A DNA stretch of 64,000 bases, from contig NZ_CP022190.1 in the NCBI RefSeq assembly GCF_003111685.1, positions 520,001 through 584,000 of the forward strand. Direction: 5' to 3'. Both the position numbers and the translations under genes were made by a program. Shown piece after piece: positions 1 to 64,000 of the stretch (position 1 is its first letter; the number at the start of each line of letters is the position of its first letter). Source of the DNA: Alloyangia pacifica (GTDB lineage: Bacteria; Pseudomonadota; Alphaproteobacteria; Rhodobacterales; Rhodobacteraceae). The notes beneath the pieces are model-generated. The model searched no databases. It was not told where the DNA came from and saw only the letters and a list, made by a program, of their open reading frames with translations.

Positions 1-1172
<1,172 letters not shown>

Positions 1173-1239
1173 TCCAGGAACAGCAAGGCTGTTCCAGATC
1201 AGACGAAGCATACAACCCCTACAAAATACCTGACTTGGT

Positions 1240-1272
1240 CCACGTCGCGCTCAAAACAGCGCGACAACGTGG
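1240..1272 (+). other. Hairpin in the 23S-5S spacer
   Basis: CCACGT-CGCGC (1240-1250) pairs with GCGCG (1259-1263) and ACGTGG (1267-1272), leaving a small internal bulge. It lies just upstream of 5S. A processing-stalk role is inferred from its position only. Confidence 0.5.
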
Positions 1273-1280
1273 GTTTTTCT

Positions 1281-1399
1281 CGGTTTGGTGGTCATAGCGC
1301 AAGCAAAACACCCGGCTCCATTCCGAACCCGGCCGTTAAGTGCTGCCGCGCCAATGGTACTGCGTCTCAAGACGTGGGAGAGTAGGTCACCGCCAAACC
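1281..1399 (+). rRNA. 5S ribosomal RNA
   Basis: The sequence has the canonical 5S core (CCCGGCTCCATTCCGAACCCGG, here described by position 1310-1331) and ends that pair with each other (CGGTTTGGTGG at the start, CCGCCAAACC near the end). Its length of about 119 nt is normal for bacteria. It sits about 110 bases after 23S in the usual rrn order. The initiator tRNA-fMet gene that often follows 5S in Rhodobacteraceae is not seen downstream. End points are accurate to a few bases. Confidence 0.95.
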
Positions 1400-1493
1400 T
1401 AGTAAAACCCACAGTATCTCTCCTAAACGATGACCCAAGCCACGCGCCGTTTCCAAGCCGTGGGCAGGGACGCTCCAAAGTCTCAAGCGTTTG

Positions 1494-1519
1494 ACGCCCA
1501 CGGTGCATGCCGCGGGCGT
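1494..1519 (+). terminator. Probable rrn operon terminator
   Basis: ACGCCC-A-CGG pairs with CCG-C-GGGCGT around a six-base loop. The stem is followed by TTCTTGCGTTT. It is the first strong hairpin after 5S and lies before the converging doeD gene ends at 1603. Confidence 0.65.
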
Positions 1520-1602
1520 TTCTTGCGTTTGAGCGGCGCGTAAGGGGCGCTTGGAGCCGGACCTGCAATTTGGGCAGATCCGGCCCGTGCCGCAGATTTT
1601 GC

Positions 1603-2973
1603 TCAGCCCAGGATTGCGTCGACCGCATCGCGGGTCACCGAGACGATCTTGTCGGCCTCCTCAGAGGTCAGGCACAGCGGCGGGGCGAAGCCGAGAATGT
1701 CGCCCTGCGGCATGGCCCTTGCAATCACGCCGCGCTCAAGCATCGCGGCGACGACCTTGGCGCCCTTGCCCTCGGACGGATCGAAGAACCTGCGACCCTC
1801 GCGCTCGGCGACGAGCTCGACCGCGCAGAGCATGCCCTCGCCGCGGACCTCGCCGACATTGGGGTGCTCGCCGAGCGCGTCGCGCATGGTGTCAATCAGG
1901 TAAGCACCTGTCTTTGCGGCGTTCTCAACCAGCCCAAGCTTGTCGATCAACTCGAGGTTGGCAATGCCCGCAGCGGCACCGATGGGATGGGCGGAATAGG
2001 TCCAGCCATGGCCGAGCACGCCGTATTCATCGGTGCCCCGGCACAGCACGTCCCACATGCGCTGGCCGACGATCGAGGCCGAGAGCGGCGCATAGGCCGA
2101 GGTCAGCCCCTTGGCCGAAGTGATCAGGTCAGGCGTCATCCCGTAGTGGTCCGAGCCGAACATCGAGCCGAGACGTCCGAAGCCGGTCACCACCTCGTCG
2201 ACCACCAGCAGGATGTCGTGCTTGTCGAGCACCTTCTGGATCGCCGGCCAGTAGCCCTCGGGCGGGGGTACGATGCCACCGGTGCCGAGCACCGGCTCGC
2301 CGATGAAGGCGGCGATGGTGTCCGCGCCCTCGCGCTCGATCAACGCTTCCAGTTCCGCAACGCAATGGGCGGTGAAGTCCGCCTCGGACATGGTCAGGTC
2401 GGGGCGGCGGAAGTAGTAGGGCGCCTCGGTGTGGATCACCTGTGCCAGCGGCAGGTCGAACTTCTTGTGGAAGAGCTCCAGCCCGGTCAGCGAGCCGGTC
2501 ATCAGACCCGAGCCGTGATAGCCGCGCCAGCGCGAGATGATCTTCTTCTTCTCGGGGCGGCCGAGGATGTTGTTGTAGTACCAGATCAGCTTGATGTTGG
2601 TCTCGTTGGCGTCCGACCCGCCGAGACCGAAGTAGACGCGTGCCATGTTCTTCGGCGCGCGGTCCATGACCATCTTCGACAGGGTGATCGAGGCCTCTGA
2701 GCCGTGTCCGGCATAGGCGTGGTAGTAGGCCAGCTCATGGGCCTGATTGGCGATCGCCTCAGAGATCTCGGTGCGGCCGTAGCCGACATTGACGCAGTAG
2801 AGCCCGGCGAAGGCGTCGAGCAAGCGGGTGCCGTCGCGGTCGCTGATATGCACCCCGTCGCCGCCGGTGACGATGCGCTGCGCGCCCTCGCCCCGGGCGA
2901 ACTGGCCGAGGTTGGTCGACGGGTGGAAGAAGTTCTCGCGGTCCCACTTGGCGAGTTGGTCGTTGGTCAGCAT
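1603..2973 (-). CDS. doeD: Class III aminotransferase, probable L-2,4-diaminobutyrate transaminase
   Basis: A 456-residue PLP-dependent class III (omega) aminotransferase. The family fingerprint is complete: a VDEVVTGFGR segment holding the PLP-binding aspartate, followed by the SAKGLTSAY segment with the Schiff-base lysine. In ectoine catabolism DoeD converts L-2,4-diaminobutyrate to aspartate semialdehyde. The start at 2973 was chosen because AAGGAG sits six bases upstream; an ATG seven codons earlier has no such site. It lies 39 bases behind doeC on the same strand. The specific substrate is inferred from the locus, since the fold alone would also fit other omega-transaminases. Confidence 0.85.
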   Translation of the reverse strand: MLTNDQLAKWDRENFFHPSTNLGQFARGEGAQRIVTGGDGVHISDRDGTRLLDAFAGLYCVNVGYGRTEISEAIANQAHELAYYHAYAGHGSEASITLSKMVMDRAPKNMARVYFGLGGSDANETNIKLIWYYNNILGRPEKKKIISRWRGYHGSGLMTGSLTGLELFHKKFDLPLAQVIHTEAPYYFRRPDLTMSEADFTAHCVAELEALIEREGADTIAAFIGEPVLGTGGIVPPPEGYWPAIQKVLDKHDILLVVDEVVTGFGRLGSMFGSDHYGMTPDLITSAKGLTSAYAPLSASIVGQRMWDVLCRGTDEYGVLGHGWTYSAHPIGAAAGIANLELIDKLGLVENAAKTGAYLIDTMRDALGEHPNVGEVRGEGMLCAVELVAEREGRRFFDPSEGKGAKVVAAMLERGVIARAMPQGDILGFAPPLCLTSEEADKIVSVTRDAVDAILG

Positions 2974-3012
2974 GTCGTCTCCTTCGGTAGTCATTCGGGT
3001 CTGCGGGAGGGA

Positions 3013-4470
3013 TCACCCCCAATCGCGGCAGACGTATTTGATGTCGGTGAAGGCCTCGAGGCCCTGGCGGGCGCCCTCGCGGCCCAGCCCGGATTGCTTG
3101 CTGCCGCCGAACGGGATCGGCGCGCCGGTGACCTTGGTGCGGTTGACCGCGACCATGCCGAACTGCAGCGCCCGGGTGAGCCTGTAGATGCGGCGCGGGT
3201 CGAGGCTGTGGACGTAGGCGATGAGCCCGTATTCGGTGGCGTTGGCGCGGGCGATCACCTCCTCCTCGGTGTCGAAGACCGAAAGCGGCGCGACCGGGCC
3301 GAAGGTTTCCTCGGACATGATGGCGGCCTCACCCGGCACATCGGCCAGCACTGTGGGCCTGTAGAACAGCTTGCCGAGACCTTCGTCGATGGAGCCGCCG
3401 GTGAGCAGTCGGGCGCCCTTGGCAACCGCGTCGTCCACATGCGCTTGCTGCTTGGCGATCGCGCGCTCATGGATCAGCGGTCCGATGTCCGGGTCATCCA
3501 TGCCGCGGCCGAGGGACAGCGCTTCGACGGCCCGGGTGAACCTGGTGCAGAACTCCTCGTAGATCGGGCGCTGGATGTAGAAGCGGTTGGCGCCGAGGCA
3601 GTCCTGACCCGAGGTGGCGAACTTGGCCTTGATCGCCTCGATCACTGCGCGGTCCAGATCGGCGCCCTTGAAGACGATAAAGGGGGCGTGGCCGCCAAGC
3701 TCCATCACCAGCCGCTTCACCGTGTCGGCCGACTGGCGGTAGAGCAGGCGACCGACCTCGGTCGAGCCGGTGAACGACAGCGCCCGCACACGCTTGTCCG
3801 AGGTCCATTCGCCGACGATGGCGGCGGCGTCGCCGATCACTGTGTTGATCACGCCCGGCGGAAAGCCCGCGCGGCGCGCGAGCACCGACAGTGCCAAAGC
3901 CGAGAGCGGGGTTTCAGCCGAGGGGTGGATGACCACGGTGCACCCGGCAGCGAGCGCCGCGGCGGCCTTGCGGGTGATCATCGCCGAGGGGAAGTTCCAT
4001 GGCGTGATCAGCGCGGCAACCCCCACCGGCTCGCGCCAGAGCTCCATCTCGGCGTCGGGCAGGTGGCTGGTGACCCCCTCGATATTCGGGCGCAGCGCTT
4101 CCTCGGCGTAGAACTGCACGAAGCTGGCGGCGTAATCGATCTCGCCGCGCGCCTCGCTGATCGGCTTGCCCTGCTCGGCGACCATGATGCGGGCGAGGTC
4201 TTCCTTGGCCGCGACGATCAGCGCGTGCCAGCGGTGCAGGATCTCGGCGCGGTCCTGCGGCAGGGTGCTCGCCCAGCCCCCGAAGGCGGCATCTGCGGCA
4301 TCGACCGCGGCGCGCGCGCCATGGGCATCGCTGATCGCAACCTGTGCAATCAGCGCGCCGCTGGCCGGATCGCGCACGGCGAGACGCCCGTTCCCGGCGA
4401 AATCACCGACCCCCGGCAGCAGCTCCGGGTCGGACAGTCCAAACGTCGGTTTGTTCGAAAGATCGCTCAT
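3013..4470 (-). CDS. doeC: NAD(P)-dependent semialdehyde dehydrogenase (aspartate-semialdehyde to aspartate)
   Basis: A 485-residue aldehyde dehydrogenase of the succinate-semialdehyde dehydrogenase type. Visible motifs are FTGSTEVG (cofactor binding), ELGGHAPFIV (general-base glutamate) and SGQDCLGANR (catalytic cysteine). In the ectoine pathway DoeC oxidises aspartate-4-semialdehyde to L-aspartate. The start at 4470 has AAGGAGG nine bases upstream and is preferred over an ATG nine codons earlier. It is first in the doeC-doeD pair and follows doeX. Sequence alone cannot separate it from a GabD-type enzyme; the neighbours decide. Confidence 0.85.
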   Translation of the reverse strand: MSDLSNKPTFGLSDPELLPGVGDFAGNGRLAVRDPASGALIAQVAISDAHGARAAVDAADAAFGGWASTLPQDRAEILHRWHALIVAAKEDLARIMVAEQGKPISEARGEIDYAASFVQFYAEEALRPNIEGVTSHLPDAEMELWREPVGVAALITPWNFPSAMITRKAAAALAAGCTVVIHPSAETPLSALALSVLARRAGFPPGVINTVIGDAAAIVGEWTSDKRVRALSFTGSTEVGRLLYRQSADTVKRLVMELGGHAPFIVFKGADLDRAVIEAIKAKFATSGQDCLGANRFYIQRPIYEEFCTRFTRAVEALSLGRGMDDPDIGPLIHERAIAKQQAHVDDAVAKGARLLTGGSIDEGLGKLFYRPTVLADVPGEAAIMSEETFGPVAPLSVFDTEEEVIARANATEYGLIAYVHSLDPRRIYRLTRALQFGMVAVNRTKVTGAPIPFGGSKQSGLGREGARQGLEAFTDIKYVCRDWG

Positions 4471-4608
4471 GCCTGCGCACCTCCTTGGATGGCTCAAGCA
4501 TGGGGCAGGGCGGGCAGAGAGTTCTCCGGGACTTCGGTCAGGCGGCAGAAATTTTCTCCGCGCTTGCGGGCTGGCTGAGAGAAACTCTCTGGCCCCCGCA
4601 GCGCTTTC

Positions 4609-5088
4609 CTAGCGCCGCAGCAGTCCTAGCGCGGGCGGGTCGTTCTTCACCGGCTTGGTGACGATGTAGCTGTAATAGCGGCGCACCCCCGCGCGGCTTT
4701 CCAACAGACCGTCCATCAGCGCCTGGAAGGCCGCGACATCGCTGCTCACGACCTGCATCAGGTAGTCGTAGCCGCCGCCGATGGCCCAGCAGCCGGTGAT
4801 CTCGTCGATCCGTGCCACGGTGCGCTCGAAGAGCTGGAAGCTCTCGGCCCGGTGGCTGTCGAGCTCGACGGTGACGAAGACCTGCACGTGCGGGCCGAGC
4901 GTCGCGAGGTCGATCTCGGCGCGGTAGCCGGTGATCAGCCCGGCCTTCTCGAGCCGCTTCATCCGCTCCCAGCAGGGGGTCGGCGAGAGGTTCACGCGGG
5001 CCGCGAGCTCGGTCTTGGCGATGCGGCCCTCGCGGCTCAGCGTGGCGAGTATCGCGATGTCTCTGCTGTCGAGGCGGGTGGTGTCCAT
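4609..5088 (-). CDS. doeX: AsnC/Lrp-family regulator of ectoine catabolism
   Basis: A 159-residue Lrp/AsnC regulator: an N-terminal helix-turn-helix (LDSRDIAILATLSREGRIAK then LSPTPCWERMKRLEKAGLI) followed by a RAM/AsnC ligand-binding domain ending in YSYIVTKPVK. Such a gene (doeX/asnC) is part of ectoine catabolic loci. It is divergent from enuR across 73 bases, so the two regulators share a control region. The start at 5088 gives the usual family length; a longer frame to 5196 would overlap enuR. No strong ribosome binding site is seen for either start. Confidence 0.85.
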   Translation of the reverse strand: MDTTRLDSRDIAILATLSREGRIAKTELAARVNLSPTPCWERMKRLEKAGLITGYRAEIDLATLGPHVQVFVTVELDSHRAESFQLFERTVARIDEITGCWAIGGGYDYLMQVVSSDVAAFQALMDGLLESRAGVRRYYSYIVTKPVKNDPPALGLLRR

Positions 5089-5114
5089 GACACGCTTGTT
5101 CCGGTGAAAACCCG

Positions 5115-5124
5115 TCATGTCAAT
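5115..5124 (-). promoter_or_regulatory. Candidate EnuR-type half-site between doeX and enuR
   Basis: On the minus strand this reads ATTGACATGA, which fits the ATTG(T/A)C(A/T)TGA consensus of the two repeats found upstream of uehA (6566-6597). It lies in the divergent doeX-enuR spacer. No second copy at a 22-bp spacing is visible here, so the call is weak. Confidence 0.3.
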
Positions 5125-5161
5125 CTGGACAAGTCCCAGATCGTGCAGGACTCTGCCAGCC

Positions 5162-6541
5162 ATGTCACATTGGCCGCTCACCTCCGAGGATGTCACCCGC
5201 CCCGCCTATCGCAGCGTCGCGCAGGGGATTTTCGCCGCCATCAGCTCGGGCCAGCTCAGACCCGGCGACCGGCTGCCGGCGCATCGCGAACTGGCCTGGC
5301 AGCTCGGCATCTCGGTACAGACGGTGAGCCGCGCCTACGAGGAGCTGATCCGCGCCGACATGATCTCGGGCGAGGTCGGGCGCGGCAGCTTCGTGAAGTC
5401 TGGGATGCGCGAGACGGTCAACCTTCCCTGGCACCGCACAAAGGAAAGCCGGCCGCGGTTCGACCTGTCGCTCATGAGCCCGGTGCACCTGCCGCAGGTC
5501 GCCGAGGCCTGGCGCTGTTCGATGCGGCGCATTGCAGAGAACCCGCCGCATGAGACGATGTTCGCCCTGCGGCCGGGCGAGACGCTGGCGCGCTACGATG
5601 CCGCCGCCTCGGGCTGGCTGGCGCGCTGCGGGCTGCTCGCCCGGCCCGGGCGCACGCTGGTGACCAACGGTGTCACGCCCGCGATGTTCGTCGCGCTGAT
5701 GACCGTCGCGCGGCATGGCGATGTCGTCGCCTGCGAGGCGGCGACAAGCCACGCGCTGAAACCCGCCGCGCGCCAGCTCGGCTTGCGCCTGCAGGGCATC
5801 GCGCAGGACGCGCGCGGGATGCTCCCCGAGGCGCTGAGCGAGGCCGCCGCCGCCTCGGCGGGGCAGATGAAGGCGGTTTATCTGCTGCCATCGGGGGCCG
5901 GGCCCTACGCAAAATTGATGGATCGCGAGCGCCGCGCGGATCTGGCCCGGGCAGCGCGCTCTGCGGGGCTCTTCATCCTGGAGTGCGACCCGCTCGGGCC
6001 GCTTGTGCCGCGTCGTCCGCCGCCGCTCGCAAGCTTCGCTCCCGAGCGGAGCTTCTACTTCACCGGGCTGACCAAATGCCTGTCGCCCGGGCTGCGCTTC
6101 GGTATTCTCGCGATGCCTGATCACCTATCGGAGCGCACGGTCAACAGGCATCTGTCGGTGTCGTGGATGGCGACGCCGATCATTGCCGAGATCGCCACCG
6201 ACTGGATGGAGAGTGGCGTCGCCGACGCGCTACTGCAGCTACACCGAAAGGAACTTGTCGCGCGCAACCGACTGGCGCAGCGCCACCTCGGGCCGGGAAA
6301 CGGCGGATTTGCCTACGCGCTGCACCGCTGGCTTCTGCTGCCGGAAGGCCTTTCGGAACGGGCCTTTCAGCGCCAGGCGCTGCGCAATGGCGTGGCCGTA
6401 GCGGCGGGCGCAAACTTCGCCGTGACAGACCGTCGACCGGCGGTGCGGGTCTGCCTCGGAGAATTGGGGAGAGGCGATTTGGAACAGGCCTTGGGCGCTC
6501 TCGCGGCGCTGCTGCCAGCGCCCGGACAACCCCAGGGTTGA
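5162..6541 (+). CDS. enuR: MocR/GntR-family regulator of ectoine use
   Basis: A 459-residue MocR-type regulator. A GntR winged helix (residues about 8-78, with AYRSVAQGIFAAISSGQLRPGD) is joined to a class I aminotransferase-like effector domain. Lys305 in TGLTKCLSPG is the expected PLP-binding lysine. In characterised systems EnuR is a repressor relieved when PLP-bound protein reacts with ectoine breakdown intermediates. The ATG at 5162 was chosen because an earlier frame start would run into doeX. It heads the rightward arm, 162 bases before uehA. Confidence 0.87.
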   Translation: MSHWPLTSEDVTRPAYRSVAQGIFAAISSGQLRPGDRLPAHRELAWQLGISVQTVSRAYEELIRADMISGEVGRGSFVKSGMRETVNLPWHRTKESRPRFDLSLMSPVHLPQVAEAWRCSMRRIAENPPHETMFALRPGETLARYDAAASGWLARCGLLARPGRTLVTNGVTPAMFVALMTVARHGDVVACEAATSHALKPAARQLGLRLQGIAQDARGMLPEALSEAAAASAGQMKAVYLLPSGAGPYAKLMDRERRADLARAARSAGLFILECDPLGPLVPRRPPPLASFAPERSFYFTGLTKCLSPGLRFGILAMPDHLSERTVNRHLSVSWMATPIIAEIATDWMESGVADALLQLHRKELVARNRLAQRHLGPGNGGFAYALHRWLLLPEGLSERAFQRQALRNGVAVAAGANFAVTDRRPAVRVCLGELGRGDLEQALGALAALLPAPGQPQG

Positions 6542-6565
6542 CAGCCGATTTGCGATTCTCCTCGA

Positions 6566-6597
6566 ATTGTCATGATTTAATATAGACATTGACTTGA
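6566..6597 (+). promoter_or_regulatory. Candidate EnuR operator: two direct repeats 22 bp apart upstream of uehA
   Basis: ATTGTCATGA (6566-6575) and ATTGACTTGA (6588-6597) match at 8 of 10 positions and are spaced by 22 bp, about two helical turns, so both lie on the same face of the DNA. They sit in the only AT-rich part of the enuR-uehA spacer. MocR-family regulators are known to bind direct repeats. That EnuR binds here is inferred. No convincing -35/-10 pair was identified. Confidence 0.45.
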
Positions 6598-6703
6598 GTA
6601 TTTTCGACTCCGAGGTTGGGCGCATCCGCGCGGACCGTGATCCGCGACCTGAAACCAAGCCCTGACGCCGCAGGCGACGGGGCAGACCGACAGGGGGTAC
6701 GAC

Positions 6704-7714
6704 ATGACCTACAAGACAGTTCTCGCAACGAGCGCCGCGGCGCTCCTTCTCGGCTCGGGCGCCGCTCTGGCCGACACCTGGCGCTATGCGTTCGAAGAGG
6801 CGATGGACGAGGTGCAGGGCAAGTTCGCCCAGAAATTCAAGGAAGAGGTCGAGGCCAATTCCGACCATGAGATCCAGCTCTTTCCCTTCGGCACGCTGGG
6901 CGAGTCCGCCGACACGATGGAGCAGGCCCAGTCCGGCATCCTGCAGTTCGTCGACCAGTCGCCGGGCTTCACCGGGGCGCTGATCCCCGAGGCCCAGGTC
7001 TTCTTCGTGCCCTACCTGCTGCCGCAGGACGACGCACAGCTTGCCTCCTTCTTCAAGAATTCCAAGGCAATCAACGAGATGTTCCCGCCGCTCTACGCCG
7101 AGCAGGGGCTCGAGCTGCTGACCATGTTCCCCGAGGGCGAGGTGATGATGACCACCACCGAGCCGGTGGAGTCCCCCGCCGACCTCGACGAGGTGAAGTT
7201 CCGGGTGATGACCAACCCGCTGCTGGTGGAAAGCTACCAGGCCTTCGGCGCCACGCCGACGCCGCTGCCCTGGGGCGAGGTCTATGGATCGTTGCAGACC
7301 GGCATCATCCAAGGGCAGGAGAACCCGGCCTTCTTCATCGAGTCGACCAAGATGTACGAGGTGACCGATTACATCACCCGCAGCGGCCACAACAATTTCA
7401 CCACCGCGGTGATGGCCAACAAGGAGTTCTATGACGGGCTCTCGGAAGAAGACCAGACGATGATCGACAACGCGATCAGCGCCGCCTTCGACTACATCAT
7501 CGACTACCAGAAGGGCCTGACCGAGGAGTCGCTGGAGAAGATCATGGCGGCCAAACCCTCGATGACCATCACCGACCTCACCGAAGAGCAGCGCCAGCCC
7601 TTCATGGACACGGCGGAGTCGGTCGAGCAGGAGTTCCTCGAGATCGGCGGGCCGCAGGCGCAGGAAATCCTCGACCAGCTCAAGGCCGACCTCGCCGCGG
7701 CGGCCGAGGGCTGA
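6704..7714 (+). CDS. uehA: TRAP transporter periplasmic ectoine/hydroxyectoine-binding protein
   Basis: A 336-residue DctP-type extracytoplasmic solute receptor. The N-terminus is a clear signal peptide ([23 protein letters not shown], cleavage after about residue 23). The mature part has the family layout, with [15 protein letters not shown] near the start and [30 protein letters not shown] in the middle. In UehABC this protein binds ectoine and 5-hydroxyectoine in the periplasm. It is followed by both membrane subunits. The substrate is inferred from the surrounding eut/doe genes. Confidence 0.87.
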
Positions 7715-7814
7715 AGGCCCGCCAACGCAGCAGAGCCAAAGGTCGCGCCGGCTGCCCGAGAGGGTCGGTCGGCGCGGCCATGAGCGGTTTCGCGACAGCA
7801 ACAAGGACAGCGGC

Positions 7815-8465
7815 ATGAAGACTGACCGACACGGCGCGCCCGAGCTCGACCCTGACATTCTCGCCGAGGTCCAAACCTCGGCTGTGGACGATGACATCGA
7901 CGATTCTGGCTATGTTTCGGGCCTCCCTGGCATTCTTGGGGTGATCGACGGGGCCGTCGCGCGCATTGAGGCGGTGCTTCTGGCACTCGGCGTGCTGCTC
8001 ATGGCGCTCAACACCATCGCCAACGTTGTGGGCCGCTACCTGTTCTCGCAAAGCCTGTTCTTTTCCGAGGAAGTGAACCAGGCGCTGATCATCCTGATCA
8101 CCTTCGCAGGTATATCCTATGCCGCGCGCCATGGCCGCCACATCCGGATGTCGGCCTTCTTCGACGCCGCCCCGCCAAAGCTGCGCAAGGCGCTGATGGT
8201 GCTGATCGCGGCGGTGACCGCCGCGGCAATGTTCCTGCTTGCCTGGTACGCGCTCGACTACGTGAGGGCGCAGGCCTCGCGCGGGCGCTTGCTGCCGGCA
8301 CTGCAGGTCCCGGTCTGGTGGATCATCGTCTGGGCGCCGCTGGGGTTCTTCCTGACCGGGCTGCAATACACGCTCACCGCGATCAAGAACCTGCTGCAAG
8401 ACGATATCTGGCTCTCGACCAGCACGCTCGAAGGCTATGACGACACCGGCGAAGAGGAGGTCTGA
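7815..8465 (+). CDS. uehB: TRAP transporter small permease
   Basis: A 216-residue DctQ-type small membrane subunit with four predicted membrane segments (starting near [25 protein letters not shown]). The family signature is [29 protein letters not shown]. An unusually long hydrophilic N-terminus of about 50 residues precedes the first helix. It lies 100 bases after uehA and three bases before uehC. It forms the membrane complex with UehC for sodium-coupled uptake. Confidence 0.87.
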
Positions 8466-8468
8466 GAC

Positions 8469-9755
8469 ATGTCCCTTGCCATCTTCGGCACGATGATTGT
8501 GCTGCTGCTGCTGGGCTTTCCGATGATGATCCCGCTGATCGCCGGCTCGTTGATCGGCTTTGTCGCGCTGTTCGGCGGGGTCAGCCAGCTCGACACGATG
8601 GTGCAGCAGATCCTCGGCGGCATCCGGCCGGCGAGCCTGATCGCCGTGCCGATGTTCATCTTCGCGGCCGATATCATGACCCGCGGCCAGTCTGCCAACC
8701 GGTTGATCGATCTGGTCATGGCCTTCGTCGGCCATCTCAAAGGCGGGCTGGCGGTCTCGACCGCCGCAGCTTGCACGCTCTTCGGCGCGGTCTCGGGTTC
8801 GACGCAAGCGACGGTGGTCGCGGTCGGCGGGCCGCTGCGCCCGCGCATGCTCAAGGCCGGCTACAAGGACAGCTTTGCGCTGGCGCTGATCGTCAATTCC
8901 TCGGACATCGCTTTTCTGATCCCGCCCTCTATCGGCATGATCATTTACGGCGTGGTCTCGGGGACTTCGATTTCGGAGTTGTTCATCGCGGGCATCGGGC
9001 CCGGGCTGCTGATCCTCGTGCTTTTCTCGATCTACTCCTACATCTACGCCGTCCGGAACGACGTGCCTACCGAGCCGAAAACGAGCTGGTCCGAGCGCGG
9101 CCGGGCCATCCGCCGGGCGCTCTGGCCGCTCGGCTTTCCGGTGATCATCGTCGGCGGCATCTACGGGGGTATCTTCTCGCCCACCGAGGCGGCCGCTGCC
9201 TGCGTGCTCTACGCGCTCATCCTCGAGATGGGCGTGTTCCGCGAGATGAGCGTCAAGCAGCTCTACGCCACCGCCAAGTCGACCGGGCTGATCACCGCGG
9301 TGGTCTTCATCCTCGTGGGCGCGGGTGCGGCGTTTTCCTACGTCATCAGCTTTGCGCAAATCCCGCAGCAGGTGCTGGGCAGCATCGGCATCGACGAGAT
9401 GGGCCAATATGGCGTGCTCTTCACCATCTCCATCGCCTTTTTTGTCGGCTGCATGTTTGTCGACCCGATCGTGGTGATCCTGATCCTCGTGCCGATCTTC
9501 GCGCCGGTGGTCCAAAGCGTTGGGCTCGACCCGGTGCTGGTTGGCACGATCATCACGCTCCAGGTGGCCATCGGCAGCGCGACACCGCCCTTCGGCTGCG
9601 ACATCTTCACCGCCATCGCGGTGTTCAAGCGACCTTACGCGGAAGTGGTCAAGGGCACGCCGCCCTTCATTCTCATGCTGCTGGCGGTGGCGGTGTTGCT
9701 GATCTTCTTCCCGCAGATCGCGCTCTTCCTGCGCGACCTTGCCTTTGCGAAGTGA
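8469..9755 (+). CDS. uehC: TRAP transporter large permease
   Basis: A 428-residue DctM-type large subunit with about a dozen hydrophobic segments. Characteristic stretches are GSLIGFVALFGG, the GAVSGSTQATVVAVGG motif and the C-terminal VGTIITLQVAIGSATPPFGCDIFTA. It is the transport subunit of the ectoine TRAP system. The start follows the uehB stop by three bases, suggesting coupled translation. Confidence 0.9.
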   Translation: MSLAIFGTMIVLLLLGFPMMIPLIAGSLIGFVALFGGVSQLDTMVQQILGGIRPASLIAVPMFIFAADIMTRGQSANRLIDLVMAFVGHLKGGLAVSTAAACTLFGAVSGSTQATVVAVGGPLRPRMLKAGYKDSFALALIVNSSDIAFLIPPSIGMIIYGVVSGTSISELFIAGIGPGLLILVLFSIYSYIYAVRNDVPTEPKTSWSERGRAIRRALWPLGFPVIIVGGIYGGIFSPTEAAAACVLYALILEMGVFREMSVKQLYATAKSTGLITAVVFILVGAGAAFSYVISFAQIPQQVLGSIGIDEMGQYGVLFTISIAFFVGCMFVDPIVVILILVPIFAPVVQSVGLDPVLVGTIITLQVAIGSATPPFGCDIFTAIAVFKRPYAEVVKGTPPFILMLLAVAVLLIFFPQIALFLRDLAFAK

Positions 9756-9766
9756 AGGGGGCCGAT

Positions 9767-10210
9767 ATGTTCAAACGGATGCTCGTGGCCTACGACGGCT
9801 CGAACGGCGCCTGGGAGGCGATCGAAAAGGCTGCGGAACTGGCGAAGATCACCGGCGCAGAGATCCTCGTACTGACGGTCTACCGGCACCACTCGATGCT
9901 CGAGGCGTCGCTGTCGATGGTGCGCGGCAGCGACCGCGAGGGCGGTAGCCTCGACGACACTATGCGCGCCGTCGCCCGCGAGGCGGCCGAGGAAGCCAAG
10001 GCAAAGGCGAAAGAGCTGGGCGCCGAGAAGGTGCAAGCCTTCATCAAGGGCGGCAACTATGCCCGCACCATCGTCAGTTTCGCGCGGGAGAGGGGCTGCG
10101 ATCTGATCGTCGTCGGCTCGCGCGGGCTCGGGTCGTCCGAGGGCTACATGCTGGGCTCGGTGAGCCACAAGGTGACCAGCCTGACCGACACGCCGGTGCT
10201 GGTGGTCTGA
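9767..10210 (+). CDS. Universal stress protein of the ectoine TRAP system
   Basis: A 147-residue UspA-domain protein. The ATP-binding signature G-2X-G-9X-G(S/T) is visible near the C-terminus (GSRGLGSSEGYMLGSVS). Proteins of this kind accompany TRAP transporters for ectoines; TeaD in Halomonas modulates TeaABC activity. It starts 11 bases after uehC and is followed four bases later by eutA, so it belongs to the operon. The regulatory role is inferred from that family. Confidence 0.85.
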   Translation: MFKRMLVAYDGSNGAWEAIEKAAELAKITGAEILVLTVYRHHSMLEASLSMVRGSDREGGSLDDTMRAVAREAAEEAKAKAKELGAEKVQAFIKGGNYARTIVSFARERGCDLIVVGSRGLGSSEGYMLGSVSHKVTSLTDTPVLVV

Positions 10211-10213
10211 GCC

Positions 10214-10933
10214 ATGTCCGCCCCTGACCTGCGCAGGGACCATCTGCGGCGCTTCGGGATGATCGCCCTCGCCACTGACCTGACGATCGAGGGCGATGCC
10301 GCGCGGCTGATGCTGCCGGGCACGCAGCTGCATGTCACGCGCATCGCCTTCGAGAATCCGACCACCCCCGAGAGCCTGCGCCGCACCGGCCCGCGCCTAC
10401 GAAACGCCGCCGAGCTGATCCTGCCCGGCGTGGCGCTCGAGGGGATGCTTTTCGGCTGTACATCGGCCAGCGCCGTGCTGGGGGACGAGGTGACCGCGCT
10501 GATCGGCCCGCGCGCCTCGGTCACCACGCCGCTCAGTGCCGCGCTGCGGGCCTGCGAGGCGCTGGGGGTCGGGCGGCTGTCGCTGCTCGCCCCTTATAGG
10601 ACGGAAACCACCACGCTCGTCGCCGGGCATCTGGCGCGCCATGGCGTCGAGGTGGTGGCGCAAAGCTCGATGGGCCATGCGGACGATCGCGACATGGGGA
10701 TGCTGACGCCCGAGGCGGTCATCGAGGCGGCACTGGCGGCCGACCACCCGCGCGCCGACGCGCTGTTTCTCTCCTGCACCGCACTTCCGGCGGTCCCGGT
10801 GATCGACCGCCTTGAAATGATGCTCGGAAAACCGGTGCTCAGCTCCAACCAGGTTTCATTCTGGTCGATGCTGGACACGGCGGGGATCTCGGGCGACGGT
10901 CCGGGAAGGTTGTTCAAGGTGCACAGATGGTGA
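10214..10933 (+). CDS. eutA: Hydroxyectoine utilisation protein EutA (Asp/Glu racemase-like)
   Basis: A 239-residue protein of the maleate isomerase/arylmalonate decarboxylase group. Two cysteines in FGCTSASA and LSCTALPA occupy the positions of the paired catalytic cysteines. In hydroxyectoine catabolism EutA is proposed to act with EutB and EutC to convert hydroxyectoine into an ectoine-like substrate. Its 3' end overlaps eutB by seven bases. Confidence 0.82.
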   Translation: MSAPDLRRDHLRRFGMIALATDLTIEGDAARLMLPGTQLHVTRIAFENPTTPESLRRTGPRLRNAAELILPGVALEGMLFGCTSASAVLGDEVTALIGPRASVTTPLSAALRACEALGVGRLSLLAPYRTETTTLVAGHLARHGVEVVAQSSMGHADDRDMGMLTPEAVIEAALAADHPRADALFLSCTALPAVPVIDRLEMMLGKPVLSSNQVSFWSMLDTAGISGDGPGRLFKVHRW

Positions 10934-11883
10934 CGCGCGACGACATAGAGGCGGCGGCGGGTCGCATTCGCGGCATGGTTCGCGAGACGCCGGTGAAGCG
11001 CTCGCCCAGCCTGTCCGAGCGCGCGGGCGGCGCGGTCTGGCTGAAGTGCGAGCACCAGCAGCAGACCGGAGCCTTCAAGCTGCGCGGCGCGTCCAATGCC
11101 GCCGCCCGGCTTGGCAAAGTGGCCGGTGTCACCACCGCATCGACCGGCAACCATGGGCGCGCACTGGCCCATGCGGCGCGGCAGCTTGGTTTGCCCGCGG
11201 TGATCTGCGTCTCGCGGCTGGTGCCCCAGAACAAGCTCGAGGCCATCGAGGCCCTTGGCGCCGAGGTGCGGGTGATCGGCGCCAGCCAGGACGAGGCTTT
11301 CGAGGAGGCGCGGCGGCTGGAGCGTGACGAAGGCTTCGCGCTGGTGCCGCCGTTCGACCATCCCGACGTGATCGCGGGGCAGGGGACGCTGGGGCTGGAG
11401 ATCCTGTCGCAACTTCCCGAGGCCGCGGCGCTGGCCATCCCGCTTTCCGGCGGCGGCCTGCTGGCAGGGGTGGCGCTGGCGGCAAAATCGCTGCGGCCGG
11501 ATATCCGCATCATCGGCCTCTCGATGGAGCGCGGCGCGGCGATGGCTGCAAGCCTTGCCGCCGGGCAGCCGGTCGAGGTCGAAGAGCTCGAGACGCTGGC
11601 CGATTCTCTCGGCGGCGGCATCGGGCTGGACAACCGCCTGACCTTTGGAATGTGCCGCGAATTGATGGACGCGTTGATCCTGCTCACCGAGGCCGAGATC
11701 GCCGCGGGCCTGAGGCACCTCGCCCGCGAGGACGGCGAAACCGTCGAGGGCGCGGCGGCGGTCGGCGCGGCGGCGATCCTCGCGGGCAAGCTGCGCGCCG
11801 AAGACGGCCCCTTGGTTCTGCTGCTTTCGGGCGGCAATATCGACCCGGCACGCCACGCCGCCATTGTCGGGGAGGAAACATGA
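10927..11883 (+). CDS. eutB: Hydroxyectoine utilisation dehydratase EutB (threonine dehydratase-like)
   Basis: A 318-residue fold type II PLP enzyme of the serine/threonine dehydratase family. Lys51 in TGAFKLRGA is the PLP lysine, STGNHG (72-77) follows it, and a glycine-rich SGGGLLAG loop and SGGNID near the C-terminus complete the pattern. It lacks the C-terminal ACT domains of biosynthetic IlvA. It overlaps both neighbours (eutA by seven bases, eutC by four), typical of tightly coupled genes. Confidence 0.85.
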   Translation: MVTRDDIEAAAGRIRGMVRETPVKRSPSLSERAGGAVWLKCEHQQQTGAFKLRGASNAAARLGKVAGVTTASTGNHGRALAHAARQLGLPAVICVSRLVPQNKLEAIEALGAEVRVIGASQDEAFEEARRLERDEGFALVPPFDHPDVIAGQGTLGLEILSQLPEAAALAIPLSGGGLLAGVALAAKSLRPDIRIIGLSMERGAAMAASLAAGQPVEVEELETLADSLGGGIGLDNRLTFGMCRELMDALILLTEAEIAAGLRHLAREDGETVEGAAAVGAAAILAGKLRAEDGPLVLLLSGGNIDPARHAAIVGEET

Positions 11884-12848
11884 GCGACATTCGGATCTTG
11901 CACGAAGCCGAGCTGCGCGCCTGCGTCGCACTCGATCCCGCCGCGATCGACGTGGTGGAGAGCACCTTCGCCACGCTGGCAAGGGGTGGGGTCGAGATGC
12001 CTCCCATTCTGTCGATGCACATGCCCGAGGTGAACGGCGAACTTGACGTGAAGACGGCCTATGTGCCGGGGTTGCCCGGCTTTGCGGTAAAGCTCTCGCC
12101 GGGGTTTTTCGATAACCCCGCCAAAGGTCTGCCCTCGACCTCCGGCCTGATGGTGGTGCTGTCGTCGGAAACCGGCCGCGTGCAGGCGGTGCTGCTCGAC
12201 AATGGCTATCTCACCGACGTGCGTACCGCTGCCGCTGGCGGCGTGGCGGCCCGGCACCTGGCGCGAGAAGACGCCAGCCGCGCCGCGATCTTCGGCGCCG
12301 GGCTGCAGGCGCGGATGCAATTGCGTGCGCTCTGCCTCGTGCGCCCCATCTCCGAGGCGGTGATCTGGGCGCGCGACGCGGCCAAGGCGCAGGCGCTGGC
12401 GGCGGAGCTGTCCACGGGTGATCTGAAAGTCCGTGCCAGCGCCGACCCAGAGGAGGCAGCCGGGTTTGCCGAGGTGATCGTCACCACAACGCCGGCGAGC
12501 GAGCCCATTTTGCGCGCCGACTGGCTGCGCCCCGGCCATCACGTCACCGCAATGGGCAGCGACCAGCCCGGCAAGGGCGAACTTGAGCCGGAGTGCCTCG
12601 CCCGCGCCGACCTCTACGTCGCTGACAGGGTGAGCCAGACCCGGCTCATGGGTGAACTGCGCGCCGCGCTCGACGCCGGCAGCGCGCCGGACCCCGACAG
12701 CATTCCCGAGCTGGGAGACATCGTCCTCGGCCGCCACCCCGGCCGCACGAACCCCGATCAGATCACCATCGCCGATCTGACCGGGACCGGTGTGCAGGAC
12801 ACCGCCATCGCAACCCATGCGCTCGCCGCATCTTCAACAGAGGTCTGA
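11880..12848 (+). CDS. eutC: Hydroxyectoine utilisation protein EutC (ornithine cyclodeaminase family)
   Basis: A 322-residue member of the ornithine cyclodeaminase/mu-crystallin family. Visible features are KTAYVPGLPGFAVKLSPGF near residues 50-70, the Rossmann-type IFGAGLQARMQ turn and the terminal IADLTGTGVQD motif. The ATG at 11880 overlaps the eutB stop as ATGA. In ectoine loci it works with EutA and EutB on hydroxyectoine. A longer in-frame start at 11652 would lie inside eutB and is rejected. Confidence 0.85.
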   Translation: MSDIRILHEAELRACVALDPAAIDVVESTFATLARGGVEMPPILSMHMPEVNGELDVKTAYVPGLPGFAVKLSPGFFDNPAKGLPSTSGLMVVLSSETGRVQAVLLDNGYLTDVRTAAAGGVAARHLAREDASRAAIFGAGLQARMQLRALCLVRPISEAVIWARDAAKAQALAAELSTGDLKVRASADPEEAAGFAEVIVTTTPASEPILRADWLRPGHHVTAMGSDQPGKGELEPECLARADLYVADRVSQTRLMGELRAALDAGSAPDPDSIPELGDIVLGRHPGRTNPDQITIADLTGTGVQDTAIATHALAASSTEV

Positions 12849-14048
12849 ATGCCCGAACTCCAAAGAACGCCAGAGCGATACACGACCGAAGAATACGAGG
12901 CTCGGCTCGAGAAGATCCGAGCCCGGATGGAGCGCGAGGGGCTCGATCTGCTGATCCTCAGCGATCCCTCCAACATGGCCTGGGTCGCGGGCTACGGCGG
13001 CTGGTCCTTCTACGTGCACCAATGCGTGCTCGTTGGCCCCGACGGCCCGCCGGTCTGGTACGGGCGCGGGCAGGATGCCAACGGTGCCTACCGCACGGTC
13101 TGGATGGAGCCCGAGCATGTCATCGGCTATCCGGACCACTACGTGCAGTCCACCGAGCGCCACCCGATGGACTATCTCTGCGCCAAGCTCGCCGAGCGTG
13201 GCTGGGACAAGGGCACCATCGGCGTCGAGATGGACAACTACTGGTTCTCGGCCCGCGCCTACGAGCGGCTGCAAAGCGGGCTGCCCAACGCGAAGTTCAA
13301 GGACACCACCGGATTCATCAACTGGCAGCGCGCGGTGAAATCCGACAAGGAACTCGAGTACATGCGGCAGGCTGCGCGCATCGTCGAGCGCATGCACCAC
13401 CGCATCGCCGACAAGGTCGAAGTGGGCATCCGCAAGTGCGACCTCGTGGCGGAAATCTACGACGCCGGGCTGCGCTACGACGAATGGTACGGCCATGGCG
13501 GCGACTATCCGGCCATCGTGCCGCTGCTGCCCTCGGGCCCGGACGCCGCTGCGCCGCATCTGACCTGGGATGACCTGCCGATGAAGCCGGACGAGGGCAC
13601 CTTCTTCGAGATCGCCGGCTGCTACCAGCGCTACCATGTGCCGCTGTCGCGCACGATCTACCTCGGCACGCCGCCGCAAGAGATCCTCGATGCCGAGAAG
13701 GCGGTGCTCGAAGGGATGGACGCCGGCCTCGAAGCCGCGCGGGCGGGCAACCTCTGCGAGGACATCGCCAAGGCCTTCTTCGGCACGCTGGAAAAGCACG
13801 GCATCGAGAAGGACAACCGCGCGGGCTATTCCATCGGTCTGAGCTACCCGCCGGACTGGGGCGAGCGTACCATGTCGATCCGGCGGGGCGACAAGACGGT
13901 GCTGCAGCCGGGGATGACCTTTCACTTCATGACCGGCCTGTGGATGGAAAACTGGGGGTACGAGACCACCGAGTCCATCGCCATCACCGCTGACGGCGCA
14001 CCCGAGGTCTTCTGCGACATCCCGCGCAAGATGCTGATCAAGACCTGA
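12849..14048 (+). CDS. doeA: Ectoine hydrolase (peptidase M24 family)
   Basis: A 399-residue protein of the M24 (aminopeptidase P/creatinase) fold. A creatinase-like N-terminal domain (LILSDPSNMAWVAGYGGWSF) precedes the pita-bread domain (GGDYPAIVPLLPSG, EIAGCYQRYHVPLSRTIYLG). DoeA (EutD in Ruegeria naming) opens the ectoine ring to N-acetyl-2,4-diaminobutyrate. The start codon directly abuts the eutC stop. The partner deacetylase DoeB usually follows here, but the next 380 bases do not encode it. Confidence 0.87.
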   Translation: MPELQRTPERYTTEEYEARLEKIRARMEREGLDLLILSDPSNMAWVAGYGGWSFYVHQCVLVGPDGPPVWYGRGQDANGAYRTVWMEPEHVIGYPDHYVQSTERHPMDYLCAKLAERGWDKGTIGVEMDNYWFSARAYERLQSGLPNAKFKDTTGFINWQRAVKSDKELEYMRQAARIVERMHHRIADKVEVGIRKCDLVAEIYDAGLRYDEWYGHGGDYPAIVPLLPSGPDAAAPHLTWDDLPMKPDEGTFFEIAGCYQRYHVPLSRTIYLGTPPQEILDAEKAVLEGMDAGLEAARAGNLCEDIAKAFFGTLEKHGIEKDNRAGYSIGLSYPPDWGERTMSIRRGDKTVLQPGMTFHFMTGLWMENWGYETTESIAITADGAPEVFCDIPRKMLIKT

Positions 14049-14055
14049 TACCAAG

Positions 14056-14105
14056 GCGCGGGCCGAGGCCCCCGGGGCGCTTTGCGACCGGCGGCCCGGC
14101 CCGCG
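14056..14105 (+). terminator. Long hairpin after doeA
   Basis: GCGCGGGCC (14056-14064) pairs perfectly with GGCCCGCGC (14097-14105), enclosing a loop that can fold further. It begins eight bases after the doeA stop. No T-run follows, so it may be a transcript 3' end rather than a classical terminator. Confidence 0.4.
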
Positions 14106-14425
14106 CTCGTGATTATCAGCGCGCGGGGCCAAAGGCACGAGGCGTCAGGTAGAGCCGCTGGCTTTGCTGAAGGATCGTCACCCCTGCCGCGAGGAGCAGC
14201 TCCCAGGCAACAAACCAGGTTCCCGTGACCGCATGACTGTGCCTGTTTCGGCTGCGCGTGCGGGGACTGGCGTCGAAGCCGTCCCTCCTCGTGCGGAGCG
14301 CTGCAGGTAGCGCCATGCGGGGTGGGCCGACCTGCTCGCGTCGCGCGCGTGGCACCCGACTCGCCCGCAAGTTCCGTAGGTTGCGCCAAGTCTCTGTGGT
14401 AAGGATGGATAGACCCCGAGGAGGA
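14106..14425. other. Gene-free stretch with a possible gene remnant
   Basis: No convincing gene is seen between doeA and the next start. On the minus strand about 14116-14240 reads as a protein-like tail (TGTWFVAWELLLAAGVTI and onward to a stop), without a start codon or binding site, so it may be the 3' remnant of a lost membrane protein gene. DoeB is not encoded here. Confidence 0.3.
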
Positions 14426-14431
14426 ATGAGC

Positions 14432-15052
14432 ATGAAGACACTGCCCTTGGCTCTTATGGCGCTCTGCCTTGGCCATGCCGCCCGCGCAGAGGACCCGCTT
14501 GTCCAGCCGGTGATCGACGGGTGCATAGACAGGTTGATTGCAAGCGGTGCCGCCACGCAGCCCGGCGGCGAGGTGATCGACACCCTGTACTCCGAGGCCG
14601 GTACGATGGTCTTCCTGAAGGATGGCGACGGGCGCATCTGGCAGTGTTTCGGCTACCGGGACGGGACCGTCGAGTCGCTCGAACTGGCCGACGCAGATGA
14701 GGCCGAAGGCGCCTTCGCTCGCGCGGCGGAGAAGGCGGCGTTTGCGCCCGAGCGCATCAGCTTCGCTCCGGGCACCAGCGGCGCCGCCTTGAGCGGGGCG
14801 CTCGAGCCCGGGGGTGCGAAGCAATTCGCGCTCGGCGCTCGGGCGGGGCAGGTGCTCGACCTGCGCCTCGATCCGAAGGGAGGAAAGATGTACTATATCT
14901 TGCGCAACCCGGACGGCTCGATCCTGCTTGCAGGCACCGATGCCGCGGTTCCCTTCAAGGGCCAGTTGCCTCAGTCCGGCGACATCAACCTCGAGGTGGT
15001 CAACTCACAGAGCACGGCACAGGATTTCGAGCTGGTGGTAACGATTGAATGA
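14432..15052 (+). CDS. Secreted protein with a C-terminal pre-peptidase-like beta domain
   Basis: A 206-residue protein not assigned to a named family. MKTLPLALMALCLGHAARA is a signal peptide. The N-terminal half has two cysteines (VIDGCIDRL and WQCFGYRDG) that could form a disulphide. The C-terminal part (about 125-206: GALEPGGAKQFALGARAGQ, LRNPDGSILLAG, LPQSGDINLEVV) resembles the PPC beta-sandwich found beside secreted peptidases. The ATG at 14432 has GAGGAGG seven bases upstream; the ATG at 14426 is too close to that site. The function is unknown. Confidence 0.7.
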   Translation: MKTLPLALMALCLGHAARAEDPLVQPVIDGCIDRLIASGAATQPGGEVIDTLYSEAGTMVFLKDGDGRIWQCFGYRDGTVESLELADADEAEGAFARAAEKAAFAPERISFAPGTSGAALSGALEPGGAKQFALGARAGQVLDLRLDPKGGKMYYILRNPDGSILLAGTDAAVPFKGQLPQSGDINLEVVNSQSTAQDFELVVTIE

Positions 15053-15080
15053 GCCGGGGTCGTGGGACGGAGTACCGAGC

Positions 15081-15881
15081 ATGACGGACTTGGCGCACTC
15101 CTCAGGCGGCGGACATCGGACCGGCATCGCGTTTGGCACGCTGATCGCATGGGTGGCGGTGACGGTCTTCGGGGCAGGGGTCTTGGGCGAGCCGGTCGAA
15201 CTCGAGGACATCGCGACGCAGGGCATCGCCTGGCAGATCGCGCTAGCGGGCGTGCTGCTGGTCTGCGTGATTGTCTGGCGCGGATGGCGCGACCTGGGAT
15301 TCCGCGCCCCGGCACCCGCCACGCTGAAGCTGCTCTGGCTTCCGGCGCTGATCGTGCTCGCGATGTTCGGACTGGCGGCGGCGCTGGGGCTGCCCGACCC
15401 AGGTGTGATGCTTCTGGTGCTGGTCAATACGCTGCTTGTCGGATTCTCGGAGGAAGTGATGTTCCGCGGCGTGCTCTTCGGCGCGCTGCGCGAGCGGATG
15501 CGACCCTGGCCGGCGATCCTTTGGACCACCGGCGCCTTCGGCCTGGTGCATGTGCTCAACGGCTTTCTGACCGGCAGCTTCGTCCTCGCGGTGATGCAGG
15601 CGCTGGCGGCCTTCTGCACTGGGCTCATGCTGATGGCGATCCTGTTGCGCACCGGCTCGCTCTGGGTCGCCATCCTCGTTCATGCGCTCTGGGACTGCGC
15701 GACCTTCCTCGTGGTGGTGAGCGCGGGGGCTATGAGAGACCTGAAGGAGTTGCAGGCGGCGGGCGGTCTTGAGCTGACGCCAGGGCTTCTGGTGCTGCCG
15801 CTGCTGATTGTCCTGCCGAACTTGATCTACGGGCTCTGGCTGCTCCGCGGCTCGCGTGTTGAGGCCGTGCAGCGCGCCTGA
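15081..15881 (+). CDS. CPBP-family intramembrane metalloprotease
   Basis: A protein of 266 residues from this start, with about seven hydrophobic segments. The CPBP (Abi, CAAX-protease-like) motifs are present: [17 protein letters not shown] (glutamates plus arginine), FGLVHVLNG (histidine) and ILVHALWDC (second histidine). Such proteins are membrane proteases; the substrate is unknown. An ATG at 15045 overlapping the upstream stop would add 12 residues and cannot be excluded. Confidence 0.8.
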
Positions 15882-16000
15882 GGTCGAAAGGTGCGCGGGC
15901 CGGATCCGAGACGGCCGAATACGCTCCGCGCGGGCTGGTTTGCGCCGCGCAGGTGGGCTGGCCCCTTGGCAAATCCCCCGCTTTGGGGCAGAGGAACCGC

Positions 16001-17128
16001 ATGAGCCTGACTTCCTTTACCCTTCATGGCCGGGACGGGGCCGCACGCACCGGGGTGATCTCTACCCCGCGCGGCGAGATCCGCACCCCCGCCTTCATGC
16101 CCGTCGGCACCGCCGCCACCGTCAAGGCGATGCTGCCCGAGAACGTGCGCGCCACCGGCGCCGACATCCTGCTCGGCAATACCTATCACCTGATGCTGCG
16201 CCCCGGCGCGGAGCGGGTGGCGCGGCTTGGCGGGCTGCACAAGTTCATGAACTGGGAGCGGCCGATCCTGACCGACTCCGGGGGCTTCCAGGTGATGAGC
16301 CTTTCGGGGCTGCGCAAGCTGACCGAGGAAGGGGTCACGTTCAAAAGCCATATCGATGGCTCCAAGCACATGCTCTCACCGGAAAGCTCGATGGAGATCC
16401 AGCGGCTGCTCGGCTCGGATATCGTCATGTGCTTCGATGAATGCCCGGCGCTGCCCGCCGACCGCAAGCGCATCGAGCAGAGCATGCGCCTGTCGATGCG
16501 GTGGGCACAGCGCTCGCGCGACGCTTTCGGCGACCGGCCCGGCCACATGCTCTTCGGCATCCAGCAGGGCGGCCTCGAGGAAGACCTGCGCGGCGAAAGC
16601 GCCGAGGCGCTGACCTCCATCGGGTTTGACGGCTACGCGGTGGGCGGCCTCGCCGTCGGCGAAGGGCAGGAGGCGATGTTCAAGGTGCTCGATTTCGCGC
16701 CCGGCCAACTGCCCGAGGACAAGCCGCGCTACCTGATGGGCGTCGGCAAGCCCGACGACATCGTCGGCGCAGTGAAGCGCGGCATCGACATGATGGATTG
16801 CGTGTTGCCCTCGCGCTCGGGTCGGACCGGCCAGGCGTGGACCCGGCACGGCATGGTCAACATCAAGAACGCCCGCCACCAGGACGACCCGCGCCCGCTC
16901 GACGAAGATTGCAGCTGCCCGGCCTGCCGCAGCTATTCGCGCGCCTACCTGCACCACGTCTACCGCGCCGGGGAGATGATCTCGGGCATGCTGCTGACCT
17001 GGCACAACCTGCATTACTACCAGGAGCTTATGCAGGGGATGCGCGACGCCATCGCGGGCGGCACCTTCGCCGCCTTCGAAGAGCAGTTCCACGCGCAGCG
17101 CGCCGAGGGTGACATTCCCCCGCTCTGA
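16001..17128 (+). CDS. tgt: tRNA-guanine transglycosylase
   Basis: A 375-residue queuine tRNA-ribosyltransferase, which exchanges guanine 34 for preQ1 in tRNAs with GUN anticodons. Signature segments are [48 protein letters not shown] and the zinc site [16 protein letters not shown]. Length is normal for the family. The start at 16001 is preceded by GAGGAACCGC and matches the usual N-terminus. Confidence 0.95.
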
Positions 17129-17167
17129 AGCGACACCCCAAGCAAGGGGGCCGGACCGATCAAAAGG

Positions 17168-17191
17168 CGGCGCCGCGGGAACGTGGCGCCG
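17168..17191 (+). terminator. Possible terminator after tgt
   Basis: CGGCGCC and GGCGCCG form a seven-base stem with a ten-base loop, 40 bases after tgt. Only a short TCTCT follows, so strength is uncertain. Confidence 0.35.
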
Positions 17192-17346
17192 TCTCTGCGT
17201 TCGCGTCCAACCGCACCCAGCCATGTCCTCCGTGCATTTCCGCACAGCTCACTGCGCGGTTGCCGCGGCGCAGCAGGTTCCTATCTTTGCACTCCGATGC
17301 CGGGTCAGCCCGGCGCTACCTAGGCCCAAAGCAAGGGAGACGCTCC

Positions 17347-18438
17347 ATGACCGAGGCCCTGTTTACCGCCTTCACCGCCGGTGCCATCAAGATGGCGAAC
17401 CGCGTGGTGATGGCTCCGCTCACCCGCAATCGCGCAGACAATGACACGGCCGAGGTGAACGAGCTGCACGTCGAATACTACCGCCAGCGCGCCGGCGCCG
17501 GCCTCATCGTCACCGAGGCGTCGCAGATCTCGCCGCAGGGCAAGGGGTATATCCAGACCCCGGGCATCTACTCGCCGGGGCAGGTGGAAGCCTGGAAGAA
17601 GGTGACTGACGCCGTACACGCCGAAGGCGGCAAGATCGTCATCCAGCTCTGGCATGTCGGTCGGATCAGCCACACATCGCTGCAGCCCAATGGGCAGGCG
17701 CCCGTCGCGCCCTCGGCCATTGCGGCAGGCGGCAAGACTTTCACGCTGAACGGTTTCGAAGAGACCTCGACGCCCCGCGCGCTGGAGACGGATGAGATCG
17801 CCGGCATCGTCGCCGACTACCGCCACGCCGCCCGAGCCGCCATCGAGGCGGGCTTCGACGGCGTCGAGGTGCATGGCGCCAACGGGTATCTGATCGACCA
17901 GTTCCTCAAGACCGGGGCCAACCAGCGCGAGGACCAGTACGGCGGCTCTATCGAGAACCGTGCGCGCTTCCTCTTCGAAGTGCTGGACGCGGTCACGGAC
18001 GAGATCGGCGCCGATCGCACCGGCCTGCGTCTGTCGCCCTTCTCGCCCGCGAACGGCATCACCGACGCCGATCCGCAGCCGCTCTTCGAGTATGTCGTGG
18101 GCAAGCTCAACGCCTACAAGCTGGCCTATCTGCATGTGGTCGAAGGCACCACCGGTGGCCCGCGCGCACTGAACGAGGGCGAGAGCCTCGACACGCTGCA
18201 GGCGCTCTACGAGGGGGTCTGGATGGGCAACAACGGTTACGACCGCGAGATGGCCATCGAGGCCGTTGCCTCGGGCAAGGCGGACCTTGTCGCCTTCGGC
18301 CGGCCCTTCATCTCGAACCCCGACCTCGTGACGCGCCTTGAAAAGGCGGCGCCGCTCAACGAGGGCGATCAGGACACCTTCTACGGCGGTGGGGCGGAAG
18401 GCTATACCGACTACCCGACGCTGACCGAGGCCGCCTGA
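17347..18438 (+). CDS. Old yellow enzyme family alkene reductase
   Basis: A 363-residue FMN-dependent ene-reductase of the NemA/XenB type. Typical elements are NRVVMAPLTRNRA, IQLWHVGRISH, the catalytic pair in FDGVEVHGANGYLIDQFLK and QYGGSIENRARFLFEV. Such enzymes reduce activated alkenes, nitrate esters and nitroaromatics with NAD(P)H. GGGAGA lies seven bases before the ATG at 17347. It is monocistronic by spacing. Confidence 0.88.
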   Translation: MTEALFTAFTAGAIKMANRVVMAPLTRNRADNDTAEVNELHVEYYRQRAGAGLIVTEASQISPQGKGYIQTPGIYSPGQVEAWKKVTDAVHAEGGKIVIQLWHVGRISHTSLQPNGQAPVAPSAIAAGGKTFTLNGFEETSTPRALETDEIAGIVADYRHAARAAIEAGFDGVEVHGANGYLIDQFLKTGANQREDQYGGSIENRARFLFEVLDAVTDEIGADRTGLRLSPFSPANGITDADPQPLFEYVVGKLNAYKLAYLHVVEGTTGGPRALNEGESLDTLQALYEGVWMGNNGYDREMAIEAVASGKADLVAFGRPFISNPDLVTRLEKAAPLNEGDQDTFYGGGAEGYTDYPTLTEAA

Positions 18439-18440
18439 GG

Positions 18441-18467
18441 CCGGGGGGGGGGCGGGGGCGGCCCCGG
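18441..18467 (+). terminator. G-rich hairpin after the alkene reductase
   Basis: CCGGGG (18441-18446) can pair with CCCCGG (18462-18467); between them are a run of G residues, a C and five further G residues. It starts two bases after the reductase stop, and TGCTTTCC follows. A terminator role is inferred; the G tract could also form a quadruplex. Confidence 0.4.
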
Positions 18468-18602
18468 TGCTTTCCTGTGTTGCCGTTAAGGCTGTTTCAA
18501 GGTTTTGGCACCGCGCCCCCCGCAATCTCCCGCCTTCCACGAATTGCCCGCTTGCACCCGGCGCAGCGGAGCGTCACATTGGTGGGAAACGGGTCTGGCG
18601 CG

Positions 18603-18629
18603 CTTGAAAAGTTAACGGATGCGCCCCAC
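18603..18629 (+). promoter_or_regulatory. RpoH (sigma-32) heat-shock promoter of lon
   Basis: CTTGAAA (18603-18609), a 14-base spacer and CCCCAC (18624-18629) match the sigma-32 consensus CTTGAAA / CCCCAT closely. It lies about 78 bases before lon, a classic heat-shock gene. Confidence 0.75.
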
Positions 18630-18706
18630 CTGAATACCTCGACAGGGGACGGCAGAGGTCGCCGATATCCGGGGCCGGACCGTCCTGCCAGTAGCAAGGA
18701 ATGCGT

Positions 18707-21112
18707 ATGCAACAGCCTCTCAACACATCCTATCCGGTGCTGCCGCTGCGGGACATCGTCGTGTTCCCGCACATGATCGTGCCGCTCTTCGTAGGGCGCG
18801 AGAAATCGGTGCACGCGCTGGAAGAGGTGATGGCGGACGACAAGCAGATCCTGCTTGCCGCCCAGATCGACCCTGCCGTCGACGACCCCGATTCCGACGG
18901 CATTTACAAGACCGGCGTGCTCGCCAACGTGCTGCAGCTGTTGAAGCTGCCCGACGGTACCGTGAAGGTGCTGGTCGAGGGGCAGGCGCGCGTCAAGATC
19001 ACCGAATACCTTGAGAACGATCGCTTCTTCGAAGCCAAGGCCGAATATCTGTCCGAGATGCCGGGCGACCCCGCCGCGATCACCGCGCTGGTGCGCACCG
19101 TCGGCGAGGAGTTCGAGCGCTACGCCAAGGTCAAGAAGAACATCCCCGAAGAGGCGCTCTCGGCGGTCTCGGAAACCACCGATCCGGCCAAGCTCGCCGA
19201 CCTCGTCGCGGGCCATCTCGGCATTGAGGTGGAACAGAAGCAGGAGCTTCTGGAAACCCTGCCGGTCAGCGAGCGGCTCGAGAAGGTCTACGGCCTGATG
19301 CAGGGCGAGCTTTCGGTCCTGCAAGTCGAGAAGAAGATCAAGACCCGCGTCAAGTCGCAGATGGAGAAGACCCAGCGCGAGTACTATCTGAACGAGCAGA
19401 TGAAGGCCATTCAGAAGGAGCTCGGCGACGGCGAGGACGGCCAGAACGAGATCAACGAGCTGGCTGAGAAGATCGAGGCCACCAAGCTCTCGAAAGAGGC
19501 CAAGGAAAAGGCCGAGGCCGAGCTCAAGAAGTTGCGCAACATGAGCCCGATGTCCGCCGAGGCCACCGTGGTGCGGAACTACCTCGATTGGATGCTGTCC
19601 ATTCCGTGGGGTGTGAAGAGCCGCGTGAAAAAGGACCTGGGTCGCGCCCAAGAAATCCTCGATCACGACCACTACAGCCTCGACAAGGTCAAGGAACGTA
19701 TCGTCGAGTATCTCGCGGTGCAGGCGCGCAGCCAGAAGCTGAAGGGGCCGATCCTCTGCCTCGTCGGCCCTCCGGGCGTGGGCAAGACCTCGCTTGGCAA
19801 GTCGATGGCCAAGGCCACCGGGCGCGAGTTCATCCGCATCTCGCTGGGCGGGGTGCGTGACGAGTCCGAGATCCGCGGCCACCGCCGGACCTACATCGGC
19901 TCGATGCCGGGCAAGATCATCCAGGCGTTGAAGAAGGCGAAGACCACCAACCCGCTCATCCTGCTCGACGAGATCGACAAGATGGGTCAGGACTTCCGTG
20001 GCGATCCGGCTTCGGCGATGCTCGAGGTGCTCGACCCCGAACAGAACGGCACCTTCGTCGACCACTACCTCGAAGTGGAATACGATCTGTCGAACGTCAT
20101 GTTCGTGACGACCTCGAACTCGTACAACATGCCCGGCCCGCTGCTTGACCGGATGGAGATCATCCCGCTTTCGGGCTACACCGAGGACGAGAAGCTCGAG
20201 ATCGCCAAGCGTCACCTGCTCGACAAGCAGATCAAGGCGCATGGCCTGAAGAAGGGCGAGTTCACCATCACCGACGAGGCGCTCACCGACATCCTGCGCT
20301 ACTACACGCGCGAGGCCGGTGTGCGGAACCTCGAGCGCGAGGTGGCGAAGATCGCGCGGAAGGCCGTGACCAAGATCGTCAAGGGCGAGACCAAGCACGT
20401 GGAAGTCACGCGCGAGAACCTCGACGACTTCCTTGGCGTGAAGAAGTTCCGTTACGGTCTTGCCGAGGACGAGAACCAGGTGGGTGTGGTCACCGGCCTT
20501 GCCTATACCTCGGTGGGCGGCGACCTCTTGCAGATCGAGGCGCTGCGCCTGCCGGGCAAGGGCCGGATGAAGACCACCGGCAAGCTCGGCGACGTGATGA
20601 AGGAGTCGATCGAGGCAGCGTCCAGCTACGTCCGGTCCATCTCGCCGCAGCTCGGGGTGAAGCCGCCGAAGTTTGACAAGATGGACATCCACGTGCACGT
20701 GCCGGACGGTGCCACACCCAAGGACGGCCCCTCGGCCGGCCTCGCGATGGTGACGGCGATCGTTTCGGTGCTGACCGGGCTTCCGGTGCGCAAGGACATT
20801 GCCATGACGGGCGAAGTGACCCTGCGCGGCAATGCCTCCGCCATCGGCGGGCTCAAGGAGAAACTGCTCGCGGCCCTGCGGGGGGGCATCAAGACGGTGT
20901 TCATCCCCGAGGAGAACGAGAAGGACCTCGCCGAGCTGCCGGAGAACGTGAAGACTGGTCTCGAAATCATCCCGGTCAAGCACGTCTCCGAGGTGCTGGA
21001 GATGGCGCTCATCGGCAAGCCCGAACCCATCGAGTGGGACGAGGAGGCCGAAGAGGCCGCAGCCGCCCTGCGCGCCAACGAAGACAAGGCCACCGGCGCC
21101 ACGGCGCACTAA
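18707..21112 (+). CDS. lon: ATP-dependent Lon protease
   Basis: An 801-residue cytoplasmic Lon protease. The order is the N-terminal substrate domain ([20 protein letters not shown]), the AAA+ module with Walker [14 protein letters not shown] (about 354-366) and Walker B ILLDEIDK, and the serine protease domain with [10 protein letters not shown] (catalytic Ser near 676) and GLKEKLLAA (catalytic Lys near 718). It degrades misfolded and specific regulatory proteins. AAGGA six bases upstream favours the second ATG at 18707 over 18701. The RpoH-type promoter upstream implies heat induction. Confidence 0.97.
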
Positions 21113-21136
21113 CCGGCGCGACCGCACAGAGCATCA

Positions 21137-21160
21137 GGGGCGGACCTTCGGGTCCGCCCC
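21137..21160 (+). terminator. lon terminator
   Basis: GGGGCGGACC and GGTCCGCCCC form a perfect ten-base stem with a TTCG tetraloop, followed by TTCGCGTTTC, 25 bases after the lon stop. The following 270 bases up to the tRNA show no supportable gene. Confidence 0.85.
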
Positions 21161-21429
21161 TTCGCGTTTCACCCGCTGCCTCCGCCAGCACGAACACGCG
21201 CCATGCCGGCCGCGCCCGCCGCTGCGCGCTTCTTCTGGGACAACGTATTCCGTGTGGCTTCGCATCAGCAACACGGCGAAAGGGTTCTTGAAATCCCTGC
21301 CAGCCGGGGCGGTGCGCCGCAGCGCCGAAGCTGCCATGGATGTCGTGGCGGCAGGCCCAAAAATTTGTGGGTTTTTTGCCCCGATCCCTCTTGCGCCCCC
21401 CAAGTCATATGAGTAAAAGCCCGCCTACC

Positions 21430-21504
21430 GGGTGATTAGCTCAGTGGTAGAGCGCTTCGTTCACATCGAAGATGTCAGGAGTTCAAATCTCTTATCACCC
21501 ACCA
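21430..21504 (+). tRNA. tRNA-Val (anticodon CAC)
   Basis: A full cloverleaf: acceptor GGGTGAT/ATCACCC, D arm GCTC/GAGC, anticodon stem CTTCG/CGAAG around loop TTCACAT (anticodon CAC, reads GUG), T loop TTCAAAT and encoded CCA at 21502-21504. Confidence 0.97.
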
Positions 21505-21569
21505 TTCTTCCAAGAGGCGCACTGTCCGGTTTTCCCGAGGTGCGCCTCTTCTCGTTTCAGCACAGCGGT

Positions 21570-21764
21570 TCAACCGCGGTAGCGCTGCGGCGGCGGGGGC
21601 GGCGGGCCACCGTCGGCCAGCCCCGCGTCGCGCGCGAGCCAGGGATCACTGCGCAGCTCGGCGCTGCGCCGTGCAATCCGGCGCGCTGTCCTCCAGCGCT
21701 GGAACAGCTCGATAATCCGAGGTCTCGGGCGGGGCTGCGTCGTCTTTGGTCTGAGTGCGGTCAC
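21570..21764 (-). CDS. Small arginine-rich protein, possible DUF1127-like, under SoxR control
   Basis: A 64-residue basic protein starting at GTG 21764, with AAGGAG six bases upstream. The centre (WRTARRIARRSAELRSDPWLARDAGL) resembles the arginine-rich YjiS/DUF1127 small proteins, and the end is a run of prolines. Its start lies about 36 bases downstream of a -10 element whose -35/-10 spacer is a SoxR box, so redox-dependent activation is likely. The family assignment is tentative and the function is unknown. Confidence 0.6.
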   Translation of the reverse strand: MTALRPKTTQPRPRPRIIELFQRWRTARRIARRSAELRSDPWLARDAGLADGGPPPPPPQRYRG

Positions 21765-21799
21765 TGTCTCTCTCCTTGCAGAGTCGCGGAACGCCTGCG

Positions 21800-21830
21800 A
21801 TCCTGCATCCTCAAGTCCACTTGAGGTCAA
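21800..21830 (-). promoter_or_regulatory. SoxR-type promoter for the divergent small gene
   Basis: The palindrome CCTCAAGTCCACTTGAGG (21809-21826) is nearly the known SoxR box. On the minus strand TTGACC (21830-21825) and CAGGAT (21805-21800) flank a 19-base spacer containing it, the overlong spacing typical of MerR-family activation. On the plus strand no such pair is seen, so the activated promoter points away from soxR. Confidence 0.75.
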
Positions 21831-21859
21831 GCGCCATTCTCATCCAGGAGGAGATATCT

Positions 21860-22339
21860 ATGTCCCGAGCCGCCGGCCGTTCGCGCCACAATGACCTCAG
21901 CGTCGGCGAGGTTGCCGCCCGCGCCGGGATCGCTGTCTCGACGCTCCATTTTTACGAATCCGAGGGACTCATCGAAAGCTGGCGTACCGAGGCGAACCAT
22001 CGCCGCTACGATCGCCGCGAGCTGCGCCGGATCGCGGTGATCCGCATGGCACAGCAGCTCGGGATCCCGCTGGCGGAAATTCGTGATAGGCTGGCCGCCC
22101 TGCCGCGCGACAGGGCGGTCTCCAAGGCTGACTGGCAGGCGGTCTCACGCGGCTGGCGAGCGCAGCTCGACGAACGGATTGCCCAGCTCGAACAACTCCG
22201 CGACGAGCTCGATGGCTGCATCGGCTGCGGCTGCCTGTCGCTGGAGACCTGCCCGCTTTACAATCCCTCGGACCGCCGCGGTCGAGAGGGCCCGGGGCCG
22301 CGCGTCTGGATTGATGCGATGACGAAGGATCAGGCTTGA
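21860..22339 (+). CDS. soxR: Redox-sensing transcriptional activator SoxR
   Basis: A 159-residue MerR-family regulator. The N-terminal winged helix reads SVGEVAARAGIAVSTLHFYESEGLI. A dimerisation helix leads to CIGCGCLSLETCPL, the CX2CXCX5C site for a [2Fe-2S] cluster that senses redox-cycling compounds. GGAGGAG precedes the ATG at 21860. No soxS is nearby, as is usual outside enterobacteria; the divergent gene at 21570-21764 is the visible target. Confidence 0.92.
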   Translation: MSRAAGRSRHNDLSVGEVAARAGIAVSTLHFYESEGLIESWRTEANHRRYDRRELRRIAVIRMAQQLGIPLAEIRDRLAALPRDRAVSKADWQAVSRGWRAQLDERIAQLEQLRDELDGCIGCGCLSLETCPLYNPSDRRGREGPGPRVWIDAMTKDQA

Positions 22340-22373
22340 AAGCCGCCCGAAGCTTGTCTAAACCGCGCTTCAC

Positions 22374-23597
<1,224 letters not shown>

Positions 23598-23608
<11 letters not shown>

Positions 23609-23873
23609 GGCTTGCCCTCAGGATTGGATCGGCATCGTCGGGCGACTCTGCCGCGCCATCGATGAATTTTTCAACCTCCGACCACTTCCATCGGGTCGCA
23701 CCGCTCGGCATCTTCCGTGGCTTGGGCAAGTGGCCCTTGCGCGTCCAGTCCCAGATCGTGCTCTCAGATATGTCCATCAAGATGCTAAGCGTCTTTGCGC
23801 TGACGTATGCCAGTGGTCTGGCCTCGACGGCGAACTCGGCGGGCTGCACATGGGCCATGCGAACGGGGGGCAT
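23598..23873 (-). CDS. Excisionase-like helix-turn-helix protein (AlpA type)
   Basis: A 91-residue protein with a MerR/AlpA winged helix (YVSAKTLSILMDISESTIWDWTRKGHLPKPRKM then TRWKWSEVEKFI). GAAGGAG precedes the start. Placement directly before int with overlap is typical of a recombination directionality factor, which is inferred rather than shown. Confidence 0.75.
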
Positions 23874-23896
23874 GCCTCTGGCTCCTTCTATTGGGG

Positions 23897-24022
23897 TTAG
23901 TTGGGCTGGTAGAACTGCTGGATGCGCCGGCGGCGCGCTCTGGCGGCGGGGAGCCCTATCAGCATGTGCGCGACGCGGATCGGCACGCAGATGATGACGA
24001 AAGCGGTGAGGAGGTCGGTCAT
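23897..24022 (-). CDS. Very small membrane protein
   Basis: A 41-residue frame (MTDLLTAFVIICVPIRVAHM at the start) with one hydrophobic segment and a basic C-terminus containing RARRRRIQQ. Its ATG overlaps the upstream stop as ATGA, and it ends 24 bases before the excisionase-like gene. Coupling supports it as a real gene; the function is unknown. Confidence 0.5.
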   Translation of the reverse strand: MTDLLTAFVIICVPIRVAHMLIGLPAARARRRRIQQFYQPN

Positions 24023-24372
24023 GCTAAGGAAAAGGCGTGAAGGAGCGCTGGACTTGGCGGTGCCCTAAATTTCATCGGTCGCATTTCTGCCCCACCCGCA
24101 ACCAATTGTGGCTCTGGTTTCCGCAGGTTGTCGTCCTCAGAAATCTCGGCAACCGGCGGCTGAGTCTTGTGGATTGGGATGACAAGTTGTCGAAGGGTAG
24201 CCGAGGTCCGTGAGTGGACTGACGCGCCCGCAGAGATCTTGGTCACGAACGCCGGAATTTCCCCGGTGCTGAGAGGGAGGGCATTGAATTGAAGCCATTG
24301 ATTATGTTTTACCAGTCGCCCCGGTTTGGACACTTGCCCCATTCCGGGGCTTTTGGTGGCAAAAACGCTCAC
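24019..24372 (-). CDS. Prophage protein of unknown function downstream of the methyltransferase
   Basis: A 117-residue frame starting with GTG that overlaps the methyltransferase stop as GTGA and ending with an ATGA overlap into the next small gene. The sequence (for example GRLVKHNQWLQFNALPLSTG) has no recognised domain. The two coupling junctions are the main evidence for the frame. Confidence 0.5.
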   Translation of the reverse strand: MSVFATKSPGMGQVSKPGRLVKHNQWLQFNALPLSTGEIPAFVTKISAGASVHSRTSATLRQLVIPIHKTQPPVAEISEDDNLRKPEPQLVAGGAEMRPMKFRAPPSPALLHAFSLA

Positions 24373-26579
24373 GCCGCTACCTCCCGAGCTTCGACCAGGT
24401 GCGCGCAATTCGACCGCACCAGCGCTTCGGCCAGCGGCGGGCAGACACTGTTCCCGACGCAGGAAACCTGCACGTCCTTCGGGAAGGCCTCGAACTCCCA
24501 CTCGCCGTCCCGCTGGTGCCAGACGCCCTCGATCACGTAGTCGGCTGGGAAGCCTTGCGCGTTGAAGAGCTCGCGCGGGGTGAGCATCCGCATGCCCACG
24601 TCAACGATGACGAAGGACGTGCCACCGATCTCGAGGGTGACGAACTCGCGATCATCCCAGAGCCCGTGCTGACGCAGCAGTTCGGCGACCTGGCGGGCCC
24701 GCGGCGCGTGCGCCTCGTCGAAGGGCGGGGCCGCGAGCGCGGCCTGCATCGGGCCCATGCTGTCTTTGGTGGTGACCGTGTGCATCGGCTCATGTGCCGG
24801 GGCGCCGTCGCCGGTGCCGTAGTATTTGGCCAGCCATGCGGCGACGGGCGTCTGGTGGCTGCCGGAACTCGTGACGGTCGAGATCGGCTCGCTGACGGGA
24901 CGGCCCGGGTGCACGCCCAGCAGGTCGTTGTTCTGCTGGGCGAGGTAGGCGGCGACCGGGTATTGCTTCACTCCGCCGGCGACGACGGTGTTCAGCGGCG
25001 CGGTGATGTCGAGCGCGCGGGGTGCCTGTCCTTTCCGTTCGCCGTTCCCGACATGCACCATCGTCGCGGCGATCATGCTGTTCTGATCCTTCTTGCTTGC
25101 GCAGATCGTGTGATGCGGATCCTCGATCGACCGGCAGCGCCCGCCCTGCTGCGCATAGGTCAGCATTGGCGCTACGACGGCGCTGTGGTTGCCTTCGGCG
25201 CAGACGGTGGGGTGAGGCTGCGCCACGGGGCCCATGCGGCGCGTGGTGCCCTTCAGGCTGGCCAGCAGGGGCGCGAGGATGCCGAGCGGAGCGGCGCCGC
25301 CCGGGCGCTTGAGGAAGCTGTTGGCGGTGACCGTTGGGAGCGGGGCCGCGATGTCGCTGCCGGTGGCGCCCGTCATGAATTTGGCGATCGAGGGCGTAAC
25401 GAGTGCTGTCTTGCCGCCACCGCCGGCCACAATCGTCGGTACCGGGGCGCCGATGTCGGCGGCCACCGATGCACCGAAGTGGCGCATAAGGGTTGGGGCC
25501 GTGAGAGCGTAGCCGCTTGCGGTTGTGATGGTCCGGACTGGCTCGGTTGCTGGCCATGTGTTCGGCGCGCGCCCGGTGGTCTTCCCGTTCGCAACGTTCA
25601 CCAGCGTCGGGGTGACCAGTGCCTTCTCGCCGCGGTTCGCGCCGGTTACGGTGCGCAGCGGATCGTCGAGAACCTCGGTGCGCGCGCCATGGGTCAGGTT
25701 GACCAGGAAGGGGCGCTCGGCGTCCAGCACGTAGCGGCGCAGCCCCTTGGCGACCCGGGCGAGCGTGTTGACGGCCAGCGGGCGTACGGCGCGCAGCCCA
25801 TGCTTGGCCATGATCTCGGCCTTGCTGTCGAAGATGCTCGGGCAGGGCAGCGACCAGTCGATGCATTCCGCAGCGGTGCGCCACGGCAGCAGCTTTCCCG
25901 CCTTCACCTCTTCCGAGTCCGGCGCGCCATGCGTCGGCGCGGGCCAAACGATGCGCTTGCCGCCGAAGCGGATGGCGACGAACAGCCGCTTGCGGATCGT
26001 CGGGGCGCCGTAGTCGCAGGCGCGCAGCTCGCGGCGCTCGATCTTCCCGCCGAGCTTGCGGATCGCCTTGCACCAAGCGGCGAAGGTCTCGCCCTTGCGC
26101 GCCGGGCAGGGCACCAGCCCGCGCTCGGTCTCGATCAGCGGCCCCCAGCCCGCGAACTCCTCGACGTTCTCCATCAGCACCACGTCGACGCGCCCACCGC
26201 TCTTCTGGATGCGCTCGATCCACCCGGGGATGATCCACGCGAGATCGCGGATGTTGCGCGCCACCGGCTTGCCGCCCTTGGCCTTGCTGAAGTGCTTGCA
26301 GTCCGGGCTGAACCACATCAGGCCGATGTGTTTGCCTGCGAGGTGGTCGAGCGGATCGACGCGGTAGACGTTCTCGGACAGGTGCAGCGTGTCGGGGTGG
26401 TTCGCCGCGTGCAGCGCCAGCGCCGCCGGGTTGTGGTTGATCGCGATGTCGGGCCCGCGGCCAAGGGCCATCTCGATGCCGGTGCTGGCCCCGCCGCCGC
26501 CGGCGAAGCTGTCGACGATCAGCGGCAGGCCGGTGAAGGCGCGGTCGGGCAGTTCGGGAAAGTCGAAGGTGTCGCGCAT
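24369..26579 (-). CDS. C5-cytosine DNA methyltransferase with an internal repeat region
   Basis: A 736-residue Dcm-type methyltransferase. Motif I is DSFAGGGGAS (23-32), motif IV is SPDCKHFS with the catalytic cysteine at 94, motif VI is MENVEEF (136-142), motif VIII is IRKRLFVAI (196-204) and the C-terminal motifs are LTPRELFNAQGFP (666-678) and VGNSVCPP (708-715). Between them, where the target-recognition domain lies, nine repeats of an xPxxT(V/I) element occur (306-603) every 32-42 residues. It probably protects phage DNA or modifies the host chromosome. No cognate restriction enzyme adjoins it. Confidence 0.88.
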   Translation of the reverse strand: MRDTFDFPELPDRAFTGLPLIVDSFAGGGGASTGIEMALGRGPDIAINHNPAALALHAANHPDTLHLSENVYRVDPLDHLAGKHIGLMWFSPDCKHFSKAKGGKPVARNIRDLAWIIPGWIERIQKSGGRVDVVLMENVEEFAGWGPLIETERGLVPCPARKGETFAAWCKAIRKLGGKIERRELRACDYGAPTIRKRLFVAIRFGGKRIVWPAPTHGAPDSEEVKAGKLLPWRTAAECIDWSLPCPSIFDSKAEIMAKHGLRAVRPLAVNTLARVAKGLRRYVLDAERPFLVNLTHGARTEVLDDPLRTVTGANRGEKALVTPTLVNVANGKTTGRAPNTWPATEPVRTITTASGYALTAPTLMRHFGASVAADIGAPVPTIVAGGGGKTALVTPSIAKFMTGATGSDIAAPLPTVTANSFLKRPGGAAPLGILAPLLASLKGTTRRMGPVAQPHPTVCAEGNHSAVVAPMLTYAQQGGRCRSIEDPHHTICASKKDQNSMIAATMVHVGNGERKGQAPRALDITAPLNTVVAGGVKQYPVAAYLAQQNNDLLGVHPGRPVSEPISTVTSSGSHQTPVAAWLAKYYGTGDGAPAHEPMHTVTTKDSMGPMQAALAAPPFDEAHAPRARQVAELLRQHGLWDDREFVTLEIGGTSFVIVDVGMRMLTPRELFNAQGFPADYVIEGVWHQRDGEWEFEAFPKDVQVSCVGNSVCPPLAEALVRSNCAHLVEAREVAA

Positions 26580-26884
26580 CAGAAGAGCGCCTCAAGGAAC
26601 GCCGCCATCGCGCGGATCGTCACGCCAAGCTGCTCGACCGCGGCGCAGATCACCCACATGCCGCCGGTCACGATGATGCCGAAGATCAGGACCGCTGCCC
26701 ACCAGCCCGACGGCAACGGCGCGCGCGCGGCGCGGGGCTGCCTCTGCGAGCCCTCGCCGAAGACCTGGCCCTCTTGATCTCTGAGGGGCGGAAAGGCTGC
26801 GGATTTCCGGGGCGCGCTGGCGCCAAGCCGCGCTTGTCCGACGGCTTCCAGATGTTCGGGCGGGAGATGGTTGAACGTCTCCAT
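26579..26884 (-). CDS. Single-span membrane protein of unknown function
   Basis: A 101-residue protein with a polar N-terminus of about 60 residues and one membrane helix (WWAAVLIFGIIVTGGMWVI). Its stop overlaps the methyltransferase start as TGATG, and its start overlaps the preceding gene by one base. No family was recognised. Confidence 0.65.
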   Translation of the reverse strand: METFNHLPPEHLEAVGQARLGASAPRKSAAFPPLRDQEGQVFGEGSQRQPRAARAPLPSGWWAAVLIFGIIVTGGMWVICAAVEQLGVTIRAMAAFLEALF

Positions 26885-27489
26885 CAGTCCATCCCCAGCG
26901 CGGCTTTGTACATCTCGAGCACCGCCTCTTCCTCGGCGACGTCATCCGGGTCCCGCTTGCGCAGGGCGATCACCTTACGCATGACCTTGGTGTCGTAGCC
27001 GCGCCCCTTGGCCTCGGCCATGACCTCCTTCTGCTGGTCGGCGATCTCTTTCTTCTCGATCTCGAGCCGCTCGAAGCGTTCGATGAACTGCTTCAGTTCG
27101 CCGGCAGCGACGCCGTAGGCGTTGTTCTTCACCTCGACGTCTTCGGCGGTCTCCTTCATCGGAGCGCGCTTGTTCATCCCCGTGCGCGCCATCTCGGCGG
27201 CGCGCAGTTCCTCCGGCAGTTCGGTCATGACAACCTCGCGCTGACCCACATGGTCGGCGCTGGTGACGATCCCGAGGGCTTCGAGGTGCTCCATCAGGCG
27301 AGCTGCGCGGTTATAGCCAATCGAGAGGCTGCGCTGCAGGTAGCTGGTCGAGGCCTTCTGGGTTTCGATGACGAGTTTTGCGGCCTGGTGCGAAAGCTCA
27401 TCCACGACAACCGCGGCAGCGGCCACGATCTGCTCTGGACTGGCCTTCGCGAAGTCCTTCTGGAAGTCGGTCGTCTGGGTCATGAGCAT
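26884..27489 (-). CDS. FtsK-gamma-like domain fused to a GapR (DUF2312) domain
   Basis: A 201-residue protein. Residues about 33-90 (QKASTSYLQRSLSIGYNRAA and RLMEHLEALGIVTSADHVGQ) match the winged-helix gamma domain that reads KOPS sequences in FtsK. Residues about 121-200 (KNNAYGVAAGELKQFIERFE, EVMAEAKGRGYDTKVMRKVI, EEEAVLEMYKAALG) match GapR, which binds overtwisted DNA in front of replication and transcription machinery. The start at 27489 has GAGG upstream; earlier codons lack a site. Both domain calls come from motif reading; the joint function is unknown. Confidence 0.75.
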   Translation of the reverse strand: MLMTQTTDFQKDFAKASPEQIVAAAAVVVDELSHQAAKLVIETQKASTSYLQRSLSIGYNRAARLMEHLEALGIVTSADHVGQREVVMTELPEELRAAEMARTGMNKRAPMKETAEDVEVKNNAYGVAAGELKQFIERFERLEIEKKEIADQQKEVMAEAKGRGYDTKVMRKVIALRKRDPDDVAEEEAVLEMYKAALGMD

Positions 27490-27590
27490 CTTCGATCCTC
27501 GAGCGGGAGTTGTGGCCCCTGCCGCTGGCGCTTGGGGGAAAGCGAGGCAATTCGGGTTGCGGCAGGGGATGCGGGCGGGATGCCCTGCAT

Positions 27591-27995
27591 TCAGTGGGGC
27601 AGGCGCCCCGGTTTGGTGTCCTGCGGTGCGATCTCCTCGATCGCGACCAGGATGACGAAGGAAACGCCGAGGGCGCATGCCAGTCGGCGCGCTTCATCAC
27701 GTGCAGCCTCGATGCGGGGAAACCGGCGCTTCGGCTCAGTCTTCGCGTCAAGGTGTCGAGGCTTGCGGCAGACCATCCAAAAAGGATCCTCGATCGGGCT
27801 GAGCCGCCTGATCTCTTCGGTCGCGAGCATGTAGCCCCGGCTGGTGGTGTCGATCACCCGGCTGGCACTCTCGCAGATCGCCGCGCGGTCGTGCTGGTCT
27901 TCCGTGCGCAGTTCTCTCGCCAGCTTGTCCAAAGCGTCCCGCGCGATCTTCGAGTTGGCGCGGAAGACATCATCGGGGTTCGGATGATCCCCCAT
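27591..27995 (-). CDS. Prophage protein of unknown function
   Basis: A 134-residue soluble protein (MGDHPNPDDVFRANSKIARD onward). A helical N-terminal half is followed by a hydrophobic stretch near LACALGVSFVILVAIEEI. The ATG overlaps the stop of the small membrane gene upstream as TGATG, which sets the start at 27995 rather than 28079. No domain was recognised. Confidence 0.6.
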   Translation of the reverse strand: MGDHPNPDDVFRANSKIARDALDKLARELRTEDQHDRAAICESASRVIDTTSRGYMLATEEIRRLSPIEDPFWMVCRKPRHLDAKTEPKRRFPRIEAARDEARRLACALGVSFVILVAIEEIAPQDTKPGRLPH

Positions 27996-28126
27996 CAGAG
28001 AAAGGGCACCACGACCGCGAAGATTCCGACGCAGGCCGCGCCGAGCGCGAAGCCGAGGCCCCAGCACATGCCTCTGCAAAAATCGTCGAGATACCGCTCG
28101 CGGTGGCGGATGGCGTTGCTGATCAC
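27995..28126 (-). CDS. Very small membrane protein
   Basis: A 43-residue frame from GTG 28126 with a strong AAGGAG site upstream. It reads MISNAIRHRERYLDDFCRGM and then a hydrophobic helix (GLGFALGAACVGIFAVVVPF). The stop is coupled to the next start. A small phage membrane protein; the role is unknown. Confidence 0.6.
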   Translation of the reverse strand: MISNAIRHRERYLDDFCRGMCWGLGFALGAACVGIFAVVVPFL

Positions 28127-28128
28127 GT

Positions 28129-28386
28129 CTACTCTCCTTCCAGAATGCCGCGCAGCGCGCGGGCCGAATGCGCTTCGCTGGGATCGTCTGTGCGATCCGC
28201 GATCACCGCGCAGGCGCGGGTGATCTCGGCGATCCCATGGCAGGCGAAATCCGCGACGACTGCGCGGGCCTGTGAGAGACAGAGGGCGTGGTGTCCGTGA
28301 GTGGTGGCTTCTGCTCTCGCTGCCTCTCCGCGCTCAGGCGATGGGAGGGAGGATGAACGTGCCTGCATCGGGATGCCGCCTGCCAT
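28129..28386 (-). CDS. Small prophage protein of unknown function
   Basis: An 85-residue frame with a polar N-terminus and a helical C-terminal half (LSQARAVVADFACHGIAEIT and RACAVIADRTDDPSE). It fills the gap between two better-supported genes of the leftward operon and ends two bases before the next start. No ribosome site decides between starts at 28386 and 28368. Confidence 0.45.
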   Translation of the reverse strand: MAGGIPMQARSSSLPSPERGEAARAEATTHGHHALCLSQARAVVADFACHGIAEITRACAVIADRTDDPSEAHSARALRGILEGE

Positions 28387-28422
28387 GGGGTCGCGGGGGT
28401 GATGTCGAGCGATGGACGCGGC

Positions 28423-28770
28423 TCACGCCGCGTCGCCGCCCGGATGGTGGGGAAGAAAACGGGTCAGGAAGCCTGCGCGCCGCGCGTCGTGCTTTGGGCG
28501 GGCTTCCTCGACGGCCTTGCTTATCGCAGGGCGCGCCCGCTCAAGGCCGGCTGCGACCTCGCCGAGCGCGGCCTCGCCAGCGGGAGCCGTCGGGTAATGG
28601 GAGGGCATTGCTTCCAAGCGCTGCAGGCGTTCGCCGTCAATCGGCGCGCCGTGGAGTTCCTTGGCAGTCAGCCAAAGCTGGTGCGCGGCGGAAGGGAGGG
28701 ATTGGGGGAGTTCTGGGTTTGTAAGCCCAGCGGCGATGGCGCTGAACTGTTGGTTCGATTGGTCCGGCAT
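28423..28770 (-). CDS. First gene of the leftward early operon, unknown function
   Basis: A 115-residue soluble protein (MPDQSNQQFSAIAAGLTNPE onward, ending GFLTRFLPHHPGGDAA). GGAG lies eight bases before the ATG. It is the first gene after the operator-containing promoter at 28834-28863, so it should be expressed early on induction. No domain was recognised. Confidence 0.6.
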   Translation of the reverse strand: MPDQSNQQFSAIAAGLTNPELPQSLPSAAHQLWLTAKELHGAPIDGERLQRLEAMPSHYPTAPAGEAALGEVAAGLERARPAISKAVEEARPKHDARRAGFLTRFLPHHPGGDAA

Positions 28771-28833
28771 AATAGCGTCTCCAAATGAAGGTTTGTCCGC
28801 GATCGGCTGGTGCGCCTTCGGCAGATGTGCCTA

Positions 28834-28888
28834 CAAATAGCTACGCAAAATGCGTAGTGTCAACCATTAAAATGCGCAATATGCGTAG
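28834..28888 (-). promoter_or_regulatory. Leftward early promoter with repressor operators
   Basis: On the minus strand TTGACA (28863-28858) is followed by exactly 17 bases, the palindrome CTACGCAAAATGCGTAG (28857-28841), and then CTATTT (28840-28835). A degenerate second copy lies at 28872-28888. The operator fills the -35/-10 spacer, so a bound repressor would block RNA polymerase. Confidence 0.75.
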
Positions 28889-29018
28889 TTATCGGGTTCG
28901 CTACTACCGGCGCCTTTCTATCGTTAAGCGCTGATGCCGGTTCACGTCAGCGCCTCTTGACCTAGCGTGAGTCGGGTGCCTAACGTGAACGGAATGAGAA
29001 CATTTTACGGGGTGAGGC

Positions 29019-29207
29019 GTGTCGAATTCTTCAGAAAAAGCCGAGGAATGCTTGCTAAAGCTGCTGAAGGCGGCGCGGAAATCGTCCGGGCTGCCTCTGG
29101 ATTTTTGGGCCGATTTTACTGAAGGGCTGCCTTACAGTTCAGTCGCGATCCTGTGCGGCAGGTCGGACCTGATACCAAAGTATGTGAACTCAAGTGGCAC
29201 AGAGTAG
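29019..29207 (+). CDS. Possible small protein opposite the repressor gene
   Basis: A 62-residue frame from GTG 29019 preceded by GGGGTGAGGC. It overlaps the 3' end of the convergent repressor gene by 76 bases. The sequence (SSEKAEECLLKLLKAARKSS) is plausible but unrecognised. The rest of the spacer 28889-29131 shows nothing else. Confidence 0.25.
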   Translation: MSNSSEKAEECLLKLLKAARKSSGLPLDFWADFTEGLPYSSVAILCGRSDLIPKYVNSSGTE

Positions 29208-29404
29208 ACGCTGCGAAGCTTCTTTGCGATTGATAGCGGAAGGTCGCGCTTGCCGTTTTCATAATCACCCCACGCTTGAGGAGACATGTCCAGGCGAGAC
29301 GAAAAGTCTTTCTTGTTGAGTCCGCTGAGTTCGCGGATGCGAGAGATGCGAGCCGCAACTGCGTCTCGGGAGTCGCCTTGGTCTTCGAGCACGGTGAGCC
29401 TCAT
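29132..29404 (-). CDS. Prophage repressor, XRE-type helix-turn-helix
   Basis: A 90-residue protein with an XRE/Cro-CI helix-turn-helix (AARISRIRELSGLNKKDFSS then LDMSPQAWGDYENGKRDLPL). It lacks the C-terminal peptidase domain of lambda CI. The start at 29404 has GGAG nine bases upstream; the frame is open to 29446. It is divergent from the cro-like gene with the operator at 29471-29487 between them, so it probably holds the lysogenic state. Confidence 0.75.
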   Translation of the reverse strand: MRLTVLEDQGDSRDAVAARISRIRELSGLNKKDFSSRLDMSPQAWGDYENGKRDLPLSIAKKLRSVYSVPLEFTYFGIRSDLPHRIATEL

Positions 29405-29470
29405 TTCATGATGCTCCATCGTAGATAAACAGATTGCGGATCGCATTTATTGAAGTGCGTATTGACTAAA

Positions 29471-29487
29471 CTACGCAAGATGCGTAG
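29471..29487. promoter_or_regulatory. 17-bp operator between the repressor and cro-like genes
   Basis: The perfect palindrome CTACGCA-AGA-TGCGTAG differs only in its central bases from the one in the leftward promoter. TTGACT (29462-29467) lies just upstream on the plus strand. No clear -10 is visible, and the next ATG is only three bases away. Confidence 0.7.
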
Positions 29488-29489
29488 CC

Positions 29490-29714
29490 ATGGCGGTTAT
29501 GGATCACATCTCCCACATTTGGCCGAACATGGCAGAGCTCGCTTTGGACCTCGGCAAGCCGTACTCGACGGTCGCCGCATGGAAGCATCGCGGCAGCATA
29601 CCCGCGAAGTACGATTTTGAGATCGTGGAAGCGGCAAAGAGGCGTGGCCACTCCCTGACATTCGAGGAACTTGCCCGGGCGCGTGTTGCGGTTCGGGGAA
29701 GGTCCGCCGCCTGA
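29490..29714 (+). CDS. Cro-like DNA-binding protein
   Basis: A 74-residue protein with a helix-turn-helix (MAELALDLGKPYSTVAAWKH then RGSIPAKYDFEIVEAAKRRG) typical of phage Cro-like proteins. It is the first rightward gene after the operator. The second ATG at 29499 is an alternative start, since 29490 sits almost on the operator. Confidence 0.7.
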   Translation: MAVMDHISHIWPNMAELALDLGKPYSTVAAWKHRGSIPAKYDFEIVEAAKRRGHSLTFEELARARVAVRGRSAA

Positions 29715-29724
29715 GGACATGTTC

Positions 29725-30045
29725 ATGCCAAAACTCCATCTCGCTGTAGACAATACAGGCGCCCAACCTGCCGCGCGGACGCCGCGCCAGTCCCGCCCCA
29801 AGATTCTGGACCGGTTCGCCGTCCGGGTGACTGCGCCCGAGGTCTGGTGCCGGTTCTTGCACGCGGAATTCCGGAACCCGGAAGAAGTCGCTGCGCATTT
29901 CGAGGTCCGGTTCTCCACCGCCTGCAACTGGTGGAACGCCACCAATCGCCCGTCGGCGGACAAGGTTCTGATCGCCATGGTCGAGCACGGCGCGGCCCTG
30001 TCGTCGGCGCTTCAGGCGGAAATAGGCGAGCGGAGGGCGGCATGA
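29725..30045 (+). CDS. Prophage protein with a helix-turn-helix-like segment
   Basis: A 106-residue protein. The segment NPEEVAAHFEVRFSTACNWW followed by NATNRPSADKVLIAM resembles a Cro-type helix-turn-helix. TGAGG lies eight bases before the ATG at 29725, preferred over 29719. The function is unknown. Confidence 0.6.
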   Translation: MPKLHLAVDNTGAQPAARTPRQSRPKILDRFAVRVTAPEVWCRFLHAEFRNPEEVAAHFEVRFSTACNWWNATNRPSADKVLIAMVEHGAALSSALQAEIGERRAA

Positions 30046-30206
30046 CGCCGCCCGGCATCGCAAGGGTGGGTCCTGGCCCGCACCGCAATTCAGTAGCGCG
30101 GGCGCTCCTCCGCCCGTTGCAAGGCGCGAAGCGGGGCCGCGTGCGGCTGAATGCCCCGCGTTTCCCTGTTGGAACTGCCGGGGCTTCGGCCCCGGCCTTC
30201 TTCTGA
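30042..30206 (+). CDS. Small basic protein, coupled to the upstream gene
   Basis: A 54-residue frame whose ATG overlaps the previous stop as ATGA. The product is basic and proline-rich. A hairpin (GGGGCTTCGGCCCC) lies within its 3' end at about 30181-30194. It is supported mainly by the coupling. Confidence 0.4.
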   Translation: MTPPGIARVGPGPHRNSVARALLRPLQGAKRGRVRLNAPRFPVGTAGASAPAFF

Positions 30207-30215
30207 GGAACGCCC

Positions 30216-30416
30216 ATGGCCTATCGCATCCCGACACGTTCCGACGATGAAGCTCTCCTCGCGCTCGTAAATAGCCGGGCCGGCGGCACATCCAGCGGAG
30301 ACATTGCCAAGTCCAGCGGCCTCGCGAGCCACCAGGTTCGGGTCCGCACCAACCGCGTCAAAGAGGCGGATGAAGCGGCTGAGGGGGGGGCGGACCTGTC
30401 CGCTGCCTATTGGTGA
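30216..30416 (+). CDS. Small helix-turn-helix-like protein
   Basis: A 66-residue protein (AYRIPTRSDDEALLALVNSR then GGTSSGDIAKSSGLASHQVR) in which GDIAKSSGLASHQVRVRTNRV could form a recognition helix pair. GAGGAA lies seven bases upstream of the ATG. The function is unknown. Confidence 0.55.
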   Translation: MAYRIPTRSDDEALLALVNSRAGGTSSGDIAKSSGLASHQVRVRTNRVKEADEAAEGGADLSAAYW

Positions 30417-30421
30417 CAGGG

Positions 30422-30748
30422 ATGCGCAATGCAGAAGCCACGTCGATCGACATGCGGGAGGCCCGCCAGCTGCGGCGCTCCGGACTGTCGCTCGAGCATG
30501 TCGCGGATCGGGTCGGATGCAGTCGGGCGCGCCTCTTGCGCGCCCTCAAGCGAGAGGGTGATCCTCTTCCCAACGGCGCTCGGCCCCGTGTTCGCAAGGG
30601 CGGCGATGCCCGCGCGTTGAAGATGCGGCTGTCCGGCGCAAAGCTGGATGACATCGCGACCGCCTTGGGCGTCGGGCGAACAACCGTTTGGCGGATGCTT
30701 CATCGGGCCGGAATGACCGGCGGCGTAGCGCGGAGGGCGGGTCGATGA
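30422..30748 (+). CDS. Protein with two helix-turn-helix segments
   Basis: A protein of 108 residues from this start with two resolvase-like helix-turn-helix units: RRSGLSLEHVADRVGCSRAR and RLSGAKLDDIATALGVGRTT. Such small proteins are common in the early regions of Rhodobacterales phages. The start at 30422 follows the previous stop; an in-frame start at 30410 overlaps it. Confidence 0.55.
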   Translation: MRNAEATSIDMREARQLRRSGLSLEHVADRVGCSRARLLRALKREGDPLPNGARPRVRKGGDARALKMRLSGAKLDDIATALGVGRTTVWRMLHRAGMTGGVARRAGR

Positions 30749-31044
30749 ATCGCAGCCCTCGTGAATGCTTCGAAAGCGCTGCCACCGCTCTCGCCCTGCG
30801 CAAGGGCGGCATGACAGCCTGCGCCGACAGCATCATCGCGCTCAGCGACGCGCTCGACAGCTATCCGCGTGCAGCTCCGGGCGACGATCTCGGCCCGGCT
30901 CATGGCCGCGCTCGCGTGGTCATTGATGCCCGGCTTGCGAGTGACGAGTCCAGATTTGCGACAGCGAAATATGCGCTCGAACTCGAGATGGCGGCCTATT
31001 GGGCGCTCCGGGCGCGGGCACTGCCCAGCAAAGGAAAGTTCTGA
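30745..31044 (+). CDS. Small prophage protein of unknown function
   Basis: A 99-residue, largely helical protein (MNRSPRECFESAATALALRK onward). The ATG overlaps the upstream stop as ATGA, and its own stop overlaps the next start, placing it in a coupled series. Confidence 0.55.
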   Translation: MNRSPRECFESAATALALRKGGMTACADSIIALSDALDSYPRAAPGDDLGPAHGRARVVIDARLASDESRFATAKYALELEMAAYWALRARALPSKGKF

Positions 31045-31694
31045 TGGATGTTCTCAGCGAGACGTGGTGGTACCCACTGCAATACGGCGACACGCTCTCC
31101 AACCATGAGTGGATTCCGCTCTACATCAACCGCCTGATGGCCTCCGACTTCGTTGCGCACGCGATTGCCGAGGGGCGCCGGGGTGATATCGGGACCGCGC
31201 TCCTGCTTTGGGTCGGAAGCTTCAAAGAGGATCCAGCGGGCACGCTTCCTGATGATGATGTGCGCCTCGCCCAGATCGCCGGATTTGGCCCGGACGTCGC
31301 CGGTTGGCGCGCGGTGCGACCTGGGGCGCTCTACGGTTTCGTTCCGGTCGAGATTTCTGGTGCAGCGCCCGGTCGCAAGCAGCGCCTCGCGCACCCGGTC
31401 ATCGCCGAGATCGCTCATGACATGCATCGACGCAAGAGGGGGCGTGATCAGGCCCGCGAGGCAAGCCGACTGTCCTCGCTGCGAAATCGGGTGCGGATCA
31501 AACTCAAGGCGATGGGCTGGCCTCAGTCGACCTGGGAGAGCCGCACGGTGGTCGAGGCTGTCTCCATCTTCCTCGATCAGGCGAACCTCTACTGCACGGA
31601 CGAGAACGTGTCCGTGGCGATGCAGGAAGCGGTCGGAATACCGCGCGAGGTTCCAAGAATAAACGGCCTCCGGGGGTCTCCCGGAGGCGTGTGA
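31044..31694 (+). CDS. DUF1376-like phage replication-region protein
   Basis: A 216-residue protein whose first 90 residues (PLYINRLMASDFVAHAIAEG, LLLWVGSFKEDPAGTLPDDD, VRLAQIAGF) match the DUF1376 pattern found in phage replication modules. The C-terminal half is basic. Start and upstream stop overlap as TGATG. The GTGA array begins at its stop codon, which fits a replication role, though that is inferred. Confidence 0.7.
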   Translation: MDVLSETWWYPLQYGDTLSNHEWIPLYINRLMASDFVAHAIAEGRRGDIGTALLLWVGSFKEDPAGTLPDDDVRLAQIAGFGPDVAGWRAVRPGALYGFVPVEISGAAPGRKQRLAHPVIAEIAHDMHRRKRGRDQAREASRLSSLRNRVRIKLKAMGWPQSTWESRTVVEAVSIFLDQANLYCTDENVSVAMQEAVGIPREVPRINGLRGSPGGV

Positions 31695-31850
31695 TGCGGT
31701 GTGACGCGCTGTGACGATCACAGTGATATCGCAGTGACGGCACAGTGATGCATGGGCTTCGTGCCCACTTTTTTGGGCCCATGGGTGTGACTGCCCTACA
31801 GGACAAAACAACAAAATACCGAACACTAAAAAACACCTTGATACCGCGAC
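31691..31850 (+). other. Candidate phage replication origin: phased GTGA repeats plus AT-rich segment
   Basis: GTGA occurs at 31691, 31701, 31711, 31723, 31733 and 31745, that is every 10-12 bases, so all copies face the same side of the helix. The palindrome TGTGACGATCACA (31710-31722) lies in the middle. It is followed by a hairpin with TTTTTT (GGGC/GCCC at 31754-31767) and by an A-rich stretch at about 31800-31846. The array sits in the 202-base gap between the DUF1376-like gene and the next gene. Confidence 0.5.
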
Positions 31851-31896
31851 AGGCAGCGGTGGCGAGGACGAACGCAGAGCAGGCAGAGAGAAGGCG

Positions 31897-32481
31897 ATGG
31901 CCATGACGGAAGAGCAGACCACCACCGAAACGAAACGGGGCAGGGCGAGGCGCCTGCTTATCGAGCCGCTGACCGAGCACGGGTTCCGGAAGCCGGGGAA
32001 CGTGAAGCTCGAGCAGCACGACGCCTTCCTGGTGAAGCTGGCGGACGCGCTGACCTACATGTCGGATGAGCAGCTCGGGACGCTGCGCGACATGCTGCGG
32101 TATCGCGGCGAGGGCAAGACGCGGGATGCTTGGCCGTCGATGGCGACGATCACGGCACTGGCCGAGGCTGTCGCACCGCGCCCTGTTGAGGAGCATCCGA
32201 CGATCATCAGCTGGTTCGGCTCGGCGCGCGGGCCCGCGGCGTTGGCCGAGGGCGTCTTGGTCGCGGAGTTCGCCTTCCTCGAGAAACGCAAGCGCCCGCC
32301 GCTGAGCGATGGCGATCGGCGGATCATCCGCGAGCGGGCACACGAATGGGAACGGCAGCGCGAGCTTTGTCAGGATCGGGTGAGGCGGGGCATGACGCGC
32401 GACGACGATCTGAAATGGTTGCGCTGGTACGAAGGCATGGAGCGGCGCGCGATAGCCCTGCTTCCGGAGGGAGGGGCATGA
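31897..32481 (+). CDS. Prophage protein of unknown function
   Basis: A 194-residue protein. A basic N-terminus (TKRGRARRLLIEPLTEHGFR) precedes a helical region with LADALTYMSDEQLGTLRDML and a C-terminus rich in arginine and glutamate. It is the first gene after the candidate origin and overlaps the next by ATGA. No domain was recognised; a replication-accessory role is possible from position only. Confidence 0.65.
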   Translation: MAMTEEQTTTETKRGRARRLLIEPLTEHGFRKPGNVKLEQHDAFLVKLADALTYMSDEQLGTLRDMLRYRGEGKTRDAWPSMATITALAEAVAPRPVEEHPTIISWFGSARGPAALAEGVLVAEFAFLEKRKRPPLSDGDRRIIRERAHEWERQRELCQDRVRRGMTRDDDLKWLRWYEGMERRAIALLPEGGA

Positions 32482-33143
32482 TGATGGCTCCTCTTTCGGC
32501 TGGCGCGGTTCGTCCCGGGCGCGCGGTGAAGCGCTCGGTAAGCATCTGGGAGCTTCTGGTTTGGGCCTTCCAGCGAGAGAAGATAAGCATCGAGTTTGAT
32601 GAACTCTCCCGGCTGGCGGGCGAGCGGCCCGGTGTCGGCATGGAATACACCCTCATGCAGCGGCACAATCTCGGCTGCTCTGTCGATGGCGGCGGACGGT
32701 CCGAGCCGCATCCGGACGCTGACCTCGTCTCTTCGGCGCTCGCCGCGCTTCCGGAAGCGGTGGGTGGCCGGCGCATGGCGGTCTGGATCGCAAGCCTAGC
32801 TCAGTCCGGCCAGTGGCCTGAGGTCGATTGCCAGCCTCATGCCAAGTGCGAGCCCGCGGCGGTCCGCCGGTGCAAGCACGGCGTCTATGCCGAGCGGACG
32901 TTCTGGGCCGGGGACGGCAACATGCATCGCTGGCCGCAGAGCCAGCTCGGCAAGAACGACGGCTACGTCTGCCTGGTTCGGTACACCGGGACAGCCCGAG
33001 ATGTCGCCTCACAGAGGCGGGCGTGGCTGGAATGGCGTGGTGCGCTTCTCGAGCTGCGCAGCACCTTTCAGATCAGGGGGCTGACAGCGTTCGAGGTGAA
33101 CGATGACCTGCCGCCGTTGGCGCCCTGGAGGGAAGGCGGATGA
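32478..33143 (+). CDS. Prophage protein of unknown function
   Basis: A 221-residue protein starting at the ATGA overlap (32478). A cysteine cluster (VDCQPHAKCEPAAVRRCKHG) in the centre could bind metal. The C-terminal part (YTGTARDVASQRRAWLEWRG) is helical. It is the last gene of the rightward early block. The function is unknown. Confidence 0.65.
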   Translation: MMMAPLSAGAVRPGRAVKRSVSIWELLVWAFQREKISIEFDELSRLAGERPGVGMEYTLMQRHNLGCSVDGGGRSEPHPDADLVSSALAALPEAVGGRRMAVWIASLAQSGQWPEVDCQPHAKCEPAAVRRCKHGVYAERTFWAGDGNMHRWPQSQLGKNDGYVCLVRYTGTARDVASQRRAWLEWRGALLELRSTFQIRGLTAFEVNDDLPPLAPWREGG

Positions 33144-33157
33144 CCAACGTGTTTCTC

Positions 33158-34135
33158 CTAGTTCTCGCGATGGTAAGCTTTCAGGTCGAAGGCAACAGCG
33201 CTCATGCGCTGGGGTCGACCTCGGCGTGCAAGTGGTTCTTCGCCATCAGCGGCAGATGCGGTGTCTGGTACGAACTCTTCCAGAACACGGCGCCCGAAAA
33301 CAAACTGGCTGGTAAAAACGTCGCCGAAGAAGGTGCAATACCTGACCTCACCAAACACGGCGATCCCATGAGTCGGTACATTGGAGCCTACGTGTCGGAG
33401 GGTAGCCAAATCTTCCGCAGAAATCCCATACTGCCGCAAGTACATCTTCACCGATCTGCTCTTCTCCGAGCGGCCCAGGTTGCTCCATTTGTTCGAAAAC
33501 GTTCCAAGATCGGCGTCGGAAGGCCAATCTTTCGGAAATCCGTCGGTGCCAGCGGAATCGTGGGCATAAACCATGGGAAACGCCCTGAATTGGAACCATT
33601 TGACTGGCGTCTGCCCGGAGTTCTCGAAGAAGATCAAGATCTCCGGTGCGGTCCGAAACGGCCCTCCCCAGACAAACTCTGCCTCGCTCGCGGTTACGTA
33701 AGCCTGGGCCTGAGCCTCACCAATCTGTCTGGTGTCTCTCGCCATTCTCTGGGTCTCGCGCAGCGTGAAGTAGACCAAAAATACGGACAGCAAGCCGACG
33801 GCACTGCCTGCGACCCCGGTGTATCCCATTATACGTGTGAACAGAGCCACCTCTTCCTGGGACTGAAGGTTGCGCTCGGCGCGCTTTGCATCCTCGCCGG
33901 CTTCTATTTCATCCTCCAAGCAGCGACGGAGGAGCGTCGGAGAAAGGTTGGCCCCGCAGTGGAGCTCTATCCGTTCTGTGGTCTGTTCGCGGGAGGCTTT
34001 GGCGCCTTCTTCATTGCGTACTCGCTGCTCGGTTAGCCTCGCGGATAGGTCCCAGATCAAGACAGCCATAGCTAGCGCTATGATCAATACGAGTAGTGCT
34101 ATCGCGAAATGGCCTTGTTGCAACTTCTTAAGCAT
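33158..34135 (-). CDS. Two-span membrane protein on the opposite strand (moron candidate)
   Basis: A 325-residue protein. Membrane helices lie at about 10-28 (FAIALLVLIIALAMAVLIWD) and 101-122 (YTGVAGSAVGLLSVFLVYFT) with a charged, possibly coiled segment between them. The remaining 190 residues form a soluble domain rich in beta strands. It faces the early and late phage genes, ends 14 bases from the early block and has its own short AT-rich upstream region, as expected for a gene expressed in the lysogen. The function is unknown. Confidence 0.7.
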   Translation of the reverse strand: MLKKLQQGHFAIALLVLIIALAMAVLIWDLSARLTEQRVRNEEGAKASREQTTERIELHCGANLSPTLLRRCLEDEIEAGEDAKRAERNLQSQEEVALFTRIMGYTGVAGSAVGLLSVFLVYFTLRETQRMARDTRQIGEAQAQAYVTASEAEFVWGGPFRTAPEILIFFENSGQTPVKWFQFRAFPMVYAHDSAGTDGFPKDWPSDADLGTFSNKWSNLGRSEKSRSVKMYLRQYGISAEDLATLRHVGSNVPTHGIAVFGEVRYCTFFGDVFTSQFVFGRRVLEEFVPDTASAADGEEPLARRGRPQRMSAVAFDLKAYHREN

Positions 34136-34280
34136 GTCGACTTGAGCAACTCGTGAATAGTGATTCCAACGGCTTGGAGCGTTTCAGGAACTCGGCCCAC
34201 TGTCACGTAGCCTGCTGGCTCGCAGAAAGTATCTTGACTTCAAAGTCACTCTGTTGACATCTTGCCTGCGAACCGAAGTG

Positions 34281-34310
34281 CGCCCGGAGCGGAGACCCCG
34301 CTGCCGGGCG
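34281..34310 (+). terminator. Strong hairpin before the HNH gene
   Basis: CGCCCGG-AGCGG pairs with CCGCT-G-CCGGGCG with one bulged G, then CTTCTCGTTC follows. It separates the early region and moron from the packaging genes. The rest of 34136-34397 contains no supportable gene. Confidence 0.65.
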
Positions 34311-34397
34311 CTTCTCGTTCAGCCTGCCGCCGTGAGGGCCTGCGCTTGCGCGGGTCCGCTTGAGCGGCGGTGGGCTGGCCTATCCACCGGAGACAGC

Positions 34398-34754
34398 ATG
34401 GGACGATTGAGCGGACGCGGCCTGCCGTCGCGGCTTGGCGCGCCTGCCTCTCGGCTGCGGAAGTCGGCGCCGCCGAAGGGCGACGACAAGGCGCGGCGCT
34501 CGAAGGACTGGCTGAACACGGCGCGATGGCAGCGGCTCCGGATGAAGGTGCTCGAGCGCGACCAATTCATCTGTCGGCAGACCGGCGTCATGCTGATCGG
34601 CAAGTATCCTGCGCCGAACAGCCCGGTCGTCGACCACATCAAGCCGCATCGCGGCAACCCTGATCTGTTCTGGGATGAAGAGAACCTGCAGTCGGTCAGC
34701 AAGGAATGGCACGACGCGGAGAAGCAGAGCCTTGAGCGGCGCGGTCTGGCCTGA
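34398..34754 (+). CDS. HNH endonuclease of the packaging module
   Basis: A 118-residue HNH protein. The core reads VVDHIKPHRGNPDLFWDEEN followed by LQSVSKEWHDAEKQS, giving the His-Asn-His metal-binding motif. HNH genes next to terminase genes are typical of HK97-type cos phages, where the nuclease works with the large terminase in genome cutting. GGAGA precedes the ATG at 34398. Confidence 0.85.
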   Translation: MGRLSGRGLPSRLGAPASRLRKSAPPKGDDKARRSKDWLNTARWQRLRMKVLERDQFICRQTGVMLIGKYPAPNSPVVDHIKPHRGNPDLFWDEENLQSVSKEWHDAEKQSLERRGLA

Positions 34755-34774
34755 GGTCGGACGGCGCAAGAGCC

Positions 34775-34799
34775 TAATTCTCTTAGCTTAATTCTCTTA
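34775..34799 (+). repeat. Two 11-bp direct repeats before terminase
   Basis: TAATTCTCTTA occurs at 34775-34785 and 34789-34799, 14 bases apart, in the gap between the HNH gene and the small terminase. This is where packaging (cos) or late-control sites often lie. Confidence 0.6.
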
Positions 34800-34884
34800 T
34801 TTTCAGATCAGGTGGGGGGGTACCTCGAAACTTCAGGGGGCCTTCTCGGCCTAGACCCGCGTCCCCCTCATTCGGAGATTTTTT

Positions 34885-35406
34885 GTGTCTGACGATGAAA
34901 ATTCCTGCGAGGTCGACCTCTGGGGCAATCGCATCTTCAGCCGCAAAGGCAAGAGGGGCCGACCGCCCTTCGAACGGACCGAAGAAAATGCACGTAAAGT
35001 CAGTATGTTGCTGGCTATGGGTTGGTCCAACTCCCGGATCGCGCGTTGCATCATCGATCCGCGGACCGGAAAACACATCTCGGAGCCGACGCTGAAGCGG
35101 TATTTTAGATCCGAGCTTCAGGAGCGGGACTTCCAGCGAGATCGCCTGGTGGCGCGGCAGCTTGAGGTCGCGGCGACCGCGGCCTTCGACGGCGGCAACG
35201 TCGGCGCAATGCGGTTTCTTCAGACGCTGGTCGAGAAGAATGACACGATGCGGGCCGAGGAGCGCATGGGGCGCCTCGATCGCGACGAGCCGAAGAAGGA
35301 AGAGAAGCTCGGGAAGAAGCAGACCGATGCCATCGCCGCAGAGGAGGCCGACGCGTTGCTGATGGCTGAGCTCGAGCAGGAGGCCACCAGTGGAAAACGC
35401 CACTGA
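34885..35406 (+). CDS. Phage terminase small subunit
   Basis: A 173-residue protein starting at GTG 34885 with CGGAG upstream. A DNA-binding N-terminal region (RTEENARKVSMLLAMGWSNS then RIARCIIDPRTGKHISEPTL) looks like a helix-turn-helix, followed by charged helices for oligomerisation. It overlaps the large subunit by 17 bases. The assignment rests on this and its position. Confidence 0.8.
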   Translation: MSDDENSCEVDLWGNRIFSRKGKRGRPPFERTEENARKVSMLLAMGWSNSRIARCIIDPRTGKHISEPTLKRYFRSELQERDFQRDRLVARQLEVAATAAFDGGNVGAMRFLQTLVEKNDTMRAEERMGRLDRDEPKKEEKLGKKQTDAIAAEEADALLMAELEQEATSGKRH

Positions 35407-37102
35407 GGTTTCCCCGCGGTTCGCCTGCCCGGACTGGTGGGCGAAGCTGAAGGCCGGCGAGACGCCGATGGCGGATGTTCCGCTGAACCAGGCCAAAGCG
35501 GCGAAGGCCCTGGCCTTCTTCAACCGCCTTCGCCTGCCGGACGTGCCAGGCAACCCGCCGATGCGCGAGGCCTGCGGAGATTGGTTCAAGGATATCCTCG
35601 CGGCTTTCCTTGCCAGCGAGGACCCGGGAACGCAGGAACGCCTTGTCTGGGAATGCCTGTGCATGGTGCCGAAGAAGAATAGCAAGTCGACCTACACGGC
35701 GGCGCTTGCTCTGACGGCCCTTTACCTCTGCGAGGTACCGAACGGTCAGATGCTGCTCATCGGGCCGTCGCAGAACATCTCGTCCCGGTGTTTCGACCAG
35801 GCACAGGCGATGATCCGGCTAGACGAAGACCTGGCGCTGATCTTCAAGGTGCAGGATCACATCAAGACGATCAGCCGCCGGAAGACGGGGGCGAAGCTGG
35901 AGGTCAAGACCTTCGACACCTCGATCGTCACGGGGGAAATCCCGGTCATGACGATCATCGACGAGTTGCACGAGCTTGGGAAAAAGTCGGCGGCGATTCA
36001 GGTGATGCAGCAGATCAGGGGTGGCGGCATCACCATGAACGGCGGACAGCTCATGATGATCACCACCCAGTCGGACAAGCGGCCGGCGGGCATCTGGAAG
36101 TCCGAGCTACAGAAGGCTCGGGCGATCCGGGACGGCAAGGCGGGCAGGGCGCCGATCATGTTGCCGGTGCTCTACGAGTTCCCGGAGAAGCTCCAGAAAC
36201 TTGAGGCTTTCTGGCGGAAGCGGGAGAACTGGACGCTCCTGCTGCCCAACCTCGGGCGGTCGATCAGTCGGCAGCGCCTCGAAGACGACTACACGAACAA
36301 CGGCTCGGTTTCGCCGGAGGCCGAGCAGGTCTGGGTTTCCCAGCACCTCAATATCGAGATCGGCTTGGGCCTTCACGATGACCGGTGGGTCGGCGCTGAT
36401 TATTGGCCCAAGGCGGGGCGGTCCGATCTAACCTTGGCCGAAGTCATGGCCACTTCCGACGTTTGTGTCGTCGGCGTCGACGGCGGCGGTCTCGATGACC
36501 TTCTCGGCCTGTGCGTCATGGGGCGCCATGCCGAGACGAAGGTCTGGCAGGTATGGGTGAAGGCTTGGGCAGATCGGGATGTTCTGCAGCTTCGCAAGAG
36601 CATCGCGCCGGAGCTCGAAGACTTGGATGCAGCGGGGGAGCTGGTTCTGGTCGACAACATCGAGGCTGAGGCGAACCCGGAGATTGTCGAGATCTGCGGC
36701 CAGCTGAAAGCGGCGGGCCTGCTGCCCGAAGATGACTCGATCGGGATGGACCCCGAAGGGGTCGGAAGCATCATCGACGCGCTGATAGAGGCGGGGTTCC
36801 GCATCGAGGATATCCGCCCGATCAGCCAAGGATACAAGCTGAACGCGGCGATCAAAAGCGCGCCCGTCAAGCTAAAGAATGGGTCAATGACCCACTGCGG
36901 TCAGCGCATCATGGATTGGTGCGTCGGCAACGCGAAGGTCGAGGCGCGGGGCAACGCGGTGATCGTGACCAAGGCGCAGAGCGGATCGGCGAAGATCGAC
37001 CCGCTTATGGCGATGTTCAACGCCGTGATGCTCATGAGCTGGAACCCGGTCGCGAGTGGCGGGCCCAGTGTCTACGCCAGCCGCGGTGCTCTGGTAATCT
37101 GA
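35390..37102 (+). CDS. Phage terminase large subunit
   Basis: A 570-residue packaging motor. The ATPase domain has a Walker A variant MVPKKNSKSTY (about 92-102) and the Walker B/catalytic glutamate in MTIIDELHELGKK (about 187-199). The C-terminal nuclease domain has VVGVDGGGLDDLLG and EAEANPEIVEICG. It starts with GTG. This HK97/P27-like layout fits a cos-packaging siphovirus. Confidence 0.93.
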   Translation: MENATEVSPRFACPDWWAKLKAGETPMADVPLNQAKAAKALAFFNRLRLPDVPGNPPMREACGDWFKDILAAFLASEDPGTQERLVWECLCMVPKKNSKSTYTAALALTALYLCEVPNGQMLLIGPSQNISSRCFDQAQAMIRLDEDLALIFKVQDHIKTISRRKTGAKLEVKTFDTSIVTGEIPVMTIIDELHELGKKSAAIQVMQQIRGGGITMNGGQLMMITTQSDKRPAGIWKSELQKARAIRDGKAGRAPIMLPVLYEFPEKLQKLEAFWRKRENWTLLLPNLGRSISRQRLEDDYTNNGSVSPEAEQVWVSQHLNIEIGLGLHDDRWVGADYWPKAGRSDLTLAEVMATSDVCVVGVDGGGLDDLLGLCVMGRHAETKVWQVWVKAWADRDVLQLRKSIAPELEDLDAAGELVLVDNIEAEANPEIVEICGQLKAAGLLPEDDSIGMDPEGVGSIIDALIEAGFRIEDIRPISQGYKLNAAIKSAPVKLKNGSMTHCGQRIMDWCVGNAKVEARGNAVIVTKAQSGSAKIDPLMAMFNAVMLMSWNPVASGGPSVYASRGALVI

Positions 37103-37112
37103 AGGGGCCGAC

Positions 37113-38369
37113 ATGGGTTTCATGAACTGGTTTCGCGGCCCCCGGGTAGCGACACAGAGGAAAGACGGCGGGCGCCAAGTGAATACGCCCGACGAGCTTG
37201 CCGATGCCATCCGGCATCAGAGCATGTCGAATGCGGCCGGGATGCCGGTGACGGCGAATACAGCGATGCGCGTGGCGGCGGTCTATGCCTGCGTCCGGCT
37301 CATTTCGGGCGCCGTGGCGAACCTGCCGATCGATGTGAAGGAGCGGATCAACGACGATACCAGGACGAACCGTCCCGATCTGTTGCTTTGGTCAGTTCTG
37401 AGGCGCAAGCCGAACGGCTGGCAAACACCGTCGCAGTTCAAGCGGATGATGCAGGCGCACATCCTGCTGCGGGGAAACGCCTACGCCCAGATCGTCTGGT
37501 CGCGGAACCGGGTCATCGCGCTTCTGCCGCTTGACCCAGACCGGATGAAGGTGAAGCAGGCCGATGACCTGTCGCTGCGCTACACCTATACCCGGCGCGA
37601 TGGACGCGAAGTACCGCTGAAACAGGAAGAGGTTTTCCACCTCGTGGGCCTGACCCTGGACGGTGTGACCGGCGTCTCGGCAATTACCTATGCCCGCGAG
37701 ACCATCGGCCTCAGCATGGCTCAAGAGCGCCACGGCGCGACCACCTTCAAGAACTCGGCCCGCCCGAGCATCGTGCTCAAGCACCCGGGCAAGCTCGGGA
37801 AAGAAGGCTTGGAATTCCTGCGCGCCAGCCTCGACGAATACCGTCAGGGCGGAGAGAGCGAGGGGAAGGCCCTGATCCTCGAAGAGGGAATGGACACCAA
37901 CCAGCTGTCGATGACCGCCGAAGACGCCCAGTGGATCGAGAGCCGGAAGTTCTCGCGCACCGACATCGCGATGTTCTTCGGTGTGCCGCCGCATATGATT
38001 GGCGACACCGAGAAGAGCACCAGCTGGGGCAGCGGCATCGAACAGCAGTCGATCGGGTTCGTGACGTACACGCTCGAGGACCACCTCACGACCTGGGAGG
38101 AGACCTCCAATCGCGATCTGATCCGCGAGCCGAACGTCTACACCCGTTTCAACCGGCGGGCGCTTGTCCGGGGCGACATCAAGACCCGCACCGAACACTA
38201 CGTGAAGATGCTCCAGTGGGGTGTCTACAGCCCGGACGAGGTGCGGGCCCGCGAAGACGAGAACCCCCGCCAGGATGGCAAGGGTGGCGTTTACTATGAC
38301 CCGCCGAACACCGCTGGCCAAACCGACAAGAAAGAAGGTGATCTCGATGACCCTAAAGAGCCTGCCTGA
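37113..38369 (+). CDS. Phage portal protein (HK97 family)
   Basis: A 418-residue portal protein. Typical segments are VAAVYACVRLISGAVANLPI, MQAHILLRGNAYAQIVWSRN, and FFGVPPHMIGDTEKSTSWGS followed by GIEQQSIGFVTYTLEDHL. It forms the dodecameric gate at the capsid vertex. It overlaps the protease gene by 23 bases. Confidence 0.93.
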   Translation: MGFMNWFRGPRVATQRKDGGRQVNTPDELADAIRHQSMSNAAGMPVTANTAMRVAAVYACVRLISGAVANLPIDVKERINDDTRTNRPDLLLWSVLRRKPNGWQTPSQFKRMMQAHILLRGNAYAQIVWSRNRVIALLPLDPDRMKVKQADDLSLRYTYTRRDGREVPLKQEEVFHLVGLTLDGVTGVSAITYARETIGLSMAQERHGATTFKNSARPSIVLKHPGKLGKEGLEFLRASLDEYRQGGESEGKALILEEGMDTNQLSMTAEDAQWIESRKFSRTDIAMFFGVPPHMIGDTEKSTSWGSGIEQQSIGFVTYTLEDHLTTWEETSNRDLIREPNVYTRFNRRALVRGDIKTRTEHYVKMLQWGVYSPDEVRAREDENPRQDGKGGVYYDPPNTAGQTDKKEGDLDDPKEPA

Positions 38370-39180
38370 AATTCGGGCCGGGCGCATGCCCGACACCTTC
38401 GCCTTCGAGGCGGACCCCGAGGCGTTCGACCGCTGGAGTTCGGGCATATCCGCCGCACAGGCGCCAGAAAACACCATCTCGATCCTCGATGTGATCGGGG
38501 AAGACTACTACGGGGAGGGCGTCACCTCGCGCCGGGTTTCCGCGGCGCTGCGGCGCATCGGTGACCAGGAGGTCTACGTCGACATCAACTCGCCGGGCGG
38601 CAATTTCTTCGAGGGCGTCGCGATCTACAACATGCTGCGCCAGCACTCCCAGAAGGTCCATGTGCGGATCCTCGGTCTGGCCGCCTCCGCCGCGTCGGTC
38701 ATCGCCATGGCTGGCGACGACATCCAGATTGGCCGGGCCGGGTTCCTGATGATCCACAATGCGTGGGTGGTCGCGATCGGCAACCGGCACGACATGAGCG
38801 ATGCGGCTGCGGTGTTGGAGCCCTTCGACGACGCGATGGCCTCGGTCTATGCCGCGCAGTGCGGCGCCGAGAAGACGAAGGTCGCCGAATGGATGGATCG
38901 CGAGAGTTGGTTCAACGGCGAGCAGGCCGTCGAGCTCGGGCTCGCGCACGGCCTTCTGCCGGCCGATGCCATTGCCGAAGGCGAGCCGAAGAGCCGCACT
39001 CAGAATTCCACCAAGAAGGTGGATACGCTGCTGGCGAAAGCTGGCCTGCCTCGCTCAGAACGCCGTGCGCTTCTGGGCGATCTAAAGGGGGGTACGCGCG
39101 ACGCTGCCCCCAACGTCACGCACGACGCTGGCGATTGGACCCCCGCTGCTCAGCAGCTGATCAACCTCATTCGGTCGTAA
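38347..39180 (+). CDS. ClpP-like prohead protease
   Basis: A 277-residue S14/ClpP-type protease. VDINSPGGNFFEGVAIYNML precedes the nucleophilic serine in GLAASAASVIAMAG and the histidine in MIHNAWVV. In HK97-like phages it matures the capsid by cutting scaffold. AAGAAGGTG upstream fixes the ATG at 38347. Confidence 0.9.
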   Translation: MTLKSLPEIRAGRMPDTFAFEADPEAFDRWSSGISAAQAPENTISILDVIGEDYYGEGVTSRRVSAALRRIGDQEVYVDINSPGGNFFEGVAIYNMLRQHSQKVHVRILGLAASAASVIAMAGDDIQIGRAGFLMIHNAWVVAIGNRHDMSDAAAVLEPFDDAMASVYAAQCGAEKTKVAEWMDRESWFNGEQAVELGLAHGLLPADAIAEGEPKSRTQNSTKKVDTLLAKAGLPRSERRALLGDLKGGTRDAAPNVTHDAGDWTPAAQQLINLIRS

Positions 39181-39192
39181 AGGAGCATTCCG

Positions 39193-40485
39193 ATGACCAA
39201 GCATTTCACCCCGGCGCCGAAGGCGCGCGGGATCGTCATGGTGCGTGCGGACGCATCGAACCCCACTCAAGTGCTCGCGGACATGAAGCGCGCCTTCGAG
39301 GAATTCAAGGCCGAGCGCGAGGCCGAAATCGCAGACCTCAAGAAAGGTCAGCAGGACGTTGTCCGCTCGGAGAAAATCGACAAGATCAACACCGAGATCA
39401 GCGCGCTTCAGACATCGCTCGACGAGGCGAACTCGACTCTGGCGGCGCTGCGGACCGGCGGGAACGGCGGCGCGGGCGTGGACCCGGACGTGGCGGCGCA
39501 TTCCACCGCTTTCAATTCGTGGTTCCGCCGCGGCGAGCGCGCGATCGATGCAAATCTGCACGACCTCGAGGTCAAGGCCGCGCTGACCACCGAGAGTGAT
39601 CCGGACGGCGGCTACCTGGTGCCCGAAGAGATGTCGACTGAGATTGACCGTGTGGTCGGGACGATCTCGGCCATGCGAGAGCTGGCGACGGTCATGTCGA
39701 TCGGCACCGACACCTACAAGAAACTGGTCAGCATGGGCGGCGCGGGCTCCGGCTGGGTTGGCGAGAAGGAGAAGCGGGATGAGACCGGCACGCCGACCCT
39801 CCGTGAGCTGATCTTCAACACGCAGGAACTCTACGCGAACCCCGCGGCGACGCAGAAGGCGCTCGACGACAGTCGCCTCGATATCGCCCAGTGGCTCGCC
39901 AATGAGGTCTCCACCGAATTCGCCGAGCAGGAGGGTCTCGCCTTCATCTCCGGCGATGGCGTGAACAAGCCCCGCGGCGTCATGGCTTACGACACCGTCG
40001 CGAATGCCAGCTACGCTTGGGGCAAGATCGGGTTTGTCGCCTCGGGGAATGCCGGCGGTTTCGCCGCTCCCACCTCTTCGGTGAGCCCGGCAGATTGCCT
40101 GATCGACCTCTACTACGCGCTGAAGCAGCAGTACCGGAACGGTGCGAGCTGGCTGATGTCGGACGCCACCATGGGTAAGGTCCGCAAGTTCAAGGATGCC
40201 GAAGGCAACTTCATCTGGGCACCTCCGGCCGGTACCGCCGACGTCCCGACGATCCTGGGCAAGCCGGTCAGCACCGACGACAACATGGACGCCGTGGCGG
40301 CGAACAAGTTCCCGATCTCCTTCGGCAACTTCAAGCGCGGCTACCTGATCATCGATCGGTTCGGCATCCGTGTTCTGCGCGATCCCTACACCAACAAGCC
40401 CTACGTGCACTTCTACACCACGAAGCGCGTTGGTGGCGGGGTGCAGAACTTCGAGGCGATCAAGCACCTCAAGATTTCCACCTGA
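39193..40485 (+). CDS. Major capsid protein (HK97 fold)
   Basis: A 430-residue capsid protein. An N-terminal coiled-coil scaffold (about 1-115, with KRAFEEFKAEREAEIADLKK) is likely removed by the protease. The HK97 domain follows (SDPDGGYLVPEEMSTEIDRV, EQEGLAFISGDGVNKPRGVM, YLIIDRFGIRVLRDPYTNKP). AAGGAG lies upstream. Confidence 0.95.
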   Translation: MTKHFTPAPKARGIVMVRADASNPTQVLADMKRAFEEFKAEREAEIADLKKGQQDVVRSEKIDKINTEISALQTSLDEANSTLAALRTGGNGGAGVDPDVAAHSTAFNSWFRRGERAIDANLHDLEVKAALTTESDPDGGYLVPEEMSTEIDRVVGTISAMRELATVMSIGTDTYKKLVSMGGAGSGWVGEKEKRDETGTPTLRELIFNTQELYANPAATQKALDDSRLDIAQWLANEVSTEFAEQEGLAFISGDGVNKPRGVMAYDTVANASYAWGKIGFVASGNAGGFAAPTSSVSPADCLIDLYYALKQQYRNGASWLMSDATMGKVRKFKDAEGNFIWAPPAGTADVPTILGKPVSTDDNMDAVAANKFPISFGNFKRGYLIIDRFGIRVLRDPYTNKPYVHFYTTKRVGGGVQNFEAIKHLKIST

Positions 40486-40493
40486 TCTCGGCA

Positions 40494-40512
40494 GGGCGGC
40501 TTCGCGCCGCCC
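40494..40512 (+). terminator. Terminator after the capsid gene
   Basis: GGGCGGC and GCCGCCC form a seven-base stem with a TTCGC loop, followed by TTCTTCCTTC, nine bases after the capsid stop. Confidence 0.7.
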
Positions 40513-40547
40513 TTCTTCCTTCACCTTTCACATAGGGGGTTCGTCCC

Positions 40548-40988
40548 ATGAAAGACCTGCATTCAGGAATGACGGCGCTGGTGGCGATTGCGGCCGCTAC
40601 GCTCTCCGACGACAACACGCCTCCCACCATCGATCTTCAGGGCTACAACGCAGCAGAGGTCGTTCTTGCTGTCGGGGTTGGCGGCATCACCTTCACGGGC
40701 GCCAACAAGGTTGAGTTCAAGCTCACCCATTCCGATGACGACGCAACCTATGAGGCTGTGACCGCCGCCGACGTTCTTGGCGTCGATGCGGTTGCCGATG
40801 GCGGGATCGTCAAGGCGCTGACCGCCGAGCACGCCGCGGCTGCGGCCTATCGCTTCGGTTACGTAGGCGGTAAGCGCTACCTCAAGCTGCTGGCGGACTT
40901 CTCCGGCACACACGGTACCGGCACGCCCATTGCGGCTGTGGTGCTGGCTGGAGAGGGTCACGACAACCCGCAGGCAGACCAGGCCTGA
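40548..40988 (+). CDS. Head-associated protein, possible decoration protein
   Basis: A 146-residue beta-rich protein (TPPTIDLQGYNAAEVVLAVG then VEFKLTHSDDDATYEAVTAA). It lies between capsid and head-tail connector genes, behind the hairpin. Similar small proteins bind the capsid surface or tail in related phages. The exact role is not certain. Confidence 0.6.
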   Translation: MKDLHSGMTALVAIAAATLSDDNTPPTIDLQGYNAAEVVLAVGVGGITFTGANKVEFKLTHSDDDATYEAVTAADVLGVDAVADGGIVKALTAEHAAAAAYRFGYVGGKRYLKLLADFSGTHGTGTPIAAVVLAGEGHDNPQADQA

Positions 40989-40992
40989 TCCG

Positions 40993-41544
40993 ATGATCCG
41001 GCCTTCGCTCAAGGTCCCTCCGGCGTTGCCCCTGGTGACGCTGGAGGAGTTGAAGGTGAATGCGCGCATCGGCTTCGATGACGACGACGCTCTCCTTCAG
41101 TCGTATCTCAATGCGGCGATTGCGCACCTCGACGGCTACGCCGGGATTCTGGGCCGCTGTCTTGTGACCCAGACCTGGGAGCAAGGGTTCGTCGATTGGT
41201 GCTACAGGCTGCGGCTTCCGTTTCCTGACGTGGCTTCGGCGACGATCGCATATGTCGATGCTGATGGCGCCGAGAAAAGCGTTGCGGGGTCGCTCTTCGA
41301 GATCGTCGAGGGGCCGATGGGTGCAGAGGTGGTCTTCAAGGATGATTTCTCGGAGCCGAGCCTGAGCGATGACGCGGCGCTGCCGATCAAGATCAGCTTC
41401 GAGGCTGGGTACGGCGCGCCAGGCGACGTGCCCGACGACATCACGCTCGTGGTCACCGCGCTCGCCCGGCACTGGTTCGACGGCCAAGAGGGGCTGCCAC
41501 CTCAGATGGTCATGCTCGATAAATACAGGTTTGTGCCGGTATGA
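40993..41544 (+). CDS. Head-tail connector protein (gp6-like)
   Basis: A 183-residue protein with the gp6 pattern: LVTLEELKVNARIGFDDDDA then LLQSYLNAAIAHLDGYAG at the N-terminus and PDDITLVVTALARHWFD near the C-terminus. It forms a ring below the portal. It overlaps the next gene as ATGA. Confidence 0.82.
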   Translation: MIRPSLKVPPALPLVTLEELKVNARIGFDDDDALLQSYLNAAIAHLDGYAGILGRCLVTQTWEQGFVDWCYRLRLPFPDVASATIAYVDADGAEKSVAGSLFEIVEGPMGAEVVFKDDFSEPSLSDDAALPIKISFEAGYGAPGDVPDDITLVVTALARHWFDGQEGLPPQMVMLDKYRFVPV

Positions 41545-41870
41545 ACGCGCCAAAGCTGGTCGACAGTCTGTCCTTCGATGCGCCGATTTATGACGCGCGC
41601 GGCCTCCAGACCGGGTGGTCAGAGGGGGCGTATAGCTGCCGGGCGCAAATTCGGTACCTGCGCGGGGGCGAAGCTGTGCAGGCCGCACGGCTGGATGGCA
41701 AACAGCCGGCGGTCGTGACCATCAGGCGCAGCGATGTCGCCGACATGATCACCTCGGATTGGAAGATGAAGGACGCTCGCCGCGGCACGATCTTTAACGT
41801 CCGTGCCATCGTCCCGACGGAAGATCGGGCCTGGCTTGAAATCACCGCCGAGAGCGGGGTGGCGACATGA
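41541..41870 (+). CDS. Head closure (head-tail joining) protein
   Basis: A 109-residue protein of the SPP1 gp16/HK97 gp7-like head-closure type (FDAPIYDARGLQTGWSEGAY, VRAIVPTEDRAWLEITAES). It overlaps both neighbours by four bases. The assignment rests on size, beta-rich pattern and gene order. Confidence 0.7.
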   Translation: MNAPKLVDSLSFDAPIYDARGLQTGWSEGAYSCRAQIRYLRGGEAVQAARLDGKQPAVVTIRRSDVADMITSDWKMKDARRGTIFNVRAIVPTEDRAWLEITAESGVAT

Positions 41871-42283
41871 GTTCGTCCGAGGCCTTCCAGAACCTTGTCG
41901 AGGCGACGCTGCTCGCCGCGCCGGGTGTCGCCGCCCTGGTGGGCGACAGGGTCTACGAGGTCGCGCCGCCGGCCGACCGCCGAAAATACCCGGATGTCAC
42001 CTTCGGCCCTTCTGACGGCACCGACGAAGACGCCGACTGCATCAACGGCGAAGAGCACGTCCTGCAGATCGACATTTGGGATCGGAACTACGGGCGGAAG
42101 TCCCGGCTCAAGCGGGTCGCCGATGCTGTCCGCTCGGTGCTGCACAAGGCAGAGCTCGACATGCCCGATCCCTATGCGCTCGCGCTGATCGAAGTTTCTC
42201 GCGTCCGGATCCTCGATGACCCGGACGGCATCACGGTCCACGGTGTCGTTTCCGTGCGTGCCATCATCGAAACCTACGCCTGA
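41867..42283 (+). CDS. Tail completion protein (DUF3168)
   Basis: A 138-residue protein with the DUF3168 pattern: LVEATLLAAPGVAALVGDRV, YPDVTFGP, EEHVLQIDIWDRNYGRKSRL. These form the tail terminator ring. Confidence 0.78.
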   Translation: MSSSEAFQNLVEATLLAAPGVAALVGDRVYEVAPPADRRKYPDVTFGPSDGTDEDADCINGEEHVLQIDIWDRNYGRKSRLKRVADAVRSVLHKAELDMPDPYALALIEVSRVRILDDPDGITVHGVVSVRAIIETYA

Positions 42284-42306
42284 CAAGGCGCCGAAGGGGA
42301 GAAGCT

Positions 42307-42510
42307 ATGCCCACGGTCAAGTTCACGAAGCCATTCCGCTGGAAACCAAAGCCCAGCGTATCGATCCGCTACCCGGAGGGCCATGAAGGGTCCGTCACCC
42401 GTGCCTGCGCCGAGGCCGCGATCGCGAAGGGCTATGCGGTCAAGGCCGGCGGCGCGGACAAAGGGGGCGCGGATGCCGTCGAAGATCCTCAATCTGGCAA
42501 AGCTGGATAA
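42307..42510 (+). CDS. Small prophage protein of unknown function
   Basis: A 67-residue basic protein (MPTVKFTKPFRWKPKPSVSI onward) between the tail completion and gp10-like genes, with GGGGAGAAGC before its ATG. It overlaps the next gene by 38 bases. Confidence 0.6.
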   Translation: MPTVKFTKPFRWKPKPSVSIRYPEGHEGSVTRACAEAAIAKGYAVKAGGADKGGADAVEDPQSGKAG

Positions 42511-42925
42511 GAAGCTGAAGCGCCTGCCGCCCGAGACAAAGAAGCGGGTCCGGAAGGCGATGGAAGAGGCGGCAGACAAAGTCGTCGCCATGATGAAGAA
42601 CCTGGCGCCCGACAGTGGCGACGGCTCCCACGGCAAGCCGCCCGGCACGCTTCGCGATAGCATCGGTTGGACTTGGGGTGCCGCGCCGAAGGGCTCGTTC
42701 GTCCTCGCCGCGCTGAAGGGAGCGGGAGTTGGGGGTGACCTCATCCTCACGATTTACGCTGGGAACAAAGAGGCCTTCTACGCGCGCTGGCAGGAGTTCG
42801 GCACGGTGAAGATGCCCGCTAGCCCGTATTTCTACGTCAGCTGGCGCGCCAACCGGAAAGAGGCGCGCCGAGAGGTTCGCAAAGCGGTCCGCGAGTCGGC
42901 GAAGGCTGCAGCCCGCGGCTCGTAG
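42473..42925 (+). CDS. HK97 gp10-family tail protein
   Basis: A 150-residue protein with the gp10 layout: a charged N-terminal helix (LDKKLKRLPPETKKRVRKAM), SGDGSHGKPPGTLRDSI and YARWQEFGTVKMPASPYFYV. These act at the head-tail junction. AAAGGGGG precedes the start at 42473. Confidence 0.85.
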   Translation: MPSKILNLAKLDKKLKRLPPETKKRVRKAMEEAADKVVAMMKNLAPDSGDGSHGKPPGTLRDSIGWTWGAAPKGSFVLAALKGAGVGGDLILTIYAGNKEAFYARWQEFGTVKMPASPYFYVSWRANRKEARREVRKAVRESAKAAARGS

Positions 42926-42992
42926 CCGCGCCGTCACGGATAGATTTCTGCTTCGGCAGGGTGCTGAGAAATGGCCTTCGGCAAGCCGTGGG

Positions 42993-43020
42993 GCTCACCA
43001 TTCCGGTGGGCCATTTGTTT
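42993..43020 (+). terminator. Terminator before the major tail gene
   Basis: GCTCACC and GGTGGGC pair around ATTCC with one wobble pair, then CATTTGTTTT follows. An outer pairing of AAATGGCC (42969-42976) with GGCCATTT (43009-43016) is an alternative fold. Confidence 0.6.
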
Positions 43021-43035
43021 TGATGGAGCCCAGCG

Positions 43036-43485
43036 ATGGCAAAACCCACCACAGTCAAGTTCGGGCAGTTCTTTGTCCGGCTTTCCGACGGCGCTGAGAC
43101 GTCGACGTTCACCGCGCCCTGCGGGTTCACCTCGAAGTCGTTCAACCGCAGCAAGACGTTCGGCGAGACCAACGTGCCGGACTGCGACGATCCCGATGCG
43201 CCGTCGTGGATCGAGCGCGACGTACAGAGCATGTCCGGCTCGATCAGCGGTGAAGGTGTGCTGGCCAAGTCGGCGATCCCGGAGTGGGAAGCCGCGCTCG
43301 CGAGCTCGGACAGCATCGAATGCGAGGTCGAGTTCGTCTATCCGGACGGCGACTCCGACATCTACACCGGCAGCTTCCACGTGGAATCCTTCGAGACGGC
43401 GGGCACACGTGGCGAGCGGGTCACGGTGTCGGTCTCGATGCAGTCCGATGGTGAGATCACCTACGAACGGACCACCGCACCGTGA
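43036..43485 (+). CDS. Major tail tube protein
   Basis: A 149-residue protein (VKFGQFFVRLSDGAETSTFT, VQSMSGSISGEGVLAKSAIP, VTVSVSMQSDGEITYERTTA) with the beta-rich pattern of siphovirus tube proteins and the right position between the connector genes and the tail chaperone. Confidence 0.8.
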   Translation: MAKPTTVKFGQFFVRLSDGAETSTFTAPCGFTSKSFNRSKTFGETNVPDCDDPDAPSWIERDVQSMSGSISGEGVLAKSAIPEWEAALASSDSIECEVEFVYPDGDSDIYTGSFHVESFETAGTRGERVTVSVSMQSDGEITYERTTAP

Positions 43486-43937
43486 GCCGCGGTGGGCGCG
43501 TAACGCTGGATTGGGCGGACGGGACATACCCGTTCGCCCTCGGCATCGGGCAGCTCGAAGAGTTGCAAGAGAAATGCGACGCGGGGCCATGGTACATCCA
43601 GTGGGCGCTGCAGTCGGCCATGCTGGCCAGCGGCATGGGCTCGCAGCCGCCGAAGGACATTTCGCCGGCCTATGTTTCCGAGGTGATCCGCCTCGGGCTC
43701 ATCGGCGGGGGCATGGATGCGATCCCGGCGCTGAAGAAGGTCCGCGCCTATGTCGGGCCCGGGCAGCTGGCCGAAAATCTACCGTTCGCCTTCTCGATCA
43801 TCAGCGTGGCGATCCAAGGCGTGCCGGAGGATGAGCCGGAAAAGCCGGAGGGGGAAAGCGAGATGAGCGCGAACCGCTCCCCCGAGGAAAGCTCAGGTTC
43901 GCGCAAATATACGGAACCGGCGCAGCCGTCGGCCTAA
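43482..43937 (+). CDS. Tail assembly chaperone (G-type; GTA gp10-like)
   Basis: A 151-residue protein starting at the GTGA overlap. The N-terminal 115 residues (VTLDWADGTYPFALGIGQLE then ELQEKCDAGPWYIQWALQSA) match the GTA-gp10-like chaperone that coats the tape measure. The last 25 residues are low-complexity, and a coding-quality frame continues in the -1 frame past the stop, suggesting a G/GT frameshift pair. Confidence 0.75.
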   Translation: MSRGGRVTLDWADGTYPFALGIGQLEELQEKCDAGPWYIQWALQSAMLASGMGSQPPKDISPAYVSEVIRLGLIGGGMDAIPALKKVRAYVGPGQLAENLPFAFSIISVAIQGVPEDEPEKPEGESEMSANRSPEESSGSRKYTEPAQPSA

Positions 43938-44086
43938 GCCCCGATCAGGTCGCGTCCTGCTCGCTCTGGAAGTTCGGCGCCGCCGTGGCGGGCTGGAACG
44001 CGGTCCACGGCGGCGACGAGGGTGGCGGCATCTCGGCTCAGGAAGAGGATGATCTGTGGAAGGGGATCATCGAGCGGACGGGTTAG
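43835..44086 (+). CDS. Overlapping -1 frame extension of the tail chaperone (T part)
   Basis: Open from the TGA ending at 43834 to TAG 44086. From about residue 20 it reads RFAQIYGTGAAVGLSPDQVA then SCSLWKFGAAVAGWNAVHGG, a pattern seen in the second half of tail chaperone pairs. No ATG, GTG or TTG start is present, so expression would need -1 frameshifting from the upstream frame between about 43835 and 43900. GGGGGAAAGC at 43850-43859 is a candidate slippery region but not a canonical heptamer. Confidence 0.6.
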   Translation, partial: AGKAGGGKRDEREPLPRGKLRFAQIYGTGAAVGLSPDQVASCSLWKFGAAVAGWNAVHGGDEGGGISAQEEDDLWKGIIERTG

Positions 44087-44358
44087 GGTTTCCGTTTGGC
44101 GGCGGCTTCGAGACGTTCTTGCTCGATGACGTCGTCAGAGACGATCTCACGTCCGCCGAGCATCATTGCAATCCCGAGGGCCCCGATGGTCGTCAGCGCG
44201 ACGTAGAGCATGGGCTGGGTCGCTAGCCCGGGCTCAAAGCGCCCGCGGGCGACCCCTTCCATCATCGAGACGTAGAAATACCCGCTCAACGCGACTGAGC
44301 CGATGAAAAACACCGCGCCGGCTGACCCGGTGGTGGAGAAGCGCGATCGTAATTTCAT
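44083..44358 (-). CDS. Two-span membrane protein inside the tail module, opposite strand
   Basis: A 91-residue protein with two membrane segments (SAGAVFFIGSVALSGYFYVS and MLYVALTTIGALGIAMMLGG) and a charged tail. GGGAGG precedes the ATG by a short gap. It lies antisense between the chaperone and tape-measure genes, where transcription from the lysogen is possible; superinfection exclusion is one guess. No family was recognised. Confidence 0.65.
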   Translation of the reverse strand: MKLRSRFSTTGSAGAVFFIGSVALSGYFYVSMMEGVARGRFEPGLATQPMLYVALTTIGALGIAMMLGGREIVSDDVIEQERLEAAAKRKP

Positions 44359-44379
44359 GAACCCTCCCAGGGATAAAAG

Positions 44380-47300
44380 ATGGCAACTGATCTAGAAAAG
44401 CTGGTCGTTCAGCTTTCGGCGGACATCAAGCAGTACGAGCGCGAGATGCGCAAGGCGGTTGGCGTCTCGCAAAAGCAGGCGAGAGCGATCGAGAAGCGCT
44501 ACCAGCAAATGGACAACCGTCTGGGTGCGATCGGTCGCAGCGCGGCGCAGTCAATCATCACTCCGTTGGCCGGTATCGGCGCGGCTCTCTCTGTGCGTGA
44601 GGTCGCGCGGTATGCTGACGCTTGGACTGGCGCTCGGAACTCCCTAGCTGTTGCGGGCGTGACGGGGCAGGCTCAAGTGAGGGTTCTCGACGAACTCTAT
44701 CGGGCTTCGCAGGACAATGCGGCGCCGGTGACCGCCCTCATTGATCTCTATGGCAAGGCCGCTCAGGCGAACGATAATCTGAGGGCTTCCGAGCAGGACC
44801 TCATCAAGTTCTCCGATGGCGTTGCGGTTTCGCTGCGGGTCGCCGGTGTCTCTGCGACAGAGGCCTCCGGCGCGCTCACTCAATTGGGCCAACTTTTGGG
44901 GAGCTCGCGTGTCCAAGCCGAAGAGTTCAATTCGATCAATGAGGGTGCTCGTCCGATCTTGATGGCAGTCGCTGCCGGGCTTGATGAGGCGGGAGGGTCG
45001 GTCTCGAAGCTGAAGCAGCTGGTTACCGAAGGAAAGGTTAGCGGGCAGGATTTCTTCCAAGCTTTCCTGCGTGGTTTGCCGAAGATCATGACAATGGCGG
45101 CCAACGCGGCAACCACAATCGATCAGGGCATCACACGCGTGAACAATGCGTTCACGAAGTACATCGGGGAGACGGACGAAGGACTCTCTGCCTCACAGCG
45201 TCTGGTCGCTGGCCTCACAGCGCTCGCGGACAATTTCGACCAGGTCGCGGATGTGACGCTGAAGGTGGCCAGCATCTTCGCGGCGGGGCTGCTGGGCCGC
45301 TCGATCGGCGGCATGATCGCCAAGCTGGGCCTCGCGGGCGCCGCGTTGACGAAGTTTGTCGCAGCGGCGCGCGCGGCCAGCAGCATCTCCGGCATCGCCA
45401 CGGCGATCGGTGGCCTCTCCGCTGCGGCGGGCCCGCTAGGAATTCTCTTGGGTTCGACCGCGGCAACCGCCATGGTCCTCTATGCGGACGCGAGCCGGGA
45501 TGCTGAGGACAAGACAAGTCGCTTGAAGTCCGAGATGGAAGACCTGGGTCTGTACGCACCGCAGGCGGCGGGTGCAATCGATCAAGTCGCGCAGTCGATC
45601 GACGATATGTCGAGTGAAGAGAGGCTTCGTCGTGTCAAGGATATCCGGGAAGAGTTGGATCGTCTCCGGGGTGGGCAGTTACTCGATCGTGTCATCGATA
45701 CTGGCGATAACCTGCGGAAAATCGGAGAAGATGCAGGCAATGGCGTTGCGCGCTATTGGCGGCCGGGGAATGACCTTGAGGCCAGAGATGTTCCCGCGCT
45801 TCTCGAGGTTCAGGACATCGCAAAGGCGTTTAGGGATGGTGAAGTTGGCGCACAGGAGCTGCAAGCCAGGCTGACGGCGCTCAGCCAAATGGATATCAGC
45901 GACGAGGCGAGGAAGCTTGTCGACCGCCTCCGAGATGCGAGCTCTTTTTCTGGCGCCCTCGCGAGAGAACAGGAAGCACTCGGCGACAGCCCGGCACTGC
46001 GCGATGCGAATGACCAGCTGCAGGGCTATCGGGATCACCTCGACAACATCTCGCAGGCCCAGTTCGCGCCGCCGGTTATCGGCCAGATTGTCGACATCAT
46101 CGACGAATTCGAGAAGGGTGAGCGCTCGGCGGATGACGCGAAGTCGGCTATCGATGAACTCGGCAAGACGGCGCCCGGCTTCGCGGGGTTAATTGCGAAC
46201 GTGCTGAACGCGATCGGTGTGCTCGACACTCTGCGCGCGAAGGCAGTGGAGACAGCGTCCGCAGTCGCCGCAGAAGGTGGTGACCGGCCCGGGCGCGGGG
46301 ATGGCGCCGCCGAGGTTGCGCGGCGGCGCGCAGATGCGGCGGCGGCGAAGGCGGGCTCGGAATTCATTGCCGAGCAGGAGCGGCTTCAGGGGCTGACCAA
46401 AGACCAGCTCGCGCTCGAGAAGGAAATGGCGTCGGTCCGCAAGGATGCGCAGAAGGCCGGCGCGACGCTCACCGAAGAGCAGATTCGCGGCATCGCGGCG
46501 GCGAATATCGCTGCGGATGATCGGCGCGCCGCCTCCGGGAAGACCGGCGGCAAGTCCAGCGCCGACAAAGCGACGGAGCGCTATGACGACGCAATCCTGA
46601 AAGAAATCGAGGGCATGCGGGCCGAGGCTGGCGCGCTGAATGAACTCGCGCTCGGGCAGGATGAATACGGCAGCGCGGTTGCAGCGGCGCGGAAAGAGGC
46701 CGAACTGCTGCAGCAGCTGCAGAACAAGGGTGTGCCGATCACGGCCGAGATGGCCACGCAGGTCCGAACTCTCACCGACAAATGGAAAGAAGCGGATGTT
46801 GCGCTCGCGGTGGCGCAGGAGCGGCACGAGGAATTCCAGGCTGCGCTCGAGGATTTCCGTTCGACAATGAGCGATGCCTTCAGCGGCCTGGTCACGGGCG
46901 CATATAGCTTCAACGACGCGCTCGGGATGGTGCTGGGCAAGCTGGCGGAACTCGCGCTTAGCAAGAACTTCGAACGCATCTGGGAAGGTGCCGGCTCCAG
47001 CGGAGGCCTAGGCGGCCCCGTCGGGGCGTTCCTGAAGGGCATCGGCTACGATGACGGCGGTTACACGGGCCCCGGTGGGAAGCACGTGCCGGCAGGGTTC
47101 GTGCACAAGGGCGAGGTCGTCTGGTCGCAGCGCGACGTGCGCCGCGCTGGCGGCGTCGGCATGGTCGAGGCCATGCGCCGCAGCGGCGGGGGGATGCCGG
47201 GCTATGCCGATGGCGGGCCGGTCCTGCCGGGCGCGACGCCGCAGATCCCGATGGCGCGACGTTCCGACATTCCGGCGGGCGCCGCGGGCGTGCTCATGGG

Positions 47301-47460
47301 TGAGATCGGCGTCAGCGTCGACGACGACGGCATGGTGCAGGCCTATGTGAAACGGGCTGTTATCCAGGGCGCGCGGGCCGCCGAGGCGTCTGCCGTCAAC
47401 ACGGTGAAGCGCAACCTTTCAGCGTGGAACCGCAACAACATGATCTACGGAGCGCCCTGA
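44380..47460 (+). CDS. Tape measure protein
   Basis: A 1026-residue protein. An N-terminal coiled coil (LSADIKQYEREMRKAVGVSQ) and the tape-measure N-terminal domain (LAVAGVTGQAQVRVLDELYR, SSRVQAEEFNSINEGARPIL) precede a hydrophobic region near 330-370 and a long helical part. At about 1.5 angstrom per residue it would set a tail of roughly 150 nm. The stop overlaps the next start as TGATG. Confidence 0.92.
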   Translation: MATDLEKLVVQLSADIKQYEREMRKAVGVSQKQARAIEKRYQQMDNRLGAIGRSAAQSIITPLAGIGAALSVREVARYADAWTGARNSLAVAGVTGQAQVRVLDELYRASQDNAAPVTALIDLYGKAAQANDNLRASEQDLIKFSDGVAVSLRVAGVSATEASGALTQLGQLLGSSRVQAEEFNSINEGARPILMAVAAGLDEAGGSVSKLKQLVTEGKVSGQDFFQAFLRGLPKIMTMAANAATTIDQGITRVNNAFTKYIGETDEGLSASQRLVAGLTALADNFDQVADVTLKVASIFAAGLLGRSIGGMIAKLGLAGAALTKFVAAARAASSISGIATAIGGLSAAAGPLGILLGSTAATAMVLYADASRDAEDKTSRLKSEMEDLGLYAPQAAGAIDQVAQSIDDMSSEERLRRVKDIREELDRLRGGQLLDRVIDTGDNLRKIGEDAGNGVARYWRPGNDLEARDVPALLEVQDIAKAFRDGEVGAQELQARLTALSQMDISDEARKLVDRLRDASSFSGALAREQEALGDSPALRDANDQLQGYRDHLDNISQAQFAPPVIGQIVDIIDEFEKGERSADDAKSAIDELGKTAPGFAGLIANVLNAIGVLDTLRAKAVETASAVAAEGGDRPGRGDGAAEVARRRADAAAAKAGSEFIAEQERLQGLTKDQLALEKEMASVRKDAQKAGATLTEEQIRGIAAANIAADDRRAASGKTGGKSSADKATERYDDAILKEIEGMRAEAGALNELALGQDEYGSAVAAARKEAELLQQLQNKGVPITAEMATQVRTLTDKWKEADVALAVAQERHEEFQAALEDFRSTMSDAFSGLVTGAYSFNDALGMVLGKLAELALSKNFERIWEGAGSSGGLGGPVGAFLKGIGYDDGGYTGPGGKHVPAGFVHKGEVVWSQRDVRRAGGVGMVEAMRRSGGGMPGYADGGPVLPGATPQIPMARRSDIPAGAAGVLMGEIGVSVDDDGMVQAYVKRAVIQGARAAEASAVNTVKRNLSAWNRNNMIYGAP

Positions 47461-48152
47461 TGCCCCCCATCTATGATTGGAGATCGCGGCTCTGCAATGT
47501 CGGGCAGGCCTTCTACGCTCCGGGCGCGTCTGACATGGGCGGCATGACGCTGGGCGGGTTCTTGTCGGAGAATCCCGAGCCGGGTGGCCGGTATCACCTG
47601 CGTATGAGCTTTCCGGCGTTCTGGAAGGATCGTGCGCGCAACAAGGATGCGAGCTGGACGATCACGCGCCTGTCCGCTGGTAGCATCATGCGCATTCCGC
47701 TTCTGCCCTCAGTGCAGCTGGTCGCCGCCTCCGACCTCGGGGGAACAGATGCCGGTCAGCCATGGTCGAATGACGAGCCATGGTCTACCGGTGAAAACTG
47801 GGGCTGGCGCCCGACCGCTCCGGTAGTGTCTGCGGCCGAGCGGTCCGGCACGTCCTTCCAGGCCGATCTTTCGGCTTTCGGTCAGGTGCTGGTGATCGGG
47901 GATGTGATCGGCTTCAGCCAAGACGGGCTCGATTTCGCGCACAAGGTCATGGATGTCAGCTACGCCTCCGGCAACGTGGCGACGGTGACGGTGAGCCCAC
48001 CGCTTCGCCGCGCTCTGACCACGGATGATGCCATGCAGTTCCGCCCGCGTGTCATGGCGGTTTGTCGGAACGCGTCTTCGGCGCTGGCCGCGTTGACCCG
48101 CCGGAACCGGATCGCGCTCGCCGAGCTCCAATTTGTGGAGGCGCTGCTGTGA
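47460..48152 (+). CDS. Distal tail protein, unknown family
   Basis: A 230-residue protein (MPPIYDWRSRLCNVGQAFYA, MSFPAFWKDRARNKDASWTI). Position right after the tape measure suggests a distal tail role equivalent to GTA gp12, but the sequence was not matched to that family. It is coupled to both neighbours by overlaps. Confidence 0.65.
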   Translation: MPPIYDWRSRLCNVGQAFYAPGASDMGGMTLGGFLSENPEPGGRYHLRMSFPAFWKDRARNKDASWTITRLSAGSIMRIPLLPSVQLVAASDLGGTDAGQPWSNDEPWSTGENWGWRPTAPVVSAAERSGTSFQADLSAFGQVLVIGDVIGFSQDGLDFAHKVMDVSYASGNVATVTVSPPLRRALTTDDAMQFRPRVMAVCRNASSALAALTRRNRIALAELQFVEALL

Positions 48153-48835
48153 GTTTCGAGTCAGAGCTTCTCACGGCCCTCGGGCGCGCGGACGATGCCT
48201 GGGATATCCGCGCCTCGGTCCGCCGGTGCTTCTTCTATGACTTCGACGGAGCGCCCGTCCGCCTCTGGGACGGCGTCGGCGTGATGAAGACCGCCATCGG
48301 CGTGGGCGGTCCGTTGACGCTGCCGGACGGCCAGGTGATCGCGCCGACGGAATGGCTGGGCACGCGCGATGGCGAGGGCGGCAATGTGCATCAGGCGCCT
48401 GATGTCTCGGATGATAGAGATGGCACCGCGCCAAATTATACGTTTGGCCTGCCGTTTCTGAACCGTGAGGCCTTCGATGCGATCAAGGCCGATCAGGCGA
48501 AGGCCACGGGGCGGGACCTGACCTGCTACCACGCGATCTTCTTGCCGCACGAAGGCCTGCTGCCGGCGACCCCTCTGCGCTTCGCGTGGCGCCTGAAAAT
48601 GCAGAACGTGGACTTCTCAGAGGGGCTGGAGGAAGTCGAGGGCGGCACGATCAAGCGCATCTATTCCGCCTCGGTTTCTGCCCGGTCCGGCGAGGCGGGG
48701 CGGTCGCGCTCCCCTGGCGGCACCTACACCGACCCGATCCAGCGCGACCGTGCGCGGCGTCTTGGCGTGACCTCGGACAGCGGCTGCGCCTTCGTCGCTA
48801 AGAACGCTCAGCGGACCTTCAAACGTGTTTTCTGA
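48149..48835 (+). CDS. Tail protein, possibly DUF2163-like
   Basis: A 228-residue protein starting with GTG in a GTGA overlap. Segments such as FFYDFDGAPVRLWDGVGVMK and QRDRARRLGVTSDSGCAFVA suit a tail-tip protein. Its place matches GTA gp13 (DUF2163), but the family call is tentative. Confidence 0.6.
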   Translation: MSFESELLTALGRADDAWDIRASVRRCFFYDFDGAPVRLWDGVGVMKTAIGVGGPLTLPDGQVIAPTEWLGTRDGEGGNVHQAPDVSDDRDGTAPNYTFGLPFLNREAFDAIKADQAKATGRDLTCYHAIFLPHEGLLPATPLRFAWRLKMQNVDFSEGLEEVEGGTIKRIYSASVSARSGEAGRSRSPGGTYTDPIQRDRARRLGVTSDSGCAFVAKNAQRTFKRVF

Positions 48836-49229
48836 TCTTCCGCCCGCGGTCGAGCGGGCCCGGGCGCGGTGGCGGCGCGAGGCGTTCGCGTGGGGCACCG
48901 CAGACTGCATCATCAGCGTGTGCGACTACCTGCTTGATCAGACCGGCACTGATCCGGCGCGGCCCTGGCGCGGGAGCTATTGCACGCGGGAAGGGGCTGA
49001 CGCCATCTGCAATTCGCACGGCGGCGCCTTGGGGCTCATGCGTCACGGCATGACATTGGCGGGCTTCGATCCAGACCGCCCGGTGCTCGGCGCACCTGTC
49101 GTGGTCGATTTCTTCGGCCATGAAATCACGGGAATTCACCTTGGGAGAGGACGAACGATGCTGCGACTTGAGCGGCGCGGGCTGGTCGATTGGCCGGCTC
49201 CGGTTCTGGGGGCTTGGAAATGCGCGTGA
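48825..49229 (+). CDS. DUF6950-like tail-tip protein, possible NlpC/P60-type
   Basis: A 134-residue protein with WGTADCIISVCDYLLDQTGT and a histidine in HEITGIHLGRGRTM. A cysteine-histidine pair in this layout recalls the peptidase that helps tails cross the cell wall (GTA gp14 position). It overlaps both neighbours by about 10 bases. Confidence 0.7.
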   Translation: MFSDLPPAVERARARWRREAFAWGTADCIISVCDYLLDQTGTDPARPWRGSYCTREGADAICNSHGGALGLMRHGMTLAGFDPDRPVLGAPVVVDFFGHEITGIHLGRGRTMLRLERRGLVDWPAPVLGAWKCA

Positions 49230-51475
49230 TGCGAACGGTGCTGCTCTGCACGACGCTGGTCGTCAGTCCGACGTTGGTGCAGGCTGACCCTGTGTCGGCA
49301 TTTGTCGCGGGCTTCACCGCTTCGGGTGCGGCTGGGGTCAGTGCGACGGTCGCGGGCACCATTGGTGGCCTGACGGGCGCCGCATTTGCGATCGGATCGT
49401 TCTTCGGGCAGACGCTGCTCGGATCGCTCCTTCTGAATGTCGGTCTCGCCTATCTCATGCGCCCAGAGGTCGAGGCGCCGGAAATTGAGCGCGCGCAGGT
49501 GAACGTGCGGTTGCCAGACGCGCCGCGGTATCAACTCGGCGGACCGGTCAAGATCGGCGGCGCCGGTGGCATATTCGCCGAATACGACGGCGAGGGTAGC
49601 TTTTGGTATATCGTCGTGCATGGCGATGCCGAGATGCTCGGCGAGCCGCAGTATTTCCTCGACGGTATCCCGATCGAGATCTCGGATGGGTCGGACGGCT
49701 TTCCCGTTGGATCGGTCACGACGGACATCTTCTGCTTCAACGGCGACAAAGAGGTCTACACCGGCGGCTCGGACAAGCGCGAGTCCACCTACGTTTTCCC
49801 GGTGACGCCGACGGCGGGGCAGGTCTCTGGCGCTCTGCCGAGCCAGTTCACCAGCGCGTTCCCTGACCTGCCGGAAGACTTCTTCCTTGCGGGAGTGTGC
49901 TACACGATCGTCAAAGTCCGCGATGTATCCACCGAGGCCAAGCCGGTCGTCTGGCGCTGGCGGCAGGGTCCGATCGGCATTGGTGAGCCCGGCGTCACGG
50001 TCTACGCCAACTTCTCTCGGGTGCCTGACGTGCGCGTCGAGGGCGTCGATCCGGCGGACCCCTCGACCTGGGTGGCGGGCGATGGAAATCCGGCGATCCT
50101 CTGGGCGTGGTGGCGGCTCAATCAGTTCGGGCGCGCGCGCTCGGCCGGTGACATCAACTGGACGAAAGTGGCTGAGGCGGCGGACATTTGCGATTTGACC
50201 GTGACCGACCGGAGCGGCGATCCTGTGACGCTCTACCGCTGCGGTGTGGCCATCCCCGACAGCATGACGCGGCAGGAAGGTGAGGCGGAAATCCTGAAGT
50301 CGATGGATGCCTTCGTGGCCTACGACGACGAAGGGCGCGCCTATCCGGTTCCTGGATGGTATGAGGCGCCGACGCTGACCTTCACCGCCGAGCGCGATCT
50401 GTTCACGGTGGCCACGCAAAGCGTCGACGATGGCGAGCAGCCGATGGATGGCGTGGTGGTGCGCTACATCAGCCCGGACCACGACTATACCAAGCAGCCC
50501 TGCGCGCCTTGGAAGAACCCGGATTTCTACGACGAAAGCCGTGAGCCGAACTATCTCTTCGTCGACATCCTGGGGTGCCAAAACCACAACCAGGCAGTGC
50601 GGCTGGCAAAGGCAATCGGCGGCCGGGAGCAGGCGCTGCGGAAGGCAGCGCTTGGGGCGACGATCAAGGGCATCTTGGCCACGCGCGAGCGCGCCATCCA
50701 GCTCGAGTATGACGCCGTATTCACAGGGGTCCATGAGATCGCCACGCCGGTCACCCAGCAGGCTGACGGCATGGCTTGCGCCTTCGCCGTGGTTCCCCTG
50801 GCCGAGGATCGTTGGACCCTAGGTGAGGGAGAGGAAGGCGCCCCTCCGGTGCCCACGCCGACGCTGAACATCGACAACAGCCTGACCCCGCCGCAAAACG
50901 TGGTGCTGACCTCTGAATCCGTGGCGACCGACAACGGCGCATCGGTTCGGATTGCGGCGACCTTCGACGCCCCGGCGCGGGGCGGAGACGTGTTCCGCTT
51001 CCGCTACGCGCCTGCCGGCACGATCGAATACGAGTATTTCAGCGTCGACATGGATCGGCTCTACGGCAACTCGGCGCTGGTCTCGGATGGCGCCACGTTC
51101 GACGTGCAGTGGAAGACGGTGAACGGCGATCGCGGCACAGATTGGAGTGATGTCGAGCAGATCACCGTCACGGCGAATGCAACGCCGCCAGATGACCTGA
51201 GCTCGGCAAGCGCCACCGGCGACGTTGGCGAGGCGGTTCTGGCGTGGACCACCGCCAACGATCCGAACCAGCACGCTGTGCAAGTCCGGCGCGGCACCAC
51301 GGCGACCTTTGCCGCTGCCACGCTCATCAGCACTGTGATCACCCCGGCCAATACGGAAGGCGGCGCCACCGACGCCGGGCTCAGTGCGGACACCTACTAC
51401 TACTGGTTCACTCCGATCAACGGCTCCGGCGTGCCCGGGAACGATGACGGTCCCTTTGCCGCGACGGTCACCTGA
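49220..51475 (+). CDS. Tail hub / host-specificity protein with FN3-like domains
   Basis: A 751-residue protein. The N-terminus is hydrophobic and signal-like (MRTVLLCTTLVVSPTLVQAD), followed by a glycine/alanine-rich membrane-like stretch and the hub region (PKDGE-type phage J segments such as MTRQEGEAEILKSMDAFVAY). The last 190 residues contain two fibronectin III-like units. It corresponds to lambda J/GTA gp15 by position. Confidence 0.8.
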   Translation: MRVMRTVLLCTTLVVSPTLVQADPVSAFVAGFTASGAAGVSATVAGTIGGLTGAAFAIGSFFGQTLLGSLLLNVGLAYLMRPEVEAPEIERAQVNVRLPDAPRYQLGGPVKIGGAGGIFAEYDGEGSFWYIVVHGDAEMLGEPQYFLDGIPIEISDGSDGFPVGSVTTDIFCFNGDKEVYTGGSDKRESTYVFPVTPTAGQVSGALPSQFTSAFPDLPEDFFLAGVCYTIVKVRDVSTEAKPVVWRWRQGPIGIGEPGVTVYANFSRVPDVRVEGVDPADPSTWVAGDGNPAILWAWWRLNQFGRARSAGDINWTKVAEAADICDLTVTDRSGDPVTLYRCGVAIPDSMTRQEGEAEILKSMDAFVAYDDEGRAYPVPGWYEAPTLTFTAERDLFTVATQSVDDGEQPMDGVVVRYISPDHDYTKQPCAPWKNPDFYDESREPNYLFVDILGCQNHNQAVRLAKAIGGREQALRKAALGATIKGILATRERAIQLEYDAVFTGVHEIATPVTQQADGMACAFAVVPLAEDRWTLGEGEEGAPPVPTPTLNIDNSLTPPQNVVLTSESVATDNGASVRIAATFDAPARGGDVFRFRYAPAGTIEYEYFSVDMDRLYGNSALVSDGATFDVQWKTVNGDRGTDWSDVEQITVTANATPPDDLSSASATGDVGEAVLAWTTANDPNQHAVQVRRGTTATFAAATLISTVITPANTEGGATDAGLSADTYYYWFTPINGSGVPGNDDGPFAATVT

Positions 51476-51537
51476 TGCCCGTCACCCCTAAGCCGCGCAA
51501 GCAAGTTGATGTGCCCATCTCGGGCGATGAAGATTGA
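51475..51537 (+). CDS. Possible 20-residue peptide coupled to the tail hub
   Basis: A short frame (MPVTPKPRKQVDVPISGDED) whose ATG overlaps the hub stop as TGATG and which ends eight bases before the tail-fibre gene. Only the coupling supports it. Confidence 0.3.
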   Translation: MPVTPKPRKQVDVPISGDED

Positions 51538-51545
51538 GGTAGATC

Positions 51546-54500
51546 ATGGCACTGACCAAGACCCCACAGCAGGTCTATGAAGGCAGCCCTGTTGATCCGA
51601 ACCACAGAGTGGTTCCGGCGGATGCGCGGAGGCTTTCCGAGGAAATCCGCGAGGAGTATCTGGCGATCGGAGCGAACGTCGAGGCACTTGAGGCGCTCGA
51701 CATTGAAGACCGTCTCGATGCTATGGAAGGTACCGTCACGGCTGGTCAAATCTCGAAGGCGCCTGTTGAGCTCGTAGCGCCGGCAAACGTGACGCTTAGC
51801 GGCGAGCAGACCATCGACGGGGTACTGACCAGCGCATCACGCGTTGCGGTGACCAATCAGTCTAGTGCGCAGCAGAACGGCATCTATGTCACCGCGTCCG
51901 GCGCATGGACCCGTGCAACTGACATGGACACGAGCGCCAAGGTCAATCTGACCACTGTCCTTGTAGAGGGTGGGGAGACGCATGGCGCCGAGAGCTGGAA
52001 GTTCTGGGTAGCTGACCCAGATACATTTACGCTCGGCTCGGACGCTATTGCGGCGGTGAAAGTCGATGACCCCAAGTCGCTCAAGGACTACCTCGACGCA
52101 GAGATTTCGGGGAAGGTCCGGCAGACCGTCAGGCGCACCTCCGAACTCGGGCATGCGGCGGCGGTGGCCTCGATAGCGGTGGCAGAAAATTCTCCTACCT
52201 CCTTCTTCGCCGCGAGCGAGGGCTATTCCGATTGGTCTCTGGGTTTCGACGTCGGCAACGACCTTGCGGTCGGGGACGCGATTGATGTGGTGCGCGCGCT
52301 GATAGATGTCACGGCGACGACCCAAGTCATTCGGGTAAAGGTGTGGAAGCGCGCACTTTCCGATACAGGCACACAGGGCGCAGGGCCAGGACAAGCGGGC
52401 GACGTGCTGCTCCAAACCCGAGACCTCGCAGTGTCTGACACCAAGCTCGTTCCGGGGATTGCGCGCACCGTTGAATTTCCGCTCGAGTATTTCGAGGCCG
52501 AGGAGGACGTTTGCTATCTTGTCGAGATCGACGCTCGGACTGCAGGAGATGAGCGTGATGCACTTGGCATGGGATGGTTGACGGAAACCGGCTCGCAGCG
52601 GCGCAGCGGCTACTTTCGTTCATCTGGAAACCCAGCCACCTGGGCCAACCTGAGCACCGGCTCGGCCCTCGGGATCACGCTTGCCCGGTCGGTGCCAGCC
52701 ACGGCTTCCGCGACGGCCTCGGATATCGACGCGCTTCGAGACGCGCGGACCGGCCTTGACGGCGCACTTGAGGTCGGCTTGTTCCGGCAAGCCGCAACGC
52801 TGGGGCAGGGCGAGTTCGGGTTCACGTCGGGAATCTATGCGTGGGCGCAGGCAATTGTCGGTGGCGTGGACACGCCTGGGGGCATGCCTGCCACGGGTTT
52901 CCGCATTCCTTTCAAGGCAGCGGCTGGAGCAACCCGCGTTCGGTTTAGAATTTGGTCGCGCCCTGTGGGGGCATGGTGGCTGTCCCAGGCGCCGGGCAAT
53001 ACCTTTGATCGGCTTGACGCGGATGTGACGTCCACGCTGGCCGAACTTGGTCTGGTCGCAGGTGATACCGCGATGGCAGAGGTAGTATTCCGATTCCCGA
53101 GGTTGGTGTTTGAAGATGGTTGGCTTCACATCTGGGAGTTGGAGGCGCAGGATGATGCTGGGAACCGCATCCTTTCTGCCATTCCCCACCGCACCGATGG
53201 CGGTTTTACGACTCATCAGCTTAGGAAATGGTGGCGCAGCGGAGCCGCCGTTGCTTGGTCTGCTGGTGTCACCTCGACGACTTATCGATACCCCTTCGAT
53301 CTCGTGATTGATGGCTACGAGACTGCTCAAGCGCCAAGCATTTCCGACAAGATCGCGGCAGCCAGCGCGGAGATCATTGGAAATGCGATCATCGTCGAAG
53401 GGATCGCCGGGCGCAGCGGCGATCAGAAGCGCTTCTCCGGTCGGCTGTCTTTGGTCGCGCCTGCCTCGGGAACCGTCACCGACGAAGAGCTGACGCTGAC
53501 CCCCCGCGGCGGGGCCGCTATCCTCTGGTCCTATCTGCGCAACCGAACAGAGCATGCGCAGATGAGCAACGTGGTGGTGAAGAGGGCTTCTGATGGTGTC
53601 GTTCTGGTCAAGAACACCGACTATGCGTTGATCGAAGAACTCGGGTGTCTTTCCCTCCAGAGTACCTCGGGGGACAATCTCGACGTTCTGGTCAGCTACG
53701 ACTGGACTTCGCAGCGCTACGACCTTGTGAGCTATGTGCCCGCGACCGGGGAGATTGCTGTCACGAAGGGCGTGGACACTGACCGCGATGCACAAGAGCG
53801 CATCCCCACAGCCCCGGCCGGTCACGTCCCGCTCTTCAATGTGAGGTTGGGTGCAAGCACGGGCAACGAGGCAATCCCAGTATGGGATGTGTCTCCAGCA
53901 GGGGTCCGTCGAGCAATTGCAGCCGATGCGTCCGAAGAGGATGCTCGAAACCGCCGCCTTCTGCGTCCTGTGCTGCGCAAGCTGCGTGCGGGCGATCCGG
54001 TCACGCTGCTGAGCTATGGCGATAGCAACTTTGCGCAGATCGGCGGGGGATACTCGCTGGCCGCGGTTCGATCTGAAGCGAATACCATCTACCATGACCG
54101 CACTTTGGATAGTGGCGGCTTGCTCCACGACAAGCCTATCGGCGCGGATATTCTGGCAGGTATCACTCTATATGATACTGGTGACGGAGCCGGCTTGGTT
54201 CATACCCGCTTCGGTATTGTGTGGGAACTGATCCGGGCGCTCGAAGACGGCTATTCCAGCACGATCAGCTATGAGAACCGGTCCATCCCCGGCACACGCT
54301 CGGAGGCGCTAACCTACCACGGCCTCGACAGCGTGAGACTTTCGGCGGCGACGGGCGCTGGTGCAGACTTCGCGATCATCGGGTTCGGACAGAATGAGTT
54401 AGGTCAGAGCTACACCCGGGCCAACGTCATAGACATCTGCGAAGCATTTCTCGCGGAAGGGACACTGCCTTTGGTCATGGGGTGCTTCAGGCCCAACTTG

Positions 54501-54740
54501 GCGGACCTGCATGCTCTGCACACGGACGCCAACTGGCGGTTCACGCAACGCGCACTGCGGGAGGCTGCCCTGGCAGCTGACGTTCCCTACGTCTCGACGG
54601 AGGTTCTCTATGAGGATGGAGAGGCGATGGGGCTCTCGGGCTACGACCACTGCGCTGCCACGCTCGATCTGCACCCTGGGCCGTACGAGGTTCGCCGTCT
54701 CGGCGCCCGTCTGGCTGCCGCGCTGAGCGATAGTCTGTGA
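51546..54740 (+). CDS. Tail fibre/spike with a C-terminal SGNH esterase domain
   Basis: A 1064-residue protein. The N-terminus contains a phage-fibre module (LSGEQTIDGVLTSASRVAVT, NGIYVTASGAWTRATDMDTS). The middle is beta-rich. From about residue 822 an SGNH/GDSL hydrolase appears: block I LLSYGDSNFAQ, an asparagine in GFGQNELG and the aspartate-histidine pair in LDLHPGPYE. Such domains deacylate surface polysaccharides. It is the largest tail gene and the likely host-binding protein. Confidence 0.8.
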   Translation: MALTKTPQQVYEGSPVDPNHRVVPADARRLSEEIREEYLAIGANVEALEALDIEDRLDAMEGTVTAGQISKAPVELVAPANVTLSGEQTIDGVLTSASRVAVTNQSSAQQNGIYVTASGAWTRATDMDTSAKVNLTTVLVEGGETHGAESWKFWVADPDTFTLGSDAIAAVKVDDPKSLKDYLDAEISGKVRQTVRRTSELGHAAAVASIAVAENSPTSFFAASEGYSDWSLGFDVGNDLAVGDAIDVVRALIDVTATTQVIRVKVWKRALSDTGTQGAGPGQAGDVLLQTRDLAVSDTKLVPGIARTVEFPLEYFEAEEDVCYLVEIDARTAGDERDALGMGWLTETGSQRRSGYFRSSGNPATWANLSTGSALGITLARSVPATASATASDIDALRDARTGLDGALEVGLFRQAATLGQGEFGFTSGIYAWAQAIVGGVDTPGGMPATGFRIPFKAAAGATRVRFRIWSRPVGAWWLSQAPGNTFDRLDADVTSTLAELGLVAGDTAMAEVVFRFPRLVFEDGWLHIWELEAQDDAGNRILSAIPHRTDGGFTTHQLRKWWRSGAAVAWSAGVTSTTYRYPFDLVIDGYETAQAPSISDKIAAASAEIIGNAIIVEGIAGRSGDQKRFSGRLSLVAPASGTVTDEELTLTPRGGAAILWSYLRNRTEHAQMSNVVVKRASDGVVLVKNTDYALIEELGCLSLQSTSGDNLDVLVSYDWTSQRYDLVSYVPATGEIAVTKGVDTDRDAQERIPTAPAGHVPLFNVRLGASTGNEAIPVWDVSPAGVRRAIAADASEEDARNRRLLRPVLRKLRAGDPVTLLSYGDSNFAQIGGGYSLAAVRSEANTIYHDRTLDSGGLLHDKPIGADILAGITLYDTGDGAGLVHTRFGIVWELIRALEDGYSSTISYENRSIPGTRSEALTYHGLDSVRLSAATGAGADFAIIGFGQNELGQSYTRANVIDICEAFLAEGTLPLVMGCFRPNLADLHALHTDANWRFTQRALREAALAADVPYVSTEVLYEDGEAMGLSGYDHCAATLDLHPGPYEVRRLGARLAAALSDSL

Positions 54741-54803
54741 TCGGCCTTATGGCTGACCGAGATTAGAAGATCACCTCTTCAGGCAATAAGTTCGGGACGT
54801 CCC

Positions 54804-54995
54804 ATGATCTTGAAAGACTTCCTGCCGCGCGTCCGCACGGGCGCGGGGCTTGTGCGTGACTTCCTCTACCTGGTTGGCGTCGTCGCGCCGATGATGTTGG
54901 TGTTTCTCTACGGCCTCTATGCCTACAATCGCGAGTGGATCGTGGGCAGGGTGAAGGCCGAGGCGCAATGGCGCACAAGCAGACGCACATCTTAG
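54804..54995 (+). CDS. Small membrane protein at the start of the lysis region
   Basis: A 63-residue protein with one membrane helix (YLVGVVAPMMLVFLYGLYAY) and basic ends. It lies between the tail fibre and the lysis genes; a holin-like or accessory role is possible but not shown. Confidence 0.6.
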   Translation: MILKDFLPRVRTGAGLVRDFLYLVGVVAPMMLVFLYGLYAYNREWIVGRVKAEAQWRTSRRTS

Positions 54996-55105
54996 CGGCT
55001 CGCGCTGAAGGATATGCCGCAGGCGCCGAGCGACATCACAGACGACGCGCTCTTGCCAGCTTAACCGATTCAGCTCACTCGACCTGCAGGCCAGCCTGCA
55101 ACGAC

Positions 55106-55126
55106 CCCGCCGCCAGCGGGCTTTTT
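55106..55126 (+). terminator. Terminator
   Basis: CCCGC and GCGGG pair around CGCCA, followed by CTTTTTC. It lies 17 bases before the next start; the same hairpin-plus-CTTTTTCATGGGA arrangement occurs before the endolysin gene. Confidence 0.7.
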
Positions 55127-55142
55127 CATGGGAAGGAAGACA

Positions 55143-55424
55143 ATGCCCAACATCAAGTTCGACAGCACCGTGAGCACCGGGAATATCCTGTCGATCCTTG
55201 CGATGATGGTCACCGTAACGGCCGGCTACGTGACGCTGACGAACACGCAGGAAAGCCAGGCGATGTCGATCGCACGACTTGAAGAGGGCTCGCGCGGCCT
55301 CGACGCGCGCTTGAGGGCGGCCGAGCTGACCCAGGCGGGGCAGGCCTCCGACCTGCGCAGCATCCAGGCGACGCTGCTGAAGATTGACAGCAAGCTCGAT
55401 CGGATATCGCAACAGGGGAGGTGA
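55143..55424 (+). CDS. Membrane-anchored coiled-coil protein of the lysis region
   Basis: A 93-residue protein with an N-terminal membrane segment (SILAMMVTVTAGYVTLTNTQ) and a long C-terminal helix (RLEEGSRGLDARLRAAELTQ). GGAAGGA fixes the start at 55143. The layout resembles spanin-like or holin-accessory proteins; no family was recognised. Confidence 0.65.
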   Translation: MPNIKFDSTVSTGNILSILAMMVTVTAGYVTLTNTQESQAMSIARLEEGSRGLDARLRAAELTQAGQASDLRSIQATLLKIDSKLDRISQQGR

Positions 55425-55597
55425 GCGCGGCCAGCTGTCAGCGGAGCTTCCCCGAACCGCTGAAGCTACTGGTAGGGGCCGCCGCGCAGAGAAAAGCCAG
55501 CCAGAGGGCCGCGCTCGTCATTCAACGGGCAGAACCTCGGATTGTTCCGGCGCCCGTTTCAGACGAGCAGATGGGGATTGGGTCTCAGATGGGGTGA
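55421..55597 (+). CDS. Small protein coupled to the coiled-coil gene
   Basis: A 58-residue frame from GTG 55421 overlapping the previous stop as GTGA. It reads SAASCQRSFPEPLKLLVGAA and then a basic segment, ending MGIGSQMG. A second lysis-accessory protein is possible, since spanin genes are often nested or overlapped, but there is no clear lipobox. Confidence 0.4.
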   Translation: MSAASCQRSFPEPLKLLVGAAAQRKASQRAALVIQRAEPRIVPAPVSDEQMGIGSQMG

Positions 55598-55746
55598 GTG
55601 CGACCGACGGGCCTGGGGAAGCCCGCCCTCGAGGCACAGCCTTAGGGACAGGAGCAAGAGTGCCAAGGGGGGAAGAGACGGCCGCACTCACCACCTCGCT
55701 TACGCTACGGCAAAATCAGAGGGTACGGGCAAAAGAGACCGCATAG
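55594..55746 (+). CDS. Possible small protein in the lysis region
   Basis: A 50-residue frame from GTG 55594, again overlapping the upstream stop as GTGA, reading SATDGPGEARPRGTALGTGA onward. The composition is low-complexity, so the frame is doubtful. Confidence 0.25.
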   Translation: MSATDGPGEARPRGTALGTGARVPRGEETAALTTSLTLRQNQRVRAKETA

Positions 55747-56095
55747 ATATTCTGTTGCTGAAATATCTCAAAGCCGATGCGCATCCCCTAAACCCTGGTG
55801 CTGGCGCGACGCTTCGGTCTGTGGGCCGAGATGGTTCCGCCTCTCGGCTTCGCGCCGGACCGCATCCAGCTCTACATGGTGCTCGACTCCAGAGCTTGCT
55901 CAAGTGGGTGCCAGATCGCCCCGATGCCGTGACCTGCCAGCTGCGAAGGTGAGCGCGGCGTTCGGCCTCGTTTGGCTCGAAAATACCGCTAAGGGTTGAA
56001 ATTCCGAGGCCTGAACCCTCCCGAGATTTGGGGATGAGGGAGAGGGTCCGCGCCGCGCTCGGGGCTTAACTTATCGCTGAACTCAGCATTGTCAC
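55747..56095. other. Stretch without a convincing gene
   Basis: Only a short protein-like frame is seen (GTG 55798 to TGA 55932, LARRFGLWAEMVPPLGFAPD onward), lacking a binding site. AGGTGAGCGCGGC occurs at 55419-55431 and again at 55947-55959, so the intervening 515 bases are flanked by a 13-bp direct repeat. Confidence 0.4.
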
Positions 56096-56120
56096 GCCCC
56101 GCCGTCGCGCGGGGCTTTTT
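56096..56120 (+). terminator. Terminator before the endolysin gene
   Basis: GCCCCGC and GCGGGGC form a perfect seven-base stem (loop CGTCGC), then TTTTT follows. CATGGGAGAT next to it supplies the endolysin ribosome site. Confidence 0.75.
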
Positions 56121-56134
56121 CATGGGAGATCGCA

Positions 56135-56938
56135 ATGAGACAGGATATCCGCGCCCTCCAGGCGGGGGCGACTGCGCTCGGCTTTTCGGCCGGGCCTGAA
56201 GACGGCCTCTGGGGGCCGCGCACCGAGGCAGGAATGCTCGCGCTGCTGGCGGCGCACGAGGGCCGCTGGGGTGATGCGGTCGAGCAGATGCATCAGGCGA
56301 TCATCGACCTAGGCTATCTCTCGGCGGGACCGGTCAGCCGCGTCTGGACGCCCGAGCTTGACCGCGGGCTGCGCGCTCTGGTCGAGGCCGATGGCATGCC
56401 GCGTGCAGGTGCGATTGTCGAGGATGTCACGGTGTCGCCTGGCTGGGGCGGCTGGGTTTCGCACGAGAAGCAGGTTCTGCAAGGAAGCGCCGGCTATCTG
56501 GTGAGCATGTTCGTGCTGCATACCACGGCCACCTCAGCGACCTGGTGGAAGGGCAAGTCCAACCAGCAGATGTTCGAGGAGGTCCGCAGCTGGCACCTCG
56601 CCAACGGCTGGCGCGACATCGGCTATCACGGGCTGATCTTCCCGGATGGTGAGGTGATCGAAGGCCGCGCCTGGTCCGAGATTGGCGCGCATGTCATCGG
56701 CCATAACGCCGGCTCGCTCGGCTACTCGATGGTCCCAGTGAAGACCGTGACGCACATGGGCGCGGCCGAGGATTTCTACACCGCCGCGACGCTAGAGGCG
56801 ATACGAGGCGTGATCGCCAAGGCCTGCAACGCCACGCAAATCCGCCGGATTGCAGGGCACAACGAATTCGCGAACAAGCTCTGCCCGGGCTTCAAGGTCG
56901 AGGACAGCGCGTGGGCACCGACCGGGTGGGCCGCATGA
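56135..56938 (+). CDS. Endolysin: N-acetylmuramoyl-L-alanine amidase with a peptidoglycan-binding domain
   Basis: A 267-residue lysin. Residues about 1-85 form a helical peptidoglycan-binding-like domain (DIRALQAGATALGFSAGPED and GLWGPRTEAGM). Residues about 125-260 form an Amidase_2 domain: VLHTTATSATWW, WHLANGWRDIGYHGLIFPDG, GAHVIGHNAGSLG and GHNEFANKLCPGF, giving the zinc ligands. It cuts the peptide from the glycan at lysis. Confidence 0.9.
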   Translation: MRQDIRALQAGATALGFSAGPEDGLWGPRTEAGMLALLAAHEGRWGDAVEQMHQAIIDLGYLSAGPVSRVWTPELDRGLRALVEADGMPRAGAIVEDVTVSPGWGGWVSHEKQVLQGSAGYLVSMFVLHTTATSATWWKGKSNQQMFEEVRSWHLANGWRDIGYHGLIFPDGEVIEGRAWSEIGAHVIGHNAGSLGYSMVPVKTVTHMGAAEDFYTAATLEAIRGVIAKACNATQIRRIAGHNEFANKLCPGFKVEDSAWAPTGWAA

Positions 56939-57225
56939 CCCGCGCCGTCCACTACCGCGACCGCAACGCGTTCCTTGGCGACCGTGAGCCCGGCTCCTTC
57001 TGGATCGGCGGGCCGGATCAGGATGGTGAGCAGAGCTTCATCTTCTTCTGCCCATGCGGCTGCGGCGACAAGTCGGTCCTCACAATCGGCAACGGCTTCA
57101 AGCCGGAGCAAGGCCCGAGCTGGTGCTGGAATGGCTCGACCGCTGCAGCCGAGCTCGCGCCCTCGGTCAATTGGCAAGGCCACTGGCACGGCTGGCTTCA
57201 GGCGGGCGTCTGGCGCGCCTGCTGA
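56935..57225 (+). CDS. DUF6527-like cysteine-rich protein
   Basis: A 96-residue protein overlapping the endolysin stop as ATGA. FFCPCGCGDKSVL could bind metal, and the end HWHGWLQAGVWRAC recalls the DUF6527 family. The role in the lysis module is unknown. Confidence 0.65.
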   Translation: MTRAVHYRDRNAFLGDREPGSFWIGGPDQDGEQSFIFFCPCGCGDKSVLTIGNGFKPEQGPSWCWNGSTAAAELAPSVNWQGHWHGWLQAGVWRAC

Positions 57226-57306
57226 TGCCCTTTCTCCCAATCATCGACCGGCGTCTCGCGCTGGTTCTCTCCGCGGCGCTCTGCCGCCTTCCGAAAGGTT
57301 CCCAAG

Positions 57307-57675
57307 ATGGACTTCCTCAAAGCTTTCTTATCCAGCCCAGAGCTGGTGCAGGCGATCGCCGGGCTGCTCGGCATCGCGCTCATGCTGATCATCAATCGCG
57401 GCGCGGCGGCCTTCGAAGCCTTCGCCGGCATCAGGATCGAGGCGGCGGCGCGTGAGGCGCTGCATTCGGCCATCAAGTCCGGCGTCGAAGCAGCGCTGCT
57501 CGAAGGGCCGGACGCTGGGTTTGAGGTGATCAAGGCACACGCGATCTACCACGCGCAGCAGTCCGTCCCGGATGCGATCGCGCGGCTGGTGCCCGGCGAC
57601 GGTGTGCTCGACCGCCTCGCGCTGCGCTACTACCGCGAGGCCATGGATCGGGTCGGGGTGCAGATCCCGGCCTGA
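57307..57675 (+). CDS. Holin candidate
   Basis: A 122-residue protein with one N-terminal membrane helix (LVQAIAGLLGIALMLIINRG) and a helical soluble tail (IRIEAAAREALHSAIKSGVE). The layout recalls LLH-type phage holins. It follows the endolysin, and a terminator comes next, which supports but does not prove the call. Confidence 0.55.
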   Translation: MDFLKAFLSSPELVQAIAGLLGIALMLIINRGAAAFEAFAGIRIEAAAREALHSAIKSGVEAALLEGPDAGFEVIKAHAIYHAQQSVPDAIARLVPGDGVLDRLALRYYREAMDRVGVQIPA

Positions 57676-57701
57676 TCATCATCACCGTCATCACAATCAA
57701 G

Positions 57702-57727
57702 AGCCCGGCCATCGCGCCGGGCTTTTT
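57702..57727 (+). terminator. Terminator of the lysis operon
   Basis: AGCCCGGC and GCCGGGCT pair over eight bases (loop CATCGC), then TTTTC follows. This is the third CGGGCTTTTTC-type hairpin in the lysis region. Confidence 0.8.
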
Positions 57728-57768
57728 CGTTTCTTGATCCCGATTTGTTCTCGATTTATCTGCGCTCC

Positions 57769-57987
57769 ATGTGGACACGCAAGCGCACGGTCGTCGCGGG
57801 CCGAACCGACGGCGACAACGACTGGACAGTCTACCGGGACCGCCAGCCGGTCGGGCGCGTCTATGCCACGCACATCAGCGACCCGACGCTGCGGTGGATG
57901 TGGATTGTCCAGGTCGGGCCGACGGGGCACGGGTATGCGACGAGCATTGACGCAGCGCTGGATGAGGTGCGGCGGCGGGTCGGCTGA
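57769..57987 (+). CDS. Small protein of unknown function at the prophage edge
   Basis: A 72-residue protein (WTVYRDRQPVGRVYATHISD, RWMWIVQVGPTGHGYATSID). The frame extends upstream to a TTG at 57745; the ATG at 57769 is preferred although neither has a strong site. Nothing supportable lies between it and 58213. Confidence 0.55.
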   Translation: MWTRKRTVVAGRTDGDNDWTVYRDRQPVGRVYATHISDPTLRWMWIVQVGPTGHGYATSIDAALDEVRRRVG

Positions 57988-58213
57988 TCCGGGTTTTCTG
58001 GACAAGGGCGTTCGGCTGCTTGCAGCCCTTCCGCGACCTTCGCCCCGAGTTGCCTACGCGGCGAAGCGGACCTTCACCCCGAGAGCATGGGGCGGCAGCA
58101 GCGCGGACAAAGCTGTCAATTACGTTTGTCAATTGAAGGCATGCAAAGCCAATAGAATGCACTGAATCACTGCGAATGGTGCAACCGCTTGCTGTTGCGA
58201 ACCGTTGATCACC

Positions 58214-59164
58214 CTACAGCACCTCATACTTGAAAGAGAAGTGGATTTGTGTCCGTCCGCTCTGCCTCACGCGGATTTTCTTGTTTAGCAGGCTTTCATG
58301 AAAAATCTGAGCGCTGCAAAAGTGATATCGATCATGCCAGTCGTTATTTTTGTGGTAGTCCAAATTGATATCAAAGCGCCTTTCGGTGAGTATAAATTCC
58401 GCAGTGATTCCTGAGGTCATCTCGTCGTCATAAATCTCTGCTGAAGTTGAGACCTCGCCGGGTTTCAACTTTCGAAAATAGTATGGCTTGAGCTCGAACC
58501 GATGCCAGAACAACCTTGCCTGAAGAACATATTGGAAATCAACATCAACGCCATCAAACTTGTTGGTTGTCGTGAATGACGTAGTTCGGACAGCGTGCTG
58601 ACCGATTTCTATCGTGCCGTTGCCAGAACTGTTGAGACCCTCTATTGCTTTGTAAAACCTTTCAAACTCGAGCGTAAATTTCTGGCTCAACAATTTTTGT
58701 AACTCATCTTTGGAAACCAGATCTGATTTCGCAAAACATTGAATGTTGACCTGATCCGCACACAAGATGTATACGGCGGGCTCTGCAAGCGCAATCTCGG
58801 TCGCCTCAACTTCAAATGAAGACAGCTTGAAGAGAGTCACCCCAAGGGCTTGCGCCTTAGCTATTGCAGGTTGTGTGAAGCCGCTCGAAGAAACGGCGAA
58901 TACGTTATCAAAATTCATTGACCGCTGACGACCAGACAATTCCTCAATCCACATGACATCTTGAACGCTGGCGCGATCACGACACTCCACGCAGGTGGTG
59001 CGGCCATTTGAATGTTTTAGTATTACGTCTATCTGGCGTGTCTGATGTGTGTGCGGATCTTTGATCTTGGCATTCCATGTAACCTCGACGCCCAATTTCT
59101 CCACGGCTTCGAATACCCTTGCCACACGGCGCTCAAAATATGTCGCTTTGCTTGGAGCTGGCAC
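58214..59164 (-). CDS. Mrr-like restriction endonuclease-fold protein
   Basis: A 316-residue protein. Residues about 8-115 fit a PD-(D/E)XK (Mrr_cat) nuclease: YFERRVARVFEAVEKLG, Asp46 in RQIDVILK, E60-C-R62 in VECRDRASVQDV (arginine where lysine is usual), and VFAVSSSGFTQPAIAKAQAL followed by GVTLFKL. The C-terminal 200 residues form an unassigned beta-rich domain. The gene has lower GC than the phage genes and is transcribed opposite to them. A defence role is inferred. Confidence 0.7.
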   Translation of the reverse strand: MPAPSKATYFERRVARVFEAVEKLGVEVTWNAKIKDPHTHQTRQIDVILKHSNGRTTCVECRDRASVQDVMWIEELSGRQRSMNFDNVFAVSSSGFTQPAIAKAQALGVTLFKLSSFEVEATEIALAEPAVYILCADQVNIQCFAKSDLVSKDELQKLLSQKFTLEFERFYKAIEGLNSSGNGTIEIGQHAVRTTSFTTTNKFDGVDVDFQYVLQARLFWHRFELKPYYFRKLKPGEVSTSAEIYDDEMTSGITAEFILTERRFDINLDYHKNNDWHDRYHFCSAQIFHESLLNKKIRVRQSGRTQIHFSFKYEVL

Positions 59165-59641
59165 GTTATCTCTCTAAGGCAATTCATGCATGCAGAGAAA
59201 TGCACCATAACCGTCTTACGTGCAAGTGCACGCGTCACCGACAAATAACCGTCATTCGAGGACGCGGCAGAACTGGGCAATCTGGGCTCTGAGGCGTCGA
59301 TCGCTGCGCTCAGCCCGAACGGCCGCTTCAGAGAAGTGAGCCCAGCGGAGCGAAGTCCGCTCCCTGCGCACTACTGCCGGCCGAACCACACCGCGTGCGA
59401 CTGGAGCCAGCCCAGAGCTGCCCTCCGAGCTCGCCGCAGCATCACGCCAGGCGCCGGCACAGAGGGCGGTATGCGGACATTCGTTGCGCGCGCGAACCGA
59501 GCTATGCCAGATCGCGGAAGCGGACACTCCGCCAGTATCGCGCCGCGGAACCCTGGATCACGTACAGGAAGGGCGGATACCGGACATTTGCAGCAGTCCG
59601 CGCCAATTTCGGAAAGGGTGCAAAAGCGGATTTTGCAAAGT
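59165..59641. other. Gene-free stretch between island genes
   Basis: No frame with a start and binding site is convincing. Short related words (GCGGACATTCG, GCGGACACTCC, CCGGACATTTG) recur at about 59471, 59520 and 59580. It is GC-rich, unlike the genes on both sides. Confidence 0.4.
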
Positions 59642-61411
59642 TCAGGCACTGTCACGCGGGGGATCAAGGGTGAAGGTTTTCAAGCGCGGCACACCAGTCA
59701 ACGTATCATCGTGGGTCCTCACGAGTGTTTGTGCGTCACGATCGTATTCTATGTTGGCTGGCAGCATCGCCTCTGCCACAGGCGGGTGTGATATCGCAAT
59801 CGTTTGATAGTTCTTCTTCACCCACCCTCCGACAACTTTCGCAAGCGGCCAACTATCTCTTTCCAAGGTGTCGTTTCGATGAACGCTCTCGTCGTAAAAT
59901 CCTAAGACGTTCAGACAGAAACGGATATATGCTGCTCCCTTATAATTTGGAAAGTCATCCATGCGAACGACCTCATCCCAGATCATCCGCCGAAGCTTTC
60001 GGCGCACCATCTTCATGACTTCTGTGTCTCTGACCCCAAGATTTTCAGTGAGTGCCCAAACAGTATTGCGCTGAACATCCCACATGCGGAATTCTTTTGT
60101 ATTGACCTGTGCCGCCTTAAAGATCGCCTTGAAAAGCAGCGCCGCAATCTCTGAAGACAGGTCGCGCCCGTATCTGAAATCGTCTTTTCTGTCGAAGCCA
60201 ACCCACCCCTTAGCGTCATCGAATTCTTTGATGAGGTCCTTTAGGAACCCATTGGCCTCCATGGCATGCGAAGTTGGGTTGTATGGACTGAATGTGTCCT
60301 CATATTTCTTCAAGTCGCCGATTTGGCTATAAGCTTGCTTTGTCGTCTGAAGGATATGATGGATGCCTCTGGTATTCCAATTTGCGCTCCCGGTGGACGT
60401 TAGACCACGAATATACTCGCGCGCCATACCGAAATATACCCGCCAAGTATCGGCATCCCAACTACGAGCATACGGATAATCCAAGTCAAGCGGCGATTCC
60501 AATCCCAACTCGAAGTCCTCCAATAAATACCAATGCGCAAAAATCGATCGTGTTATGGGCTTTGTATTACCTATGAAACCTTGGCCCAGCCACTCGTTCT
60601 CGACAAATAATGCCGATCCCGGATTGCTGAGCATGGCTATCACGGTACGCTTTACCATGAGCTGAATAGGTGCATCATACCTTTCTAGTTCGACAGCGAC
60701 CGTTACCATATGAGCTGGAAATGAAGGCATCTCTTTTGCGACAGCGTCGCAGAACCGTGTATCGGACAAGAGCGAGTTAAGGTAGTGAGCGTGCCTTTGC
60801 AGCGCCGACGGTTTAACGGATTTGTCATCCTCGACGCGATGACGTTTCATGCGTGGTGTGTGGCGGATCAGTCTGGGAGCTTCACGCATGATCTCGCGCG
60901 CCAATGCGAGCATCTCTTCTTTGCTTCCATTCGCGATGTGGACATATGTCTGCTGAAAGAAATGCTTGGCGGTAAACCGTGAGAACCGAGGAGGCCTGAT
61001 AAAGCATATCATCATCCAGTAGAGGATCAATACCGCGATTGCTGCGGTGATGAAGTAGTTGATCGCGTTAGGGTTGAGAAAATTTGGAATTCGAACGCCG
61101 TAGAGAATACAGGCCTCAATTGCGAATGTGATGACGGCAGAAAATAGAAGCATGCCAAAAAACAGCGGTCGGAAGGAAATGATTGCCGTCGACTGCCTGA
61201 TTTGAAATTTCGGACTGGAGAGAGTGAATACCGCTAAAGAAAACGCAAGTATGCCAAGAAAGCCGCTAATATCGAGAAAAGGGGTGTAGTCGTCACGTGC
61301 GACAACAACCAAGCTTTGATCCCACCATTGAGAAAAACTTCCCCAGGAACCAAGAATCCAACTGGTTAAACCATCCCACAATGTTTGTGTCTCCCGCACC
61401 ATTGGTACCAA
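59642..61411 (-). CDS. Large membrane protein of unknown function
   Basis: A 589-residue protein. Three N-terminal membrane helices (FLDISGFLGILAFSLAVFTL, PLFFGMLLFSAVITFAIEAC, INYFITAAIAVLILYWMMIC) anchor a cytoplasmic part of about 450 residues, mostly helical and rich in tryptophan and arginine. AT-rich codon use differs from the phage genes. No catalytic motif was recognised. It lies between the Mrr-like and kinase-like genes. Confidence 0.75.
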   Translation of the reverse strand: MVPMVRETQTLWDGLTSWILGSWGSFSQWWDQSLVVVARDDYTPFLDISGFLGILAFSLAVFTLSSPKFQIRQSTAIISFRPLFFGMLLFSAVITFAIEACILYGVRIPNFLNPNAINYFITAAIAVLILYWMMICFIRPPRFSRFTAKHFFQQTYVHIANGSKEEMLALAREIMREAPRLIRHTPRMKRHRVEDDKSVKPSALQRHAHYLNSLLSDTRFCDAVAKEMPSFPAHMVTVAVELERYDAPIQLMVKRTVIAMLSNPGSALFVENEWLGQGFIGNTKPITRSIFAHWYLLEDFELGLESPLDLDYPYARSWDADTWRVYFGMAREYIRGLTSTGSANWNTRGIHHILQTTKQAYSQIGDLKKYEDTFSPYNPTSHAMEANGFLKDLIKEFDDAKGWVGFDRKDDFRYGRDLSSEIAALLFKAIFKAAQVNTKEFRMWDVQRNTVWALTENLGVRDTEVMKMVRRKLRRMIWDEVVRMDDFPNYKGAAYIRFCLNVLGFYDESVHRNDTLERDSWPLAKVVGGWVKKNYQTIAISHPPVAEAMLPANIEYDRDAQTLVRTHDDTLTGVPRLKTFTLDPPRDSA

Positions 61412-61544
61412 AATCGGCTTACCCGGCTTCTACGTAAGAAGCATGTGCAATTCATGACCGACATGTCCCAAGAAAATTTCCACTTTGGTCCACTAGAAGA
61501 CGCTGGCAGCGTTCCATATAAATTAGCACTTAGGGTCGGACAGG

Positions 61545-62045
61545 TCAGAACCGACCAGATCTGTTTAGAGGGTTTAACACTTGGTAGAAGTTGACCATAG
61601 CATAGTCCATCACTTTGACCCTGCCATCACCAGTTAAACCAAATGCGCTTGGCTTGCGGTCATTTAGCCAATCCGGGAACCCTCCTAGTTGAAGGCGATC
61701 AGGGTCTTTCAAAGGTTGCAGCCGTTCCATAATCAAGAATTCTGCCGAGTGCGAAATAGCCGCGGTGCGCGCAAAGAGCTCAAGTAGTTGCAAATTAGCT
61801 TCGTTGCCCAAGATGTCTTCGGCCATTTTGTCAACGGCATGCCAAACAGTCCACTCAACAAAGTTGCTGTAGTGGAAAGGTCGATGGCTTTGCTTGATCA
61901 CAAAGTCCTGAGAACCTTTCACTCCATACACGCGACGCGTTGTTCCTGTACCGAGCTCATTGTTGAAGTCGATCAAATTTTTGAGAATTTGGTCTTCTAC
62001 CAGGCCTTCCGGAATCTTCTTCAATTGTTCGCTCCACTCACTCAT
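61545..62045 (-). CDS. Small protein with a kinase-like fold
   Basis: A 166-residue protein. GTGTTRRVYGVKGSQDFVIK looks like a glycine-rich loop with Lys51, EWTVWH may supply the helix glutamate, LIMERL the hinge, and KPSAFGLTGDGRVKVMDYAM a catalytic/metal segment ending in Asp147. The usual HxxxxN is replaced by SAFG after DRKP, so activity is uncertain. It is far shorter than normal kinases. The call is motif-based. Confidence 0.55.
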   Translation of the reverse strand: MSEWSEQLKKIPEGLVEDQILKNLIDFNNELGTGTTRRVYGVKGSQDFVIKQSHRPFHYSNFVEWTVWHAVDKMAEDILGNEANLQLLELFARTAAISHSAEFLIMERLQPLKDPDRLQLGGFPDWLNDRKPSAFGLTGDGRVKVMDYAMVNFYQVLNPLNRSGRF

Positions 62046-62257
62046 CGATTGGAAACCAGTTTAGCATGCGAGTTTAGCCGATGTCAGCCCAAGGAAGGCT
62101 GCAATGCAGCGTCCCGCGCTCAGACCAATGTTCGGTCTGGGCCGATCTAGCGGGCAGACCCACTCACCAGAACGTCCAGAACGCCGCTCCGCGGCAGGTC
62201 TGCTCCGTGCCCGCTCCTGGCATTTCTCACAGCGACGCCGCGTGTTAATGCCTACTG

Positions 62258-62860
62258 TCAGAGGCGACCGCCTTGCTCGTCCATTTCGCGTGCGTGAGAC
62301 AGGATGCGCCGCACTTCGCTCCGAATGGGCTGAAATTCGAATTTTCTGCCAAGGAGCACGCAAATGCCATGCGTTGGATCGACCAGCTTGAAAATATGCC
62401 CGATGGCTTCGTCGGCGAGCGCCTGGTCGTCTACTAACGGACTTGGGAAGAAGTACCCGGCTCGATCCTCAAGAAGGAAGCGGTCAAGGTCTTCGTCGAA
62501 ATGCTCAAAGGCATTTCGCAGCTTGCGCCATTTCAGCGCTGATGCTTCATCAAGCGCGAAGGCACCTCGCAGCCGATCACCACGGGCGACTGCAAGTTGG
62601 TTTTGCTTCTTCATTGGCCAGAAGAAGCGGGATAGCGCCCCCGCGTGGGTCAACGCCTCCTGAACAGTGGCGACGATCAATTCGGCCGGACAGGAGGCGG
62701 CAACAGCCTCATCAAAGCGCTGGAACGCCGACTCCGATCGCTCGGCTGCATAGATTATGGAGTGGATGTAGAACGCTTCGTAGACGGGATAGATTCCCTG
62801 GTACTGCTGCGCCATTTGTGCCTCTCTCTCCTTGAGCACATCTTCATCCAATTGCGCCAT
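62258..62860 (-). CDS. HEPN-motif protein, possible RNase
   Basis: A protein of 200 residues from the start with GGAG seven bases upstream; the frame is open to GTG 62920. It is almost wholly helical. KWRKLRNAFEHFDEDLDRFL contains R-N-X3-H (Rx4H), the signature of HEPN RNases. An N-terminal helical pair (YPVYEAFYIHSIIYAAERSE) would complete such a fold. HEPN proteins are common toxins and defence effectors; the role here is inferred. Confidence 0.55.
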   Translation of the reverse strand: MAQLDEDVLKEREAQMAQQYQGIYPVYEAFYIHSIIYAAERSESAFQRFDEAVAASCPAELIVATVQEALTHAGALSRFFWPMKKQNQLAVARGDRLRGAFALDEASALKWRKLRNAFEHFDEDLDRFLLEDRAGYFFPSPLVDDQALADEAIGHIFKLVDPTHGICVLLGRKFEFQPIRSEVRRILSHAREMDEQGGRL

Positions 62861-62961
62861 TTCCATACTCCCGATGCTTTCTGGTTGCACCATACTGTCA
62901 ACGCCAGCTTTGTCCCACACTGCCTATGATCATACTGCGTAATGCCACCGATGGCAGGTTT

Positions 62962-63029
62962 GGGAAGCTGCGCCGCAGAAAAGCGCAGCCCGGCGAACGG
63001 CCGGTAATGGGATGTGCCGGCTGCTTCCC
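62962..63029 (+). ncRNA. Candidate bridge RNA region upstream of the IS110 transposase
   Basis: GGGAAGC (62962-62968) pairs with GCTTCCC (63023-63029), enclosing a hairpin CTGCGC/GCGCAG (62968-62988) and further CCGG/GCCGGC pairing. IS110 elements encode a structured bridge RNA in the non-coding end before the transposase. The identification is by position and fold only. Confidence 0.4.
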
Positions 63030-63082
63030 CCACCGTTGGGTTATCCTGCACTGGGATCATCCGCGCCAAAGGAGAAGCAGCC

Positions 63083-64000
63083 ATGTGTGCGAAGAAGACA
63101 GGAAGCATTGAAGACTTGGCGGTTGTCGGCATCGACATCGGCAAGGATACATTCCATCTGGTCGGATTCGACTGCTCGGGTCAGCTGGTTTTGCGCAAGC
63201 AGATCAAGCGGCTTGCGCTGGAGGCAACGTTCGAGAAGTTGCCGCAATGTGTGGTCGGGATGGAGGCTTGCCTCAGCGCCCATTTTGTCAGCCGAACGCT
63301 GCGGCGGATGGGGTTCGAGCCACGGATCATCCCGGCGATTTACGTGAAGCCGTTCAACAAGGGTCAGAAGAACGATTACAACGACGCCGAGGCGATCGCC
63401 GAAGCCGCTCTGCGGCCGAACCTGCGGACGGTGACGGAGAAGAGCCAGGACCAGCTCGACCTTCAGGCCCTGCACCGGGTGCGCGCGGCTGGTGTCGCGG
63501 CGCACGGCGACCATCAACCAGATCCGGGCCTTCCTGATCGAGCGGGGCATCACCGTCAGGTCGGGGCTGCGGGCGCTGAAGAATTCCTTTGAGACGATCC
63601 TCGAACAGCGGCGGGACGAGATCTCGCCCCGGATGCGAGGTATCCTGATCGGGCTTTACGGCGACTGGCTCTGGCTGGACAAACGGATCGAGGATGTCTC
63701 CGACGAGATCGAAGGGATCAGCCGAACCGAAGAGAACTGCGCCAACATCATGACAATACCCGGCATCGGGCCAATGATCTCGACGGCGATGGTTGCGGCC
63801 GTCGGCAAAGGCGAGGCATTCGACCGGGGGCGCGATTTCGCCGCCTGGGTTGGCTTGGTGCCCCGACAGTTCAGCACCGGCGGGCGAACGATCCTCGGCC
63901 GGATCACCAAACGCGGCAGCCGCTATCTGAGGATGCTGTTCGTGCAAGCTGCGAAAGTGATCATGATGCGCCCTCACCGATGGTCCGACTTCAGTTTCGG
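63083..64000 (+). pseudogene. IS110-family transposase, frameshifted and cut by the window end
   Basis: The N-terminal DEDD RuvC-like domain is clear (VVGIDIGKDTFHLVGF, VVGMEACLS, NDYNDAEAIAEAAL). At about 63481-63490, after LQALHRVR, the frame breaks; reading resumes one frame over as RLVSRRTATINQIRAFLIER. Comparison with the expected HRVRARLVSRR suggests a 2-base loss in a GCGCGC run. The C-terminal transposase_20 domain is present (IPGIGPMISTAMVAAVGKGE, GRDFAAWVGLVPRQ, ILGRITKRGSRYLRMLFV). AAAGGAGA precedes the ATG. It is probably inactive unless rescued by frameshifting. Confidence 0.8.

Follow-up and report, generated by a model that had tools for sequence, protein, structure and literature searches.

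Do four adjacent genes at one end of a prophage form a single defence system, or did each of them arrive on its own? The question is raised by ORF1 to ORF4, located close to the end of the 64,000-nucleotide stretch of Alloyangia pacifica DNA analysed here (the window). A sequence-only reading had described them as an island beside prophage lysis genes and had proposed that the four act together, in keeping with antiphage or toxin-antitoxin systems.

Prophage setting of the four genes

All four genes are on the minus strand, opposed to the phage late genes, and their reading frames are open (Table 1). The likely starts of ORF2, ORF3 and ORF4 were set by homologue alignment. The end given for the island in the sequence-only reading, 62860, corresponds to the likely start of the HEPN-like ORF4. 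From the likely starts, the GC content is 0.469 for ORF1, 0.493 for ORF2, 0.475 for ORF3 and 0.566 for ORF4, as compared with 0.637 for the prophage body. The intergenic gaps are 477 bp (ORF1-ORF2), 133-142 bp (ORF2-ORF3) and 212-233 bp (ORF3-ORF4). The earlier description of four low-GC genes of one strand, facing the late genes and separated by 130-480 bases, is therefore correct. ORF2, ORF3 and ORF4 have conserved relatives over their full length and are thus more than chance reading frames.

The prophage setting is also confirmed. Because of a pair of exact 56-bp repeats at tRNA-Val, with an integrase-like gene at the left copy, the four genes are placed inside an integrated element of ~43.5 kb, between its lysis genes and its right end. 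The amidase/endolysin gene starting at 56135 accounts for the lysis neighbourhood. With late phage genes on one side and an att site on the other, the position is that of a prophage cargo region. After attR, a 291-bp stretch starting at the repeat matches the 3’ end of the integrase gene with 88% identity and is the trace of another related element. An IMG/VR provirus of identical sequence is 44,886 bp long; its computed limits, ~18707-63592, mean that its ends differ from the 56-bp repeat. The partial ORF of the IS110-family element matches NF033542 (1.4e-32, 113.2 bits, under the cut-off of 140 for this model), and copies of the element with 98-99% identity are found at two other loci (L071 and L073). 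At least ~35 bp separate the end of the ORF4-bearing unit from the start of the IS110 match.

Table 1 Features of the prophage and of its right-end genes, in window numbering.
Feature	Position	Strand	Basis
attL, 56-bp direct repeat within the 3’ half of tRNA-Val(tac) and running slightly past it	22402..22457	.	exact copy is attR
Integrase-like gene adjoining attL	22406..23608	-	translation judged by eye
Prophage amidase/endolysin	56135..56938	+	phrog_822, 4.4e-30
Dispersed repeat of the genus, left edge of cargo region	57990..58113	.	same-genus DNA comparison
ORF1, Mrr_cat-type PD-(D/E)XK-like N-terminal domain	58214..59164	-	PF04471 match, alignment with 9 relatives
Dispersed repeat of the genus, inside ORF1-ORF2 gap	59274..59408	.	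same-genus DNA comparison
ORF2, three-span membrane protein with large helical domain	59642..61411	-	phrog_25374, 81.2 bits; likely start ATG 61402
ORF3, minimal protein-kinase-fold protein, ~159 residues	61545..62045	-	phrog_4301, 54.4 bits; likely start TTG 62024
~780-bp unit bearing ORF4	62136..62915	.	92.7% identity to copy in another Salipiger genome
ORF4, HEPN-like, invariant R-N-x3-H	62258..62920	-	homologue alignment; likely start ATG 62860
IS110-family element, left part, near ORF4 unit	62951..64000	+	PF01548, 55.5 bits
attR, exact 56-bp copy, past window end	65883..65938		repeat match

Separate distribution of the four genes

We fetched 44 distinct other loci that carry a relative of one gene (9 for ORF1, 8 for ORF2, 11 for ORF3 and 16 for ORF4). 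A relative of a second gene was present at none of them, within flanks that range from less than 1 kb (L034) to 15 kb, several contigs stopping close to the match; among the loci, L028/L029 and L053/L076 could each be a pair of near-duplicates. Relatives of ORF1 in these loci were sought by tblastn only, those of ORF2 to ORF4 by tblastn and profile. Among 390 genomes of the order, more than one of the four genes was observed only in the window’s own genome. Outside it, matches were found for ORF1 (5) and ORF2 (2), all in different genomes, and none for ORF3 or ORF4. One of 147 other relatives has ORF2, and none of 19 other genomes of the genus does. A DNA search of 12 other same-genus genomes revealed the ORF4 unit in one of them, Salipiger sp. 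P9. There, a 782-bp stretch 92.7% identical to the window’s unit carries ORF4 without ORF1 to ORF3. It is flanked by genes that look chromosomal by eye, and the contig stops ~1.9 kb beyond.

Because of the 44 loci, the counts in the 390 genomes, the solitary ORF4 unit and the dispersed repeats, the four genes were most likely gained separately. Joint action, as put forward in the sequence-only reading, is thus not supported by the co-occurrence search that the same reading had suggested as a check: the conserved association expected of one four-gene system is absent from the 44 other loci and from the other genomes of the 390. That reading had also named what would refute it, homologues occurring independently of each other and outside defence or prophage contexts. 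Independent homologues are indeed what we found; as to a context outside defence, the answer differs from gene to gene.

Some relatives have neighbours of a similar kind that belong to other families. A PD-(D/E)XK gene of another family is found near one ORF4 relative, a protein kinase and a PP2C of other families are located beside one ORF1 relative, and a nuclease-like gene (by eye) adjoins a shortened ORF2 relative at L010. These neighbours count against pure independence.

The HEPN-TM two-gene system, named in PMC11087260, was considered for ORF2 and ORF4 and rejected. The two genes are not adjacent here and are never together in the other loci.

The four proteins and their relatives

The protein types named in the sequence-only reading, an Mrr-like PD-(D/E)XK protein, a three-span membrane protein of 589 residues, a kinase-fold protein and a protein with an R-N-x3-H motif, were all recovered. 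In ORF1, residues 10-113 match Mrr_cat (PF04471) with 30.7 bits for a cut-off of 21, and a further C-terminal part of ~200 residues follows. The usual catalytic motif of active Mrr_cat nucleases is D...(E/Q)-x-K. ORF1 has D46 and E60, with an arginine at position 62 where lysine is expected (E-C-R), and does not display the complete motif of an active nuclease. Among its nine relatives, seven have E-C-R and two D-C-K. The similarity between ORF1 and the relatives found is confined to the N-terminal domain; none of four plasmid matches covers 80% of ORF1. Its only PADLOC match, to the nuclease part of ZorD, is weak (E 0.0072, 12.1 bits). Among the neighbours of ORF1 relatives are an ATPase-HNH pair accompanied by a kinase and a PP2C, an integrase with another restriction-type gene, and conjugation genes.

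On family-mean hydropathy, ORF2 crosses the membrane three times towards its N-terminus, with spans covering residues 46-64, 84-102 and 120-138 (numbered on the translation of 589 residues). Its model (pLDDT 86.5, pTM 0.79) is composed of a large helical domain and a short C-terminal beta part. Fold comparison gave matches to helical-repeat proteins of the general HEAT/ARM type, with similarity so limited that it may reflect mere arrangement. A protein search, scored among the 7998 candidates sharing most words, gave 58 relatives; the nine with an organism name are all from alphaproteobacteria. Distant relatives occur in one proteobacterial MAG and in Aromatoleum. One relative (25%) directly follows a type IIG restriction-methylation gene. 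Another is ~2 kb from a HerA/mad8-like gene, where nine of ten neighbours matched nothing. In the neighbour scan (40 of 77 listed ORFs, picked by eye), single members matched Csx16, TnsB, DrmC and CARF models, without assignment to a locus. Here as in the ORF3 and control scans, we dropped the query gene, together with ORFs that were small, truncated, overlapping or far away.

The kinase-like fold of ORF3 is supported by an AlphaFold model and by structure comparison, with likeness in the PDB to IRAK4, LCK and plant receptor-like kinases. The catalytic lysine, glutamate and aspartate (K51, E64, D129) are present in 29/29 family members and the metal-binding aspartate (D147) in 28/29. At the position of the asparagine that binds metal in kinases, alanine is found in 29/29. 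The protein ends soon after a D-Y-G/A motif, so that most of the C-lobe is missing. No kinase-family profile matched beyond PIP49_C (E 0.17, 1/29 members), and hhalign comparisons with two kinases gave P values of 0.038 and 0.013.

Phages also have relatives of ORF3: there are 55 such records, and Pseudomonas phages account for 51. One of the 55 records was fetched. In LKO4 the gene lies among replication-region and hypothetical genes. On plasmids, neighbours among the matches listed include retron III-A, PD-Lambda-2, Shedu and restriction-modification (H24-H26, H33 and H39 were left out as apparent near-duplicates of included matches). Ordinary metabolism often occupies one flank. The neighbour scan covered 47 of 72 listed ORFs, chosen by eye, four viral loci included. 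It matched 100 PADLOC models, of which 25 were listed; this count is inflated, since one protein matches many models, a single reverse transcriptase accounting for 43. Three MTase_II members were also matched, with no locus assigned. Five control plasmid windows, one of which starts in a GIY-YIG gene, were nearly blank for defence genes (54 of 61 listed ORFs, by eye). The defence context of the plasmid-borne mini-kinases is good. For the phage-borne relatives, takeover or counter-defence is as plausible as defence.

In ORF4, R135 and H140 are invariant in 23/23 aligned sequences and N136 is nearly so. The pattern fits the one by which PMC3710099 defines the HEPN superfamily, R-x4-6-H in which the arginine is followed by a polar residue. 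None of the 23 sequences matched a HEPN Pfam model at E up to 1, and the PDB gave no relevant sequence match for ORF4. UniRef lists one relative as ‘HEPN AbiU2-like’. Many relatives of ORF2 and ORF4 are in contexts that are not defence-like.

Cargo genes and known systems

On balance we favour a cargo (accessory, ‘moron’) region made of separately arrived stand-alone genes, each most likely anti-phage alone. Prophages with single defence genes are already known, and genes expressed in the lysogen often oppose the late genes. We infer the defence function, promoters, expression, targets and every biochemical step. The four single genes would have arrived separately at the right end of a Salipiger prophage integrated at tRNA-Val. 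Their transcription would run leftward, opposite to the late genes, and in the lysogen each gene would probably have a promoter of its own. Each would most likely shield the lysogen alone from other phages. ORF1 might bind or cut foreign, perhaps modified, DNA in the manner of Mrr/type-IV proteins. ORF2, as a membrane-anchored helical scaffold, could be a sensor or a membrane effector. ORF3 would bind ATP and phosphorylate a component of the host or of the incoming phage. ORF4, as a putative HEPN-type RNase, would cut RNA on infection and abort it, as is the case for Tha in S. aureus prophages.

Several observations weigh against this explanation. ORF1 has arginine at the usual catalytic lysine and relatives beside conjugation genes; ORF3 has the phage-borne relatives and the metabolic flank on plasmids. 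A search of PADLOC-DB 2.0.0 gave no match for ORF2, ORF3 or ORF4 at E up to 1, and the 23 ORF4 sequences lack a HEPN Pfam match. Relatives of ORF1, ORF2 and ORF4 have varied surroundings, some mobile and some chromosomal, and the defence context of these three genes, for ORF2 as judged from neighbour genes, is thin.

It is possible, though we doubt it, that the genes are separately acquired cargo without a defence role. They could serve phages in host takeover or counter-defence, travel as passengers of plasmids or phages, or be decaying. The 55 phage records and the replication-region setting in LKO4, the blank PADLOC search, the unremarkable context of several ORF2 and ORF4 relatives and the lysine-to-arginine change in ORF1 would all fit. 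However, the four frames are open, ORF2 to ORF4 are conserved over their full length, the region opposes the late genes, and the plasmid relatives of ORF3 cluster with defence genes as compared with the control.

One multi-gene defence system with parts acting together, the sequence-only view, appears very improbable. The genes are adjacent, of one strand, low in GC and share a prophage position, and a few relatives elsewhere stand beside similar-kind neighbours from other families; but none of the 44 other loci and no second genome of the 390 holds two of the four, ORF4 occurs in Salipiger without the other three, and the gaps of 130-480 bp include a dispersed repeat between ORF1 and ORF2. 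We give next to no weight to a toxin-antitoxin pair in which, by analogy with HEPN-MNT (a HEPN toxin silenced by modification, from the reference list of PMC11087260), the kinase-fold ORF3 would modify and silence the HEPN RNase ORF4. The two are neighbours on one strand, 212-233 bp apart, but share none of the other loci (ORF3 at 0/16 other ORF4 loci, ORF4 at 0/11 other ORF3 loci) and a 93% identical ORF4 unit is found without ORF3.

Returning to stand-alone anti-phage cargo, the attractive one-system reading gives way to four separately testable genes. The new part, if any, lies in the unnamed mini-kinase and membrane-protein families. Tentatively, ORF3 may found an undescribed C-lobe-poor minimal-kinase family, a single-gene anti-phage family of alphaproteobacterial plasmids and prophages with divergent phage relatives, and ORF2 a second undescribed stand-alone family, of membrane-anchored helical-repeat proteins. 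Should the mini-kinase family turn out to protect cells against phage, it would represent a kinase-type defence gene of very small size, and the phage-borne relatives might be its counterpart. With ~160 residues, ORF3 is easy to test.

Among known families, ORF2 and ORF3 match phrog_25374 (81.2 bits) and phrog_4301 (54.4 bits), respectively, two phage protein families without function annotation. ORF3 differs from protein kinases by its early end after the D-Y-G/A motif and by alanine in place of the metal-binding asparagine. ORF1 resembles Mrr_cat/type IV restriction-like nucleases by its above-cut-off domain match and by the conserved D and E of the motif, and differs by E-C-R instead of E-x-K and by the added C-terminal part. 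ORF4 shares with AbiU2-type HEPN proteins (PMC3710099) the conserved R-x4-H in which N follows R, but 0/23 sequences matched a HEPN Pfam model at E up to 1. According to PMC11087260, Tha, which S. aureus prophages carry, is a tail-activated anti-phage system of HEPN type and acts as an RNase; Tha-1 has 301 residues with a HEPN domain at 184-296, is linked with Ith (Xis), and carries the motif R-N-S-I-M-H, in which an H-to-A change removed protection. ORF4 is smaller (~200 residues) and located at the lysis-attR end. Likened to Tha by motif (RNAFEH versus RNSIMH, both of R-N-x3-H type) and by its setting as a single prophage-borne gene, it would have in Tha, as described there, its nearest tested analogue.

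Sequences around attR

From attR onwards, the sequence present in locus L045 is 88% identical to the 3' end of the prophage integrase gene, and this likeness suggests that the same tRNA-Val was used by another element, either an earlier or a second one.

The IS110-family element close to ORF4, the HEPN-like cargo gene, looks interrupted. In a DNA comparison, its copies in two other loci (L071 and L073) align to 62951/62995-64247 and then resume at 65306-65463. Since the matches split at 64247 and 65306, ca 1 kb of DNA that is not part of these matches lies near the end of the element. Its first reading frame contains an early stop at 63592.

Features in window numbering, unless a locus is named
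Feature	Coordinates	Location	Basis
DNA cytosine methyltransferase-like gene, large	24369-26579	near prophage left end	translation read by eye
Dispersed repeats	57990-58113; 59274-59408	cargo region	
IS110-family element	62951-64000, on to 65463	continues past window end	
Integrase 3'-end-like sequence	65883-66173	past window end	DNA identity
Shortened ORF2 relative	9962-10564 of L010	same place in L048	

Repeats and relatives of the cargo genes

The two dispersed repeats are found at many sites in several genomes of the same genus and also elsewhere in their own genome. They may be junction marks of acquired pieces.

One relative of ORF2, the three-span membrane protein, is cut down to the N-terminal ca 200 residues, corresponding to the membrane part. 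Inspection by eye of L010 showed that a nuclease-like gene adjoins it and that a TerY-, PP2C- and kinase-like trio is located close by.

A 291-residue relative of ORF3, the minimal kinase-fold protein, is named from Candidatus Ferrigenium straubiae (P0209). Judged by eye from its sequence, it appears to contain two copies of the mini-kinase unit.
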